This document shows, piece by piece, positions 1-21,052 of a stretch of 21,052 bases of DNA (its first letter is position 1; each line of letters begins with the position of its first letter). The position numbers were made by a program, and so were the translations under genes. This stretch comes from a virus, in IMG/VR virus record IMGVR_UViG_3300048927_000131, positions 1-21,052 of that record, one strand, 5' to 3'. The notes beneath the pieces were generated by a model. That model was not told where the DNA came from. It was given only the letters and a program-made list of their open reading frames with translations, and ran no database searches.

Positions 1-2
1 TC

Positions 3-329
3 TCTCTGCTGGCGCTGGTGGCCGTGCTCGTCCTGTTGCTACTGCGCAAATATACCCGGCTGGAGTTTGTTGGTCATGCCCGGCTGCTGCTTAAAACATG
101 GTCCGTCCGCCTGGGCGCTGCCGGCGCGTTGGTCGGTGTATGGGCTCAATCATTCCCGGATGCTGCTCTTCATGCCTGGGCAATGCTGCCGCCGGAGATC
201 AAAGGTATTTTGCCGCCCAACGTTGTGGCGATGATTAGCCCCGCACTGGTAGTTCTCGCCATTCTTTCTCAGTACGTCAGACAGCCAAAGCTGAAAGACA
301 GGGGGGATGAGCAGCAGGAGTCGCAATGA
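3..329 (+). CDS. Holin-like phage membrane protein, 5' end outside window
   Basis: The frame is open from the first in-frame codon at position 3. A GTG at 18 could start a 103-residue product, but it falls inside a hydrophobic segment and has no visible ribosome site, so the true start is probably upstream of the window. Hydrophobic stretches are visible at the N-terminus (LLALVAVLVLLLL), in the middle after KTWSVRLGAAGALVG, and near residues 68-86 (VVAMISPALVVLAILSQYV), followed by a charged hydrophilic tail. The order 'WSVRL..., hydrophobic hairpin, QPKL, charged tail' resembles the DUF7940-type phage holin family. The stop overlaps the next start as ATGA (326-329), so it is co-translated with the spanin genes. 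Role inferred: inner-membrane hole formation at lysis. No endolysin is seen; it may lie upstream. Confidence 0.7.
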   Translation, partial: SLLALVAVLVLLLLRKYTRLEFVGHARLLLKTWSVRLGAAGALVGVWAQSFPDAALHAWAMLPPEIKGILPPNVVAMISPALVVLAILSQYVRQPKLKDRGDEQQESQ

Positions 330-601
330 GCCTTGAATTTATCAGCGGGCTGGTAGTCGTTCTGCTTGGCTTAATCGCTGGCGCGTTTGGGTTAGGTCAC
401 GCCCGCGGAACCAGTAAAGCAGAAGCGAAAGCCAGTCAGCAGCGTACCGAAGAGAATGCGGCCGCCAGCGTCGCCGCGGCAGAACGTAAGGCAGAAGTCA
501 CGAAAGAGGCCAGCAATGTACAGCAGACTGTTAGCCATATGCCTGATGACGATGTTGATCGGGAGCTGCGCGAAAAGTTTACCCGCCCCGGTGGTGGTTG
601 A
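326..601 (+). CDS. Inner-membrane spanin (Rz-like)
   Basis: A 91-residue protein with one N-terminal transmembrane segment (about residues 6-24, GLVVVLLGLIAGAFGLG), then an alanine/lysine/glutamate-rich helix (about 28-70) likely to form a periplasmic coiled coil, and a polar C-terminus. This is the layout of i-spanins, which link the inner membrane to an outer-membrane lipoprotein partner and fuse the membranes in the last lysis step. The start has a CAGGAG ribosome site seven bases upstream and overlaps the holin-like gene by ATGA. The partner gene starts within it in another frame at 516, which is the classic Rz/Rz1 architecture. At 91 residues it is shorter than lambda Rz (153). Function is assigned from topology and context rather than strong family similarity. 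Confidence 0.72.
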   Translation: MSLEFISGLVVVLLGLIAGAFGLGHARGTSKAEAKASQQRTEENAAASVAAAERKAEVTKEASNVQQTVSHMPDDDVDRELREKFTRPGGG

Positions 602-746
602 TACCGCATGTAGTTGGGTGCGGATCATCTATCTGACTGATCACGATATTGACGTTCTCGACCGTCAGACCAAGCGCGACATTCTGGCGCACAACAAATC
701 AGTGCTGGCGAACTGCCCGCAATCAACCGAAAAGGCTATGAAATGA
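516..746 (+). CDS. Outer-membrane spanin lipoprotein (Rz1-like), nested start
   Basis: A 76-residue product starts inside the i-spanin gene in a different frame and runs 145 bases past its end. The ATG at 516 is chosen over the upstream in-frame ATG at 456 because it has an AGAGG ribosome site just before it and gives a lipoprotein signal: MYSR, hydrophobic core LLAICLMTMLI, then the lipobox-like IGSC with the modified cysteine at residue 18. The mature part holds the DTAC...V..IYLTD...LD..T...I..HN......C pattern common in enterobacterial phage Rz1-type proteins, with cysteines at residues 32 and 67 that could form a disulphide. Role: partner of the i-spanin in disrupting the outer membrane. 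Its stop overlaps the next start as ATGA (743-746). Confidence 0.78.
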   Translation: MYSRLLAICLMTMLIGSCAKSLPAPVVVDTACSWVRIIYLTDHDIDVLDRQTKRDILAHNKSVLANCPQSTEKAMK

Positions 747-1036
747 GTGAAGCTAAACCGCAGGACGGCAGCACCGTAAAGGGCTACCGCACATTAACCA
801 CGGGCGACATTGAGCGTATGAACCGCCTTAAAGGCGTCAGCCGCCATTTCTGTAGTTTGCTTGATACCGAGCGAGGTGAATTGTTGGCTGTCCGTAATGG
901 CCCGGCAATGTTAAGCGCTGAGCATGCTCGGGAGATTGATGAAGCTATGCGCAGCCTGTCTATCGCGCGCACCAAAATGCAGGAAGCGTGTATGTGGGCA
1001 TGCCGTGCAGTTGCCCGGCCTGATGCAGATTGCTAA
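743..1036 (+). CDS. acb2-like: Acb2/Tad1-type cyclic-nucleotide sponge (putative anti-CBASS/anti-Thoeris protein)
   Basis: A 97-residue helical protein. Its N-terminal block reads GYRTLT..DIERMN.LK (residues 14-30) and its C-terminal helix reads RSLSIARTKMQEACMWACRAVARP (about 70-93, key residues R70, Q80, W85, R88, P93). This two-block pattern (GYR.L....I..MN..K, then a long helix ending in hydrophobic-RAVA.P) is what I know of the Acb2/Tad1 hairpin domain (formerly DUF7681). In that family a hexamer binds and sequesters cyclic di- and trinucleotides made by CBASS, and Tad1 relatives bind Thoeris cyclic ADP-ribose. The ligand-contacting Tyr and Lys recalled for Acb2 (Y11, K26) are 15 residues apart; Y15 and K30 here have the same spacing. 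The segment between (45-60, RGELLAVRNGPAMLS) appears longer than in short family members. Start: AAGG ribosome site, ATGA coupling to the o-spanin. Ligand range cannot be told from sequence. Confidence 0.75.
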   Translation: MSEAKPQDGSTVKGYRTLTTGDIERMNRLKGVSRHFCSLLDTERGELLAVRNGPAMLSAEHAREIDEAMRSLSIARTKMQEACMWACRAVARPDADC

Positions 1037-1099
1037 TGCATTACAGAAGCTATTCAAAGTGAGTGGCTTCGATAATGTTCAGAATTCAGGGAAAACACC

Positions 1100-2092
1100 A
1101 TGGCAAAACCGGACTGGGGCGAGCTTCAGCAACGGTTCCTGTCCGATCATGCCGCAACCGGCGTATCACCGAAGGATTGGTGTGAAGCGCAGGGACTGAA
1201 TTACGCAACCGCCCGTCGATATATCAAGAAACCCACTGCGCAAACTGCGCAAAAACTTGCGCAGAAGAAATTGCGCACTGCGCAAAAGGAACAGTGCGCA
1301 GAAGAGCTGGTGGATGATGACGGCCTTACTGTTCAACAGCGTTTATTTGTCGCAGAGTACCTGAAGGATAACAACGCCACACAGGCCGCCATCCGTGCCG
1401 GGTACAGCAAAAAGACTGCTTACTCAATTGGTCAACGTCTGTTGAAGAAAGTTGAGATTGCGCAGGCCATTGCGCAGCAGCAGAAAGCATCCATTGAGCG
1501 TACGCTCGGCAGCGCTGACGAAGTGCTTGAGAAGATGTGGCGCCTGGCCACCTTCGACGCCAACCAGATATCGCAACATCGCCGCGGTTGTTGCCGTCAC
1601 TGCTGGGGCTTCGGTCACCAGTACCAATGGCGTGATGCCGTGGAGTACGAAGAGAAGCGACTCGAAGCGCTTGAGCGCAAACGTCGCGAGCCTGTTGATG
1701 TTGGCGGTTATGGCTATAACCATACACTCGATCCTAATCCAGATTGCCCGCGCTGTAATGGCGAAGGAGTGAGCCGCGTAGTGCTGCAAGACTCGACAAA
1801 ATTGGATGATGCGGCCGCACTGGCTTATTCCGGCGTGAAGGTCGGCAAGGCCGGTATCGAAATAACCTCAATCAGCCGTGAACGGATGTTTGAGGCTGTC
1901 GCTAAGCGTCTGGGCCTGGCTGATGCGGAGAATGCGCAGCGCATCCAGCAGGTGGAGATTGAGCGCCGCCAACTGGAAGTAGACAAAATCCGCAAACAAC
2001 TTGAACCTCCTGAGAAAAAAGAGGGGGAGGTTGTCGATCTCAACGTGCTTGCGCGTCGCCTGGCGTTTGCCCTGACTAAAGCGATGAAATGA
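1100..2092 (+). CDS. Terminase small subunit with N-terminal HTH and two CxxCxGxG motifs
   Basis: A 330-residue protein directly before the large terminase. Residues 5-43 look like a DNA-binding helix-turn-helix (WGELQQRF...GVSPKDWCEAQGL...TARRYI). A low-complexity Ala/Gln/Lys linker (45-70) is encoded by the TGCGCA repeats. Residues 75-135 match the Terminase_2 small-subunit core (LT.QQRLFVAEYL.D.NATQAAIRAGYS..TA...G.RLL....I). The insert at 160-225 has two DnaJ-like motifs, CRHCWGFG (165-172) and CPRCNGEG (216-223), likely one zinc site. The C-terminus (275-330) is a charged helix, possibly for large-subunit contact. Role: recognises the packaging site and regulates the motor. Start: AGGGAAAA ribosome site 8-15 bases upstream. 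It ends one base before the large-subunit start. Confidence 0.88.
   Translation: MAKPDWGELQQRFLSDHAATGVSPKDWCEAQGLNYATARRYIKKPTAQTAQKLAQKKLRTAQKEQCAEELVDDDGLTVQQRLFVAEYLKDNNATQAAIRAGYSKKTAYSIGQRLLKKVEIAQAIAQQQKASIERTLGSADEVLEKMWRLATFDANQISQHRRGCCRHCWGFGHQYQWRDAVEYEEKRLEALERKRREPVDVGGYGYNHTLDPNPDCPRCNGEGVSRVVLQDSTKLDDAAALAYSGVKVGKAGIEITSISRERMFEAVAKRLGLADAENAQRIQQVEIERRQLEVDKIRKQLEPPEKKEGEVVDLNVLARRLAFALTKAMK
1237..1300. repeat. Cluster of six TGCGCA palindromes in the small terminase gene; candidate packaging site
   Basis: The palindrome TGCGCA occurs at 1237, 1246, 1258, 1272, 1279 and 1295, that is six copies in 64 bases, often followed by AAA or GAAGA. Further copies sit at 1459, 1471 and 1933 in the same gene. 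In translation the cluster makes the Ala/Gln/Lys linker between the HTH and the terminase core. In P22-like phages the pac site lies inside the small-terminase gene, so a protein-binding role is possible. Coding repetition alone is the alternative. Confidence 0.6.
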
Positions 2093-2093
2093 T

Positions 2094-3686
2094 ATGAGCG
2101 GGATTTCTTTTGATGAAGTTCTCGAACGCCTGAAGTCTCTTACCCCTGAAGAATTGAAGGCTGTCGAGCATGATGTAATGGCCGCGACAAAAGATATGCT
2201 CTGGGTGCCGAATCCTGGCCCTCAGACTGACGCTTATTACTGTGATGCCGATGAACTGTTTTACGGCGGACAGGCGGGCGGTGGTAAATCTGCGCTGATA
2301 AACGGCCTGGCTGTCACAAGCCACGAGCGATCACTCATCTTGCGACGTATCCGCGAAGATGCCAAGAAACTGGCCGAGTCTGAACTTATCGGTAAGTTGT
2401 TCGACGGCGGTCGTGATGGGTGGAATGGTTCTGATCTGGTCTGGAGGAATGGCAAGCAGCTAATCCAGTACGGCGGCTGTGAACAGGAAGAGGACAAGCA
2501 GCGCTATAAAGGTGATCCTCACGATTTAATTTGTTTCGATGAGGTGACTGACTTCCTCGAAACTCAGTACGAGTTCATCACGATCTGGAACCGTTCCACG
2601 ACTCCGGGGCAAAAATGCCGGGTTGTGGCTACTGGTAACCCACCAACCAGCGCTACAGGGCTATGGGTTATTCGGCGGTGGGGGGCATGGCTTGATCCAT
2701 CGCATCCTAACCCCGCGAAACCCGGCGAACTTCGCTGGTATCTTCGAAATGAAGTCGGCGAAGAAATGGAGGTTGAAGGCCGGGGGCCGCATTTGATCGG
2801 TGGTTTCATGGTTGAGGCTAAGTCGAGAACATTCATCCCGGCAAAGTTAAGCGACAATCCAGATCTGGCTGCTGATGGCGAATATGCCCGTATCCTTAAC
2901 AACCTTCCAAAAGAATTACGGGATGCATACCGCGATGGGCAGTTCCGGGCATCGCTTCAGGATGAACCCAACCAATGCATCCCCACAGCCTGGGTGCAGG
3001 CGGCAATGTCTCGCTGGACGGCACAACCTCCCGCGGGCGTTCCAATGTGTGCCATTGGCGTGGACGTTGCGCAGGGTGGTTCTGACAACACGGTGATATC
3101 TCCCCGCCATGACGGCTGGTTTGCTGAATTGCTCACAGTTCCGGGGAAAGAGACTCCCGGAGGAACTGATGTTGCTGGTCTGGTTATCTCCAAGCGCCGT
3201 GATGGCGCCAAATGCATTGTTGATATTGGCGGCGGCTGGGGTGGTGACGCCTATGCCCACTTGCGTGAAAACGGCGTTGATGCTGTTTCGTACATGGGGA
3301 TCAAGGATTCCGTCAGACGTACACATGATGGCCTGCTGAAGTTCAGAAATATTCGAACCGAGGCTTACTGGAAACTACGTGAGGCATTGAATCCTGACCA
3401 GCCAGGCGGCTCAACAATCTGCCTCCCAAACGATCCAACATTACTCTCTGACCTTACCGCACCCACCTATGAGGTTAAGCGTGGCGGGAATGGCGGCGGC
3501 GTCATTCATCTTGAGTCGAAAGAAAATCTCGTTAAGCGCCTTGGACGTTCTCCTGACCGGGGCGACGCCGTGGTTATGAGTTGGTTTGATGGTGAAAGGC
3601 AGGCGAATGTTCGCGGCGGCTACCGGGCACGGAATGCGCCGCCGAAAGTTAATCTCGGACACTCCAACCAGAAAAGGAGACGATAA
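2094..3686 (+). CDS. Terminase large subunit (packaging ATPase-nuclease)
   Basis: A 530-residue protein with the two expected domains. The N-terminal ATPase has a Walker A loop GGQAGGGKSA (residues 58-67), a Walker B LICFDE (145-150) and a coupling-type VVATGNPP (177-184). The C-terminal RuvC/RNase H-like nuclease shows acidic residues at D324 (AIGVDVAQGGSDNT), D377 (CIVDIGGGWGGDA) and D488/D491 (RSPDRGDAVVMSWF). This is the Terminase_6-type large subunit: it pumps DNA through the portal and cuts concatemers. Length is typical. The start lies one base after the small-subunit stop with only a weak ribosome site, so translational coupling is likely. The C-terminus ends in a basic tail (NQKRRR). 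Confidence 0.95.
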   Translation: MSGISFDEVLERLKSLTPEELKAVEHDVMAATKDMLWVPNPGPQTDAYYCDADELFYGGQAGGGKSALINGLAVTSHERSLILRRIREDAKKLAESELIGKLFDGGRDGWNGSDLVWRNGKQLIQYGGCEQEEDKQRYKGDPHDLICFDEVTDFLETQYEFITIWNRSTTPGQKCRVVATGNPPTSATGLWVIRRWGAWLDPSHPNPAKPGELRWYLRNEVGEEMEVEGRGPHLIGGFMVEAKSRTFIPAKLSDNPDLAADGEYARILNNLPKELRDAYRDGQFRASLQDEPNQCIPTAWVQAAMSRWTAQPPAGVPMCAIGVDVAQGGSDNTVISPRHDGWFAELLTVPGKETPGGTDVAGLVISKRRDGAKCIVDIGGGWGGDAYAHLRENGVDAVSYMGIKDSVRRTHDGLLKFRNIRTEAYWKLREALNPDQPGGSTICLPNDPTLLSDLTAPTYEVKRGGNGGGVIHLESKENLVKRLGRSPDRGDAVVMSWFDGERQANVRGGYRARNAPPKVNLGHSNQKRRR

Positions 3687-3908
3687 ATGAGTAAAGCAAC
3701 AGACGCTATCGGAAGTGTTGTCGGTAGTATTTTAGGAACCAAGAGCGGCGGCGTAACTGTTGAAAGTGAAGACCAGACAGCGGCACCGACTGAAGATACC
3801 GACGCCGTAAAGGCTGCGCGACGTCGCAGCATGATTCAGAGTCAGCAGCGCAGCGGTCGAAGTAGCACAATTCTCACCGGCAGCAGCAATAACAAACTGG
3901 GTGGATGA
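3687..3908 (+). CDS. Small phage protein between terminase and portal, SGRSSTILTG motif
   Basis: A 73-residue protein whose start ATG directly follows the terminase stop (TAAATG), with a strong AAAAGGAG ribosome site. The N-terminal part is small-residue rich (AIGSVVGSILG, possibly amphipathic), the middle is acidic, and the C-terminus holds RRRSMIQSQQRSGRSSTILTG. A similar '(S/R)GR.STILT' tail occurs, from memory, in short proteins near terminase/portal genes of many tailed phages, where function is unknown. Its position corresponds to gene 3 of epsilon15-like phages. Head assembly or a minor internal protein are possible; neither is shown by the sequence. The stop overlaps the portal start. 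Confidence 0.75.
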   Translation: MSKATDAIGSVVGSILGTKSGGVTVESEDQTAAPTEDTDAVKAARRRSMIQSQQRSGRSSTILTGSSNNKLGG

Positions 3909-5521
3909 TGGACAGCAGAGCACAGCAACTGATAAAGAACGGCGATCACTTGTTCAGCAAGAAATCCTCTCTGCTGTCGCTCTGGCAGGAAATCGCCGAT
4001 AACTTTTATCCTGAGCGCGCTGACTTCACTATCTGCCGTTCGCTGGGTAATGAGTTCGCGGATCATCTAATGACCAGCTACCCCGTACTGGCGCGTCGTG
4101 ACCTGGGAGATTCCTTTGGCTCAATGCTGAGGCGTGATAAGTGGTTCAATCTGAATATTCAGGGCAGTGAACCCGACCACCAGGCAAAAGTCTGGCTGCA
4201 ATGGGCCAGAGATGTTCAGTATCGGGCAATGTATGCGAGAGGAACTCAACTGGTCAGGGCCACCAAAGAGGGCGATCACGACTTCTCAGCATTCGGCCAG
4301 TGTGCGATCAGCGTTGAACTTAACAGACATGCTAATGGCCTGCTGTATCGCTGCTGGCATCTCCGGGACGTGGCGTGGGCAGAAAACGCGGACGGCGAGA
4401 TCGACACCATTCACCGAAAGTGGAAGCCCACAGCGACCCAGTTGAAGCAGCTTTTCGGCAATAAAATCAGTCAGCAGGTCAAAAATCATCTGGAGAAAGA
4501 CCCGTACAAAGAGGTCAATTGCCGACATATTGTTGTTCCGTCTGAACAATACGAGATGGGGAAAAGCCGTGCGCCGTACACGTCGGTTTATATTGATGTT
4601 GATAATCAGCATGTGATGGAAGAAACGCCGGTAATGAACCGGATTTACTGTATCCCTCGATGGCAAACAGTATCTGGTTCTCAGTATGCTTACTCTCCGG
4701 CCACTATCGTGGCTTTGCCGGATGCGCGCCTGATTCAGTCAATCACTCGTGTCCTTCTCGAAGCTGGCGAAAAGGCCGTTGACCCGCCGCTGGTGGCGAA
4801 TAAGTCCGTATTCCGCGATGACTTTAACCTGATGGCAGGTGGTATCACCTGGGCAGACCTTGAGGCGGATCAGGACATCAGGCAAGTTATCGGCGAGTTT
4901 ACGAAGTCAACGCAACTTCCTGCCGGCATGAACATCCGCAATGATGTCCAGGCAATGATTCATCAGGCGTTTTATCTCAACACCCTGACATTGCCGCAGA
5001 TGTCTGGCATGACGGCGTATGAGGTCAGCCAGCGGGTGCAAGAGTACATTCGTCAGGCGCTGCCGCTGTTCTCTCCGGTAGAGCAGGAGTACAACGGCGA
5101 GCTCTGCGATATGACGTTTAACCTGCTGATGCAATCCGGTGCGTTCGGTTCCCGCTATGACATTCCCGAATCACTTCAGGGGCAGGATGTGCAGTTCTCC
5201 TTCGAGAGCCCACTCCAGTCTGCTATCGGGCAGGAGAAGCAAGGCAAACTGCAGGTAACCGCCGAGATGCTTGGGATTGCGAGAAACATTGATCCTTCTG
5301 TCGATGCTGACGTTGATATTCGTACAGCGTTTAGGGACGCAATGGATGGTTCAGGTGTACCGGCCAAGTGGCTGCGCAGTGAAGACGATGCCAACCAGCT
5401 GCTTCAGCAGCGTGCTCAACAGCAGCAAAGCGCAGCGGAAATGCAGCAGGTATCTCAGGGGGCGGAAACGCTGCAAAACGTGGCTGATGCCGCTCAGTCC
5501 TTCAGGGAGGCAGCCGCATGA
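3905..5521 (+). CDS. Portal (head-to-tail connector) protein, T7 gp8 family
   Basis: A 538-residue protein, close to the 536 residues of T7 gp8, matching the podoviral head-tail connecting family: N-terminal LW.EIADNFYPERADFT, central ....GNP-less wing with VPSEQYE and RIYCIPRWQTVSGSQYAYSPA (about 240-262), and PLFSPVEQEYNGEL near 388-401. The C-terminal 60 residues are glutamine/alanine rich (QQRAQQQQSAAEMQQ) and would form the helical barrel or crown. Twelve copies normally form the ring through which DNA passes and to which terminase and the tail adaptor bind. Two start codons are adjacent (3905 and 3908). The 3905 start overlaps the upstream stop, and the ribosome site (GGGTGG) is weak, implying coupling. 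Confidence 0.93.
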   Translation: MMDSRAQQLIKNGDHLFSKKSSLLSLWQEIADNFYPERADFTICRSLGNEFADHLMTSYPVLARRDLGDSFGSMLRRDKWFNLNIQGSEPDHQAKVWLQWARDVQYRAMYARGTQLVRATKEGDHDFSAFGQCAISVELNRHANGLLYRCWHLRDVAWAENADGEIDTIHRKWKPTATQLKQLFGNKISQQVKNHLEKDPYKEVNCRHIVVPSEQYEMGKSRAPYTSVYIDVDNQHVMEETPVMNRIYCIPRWQTVSGSQYAYSPATIVALPDARLIQSITRVLLEAGEKAVDPPLVANKSVFRDDFNLMAGGITWADLEADQDIRQVIGEFTKSTQLPAGMNIRNDVQAMIHQAFYLNTLTLPQMSGMTAYEVSQRVQEYIRQALPLFSPVEQEYNGELCDMTFNLLMQSGAFGSRYDIPESLQGQDVQFSFESPLQSAIGQEKQGKLQVTAEMLGIARNIDPSVDADVDIRTAFRDAMDGSGVPAKWLRSEDDANQLLQQRAQQQQSAAEMQQVSQGAETLQNVADAAQSFREAAA

Positions 5522-5811
5522 GCATAAAAGCTCCTGAACCTTATTTGCCGTATCCGTGGGGTGACAACATCCCCTTCGTTTACGCGATAAAGGCGCTAAA
5601 CAAAGGCGAGGCCACGCCAGAGCAACAAAAGTTAATTCTGCATGAGCTTATGAATCTGACCGGGTATTACGACCTGAGTTACAGGCCAGATAGCGATCGC
5701 GACACGGCATTTGCTGAGGGTAAGCGATTCGTCGGGGCTCAAGTGGTGAAGATGAATAATCTTTCGTCGAAGGAAGTTGAAGAGGCGAAAGCCAAACGGA
5801 AACAAAAATAA
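5518..5811 (+). CDS. Bbp19-like phage structural protein
   Basis: A 97-residue protein starting at an ATGA overlap with the portal gene behind a strong GGGAGG ribosome site. The C-terminal half (LMNLTGYYDLSYRPDSDRDTAFAEGKRFVG....K) follows the 'F..DP....F.EG.R.....I' pattern of the Bbp19-like family, first seen in Bordetella phage BPP-1 next to the portal and scaffold genes. The exact role in the family is not firmly known; a minor head or connector-associated protein is likely. The tail is highly basic (EEAKAKRKQK). The stop codon is embedded in the first arm of a terminator hairpin, so this gene closes the packaging/portal segment. Confidence 0.72.
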   Translation: MSIKAPEPYLPYPWGDNIPFVYAIKALNKGEATPEQQKLILHELMNLTGYYDLSYRPDSDRDTAFAEGKRFVGAQVVKMNNLSSKEVEEAKAKRKQK

Positions 5812-5832
5812 CCCGCTTCGTGCGGGTTTTTT
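5810..5832 (+). terminator. Intrinsic terminator between portal and capsid segments
   Basis: AACCCGC (5810-5816) pairs with GCGGGTT (5822-5828) around a TTCGT loop, followed by TTTT. The stem begins at the stop codon of the Bbp19-like gene. It lies inside the late gene series, so either late transcription is antiterminated or this hairpin lowers read-through into the scaffold/capsid genes. Confidence 0.85.
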
Positions 5833-5846
5833 ATTGAGGAATTCCA

Positions 5847-6812
5847 ATGCTATTCCGCAACATGTTCTTAAAATACTACGCCCCAGATGATGGAAACGGT
5901 GACCCCGGCGCTCCCGCTGGTGGTAGTCCGGAGGGGGAGGAACCGCCTGAAAGTGGTCAGCAAGGCGAACAGGGTAAGCCTAACCCCAACCCTAATCCGC
6001 TAAATACAGATGATCCACCGCCGCCAGCGGTACCACAAAAGTTTCCTGATAACTGGCGCGATCAGCTTGCTGGTGATGATGCGAAATATCGTAAGCAGCT
6101 GGAACGCTATGCTTCACCTGAAGCGCTGGCGAAAGCTCACCGTGAACTGCAATCCAAGATGAGCTCTGGTGAATTCCGCGCTGCTAAGCTGCCGGAAAAT
6201 CCGACCGATGAAGAGCTGACTCAATGGCGAAAAGATAACGGTGTGCCAGAAAACGCCGATGATTACCTGGCTGATTTGCCGTCAGGCATTGTGCTGGGTG
6301 ATGAAGATAAAGAGCGCGTATCGTCCTTCCTCGAAGCGATGCACGGCAAGAACGTTTCGAAAGAACATGTGCAGGCCGCCATTGAGTGGAACCAGCAGAT
6401 GGTCGAGCAAGAGATGCAGGCCCGCTATGAGCGCAATGTTGAAGCCCAACAGAAGACGGAAGATGCATTGCGCCAGGAGTGGGGGCCGGAATACCGCCGA
6501 AATATCAACCTGATTAACGGCATGCTGGATGGTCTGTCGAAGGATGCGAAGGATTTGTTCCTTGGCGCACAGACCGGAGACGGAGTCAGCATTTTCAATA
6601 ATCCTGACGTGGCGAAATGGCTGGTTGATGTCGCCCGCGCGGTAAACCCGGTGGCAACAGTGGTTCCGGGTGCCAGCAATCCACAGGCGATCACCGACGA
6701 AATTGCAACTCTCGAAAAACGCATGCGTGACGATTATGAGGGTTGGTTCAAAGATGAAGCATCTCAGACCCGCCTGCGTCAACTTTACGAAGCTCAGGAA
6801 CGCCTGGGCTAA
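5847..6812 (+). CDS. Capsid scaffolding protein
   Basis: A 321-residue acidic, largely helical protein between the portal segment and the major capsid gene, the standard scaffold position. The N-terminal region (12-62) is disordered, rich in Gly, Pro, Glu and Gln with an NPNPNPN stretch. After it come helices with FPDNWRDQLAGDD..YRKQLERYASPEALAKAH (about 66-98), a pattern I know from podoviral scaffold/capsid-assembly proteins such as the T7 gp9 type. A long helix (180-240) and a charged C-terminal helix (285-321) could bind coat protein. Start at 5847 has a TTGAGGAAT ribosome site; M6 is a second in-frame ATG. Role: templates procapsid assembly and leaves before or during packaging. Confidence 0.88.
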   Translation: MLFRNMFLKYYAPDDGNGDPGAPAGGSPEGEEPPESGQQGEQGKPNPNPNPLNTDDPPPPAVPQKFPDNWRDQLAGDDAKYRKQLERYASPEALAKAHRELQSKMSSGEFRAAKLPENPTDEELTQWRKDNGVPENADDYLADLPSGIVLGDEDKERVSSFLEAMHGKNVSKEHVQAAIEWNQQMVEQEMQARYERNVEAQQKTEDALRQEWGPEYRRNINLINGMLDGLSKDAKDLFLGAQTGDGVSIFNNPDVAKWLVDVARAVNPVATVVPGASNPQAITDEIATLEKRMRDDYEGWFKDEASQTRLRQLYEAQERLG

Positions 6813-6949
6813 TCCCTTTCAGTAGTAACCGCGCAGCACGACCCCTTTCACAGATAACCGGCCCCTCTTAACAGAGGACACCCCGCTATTGTCTGCCGGA
6901 ATGGATACCTCGTCGGAGCGGCAATAAAACAATCCGATGGAGACAATTT
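6813..6949 (+). other. 137-base leader before the major capsid gene
   Basis: No gene is seen here. In-frame codons upstream of the capsid ATG hit a TAA at 6869 with no start between except an unsupported CTG, so the leader is untranslated. It contains a small hairpin CCTCT-TAAC-AGAGG (6864-6877) and a larger potential pairing TGCCG (6894-6898) with CGGCA (6919-6923). No T-run follows either, so they do not look like terminators; mRNA processing or stability control of the capsid message is possible. No convincing promoter was found by eye. Confidence 0.5.
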
Positions 6950-7801
6950 ATGTCTGATACCGCTTTTCAAAAACAGTACCGGCAGGAGTTCATCGCCGGT
7001 TTCGAGTTCGGCCAGTCCATGCTGCGCAGCACGGTTGTAACCGAATCCGTGGTTAAAGGTAACGAAGCAACATTCCTTGTTGCTGATACCGGTGGCGCGG
7101 AAGCAGTTACCCGTGGCGTTAACGGGATGATCCCTGCACGTGCTGACAACCTGACGCAGAAACCTGCAATTCTGACCGAATGGCACGATAAACCTCGCCG
7201 CACCCGATTCAATATTTTTGGCTCTCAGGGCGACGGCCGCCGCATCATGCAGCAGGGTACCATTAAGGTGATGAACCGCAAGATTGACGACGTCATTCTG
7301 GCGAACCTGAACACTGCGACCCAGACCATTAACGTGACTGGTTCCGCAGCTGATTCACGCATGGTTGCAGTAACCAAAGCGATCGCGGTGCTCGGCAATA
7401 ACGATGTGGATGTCGAAGAAGAAAGTAACATGTTCGGTGTTATGTCTCCGGCATTTCGCGCTTTCCTTTACCAGAACAACCAGTTCACCAGCGCCGATTA
7501 CGTGGATGTGAAGCCATTTAACGGCCCTGTGCGCAAAATGCTGCGCTGGGCTGGTGTTAACTGGGTAGTGCATTCGCGTGTTCCTGGCGTTGGCACGGCG
7601 AACGAACACCTTTTCGTCTACCACCGCAACTCCATTGGTCACGCTGTCAACAGCGGGGATATGGACGTAAAAGCCGGTTATAACGAAGAAGATGATTACT
7701 ACTGGGCGCGTACTTCCATGTTCATGGGCGGTTCGCTACTCCAGCCAAATGGTGTTGTGGTGCTGAATCATGACGGTTCTTCAATGGTTGCTGATGCATA
7801 A
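6950..7801 (+). CDS. Major capsid protein (HK97 fold, Phage_capsid_2-like)
   Basis: A 283-residue protein directly after the scaffold gene. Signature stretches are FIAGFEFGQSMLRSTVV near the N-terminus, ARADNLTQKPAILTEWHDKPRRTRFNIFGSQGDG (63-96, written here as landmarks), RIMQQGTIKVMNRKIDDVILANL and a C-terminal MFMGGSLLQPNGVVVL. They match my recollection of the podoviral/siphoviral Phage_capsid_2 family, an HK97-fold coat protein forming the icosahedral shell. It is shorter than the roughly 330-residue coat proteins of epsilon15 and BPP-1. The start is set by a GATGGAGA ribosome site 7-14 bases upstream and by the absence of any upstream start in frame. The decoration-type protein downstream may stabilise the shell. 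Confidence 0.9.
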   Translation: MSDTAFQKQYRQEFIAGFEFGQSMLRSTVVTESVVKGNEATFLVADTGGAEAVTRGVNGMIPARADNLTQKPAILTEWHDKPRRTRFNIFGSQGDGRRIMQQGTIKVMNRKIDDVILANLNTATQTINVTGSAADSRMVAVTKAIAVLGNNDVDVEEESNMFGVMSPAFRAFLYQNNQFTSADYVDVKPFNGPVRKMLRWAGVNWVVHSRVPGVGTANEHLFVYHRNSIGHAVNSGDMDVKAGYNEEDDYYWARTSMFMGGSLLQPNGVVVLNHDGSSMVADA

Positions 7802-7811
7802 GGGGGAATAA

Positions 7812-8078
7812 ATGGCTTACGCAACAACCAACCCACCGGCTTTACTTCAGGATCGTATCGGCGGCGGTGGTGCTGCCTGGTCTTACTCTTCATCGGACCT
7901 CATTGCAGCCGTTACGGCTGCCAACTACATCACCAACGGCAAAGCTCTTGGCATGAAAGTTGGCGATGCAGTAGTGGTTTATAACACCACATTACCGATG
8001 TCTTATTCTGCATTTGTTTCGGCTGTAACGGCATCCGGCGCAACGCTGAAGCTGGCTACTGCCACAGCATCGGCGTAA
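7812..8078 (+). CDS. Small capsid-associated protein, probable decoration protein
   Basis: An 88-residue protein ten bases after the major capsid gene, with a strong GGGGGAA ribosome site. Pattern: NPPALLQDRIGGGG.AWSYSSSD..AAV.AANYITNGKALGMKVGDAVVVYNT, then a beta-rich, Ala/Thr-rich end. The 'W.Y.S.D....V..A.Y.TNG..LGM..GD.V.V.D/NT' pattern recurs, from memory, in small proteins encoded just after coat genes and also as a module in tail proteins. It probably folds as a compact beta barrel. Position and size fit a head decoration or cement protein, but no enzymatic or binding motif proves it. A terminator follows immediately. Confidence 0.7.
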   Translation: MAYATTNPPALLQDRIGGGGAAWSYSSSDLIAAVTAANYITNGKALGMKVGDAVVVYNTTLPMSYSAFVSAVTASGATLKLATATASA

Positions 8079-8087
8079 TAACACTTC

Positions 8088-8110
8088 AGCCCTCATTGCG
8101 AGGGCTTTTC
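8088..8110 (+). terminator. Intrinsic terminator after capsid genes
   Basis: AGCCCTC (8088-8094) pairs with GAGGGCT (8100-8106) around ATTGC, followed by TTTTCTTTC. It sits between the decoration-type gene and the next open frame, closing the capsid segment. Together with the 5810 hairpin it brackets scaffold, coat and decoration genes. Confidence 0.85.
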
Positions 8111-8126
8111 TTTCAGTGAGGTAAGA

Positions 8127-8552
8127 ATGGCGCACCATATTATTCCTTCCCGGCTAAAACTTGCCGAGCATGCCCGCAATACGTTTCGCATTGTTGCCGA
8201 AGAAGGACAGAATATTGACCTGTTCAGACAACCAGCCGCCTGGGCGCATATCGCTTACCAGCTAAAAGCTGGCGACAAAATAGAAGTCTTCGCAGTCGAT
8301 CGCACCTGGTACGCCGAAGGTGTTGTGACATCAGTGAAGCAACTCGCAGCAAAAGTTGAATTCTTCATTCATCAGCAATTCGGCGAGATTGAGCCCGAAA
8401 CTAAAGAAGACGGAAAACCGTATTTTGTGAAGTTTCGAGGACAGGCTAAGTGGTCTGTAATCCGTAGGGAAGACGGAGAAGTGATGGAAGGAAATATCCA
8501 GACCAAAGAAGAAGCTTTATCCAGAATGGAATTGCTGATTAAAGAGGTGTGA
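8127..8552 (+). CDS. Conserved-type phage protein of unknown function (head/tail region)
   Basis: A 141-residue protein I do not recognise firmly. It starts at 8127 behind GAGGTAA. The N-terminus (HIIPSRLKLAEHARNTFRIVAEEG) is followed by a beta-rich segment with AGDKIEVFAVDRTWYAEGVVTSV (about 48-70), reminiscent of a small SH3/KOW-like barrel, then WSVIRREDGEVMEGNIQTKEEALSRMELLIKE, which looks like a beta-beta-alpha unit. No signal peptide or membrane segment. Its stop overlaps the start region of the tail adaptor gene, so the two are co-translated. Position corresponds to genes 9/10 of epsilon15-type phages, where minor capsid-stapling proteins are known; a similar structural role is only an inference. 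Confidence 0.7.
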   Translation: MAHHIIPSRLKLAEHARNTFRIVAEEGQNIDLFRQPAAWAHIAYQLKAGDKIEVFAVDRTWYAEGVVTSVKQLAAKVEFFIHQQFGEIEPETKEDGKPYFVKFRGQAKWSVIRREDGEVMEGNIQTKEEALSRMELLIKEV

Positions 8553-8554
8553 TG

Positions 8555-9178
8555 ATGTCCGTTGACCCGAACATTCGACTGGCAATCTACAACGATGCCC
8601 TGATCCTGTCGGGTGAGCGGGTGTTGTTTTCACTGGAAGAAAACCGGGAACCCCGCCGCCTGCTCGATGTCGTCTGGGAGGGCGCGCTAAGGTTTTGCCT
8701 CGAACAGGGCCAGTGGAATTTTGCTGTAAGAGCTGAGCGTCTGGATTACTCCCCGTCAGTAGAACCGCCGTTTGGTTACATCAGGGCATTTGATAAGCCT
8801 GAAGACTGGATCAGGACGTGCTCTGTTGCTTCTGACCCTTATTTCAATAACACCATACTCGACTATACAGACGAGGCGGCATTCTGGTTCTGTAACTATG
8901 ACGAGATCTACATCCGCTACGTTTCGGATAGTGAGTTCTATGGTAATAACGGTTCAGCCTGGCCGGAAACGTACCGCATGTTTATTGCGGCGCATCTGGC
9001 GAAACTCGTTTCACCTCGCCTGAAAAATGGCTCAGATGCTCAGACTATTGAGTACGAGTATAAAACCAGAAAACGCGATGCTCTCACCAAGGATGCCCTA
9101 CAGGATCCGACTAAGCGCGTTCCTGCCGGCGCATTTGTTACTTCCCGCAGGGGGCAGCGCAGCCGGTTTTCCCGATAG
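8555..9178 (+). CDS. Tail adaptor protein (tail tubular protein A, T7 gp11-like)
   Basis: About 208 residues. RLAIYNDALILSGERVLFSLEENREPRRLLDVVWEGALRFCLEQGQWNFAVRA is the hallmark of T7-type tail tubular protein A (N.A....GE....S..D...P......W.......L..G.WNFA). Central YDEIYIRYVSD and the helical AAHLAKLVSPRL also fit; the C-terminus is basic. Twelve copies normally join the portal ring to the nozzle. Three consecutive start codons exist (GTG 8549, ATG 8552, ATG 8555). The AAAGAGG ribosome site at 8541-8547 is best spaced for 8555, so that start is used. The 8552 ATG shares its A with the upstream stop. Confidence 0.92.
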   Translation: MSVDPNIRLAIYNDALILSGERVLFSLEENREPRRLLDVVWEGALRFCLEQGQWNFAVRAERLDYSPSVEPPFGYIRAFDKPEDWIRTCSVASDPYFNNTILDYTDEAAFWFCNYDEIYIRYVSDSEFYGNNGSAWPETYRMFIAAHLAKLVSPRLKNGSDAQTIEYEYKTRKRDALTKDALQDPTKRVPAGAFVTSRRGQRSRFSR

Positions 9179-9186
9179 GAAAAATC

Positions 9187-11871
9187 ATGCCACGTAATAA
9201 CGTTCCGCTTCTCGCTTTTAACCGTGGGATTATCTCGCCTCTGGCGCTGGCCCGCACCGACATTGAGCGGCTGGCGCTGTCGGCGGAGGTCCAGACTAAC
9301 TGGATGCCTCGACTGCTTGGCTCCATGATGCTCCGGCCAGGACTGGGATATATCGGGCAGACCCTCGACAATAAGCGATCCCGGTTTATTCCGTTTGTGT
9401 TCGCGACTGATGATACGGCTCTCATTGAACTTACTGACGGCAAAATGCGTGTGTGGGTTGATGATGCCCTGATATCTCGCGATGCGGTGTCATCTGCAAT
9501 TATCAATGGCGATTTCGTGTCTGATCTCTCCGGCTGGACGGATGCCGATGAGTCTGATTCCTCCTCTGAGTGGACTGATGCAGGCATGCAGTTAACCGGC
9601 AACAGTTCCACATCAGCAATTCGTTGGCAGCAGGTCAGTGTGTCCGCCTCCGATCAGGATGTGCAGCATGCTATTCGCGTCAGCATCGCTCGCGGGCCGG
9701 TAACTATAATGATCGGCTCAAGCCAGGGTGAGGATGACTATATCGCTGAAACTACTTTGCTGGAGGGCGTCAGCTCATTGTCGTTCACTCCCGCCGGCGA
9801 CTTTTACATTCAGTTTGAAAGTGCTGAGACGTTCCCGGTTATCGTTGGTTCTGTGGCAGTTGAAAGCGGTGGTGTTATGGTTCTGGATACCCCGTGGAGA
9901 GATAGCGATCTGGATTTAGTCCAGGTAGCACAAAGCGCCGATGTGTTGTTTGTTGCGTGTAGTGGCATACAGCAGAGGCGTATTGAGCGGCGTGATAACG
10001 GTTCGTGGTCTGTCGTTAAGTATTATTCGAACGATGGCCCGTACAATGTGATGAACGTTTCTCCCACGACGCTCACGCCCGGCGCCAGAACGGGATTGAT
10101 TAATCTTACGGCGTCCGCCAGCCTGTTTCGTTCCGGACATGTTGGTGCACTATTCCGTTTGACCTCAAGCGGACAAACTGTATCGTCAGCAATCAACGGT
10201 GAGTCTCAGTTTACCGGGTATGTGAAGGTGACCGGGATTGATGACTCGCGCAAGTTTACGGTCAGTATTGCTAACGTCGATCCCGCGACGCCGTGGTCAG
10301 GGACCGTGACGCTTCAACGTTCTGTAAGTGAGCCGGGTGCCTGGACTGATGTTAAGACGTGGACCGGTGAAACGTCAGAAACCTACGACGACGGGCTGGA
10401 CAATAATACTATCTACTATCGGATCGGTGTCGCGGCGGGCGACTGGGAAACCAGTTCCGGCTCCGTGCAGGTCTCGCTTGAGTATTCTGGCGGCAGCCTT
10501 ACGGGAACAATGCGGATAACTGCTGTTAATTCCAGGACGTCGGCAACCGGGATTGTCCTTTCTGATCTAGGCGGAACATCTGCTACTGCTGACTGGTATG
10601 AAGGGGCCTTCTCTGCGAAAAACGGATTCCCCGGCGCGGTGGCCATCTTTGAGGGGCGGTTGTGGTGGGCTGGTGGTGACCGTATCTATGGCAGTTACTC
10701 TGATGCCTATGATTCATTTGACGATGGTAATAATTCAGAAGATAAAGTCGCCGGCGATGCGAGCGCGATTAATTACAGTATCGGTTCGGGTCCCGTCGAT
10801 AAGGTCAACTGGCTGTTGCCGCTGCTCCGCTTAATTGCAGGCACTCAGGGCAGTGAGGCATCAATTCAGTCGTCCTCTTATGGTGAAGTGGTAACGCCTG
10901 ATAACTTCCATATCAAGTATCCTTCCACGCGGGGAAGTACGCATGCCGGTGCTGTAGTCCTGGATAACCGCGGCATCTTCATCCACCGCAGCGGACGCCG
11001 GGTGTATGAACTCAACTACACTAGTGATTACTACGACTACGCCAGCACAGACCTTACCGACCTGTGGCCGGAATGCGGAAATTCCCCCATTGTCCGCATC
11101 GCGTCGCAACGCCTTCCTGATGATCGCATTCACTGTGTGCGGGAAAACGGCACAGTCGCTGTCCTGGTCCGAGACCCGGCAGAAGACCTCAAAGCGTGGG
11201 TTGTTGTGGAAACCGATGGCACCGTTGAGGATGTAGTCACATTGCCAGGCGATGAAGAGGACCGGGTTTATTACGTCGTTAACAGGAACGGTATTCGGTG
11301 CCTGGAGCGGTGGGCTAAAGAGTCCGAGTGTATTGGCGGGAGCCTGAATAAACAGGCTGACTCCTTCATCACAAGATCCGGAAGCGCCAGAGACACTCTT
11401 TCCGGGCTTAACCATATCGAGGGTAAAGCGGTAGTGGTATGGGCCGACGGCAAAGATATCGGTACGCGAACGGTAAGCAGTGGTGCTATATCGCTTGGGG
11501 CTTCATACAGCAACGTTATCGCGGGATTGGGTTATATCGCGAAGTACAAAAGCTCAAAGCTTGCCTACGCTGCCGGGATGGGCACCGCACTGGCGCAGCG
11601 TAAACGCGTGGACCATCTTGCGTTAATCATGCGCAACACCCACTACCGCGGAATGACCTACGGACCTGACTTCGACATTCAGGACGATTTGCCTGCTGAA
11701 GAGTTTGCTAATCCCACCTCAAGTAACACGGTGTGGGAATCGTATGACCGGGATTCATTTGAGTTTGATGGTTCTTGGGATACCGATTCCCGGATCTGTC
11801 TTGTCGCCGCCGCCCCACGCCCTGTTACCGTTCTGGCGGCAATAGTGAGTCTGACAACGCATGATAAGTGA
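9187..11871 (+). CDS. Tail nozzle protein (tail tubular protein B, T7 gp12-like) with two inserted beta domains
   Basis: An 894-residue protein, about 100 longer than T7 gp12 (794). The N-terminus (ISPLALARTDIERLALSAEVQTNWMPRLLGSMMLRPGLGYIG) is the standard nozzle signature with the R.G..Y.G motif. Residues about 107-226 look like an inserted carbohydrate-binding-module-like jelly roll (NGDFVSDLSGWTD, then alternating beta strands). Residues about 360-437 look like a fibronectin-III-type domain (GTVTLQRSVSEPGAWTDV, NTIYYRIGV). The platform resumes with FPGAVAIFEGRLWWAGG and SEASIQSSSYGEV. Six copies normally form the tail tip gate and bind tailspikes and ejection proteins. The TAGGA ribosome site overlaps the adaptor stop. 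The inserts could bind surface sugar during landing. Confidence 0.92.
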   Translation: MPRNNVPLLAFNRGIISPLALARTDIERLALSAEVQTNWMPRLLGSMMLRPGLGYIGQTLDNKRSRFIPFVFATDDTALIELTDGKMRVWVDDALISRDAVSSAIINGDFVSDLSGWTDADESDSSSEWTDAGMQLTGNSSTSAIRWQQVSVSASDQDVQHAIRVSIARGPVTIMIGSSQGEDDYIAETTLLEGVSSLSFTPAGDFYIQFESAETFPVIVGSVAVESGGVMVLDTPWRDSDLDLVQVAQSADVLFVACSGIQQRRIERRDNGSWSVVKYYSNDGPYNVMNVSPTTLTPGARTGLINLTASASLFRSGHVGALFRLTSSGQTVSSAINGESQFTGYVKVTGIDDSRKFTVSIANVDPATPWSGTVTLQRSVSEPGAWTDVKTWTGETSETYDDGLDNNTIYYRIGVAAGDWETSSGSVQVSLEYSGGSLTGTMRITAVNSRTSATGIVLSDLGGTSATADWYEGAFSAKNGFPGAVAIFEGRLWWAGGDRIYGSYSDAYDSFDDGNNSEDKVAGDASAINYSIGSGPVDKVNWLLPLLRLIAGTQGSEASIQSSSYGEVVTPDNFHIKYPSTRGSTHAGAVVLDNRGIFIHRSGRRVYELNYTSDYYDYASTDLTDLWPECGNSPIVRIASQRLPDDRIHCVRENGTVAVLVRDPAEDLKAWVVVETDGTVEDVVTLPGDEEDRVYYVVNRNGIRCLERWAKESECIGGSLNKQADSFITRSGSARDTLSGLNHIEGKAVVVWADGKDIGTRTVSSGAISLGASYSNVIAGLGYIAKYKSSKLAYAAGMGTALAQRKRVDHLALIMRNTHYRGMTYGPDFDIQDDLPAEEFANPTSSNTVWESYDRDSFEFDGSWDTDSRICLVAAAPRPVTVLAAIVSLTTHDK

Positions 11872-12232
11872 AATTAAAACAGCTTCAATGGCTGATGTAA
11901 TTGAGTGGTTTGGACAGGTTCCGGGGACTATGAAGGCAGTGCAACTGCTGGTTAATGGTACCCCTGTCGCTATCGGCGGAATGATGCGCAAAGAAGGGTT
12001 CAATATGGCATTTATGGACATGAAGCCAGAAGCCAAAATCGTGCCTTTTTCTCTGTGGAAGGGTTCACTCAAAGCAATGAAGGAAATTATTGCAGAAAGT
12101 CGAATACCCGTTTATGCACGCGTCAGTGATTCATTAGAGACCGCACCAGCTTTTCTGAAAAGGCTGGGATTTGTTCCAGTTGAAGGTAATGAAAAGGTAA
12201 TGGTATGGCAGATCCATTTTCCGCAGGAATAA
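11861..12232 (+). CDS. GNAT-fold internal virion protein (T7 gp13-like)
   Basis: A 123-residue protein overlapping the nozzle gene by 11 bases. It has the outline of an acetyltransferase fold (IGGMMRKEGF strands, helix ending MKEIIAESRI, then VYARV and the C-terminal FLKRLGFVPV). The usual acetyl-CoA loop (Q/R-x-x-G-x-G/A) is absent where expected, before the SLKAMKEII helix. T7 gp13 is a virion/ejection-associated protein of similar length and I place this gene in that group by position and fold outline. It is probably structural or an assembly factor rather than an active enzyme. Its 3' end overlaps the next gene by 28 bases. Confidence 0.78.
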   Translation: MISEIKTASMADVIEWFGQVPGTMKAVQLLVNGTPVAIGGMMRKEGFNMAFMDMKPEAKIVPFSLWKGSLKAMKEIIAESRIPVYARVSDSLETAPAFLKRLGFVPVEGNEKVMVWQIHFPQE

Positions 12233-12825
12233 CGGGGTTAAGCTCAATTTTAGGCGGCGGTGCTGCGGCCACCACTGGGACCGCTGCAGCCACAGGCGCA
12301 GCTGCAACTTCCGGAGCTGGCGCAGCAACCACAGGCTCTGGGTTGATGTCCTCGATTGCTGGTGCCGGAACCATGAAAAATCTCGCTGGAGGTGCTTCAT
12401 TGCTCGGCGGAATTCTTGGTGTTGGTGGGGCATCTAGTGAAGCAAAACAGCAATCAGCGCAGTTACGACAGCAGGCAGGGCAGCTCCGAACGCAGGCTAG
12501 CAACGTCAATGCTTCGGCGCAACTGGAGGCAAGAGCTGAAACTAATAAGGCGCGACAGGCAGAATCAACATCACTGGCGAATGCGGCAGCTTCTGGTGCA
12601 AATGCCAATAGCGTGTCAGCTATCAATAACCGCGCTGACATCGCGCAGCAGGGTGAGCTGAATAACCTGACCACTCTCTGGAATGGTGAGCAGCAGGCTA
12701 ATCAGTTAAAAAATCAGGCTAACGCCCTGGATGCGCAGGCCAAATCGACTAAAAAAGCCGGCGTTTTGGGCTCGCTTACTTCCATTCTTGGCGCTGGAAC
12801 ATCTCTCTATAAAATTTACGGATAA
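12205..12825 (+). CDS. Internal virion/ejection protein (T7 gp14-like)
   Basis: A 206-residue protein in the gp14 position, close to the 196 residues of T7 gp14. The N-terminal 75 residues are Gly/Ala/Thr rich and hydrophobic (SSILGGGAAATTGTAAATG and MSSIAGAG), suited to membrane insertion. Residues 78-180 are a long Gln/Ala-rich helix (QQSAQLRQQAGQLRTQASNV, NQLKNQANALDAQAKSTKK), and the end is again hydrophobic (VLGSLTSILGAGTSLYKIYG). Known gp14 family members leave the virion first and form the outer-membrane part of the ejection channel. The start at 12205 has AAGGTAA upstream and lies 28 bases inside the gp13-like gene. Confidence 0.85.
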   Translation: MADPFSAGITGLSSILGGGAAATTGTAAATGAAATSGAGAATTGSGLMSSIAGAGTMKNLAGGASLLGGILGVGGASSEAKQQSAQLRQQAGQLRTQASNVNASAQLEARAETNKARQAESTSLANAAASGANANSVSAINNRADIAQQGELNNLTTLWNGEQQANQLKNQANALDAQAKSTKKAGVLGSLTSILGAGTSLYKIYG

Positions 12826-12830
12826 AAAAT

Positions 12831-15413
12831 ATGCCTCGTTTACCATCTGCTAACGATCTCGGCAGGGTTTCCCTGCGCCCGGCGACCGGTGTTGCCAGTC
12901 CTGATCTCTCTGCACCATTTCGTGCCGCGCAGCAGCTGGGAAATCAGGTAACGCAAATTGCTGGCGAGGTTGCTGATGACCAGAACCGGCTGGATTTTGG
13001 TAAAGCGCAAACTGCGTGGTTGCAGGGGCAGGCTAACACTCATGCTGCCTTTGAGAAAGATAACGACTATGCAACTATGCAGGATCGTTATGGCCAGCAG
13101 ATGCAGAAGGTTACGGAAAGTTCAGCATCCGGGATTACCAGTGGACGCATGCGTCAGGAGTTTGATAACTGGGTAAACCAACAGAACATCCGTGGCGGTG
13201 AGCAAATCCGATCTCTGGCGTGGAGTAAGGAGAAAGACGCCAGCATTGCCGGGCTTAATCAGTCGCTGGAGACCAGCCGGTCTACTTATCTGACATCGTC
13301 CGACCCGGCAACCCGTCAGCAAATTCTTGATGCCACGAACAATATGATTCAGGGCGCCGCCAGTAAGGGGTATATAGACCAGACGCAAGCCCAGCAACTT
13401 GGGCAGCGGTGGATCACCGATGCTGCTACCGGTTCCCTGAAAATGATGCAGCCAGAGCAGCGTCTTTCCGCATTACAGAATCCGACCGGCATTGTGTCTT
13501 TTCTTCCGCCAGATCAGCGGCAGGCAATGATTAAAGACGCGTCATATGAGGCGTTAAACACCAGGCTTGGGCAACAGCAATTGCAGATGTATACCGGCGA
13601 TGCTGGTATGAATGTGCTGGCTGTGCCCCAGGCCACTTTGCTGCAGGCCGTGTACCAGCAGGAAAGCGGTAATCGTCATCGTAATGCTGACGGTAGCCTG
13701 GTTACGTCACCAGCGGGGGCACAGGGCGCCGGGCAGATAATGCCCCCCACGGGTAAAGATCCGGGATTTGGTGTTAAACCACTTCAGGACGACAGCGAAC
13801 AGGAAAACCGCCGGTTTACTGGTGATTACCTCAATGCAATGCTCAAACGCTATAGTGGGAACCAGATCCTAGCTCTTGCCGCTTACAATGCTGGCCCTGG
13901 TAAAGTCGACGACTGGTTGAAACAGATTGGCGATCCACGTACGGGCCAGGTGAGTAATGAGCAATTTGCGGCATCTATTCCATTCAATGAGACGCGTAAC
14001 TATGTTTACTCCATTTCGGCGAACGCTCAGCGTATGGGAAATGTCCGTTCCGTCATAGATTCGCAGGAATTCAAAAATCTGGACGGGCAGCAGCAGGCTC
14101 AGATAGCGTCACGCACAGTACAAATCCAGGATCAGGTTGATTCAGCATATCGCGTCAATATTCAGCAGCGCATAACTGACGATGCTGCACGCGCGCAATC
14201 AGGACTCAATATTGAGAATCCTGTGACCGAAGCTGAGTTCATCCGTTCGATCCCTTCTTCTGCAACACCGGGAGAGCGTGCACAGTTTTATCAGCAATGG
14301 AACCGTTACAAAGATACGCTGGCGCTTCAGCCGGTAAATAACTTTGTGATGCAGAATTCTGCCGTCGATGGACTGGCCGCCGTTCAGGCGCTGAAACCTG
14401 CCGATAACGCAGCTGATTTACAGTTTAAAAAACAGCAATATGCGCAGGCCCAACAGAACTATCAACGCATCATGGATGCCCGTGAAGCAGATCCAGGTGG
14501 TTGGCTGGTTCAGAATGATGAGACGACCCAAAAAGCATTCGCGGCTTATACCGATAACCCTGATTTAATGGGCGACTATGTAAAAAATGTCATTATCCAA
14601 AAGAAACGGCTCGGAATTAAAAGTGATGCTGTGATACCAAAAGTTCAGGCCGATGCTTTATCTCAGGCTCTATTACAGTCAACACCAGATAACCAATCAA
14701 AACTGTTGGACGCCATTCATAAAGGTACTGGCGGTGGTGCACCTTACATGGCCACACTCAAACAAATAGCGGTAAATGCGCCCTCTGCGGCGGTTGCCGG
14801 CGTCCTGATGGATAAGCCTTCGTCGTTAATTGCTCAGGAGAACTGGATCAATCCTGATATCACGATTTCACCTTCGCAAGCGTCAAAAACCATTCTCGCG
14901 GGTTCTGCTGCACGAAAAGGGACTAAAGACGCAAAAGGGATGTCGATGCCCAAGGAAAACGATATGCGGCTTGAGTTCTCAAACTCCGTGCAGGATGCGT
15001 TTGCCGGTGACGCTCAGGGAGCCGCAATGGCATATGAGGTGGCAAAGGATTACTACGCGGGAATAATGGCCCAGAAGGGGGATTACTCCGGTGTTCTGGA
15101 TAATGATGTCTGGAAGCAGGCCGTTAATGTGTCAACTGGCGGTGTTCATGACTATAACGGTATGGGGTATGTTCTGCTACCGTGGGGAATGTCGGCAGAA
15201 CAGTTTGATAAACAAGTCGATCAGGCGTGGCAAACACAGGTCACAGGTGCAGGAGTCAAAGCTCCACCGGGACAATACGGCCTGCAAAGTTACGGTGACA
15301 GCCAGTATCTGGTTAAGCTCGGTGCAGGGTATCTGCTTAAATCTGATGGCTCTCCGGTAATACTGGATCTGACTCAGCAGCGTCAGCGCTTTATAGAGGG
15401 CATACCGCAATGA
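12831..15413 (+). CDS. Ejection protein with lytic transglycosylase domain (epsilon15 gp15 / T7 gp15-like position)
   Basis: An 860-residue protein. The N-terminal 250 residues are helical. Residues about 265-365 form an SLT-type lytic transglycosylase: LLQAVYQQESGNRH with catalytic glutamate E278, SPAGAQGAGQIMP (293-305) and ILALAAYNAGPGKVDDWL (346-363). It would cleave peptidoglycan during DNA entry. The remaining 490 residues are helical and lack further recognised domains. In T7 the transglycosylase is at the N-terminus of gp16; here it is inside the preceding protein. The ribosome site (ACGGAT) is modest. It ends in an ATGA overlap with the next ejection gene (15410-15413). Confidence 0.9.
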   Translation: MPRLPSANDLGRVSLRPATGVASPDLSAPFRAAQQLGNQVTQIAGEVADDQNRLDFGKAQTAWLQGQANTHAAFEKDNDYATMQDRYGQQMQKVTESSASGITSGRMRQEFDNWVNQQNIRGGEQIRSLAWSKEKDASIAGLNQSLETSRSTYLTSSDPATRQQILDATNNMIQGAASKGYIDQTQAQQLGQRWITDAATGSLKMMQPEQRLSALQNPTGIVSFLPPDQRQAMIKDASYEALNTRLGQQQLQMYTGDAGMNVLAVPQATLLQAVYQQESGNRHRNADGSLVTSPAGAQGAGQIMPPTGKDPGFGVKPLQDDSEQENRRFTGDYLNAMLKRYSGNQILALAAYNAGPGKVDDWLKQIGDPRTGQVSNEQFAASIPFNETRNYVYSISANAQRMGNVRSVIDSQEFKNLDGQQQAQIASRTVQIQDQVDSAYRVNIQQRITDDAARAQSGLNIENPVTEAEFIRSIPSSATPGERAQFYQQWNRYKDTLALQPVNNFVMQNSAVDGLAAVQALKPADNAADLQFKKQQYAQAQQNYQRIMDAREADPGGWLVQNDETTQKAFAAYTDNPDLMGDYVKNVIIQKKRLGIKSDAVIPKVQADALSQALLQSTPDNQSKLLDAIHKGTGGGAPYMATLKQIAVNAPSAAVAGVLMDKPSSLIAQENWINPDITISPSQASKTILAGSAARKGTKDAKGMSMPKENDMRLEFSNSVQDAFAGDAQGAAMAYEVAKDYYAGIMAQKGDYSGVLDNDVWKQAVNVSTGGVHDYNGMGYVLLPWGMSAEQFDKQVDQAWQTQVTGAGVKAPPGQYGLQSYGDSQYLVKLGAGYLLKSDGSPVILDLTQQRQRFIEGIPQ

Positions 15414-17218
15414 GTTATTTCGGGCTAAATCAGTCGAATCAAAACCAACTGTCAGAAACAGCGGCATCCAGTCCCATTGGCTTAAAAAGTGATGTCGGTT
15501 TTTTCGATAATGCTGTGGGTGCCGGTGTATCGGGTTTGTATTCTGGCCTTGTGGCCAAACCGGATCAGTTGCTTTGGGCGGGGATGGATAAAGTTGTTTC
15601 CCCTCTGTCCCGGTTTATTAATGAAAATACACCCGTACGGGATTCTTCTGAAGAATACATCGCCGAGCAGAGGAGGCTGGCAACACAGCAGGTTAAGCGT
15701 CTGACTCCCGATGCCGGTACAACCGGACCCGCGGGTCAGATTCTGTTTGGTCTTTTTGATATGGGTGGCCAGGCTGTAGCTGGCACCGCAATCGGGGGGC
15801 CGATGGGCGGTGCGGCGGCGGTTACGTCACTGCAGGGCTTTTCTGAGTTTGAACGTCTTAGGTCGGAAGGCGTGGATTTATCAACGGCGCAGGATGTCGC
15901 GTTGATTCACGGTATAACGACCGGCGCCGGTACACTGATCCCCATGAGTCTCGGTCTTCGTGCGGGTGGCGCGCTGGCGGAAGGTGTTGGCGCGCAGATA
16001 TCCAGAACGGGCGAGAATGCGTTACTCAATGCCAGTGCAGCCGTAGCGCGTGCTGCGCCTGACGTAGCGTATGCTGCGGGTACTAACCTTGCGTTTGGTA
16101 TGGCGCTACGCGGAATGACGGCAGAAACCCTGCGCAACGCCGGTTACGATGATATGGCCGGTCAGTACGATGTTTTTGACCGCCAGGCAATGGCGATTGA
16201 TGCAGTGCTCGGCGTTGCGTTCGGCGGTCTTGGCCGCTTTGTTAACTCCCGCGGCGAGAATGTTCGTGCGCCGGAGTTTGCTCCGTCCGATGTCGATGCG
16301 GCGCTGGCGGCTAATGCAGCCCACCATGCAGAAATCGATATTGCTCCCGGAGTACCGGTCAACGTTCTGTCACGAGATGCACACGCCCAGGCATTACAGC
16401 AGGCAATGCGCAATGTCAGCGAAGGTAATCCCGTCGATGTGGCCAGCATTGTCGACCCGGCAGTATTCAGCGAGATACCCGGGCGCCGCAGCCTGATTGC
16501 GCAGTCTCTGGATGAGGTACTTTTTAATGCGGAGGAAGGAACCGCAGCCCGTGCGGCAGATACGCGCCGGCTTGAAGAGCAGGCAGCGCAGTTGCTACCT
16601 CGCGGCGAACGTCAGGTTTACCAGTCTGAAGTGGCTAACAGCCAGCGCCTTATTGATAACCTGACTGAGCAGCGCAATCAGATCCTATCCGAGGAATCCG
16701 CGGGTAATGGCAAAGTGCTGGCACGTGCGAGAGCCGAGAAGCAGGGACGTCTGCGAGACCTTGACCAGCGAATCACAGAGGCGCAGGGGCGTCTTGAGTT
16801 TTCGCGTAATATTCTGGCGCCCCATGAACCCGGCGGACAATTCTATGAGGCGCGCGCTGAACTTTCCCGCAGACAGCAGGCAGAAAGCGATCTGAATGCG
16901 CAGGCGCTCTCATATTACAAAACGGCCGAAGTGCGCAGCGCTGATGAAGCTGCGCCACCCGATACCGCTACTCATGTCCGTAATAGCGACCAACGGCGCA
17001 CACAGAGCGAAAGCGAAACGGGCGACATTGATGTGAAAGCTGCTGAGGAATCGCTGACCACCGCCCCCGACATGATGATCACCACGCTGGATGACGAAGG
17101 TAACCCTCAGTCTCGCCCTGCTCGTGAATTGCTTGACGAGGCGAATCGTGAAAATGAACAGGCTATTCAGGATTCCGGCCTTTTTGATGTCGCAGTTGCA
17201 TGTTTCTTGAGGGGATAA
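15410..17218 (+). CDS. Large ejection (internal virion) protein, first part of a gp16-like region
   Basis: A 602-residue protein coupled by ATGA to the transglycosylase gene. Residues about 110-280 are Gly/Ala-rich and hydrophobic (ILFGLFDMGGQAVAGTAIGG, GITTGAGTLIPMSLGLRAGG, AIDAVLGVAFGGLGRFV), fitting membrane insertion. Residues 378-470 form a charged coiled coil (LIDNLTEQRNQILSEES, GRLRDLDQRITEAQGRLEFS). The last 100 residues are acidic and disordered, ending VAVACFLRG. Role by position: one of the late ejection proteins carried into the cell with DNA, like gp16 of epsilon15 as I recall. The reading frame continues after a single TAA into the next gene. Confidence 0.82.
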   Translation: MSYFGLNQSNQNQLSETAASSPIGLKSDVGFFDNAVGAGVSGLYSGLVAKPDQLLWAGMDKVVSPLSRFINENTPVRDSSEEYIAEQRRLATQQVKRLTPDAGTTGPAGQILFGLFDMGGQAVAGTAIGGPMGGAAAVTSLQGFSEFERLRSEGVDLSTAQDVALIHGITTGAGTLIPMSLGLRAGGALAEGVGAQISRTGENALLNASAAVARAAPDVAYAAGTNLAFGMALRGMTAETLRNAGYDDMAGQYDVFDRQAMAIDAVLGVAFGGLGRFVNSRGENVRAPEFAPSDVDAALAANAAHHAEIDIAPGVPVNVLSRDAHAQALQQAMRNVSEGNPVDVASIVDPAVFSEIPGRRSLIAQSLDEVLFNAEEGTAARAADTRRLEEQAAQLLPRGERQVYQSEVANSQRLIDNLTEQRNQILSEESAGNGKVLARARAEKQGRLRDLDQRITEAQGRLEFSRNILAPHEPGGQFYEARAELSRRQQAESDLNAQALSYYKTAEVRSADEAAPPDTATHVRNSDQRRTQSESETGDIDVKAAEESLTTAPDMMITTLDDEGNPQSRPARELLDEANRENEQAIQDSGLFDVAVACFLRG

Positions 17219-17224
17219 TTTATG
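17209..17224 (+). promoter_or_regulatory. Strong ribosome site at the one-stop junction of two ejection genes
   Basis: GAGGGGA (17209-17215) lies seven bases before the ATG at 17222. The TAA (17216-17218) sits between them and in the same frame as both genes, with one TTT codon before the ATG. This arrangement favours stop-and-restart translation and sets the start of the 824-residue protein. Confidence 0.75.
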
Positions 17225-19696
17225 CGTCAGGAATGCATTCAGGCAGTACAAAAGGCAGCGCAGCGCACTCTGAGCGCTCGTGAAATTCAGAATATTGAAG
17301 ACCGTATCTACAGAAACATGCGATCGCTCGCGCGTAACGACCCTGCGTCGTGGCGGATGCTATCCGAAGCCGAACGTCTGCGCAGGGCCGGGCAACTTGC
17401 CGCCGATGAGTTAAAGCAAGAGGCGGCGTTAAAGAAACGTCGCGTTGCCTTAACTATCACTGCCCGCCAGCGCCTTGATTCATTTATTAACAATTACAAA
17501 GGGAAAGACGGAAAGCTGGAGGCACTGAATCGCACGATAGCTTTTCACGCTGATGGCAAAGCAAATTTCCTGTCTGTTGAATCTCGCGGGAAGGCTACGC
17601 GAGATTATGCGCTCAGTCAGCTGCAGGAAGCCTTTGAAGCTGTTGACCCTCGATTTTTTGGCCTGTTCGAAGATGAAAAAGGCGTTCGTGATCTGGTTTA
17701 TGAAATTCGGGGCAAAAATACGGGGAATGCCAAAGCTAGGGCGGGGGCAAAAGCCTGGAAGGATGTTACTGAATTGCTCCGCCGCCGGTTTAACGATGCG
17801 GGTGGCGACATCGGGCATCTGGATGACTGGGGCATGCCTCAGCATCATTCAATGGAAAAAGTTGGCAAGGTTTCCAAGGATAAGTGGGTCAGCGACATCA
17901 TTGGGAAACTTGACCGAAAATATTATACCAAAAGCGACGGACAGCTGATGTCCGATGCTGAACTAACGGCGTTTTTGGGTGAGGCATACGAGACTATCGC
18001 TACTGGTGGTTTAAATAAACTCAGCGATACAGGTTTACGTATTTCCGGGGCGAGAGCCAACCGGGGAAATGCTTCCCGGCAGATCCATTTCAAAGATGGT
18101 GAGGCATATCTTGAATACCAGCGTCAGTATGGCGACCGCTCGCTGTGGGAAATAATGGTGCATCATCTGGAAAGCATCAGCAAAGATATTGCGCTGGTGG
18201 AAACTTACGGGCCGAACCCGGATCACGTATTCCGTTCTATTCTCGACGAAGTAAGGGCGGAAACAGCTGTCGCGAACCCGCGACGCGCCGGCCGGGTTAA
18301 GCGCCTGGCTAACAGCACCGAAAATCTTTACAACTTCATTTCGGGCAAGACGCAACCGATAGCGAATCCGCATATCGCCAGATGGTCCGACAATATCCGT
18401 AACTGGCTGGTGGCCAGCCGTCTTGGCTCCGCCCTGCTGGCTTCCTTCTCTGATCTCGGCACGATGTATCTGTCGGCAAAGGTCACTAATCTGCCAATGA
18501 GTCAGCTACTCCGTAACCAGCTGGAGGCGATGGACCCGACGAATCGTACAGAGCTAGCGCGTGCACGTCGAGCGGGGCTAGCAATGGAGTCACTTCTTGG
18601 CAGTGTCAATCGTTGGGCGATGGATAACATGGGGCCGTCGAAGGCTCGCTGGGCTGCGACTGCTGTTATGCGAGCCAGTGGTTTGACAGCTTGGTCAGAT
18701 GCCCATAAACGGGCATATGGCGTTACGATGATGGGAAGCCTAGGAGATGTCATTAGTCGAACGCCAGACCTCAGCAGCTTGGACGATAATGATTTTCGAA
18801 TTTTAAAAAGCAAGGGCGTGACAGAGCAAGACTTTGCCGTCTGGAAACTGGCCGATCAGGAGGATTGGGGCAAGGGGAATAATACAATGCTTACGCCTGA
18901 GAGCATTATGCGCATTCCAGATGCAGCCGTTTCTCACATTGGCCCACCCGAGCGAGTCAAGTTTGAGGCTATGCGGCGTTTGCTTGGCGCTGTTGCCGAA
19001 GAAGTTGATATGGCGGTGATTACCCCCGGGGCTCGTGAACAGATGGTCACTGGTGGTGGGCTTCAGCGTGGGACGTGGAAAGGTGAATTGACCCGAAGTG
19101 TATTTTTGTTCAAATCCTTTCCAATATCTGTAGTTATGCGTCATTGGTCCAGAGCTATGGGAATGCCTTCAGCCGGTGGGCGTGCAGCTTATGTATCAGC
19201 ATTTATTGCCAGCACCACGTTACTTGGTGCGCTTTCTCAGCAATTAAACGACATGGCGTCTGGCCGAAATCCACGTGAAATGATCGGAAAGGATGCAGGA
19301 AAATTCTGGTTGGGGGCGTTGCTTAAAGGTGGAGGACTCGGATTATATGGAGATTTCCTTCTCTCTGATCACACCCGCTATGGTGGTGGCGCGCTTGCAT
19401 CAATGCTAGGGCCGGTTGCGGGACTAGTTGATGATGTAGTTAAACTGGCCCAAGGTATCCCACTAAATGCCGTAGAAGGGAAACCAGAGCAGACAGGAGG
19501 GGATCTGGTTAAACTGGGTAAAGGCCTTATTCCGGGGGCAAATCTGTGGTATGCAAAAGCGGCTCTTGATCATATGATTTTTAACCAGTTGCAGGAGTAT
19601 TTTTCCCCTGGCTATCTTCATAAAATGGAACAGCGTTCCCGCAAAGAGTTTAACCAAACATACTGGTGGCGCCCACAGGACACAGTACCGAGGTAA
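17222..19696 (+). CDS. Large ejection (internal virion) protein, gp16/gp17-like C-terminal part
   Basis: An 824-residue protein. The N-terminal 90 residues are charged helix. Landmarks are DDWGMPQHHSMEKV (201-214), RQIHFKDGEAYLEYQRQYGDRSLWE (286-310 region), and hydrophobic stretches at about 398-418 (VASRLGSALLASFSDLG) and in the last 200 residues (AYVSAFIASTTLLGALS, FWLGALLKGGGLGLYGDFLL, ASMLGPVAGLVDDVV). It ends FNQTYWWRPQD. The '.P..H....' plus 'F.DG.AY..Y...YG' landmarks and the YWWRP-type end recur, from memory, in the largest injected proteins of temperate podoviruses. Likely role: inner-membrane part of the ejection conduit. Base composition drifts towards AT after about 18,550. Confidence 0.85.
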   Translation: MRQECIQAVQKAAQRTLSAREIQNIEDRIYRNMRSLARNDPASWRMLSEAERLRRAGQLAADELKQEAALKKRRVALTITARQRLDSFINNYKGKDGKLEALNRTIAFHADGKANFLSVESRGKATRDYALSQLQEAFEAVDPRFFGLFEDEKGVRDLVYEIRGKNTGNAKARAGAKAWKDVTELLRRRFNDAGGDIGHLDDWGMPQHHSMEKVGKVSKDKWVSDIIGKLDRKYYTKSDGQLMSDAELTAFLGEAYETIATGGLNKLSDTGLRISGARANRGNASRQIHFKDGEAYLEYQRQYGDRSLWEIMVHHLESISKDIALVETYGPNPDHVFRSILDEVRAETAVANPRRAGRVKRLANSTENLYNFISGKTQPIANPHIARWSDNIRNWLVASRLGSALLASFSDLGTMYLSAKVTNLPMSQLLRNQLEAMDPTNRTELARARRAGLAMESLLGSVNRWAMDNMGPSKARWAATAVMRASGLTAWSDAHKRAYGVTMMGSLGDVISRTPDLSSLDDNDFRILKSKGVTEQDFAVWKLADQEDWGKGNNTMLTPESIMRIPDAAVSHIGPPERVKFEAMRRLLGAVAEEVDMAVITPGAREQMVTGGGLQRGTWKGELTRSVFLFKSFPISVVMRHWSRAMGMPSAGGRAAYVSAFIASTTLLGALSQQLNDMASGRNPREMIGKDAGKFWLGALLKGGGLGLYGDFLLSDHTRYGGGALASMLGPVAGLVDDVVKLAQGIPLNAVEGKPEQTGGDLVKLGKGLIPGANLWYAKAALDHMIFNQLQEYFSPGYLHKMEQRSRKEFNQTYWWRPQDTVPR

Positions 19697-19699
19697 CTA

Positions 19700-20005
19700 A
19701 TGTCAGATATAGATTATATTTCATACATTATTTTTGGCCTTGTTGTATGGGCGTTCCTGAGCTTTATGGGGAAGCTCGACAGAGCAAGGCGTAAGTTTGA
19801 GTTCTCAGTTAAATGGCTGTTTACATTTTTATGGCCGCTGACAATTTTTCTTTCTTCGTTCGTCTACTATCAGCAAAACAGCACTATGGCGGCTGGTATT
19901 TTGTTCATTGTAGGCTGTGTTCTCTGCATCCCTGCTTATGTAGTTGCCAGTGAGAATCCACACCAAGCGTGGAAGAGAATAACTTCGTTTTTTAAACAGA
20001 GATAA
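19700..20005 (+). CDS. Small multi-pass membrane protein, function unknown
   Basis: A 101-residue protein with three predicted membrane segments by eye: YIIFGLVVWAFLSFMG (about 9-24), WLFTFLWPLTIFLSSFVYY (39-57) and GILFIVGCVLCIPAYVVAS (66-84), separated by short basic loops (KLDRARRKFEF) and a basic tail (WKRITSFFKQR). The GAGGTAA ribosome site overlaps the stop of the ejection gene, so it belongs to the late operon. Its place corresponds to the small genes between the ejection proteins and the tailspike in epsilon15-like phages. Superinfection exclusion, a second holin-like role or an envelope modification are all possible; no motif decides. AT-richer than the upstream genes. Confidence 0.75.
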   Translation: MSDIDYISYIIFGLVVWAFLSFMGKLDRARRKFEFSVKWLFTFLWPLTIFLSSFVYYQQNSTMAAGILFIVGCVLCIPAYVVASENPHQAWKRITSFFKQR

Positions 20006-20008
20006 CAT

Positions 20009-20036
20009 AGCCCATTTAGGTGGGTTCATCTTCTTC
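20009..20036 (+). terminator. Weak terminator-like hairpin after the membrane protein
   Basis: AGCCCA (20009-20014) pairs with TGGGTT (20021-20026, one G-T pair) around TTTAGG, followed by the interrupted T-run CATCTTCTTCT. It lies four bases after the stop. It looks like a decayed copy of an intrinsic terminator. Confidence 0.4.
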
Positions 20037-20062
20037 TGCACTCAGAATGCATCTCATTAAAT

Positions 20063-20088
20063 AGGCCGCTTTCGCGGCCTTAATTATT
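20063..20088. terminator. Bidirectional terminator between converging genes
   Basis: AGGCCGC (20063-20069) and GCGGCCT (20074-20080) form a perfect seven-pair stem with a TTTC loop. On the + strand TTAATTATT follows; on the minus strand TATTTAAT follows. It would end both the late operon and the minus-strand mini-gene that stops at 20087. Confidence 0.75.
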
Positions 20089-20239
20089 ACTGACCACCAG
20101 GCCGGGAATCAGCAGAACGACCACCGCAACGCGAACCATCAGAGGCGCGATCATCCGGACTCTGGCAATTGCCAGCGTAGGCTTGTGTTACCGATCCCAG
20201 AGAAAGCAGAACAAACAGCACTGCAAATGCTTTTTTCAT
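20087..20239 (-). CDS. Small secreted protein with two cysteines (moron-like cargo gene)
   Basis: A 50-residue protein on the minus strand, the only minus-strand gene supported here. It has a clear Sec signal: MKK, hydrophobic core AFAVLFVLLSLGSV, and an AYA cleavage site at residue 22. The mature 28 residues read GNCQSPDDRASDGSRCGGRS then ADSRPGGQ, with cysteines at 25 and 37 that may form a disulphide. The 'C..P.D..SDG.RCG.R.A..RPGG' pattern recurs, from memory, in short exported proteins of proteobacteria and their prophages with no known role. The start has AAGGT 9 bases upstream. It is opposite to the late genes and flanked by terminators, typical of a moron expressed independently. No strong promoter was found; TTGTTT (20314-20309) and TAACTT (20291-20286), 17 bases apart, are a weak candidate. 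Confidence 0.8.
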   Translation of the reverse strand: MKKAFAVLFVLLSLGSVTQAYAGNCQSPDDRASDGSRCGGRSADSRPGGQ

Positions 20240-20261
20240 GTTTAATACCTTGTGTGTAGTG

Positions 20262-20281
20262 TGGCTATCTGCTGATAGCCA
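20262..20281. other. Perfect 8-bp inverted repeat upstream of the secreted mini-gene
   Basis: TGGCTATC (20262-20269) and GATAGCCA (20274-20281) flank a TGCT loop. It sits 23 bases upstream of the minus-strand ATG. It has no T-run, so it is more likely an operator for a dimeric regulator or a 5' leader hairpin of the mini-gene message than a terminator. Confidence 0.6.
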
Positions 20282-20311
20282 TGAAAAGTTAGTTCAAGAT
20301 TCATAAACAAA

Positions 20312-20337
20312 CAAGCCCGCGAATGCGGGTTTTTTTA
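20312..20337 (+). terminator. Intrinsic terminator before the tailspike gene
   Basis: CCCGC (20316-20320) pairs with GCGGG (20325-20329) around GAAT, extended by AAG/TTT pairs, and is followed by seven T residues on the + strand. The minus strand after the hairpin reads CTTGTTTGTTT. It insulates the tailspike from read-through or blocks transcripts opposing the mini-gene. Confidence 0.8.
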
Positions 20338-20349
20338 TCTCTAAAATCC

Positions 20350-20374
20350 AGCCCGTACAAGCACCGGGCTTTCG
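20350..20374 (+). terminator. Second hairpin in the tailspike leader
   Basis: AGCCCG (20350-20355) pairs with CGGGCT (20365-20370) across a nine-base loop (GTACAAGCAC less the paired end), followed by TTCGTT. The short, interrupted T-run makes it a weak terminator or a leader structure of the tailspike message. Confidence 0.45.
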
Positions 20375-20430
20375 TTGCACATACCGCAGGCCTTGCCCTG
20401 TGGGGACCACTCACGTCCGGAGAAAAGTAA

Positions 20431-21052
20431 ATGCCCGCGACTCCTCAAGACCGCCTTTATGGACTGACCACGAGTGTTGCTGTAAAGCCACCGGTCTATA
20501 TTTCAGCTGATTATGACATCACCCGTTTCGGCGAGCAGACTATTACGTCCAAAACGCCAACGGATGAGCGGACAATCACTACCACGGAAGGGATGCGTGT
20601 TCTGCTTTTAGGGCAGGATAACCCCGTCGAAAACGGTATCTGGGTTGCGCGCCGTTCGTTCTGGGTCAGGGCAACGGATTTTAACGGACCCCGGGACGCG
20701 GTCAACGGTACGCTGGTTTTTTCGATTAATGGTGACTGCTGGCAGGTTGAGGCTGATGATCCCGTAGTCATCGGTAAGTCTGCTATTCACTTCCGGCCAA
20801 CTTACCCGTTTGAAGCAAATCTGGACATATTCCAGCGTACGTTACGAGTCCCTGAAGCCTCGGTAAATGTTTTGCCTTCAGCAGAGGACCGGGCATGGAA
20901 GGGACTGGGCTTTGATGGTGCCGGGCAGCCAAAACTGCAGGATCCTGCGGGAACTGGCTTATGGGGGTATGTTCCGGCAATTGGCTCGTTTGAGAAAGGC
21001 TCGCTACTCACTCAACGCTTTGAGGTTCTTCTGTGGGAATCCACGGATGAAT
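20431..21052 (+). CDS. Tailspike/tail fibre protein, N-terminal part (3' end outside window)
   Basis: The frame is open from ATG 20431 (GGAGAAAA ribosome site) to the window end, giving 207 residues. The N-terminus (RLYGLTTSVAVKPPVYISADYDITRFGEQTI) and the beta-rich block EGMRVLLLGQDNPVENGIWVARRSFWVRATDFNG...GTLVF match virion-binding N-terminal domains of podoviral tailspikes. From about residue 187 (GSFEKGSLLTQRFEVLLWESTDE) begins a segment like the TSP1/Gp66 N-terminal domain that normally continues into 'YYRW.G.LPK.V.' before a beta-helix enzyme domain. So the receptor-binding or polysaccharide-degrading part is outside the window. Two hairpins precede it, so it may be transcribed separately from the ejection genes. 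Confidence 0.85.
   Translation, partial: MPATPQDRLYGLTTSVAVKPPVYISADYDITRFGEQTITSKTPTDERTITTTEGMRVLLLGQDNPVENGIWVARRSFWVRATDFNGPRDAVNGTLVFSINGDCWQVEADDPVVIGKSAIHFRPTYPFEANLDIFQRTLRVPEASVNVLPSAEDRAWKGLGFDGAGQPKLQDPAGTGLWGYVPAIGSFEKGSLLTQRFEVLLWESTDE

Follow-up and report, generated by a model that had tools for sequence, protein, structure and literature searches.

An Acb2-like gene, predicted to encode a cyclic-oligonucleotide sponge, next to the spanin genes of a prophage

The open reading frame at positions 743-1036 (+) of the prophage DNA analysed here, a separate virus record of 21,052 nucleotides referred to as the window, starts with ATG and codes for a protein of 97 residues that is very probably an Acb2 sponge (probability about 0.93). 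This prediction draws on profile matches, on similarity to solved Acb2 proteins, on the predicted fold, on conserved pocket and interface residues, on purifying selection acting on the gene and on its position. The Acb2 family, whose members sequester the cyclic nucleotides with which bacteria signal phage attack, is already known and the window protein is an ordinary, well-supported member of it. NCBI already labels relatives from E. coli as 'Acb2/Tad1 domain-containing protein', and the nearest named records to the window are phages and prophages of Klebsiella and E. coli. The features referred to below are the following.

18-329 (+), holin-like protein (PHROG 1356, E 3e-31)
326-601 (+), Rz-like inner spanin (PHROG 1026, E 1.9e-31)
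516-746 (+), Rz1-like outer spanin, upstream neighbour (PHROG 1275, E 2e-33)
743-746 (+), ATGA shared by the Rz1 stop and the acb2 start (sequence; recurs in 30 related loci)
743-1036 (+), acb2-like gene, 97 residues, predicted cyclic-oligonucleotide sponge (PF24729, PHROG 717, 7uq2 and p26, fold, dN/dS)
785-787 (+), codon of Y15, equivalent of Vs.4 Y8 and p26 Y11 (alignment; role from PMC10097602)
830-832 (+), codon of K30, equivalent of Vs.4 K23 and p26 K26, predicted cGAMP contact (alignment; role from PMC10097602)
896-916 (+), turn joining the long helices, residues 52-58, inside the 'inner loop' (AlphaFold2 model)
1004-1006 (+), codon of R88, equivalent of Vs.4 R79 and p26 R85, predicted cGAMP contact (alignment; role from PMC10097602)
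1100-2092 (+), terminase small subunit, downstream neighbour (Pfam Terminase_2, E 2.8e-31; PHROG 51, E 4.1e-72)

Family assignment and predicted fold

The initial annotation had proposed an Acb2/Tad1-type protein and named a profile search against the hairpin domain as a check. The Pfam profile Acb2_Tad1_hairpin (PF24729) matches the window ORF significantly (E 3.5e-17), its 62.8 bits being well above the cut-off of 27. The ORF also matches PHROG 717 (E 1.8e-32), the family in which the study of Vs.4, the Acb2 of phage T4, found 198 homologues (PMC10097602). In a phmmer search of PDB sequences, the only significant matches were T4 Vs.4 (7uq2, E 2.1e-8) and p26 (E 5e-6), and the same two best relatives were found by a profile search of the PDB (E 5e-11 for Vs.4 and 1.7e-12 for p26). 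PADLOC and NCBIfam searches gave no match for the window ORF, the family being possibly absent from both libraries, so that this result does not speak against the assignment. The dN/dS ratio, computed on the window and the fetched loci (62 distinct sequences, all equally long), is about 0.06. The ORF is under strong purifying selection, and this low ratio among 62 distinct sequences indicates a functioning protein-coding gene.

The absence of a helical hairpin had been named beforehand as a refuting point. The AlphaFold2 model of the monomer (mean pLDDT 84.7), whose input sequences were taken solely from the window and the fetched loci, is a two-helix hairpin made of helices 20-51 and 59-91, both above 90. 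Confidence is low (pLDDT below 50) at residues 1-6 and 9-12, i.e. in the N-terminal tail adjoining the pocket tyrosine. When this monomer was compared with solved structures by Foldseek, the top matches were Acb2: ranks 1 to 4 are all Acb2 chains (probability 1.00, TM 0.69-0.72), the best being 7uq2 and 8h2x, and the E-value falls off sharply afterwards. The Foldseek E-values are modest (7.5e-4), as can be expected for a simple hairpin.

Ligand pocket, hexamer interface and hairpin turn

In Vs.4, cGAMP is held by Y8, H11, K23, R79 and F82, with Y8 stacking on the ligand, and the hexamer is built through L29, A66, A73 and A77 (PMC10097602). In the alignment, Y8, K23 and R79 correspond to the identical Y15, K30 and R88 of the window protein. 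Its L18 and A91 stand in place of H11 and F82; p26, another cGAMP-binding protein, likewise carries leucine and alanine at these two positions (L14 and A88). The interface residues correspond to F36, A75, A82 and A86, the three alanines being identical. In T4 Acb2, the Y8A substitution abolishes the effect and T68M lowers binding (PMC12657230); T68 aligns with T77 of the window protein. Y15, K30, T77 and R88 are invariant across the 62 distinct sequences. The motifs pointed out in the initial annotation are in place (G14-Y15-R16, M26-N27, K30 and the C-terminal RAVARP at 88-93), and so is the 15-residue spacing that it had pointed to, since Y11 and K26 of p26 (8h2j) align exactly with Y15 and K30. 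Both residues therefore align with solved ligand contacts of Vs.4 and p26, so that the predicted pocket rests, through alignment, on solved structures. Three divergent relatives depart from this pattern in one way or another: the GYR motif is lost in locus L093 and the T77 equivalent in L096 and L098. In a fourth, L097, GY is replaced by YG.

The window protein and Vs.4 share the domain over 84 residues, the pocket Y/K/R and the interface alanines, as well as a similar short size (97 and 88 residues, respectively). They differ in that identity is about one third, the window protein has seven extra N-terminal residues, H11/F82 of Vs.4 are replaced by L18/A91, and the aspartate of T4 is replaced by R70. 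In p26, the Acb2 of a Pseudomonas phage (8h2j, 8ixz), the equivalents of the pocket residues are Y11, K26, R85, L14 and A88, and R67 corresponds to R70; its interface, in contrast, has G72, G79 and I83 at the positions of A75, A82 and A86. We take R67 of p26 to contact cyclic trinucleotides. Judged from the alignment, R70 would thus be a better lead on ligand preference than the length of the turn.

The initial annotation had regarded the inner loop as longer than expected for the family, which does not hold: the turn is of ordinary length compared with solved Acb2 proteins. The Pfam domain spans 79 residues in the window protein versus 77 in a T4-like Vs.4, and between query residues 11 and 95 the window protein is one residue shorter than the p26 chain. 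The turn is longer only than those of compact members, such as HK639 (4 residues shorter) or IME279 (79 residues in total). Insertions at the turn vary between clades, and within the window clade it is conserved (dN/dS 0.08). By sequence, residues 52-58 lie about 20 helix residues from K30, and Y15, K30 and R88 are located toward the opposite end of the hairpin. A different ligand, argued from a longer loop, was accordingly rejected, the solved Acb2 turns being similar and the turn being distant from K30 in sequence; the suggestion that ligand choice may differ on this ground is without support.

Gene neighbourhood and expression

The gene order in the window is holin, Rz, Rz1, acb2-like ORF, small and large terminase subunits, followed by head-tail connecting, capsid, tail and internal virion protein genes. 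The position at the junction of lysis and packaging genes, described at the outset, agrees with the Pfam and PHROG matches of the neighbours. The ATGA overlap suggests that translation of Rz1 and acb2 may be coupled. The four-base overlap is found in 30 fetched loci, and Rz1 lies 66 to 853 bases upstream of acb2 in 22 further loci. Several of the remaining loci contain spanin-like ORFs too divergent for the Rz1 search. In many of the overlapping loci the terminases are dissimilar to that of the window, which indicates that acb2 is linked to lysis and not to packaging. Gene 72 of HK639 (72% identity to the window protein) and the E. coli prophage protein WP_009483898 occupy the same site directly after Rz1 with terminase modules that differ from that of the window. 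The contexts of the two solved relatives are different: vs.4 lies among the small vs genes, whereas the window gene is in a lysis operon, and p26 belongs to another host group and another gene context.

A scan of the coding strand over positions 1-2200 revealed neither promoter-like nor terminator-like sites. The overlap with Rz1 and the position in the lysis operon make late expression of the acb2-like gene likely. A review assigns the action of Acb2 to lysogenic induction, as opposed to maintenance (PMC12043709), which fits with late expression.

Several observations were made in passing on these loci. The acb2-like frame of Pectobacterium phage Amona (L103, 3989-4290) contains an in-frame stop leaving a product of 63 residues and is possibly a decayed copy. 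In another relative (L049, 5001) the start codon is ATA instead of ATG. In Kosakonia phage Kc259 (L102, 420-1211), the Acb2 hairpin domain (residues 180-258) is C-terminal in a protein of 263 residues, whose N-terminal ~170 residues gave no Pfam or PHROG match and were found nowhere else in the phage collection. Inside the terminase small subunit gene of the window, eight TGCGCA palindromes are clustered at positions 1237-1476. The whole window contains 26 of them versus 11.9 expected, and in 13 related loci the terS genes carry the clustered palindromes at identical or almost identical offsets. The cluster is a putative site for packaging or for TerS binding, or else may result from repeated codons that are conserved.

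Alternative readings and proposed function

The Pfam name covers both Acb2 and Tad1, which by this definition share the helical hairpin domain, and a Tad1-type protein mainly sequestering the gcADPR signals of Thoeris has to be considered. In Tad1, a four-stranded N-terminal beta-sheet precedes the two long helices (PMC12043709). Helix 1 of the window protein starts at residue 20, and the 19 residues before it contain no predicted strand and leave no space for such a domain. Moreover, no Tad1 chain was retrieved by sequence from the PDB, even at E 10, and none is present within the 50 best fold matches. Of the initial 'Acb2/Tad1' label, the Acb2 part is thus retained and the Tad1 part dropped, a Tad1-type function being very improbable. 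Equally hard to sustain is the reading of the protein as an accessory factor of the lysis cassette, derived from Acb2, that has lost nucleotide binding. The gene directly follows and overlaps Rz1 in the 30 loci even where the terminase differs, and two features missing from T4 Vs.4, the MSEAKPQDG start of nine residues and the terminal cysteine, hardly vary within the lysis-linked clade, as might be expected of such a factor. However, the same clade shows no variation at the ligand-contact positions of Vs.4 and p26, and relatives with the same pocket occur away from lysis genes, e.g. in IME279, whose copy near recombination genes makes the lysis linkage not universal among relatives.

An Acb2 sponge therefore remains the preferred reading. 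The helical hairpin of 97 residues would most likely form a hexamer, binding CBASS signals between paired protomers: cyclic dinucleotides such as 3'3'-cGAMP and perhaps cyclic trinucleotides too, like Acb2 of the p26 type, which binds both classes (PMC12043709). Held uncut, these signals would be kept from CBASS effectors, which could then not kill the cell. Given its coupling to the lysis genes, the acb2-like gene would probably be expressed late in infection or following prophage induction. A SMODS-type CBASS synthase was found in 2 of the 14 bacterial genomes carrying relatives, i.e. no strong co-occurrence for one synthase family in a small sample.

Three features deserve modest attention: the conserved tail, the terminal cysteine and the linkage to lysis. 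It is a tentative and rather unlikely proposal that the lysis-linked clade represents an Acb2 acting late, to which tail and timing give a distinct role, or one that prefers another ligand than T4 Acb2 does; such a role may be, for example, the damping of a CBASS response triggered late in infection or at prophage induction.

T4 Acb2 also sets off the Panoptes defence (PMC12657218, PMC12657230), so that carriers of the acb2-like gene should be exposed to Panoptes; its mCpol was found in none of the 14 genomes, a small sample. Overall, Acb2 is common among the prophages of enterobacteria, with 394 confirmed stretches in a single virus collection, and often located inside the lysis operon, a placement relevant to the question of when temperate phages must be shielded from CBASS.
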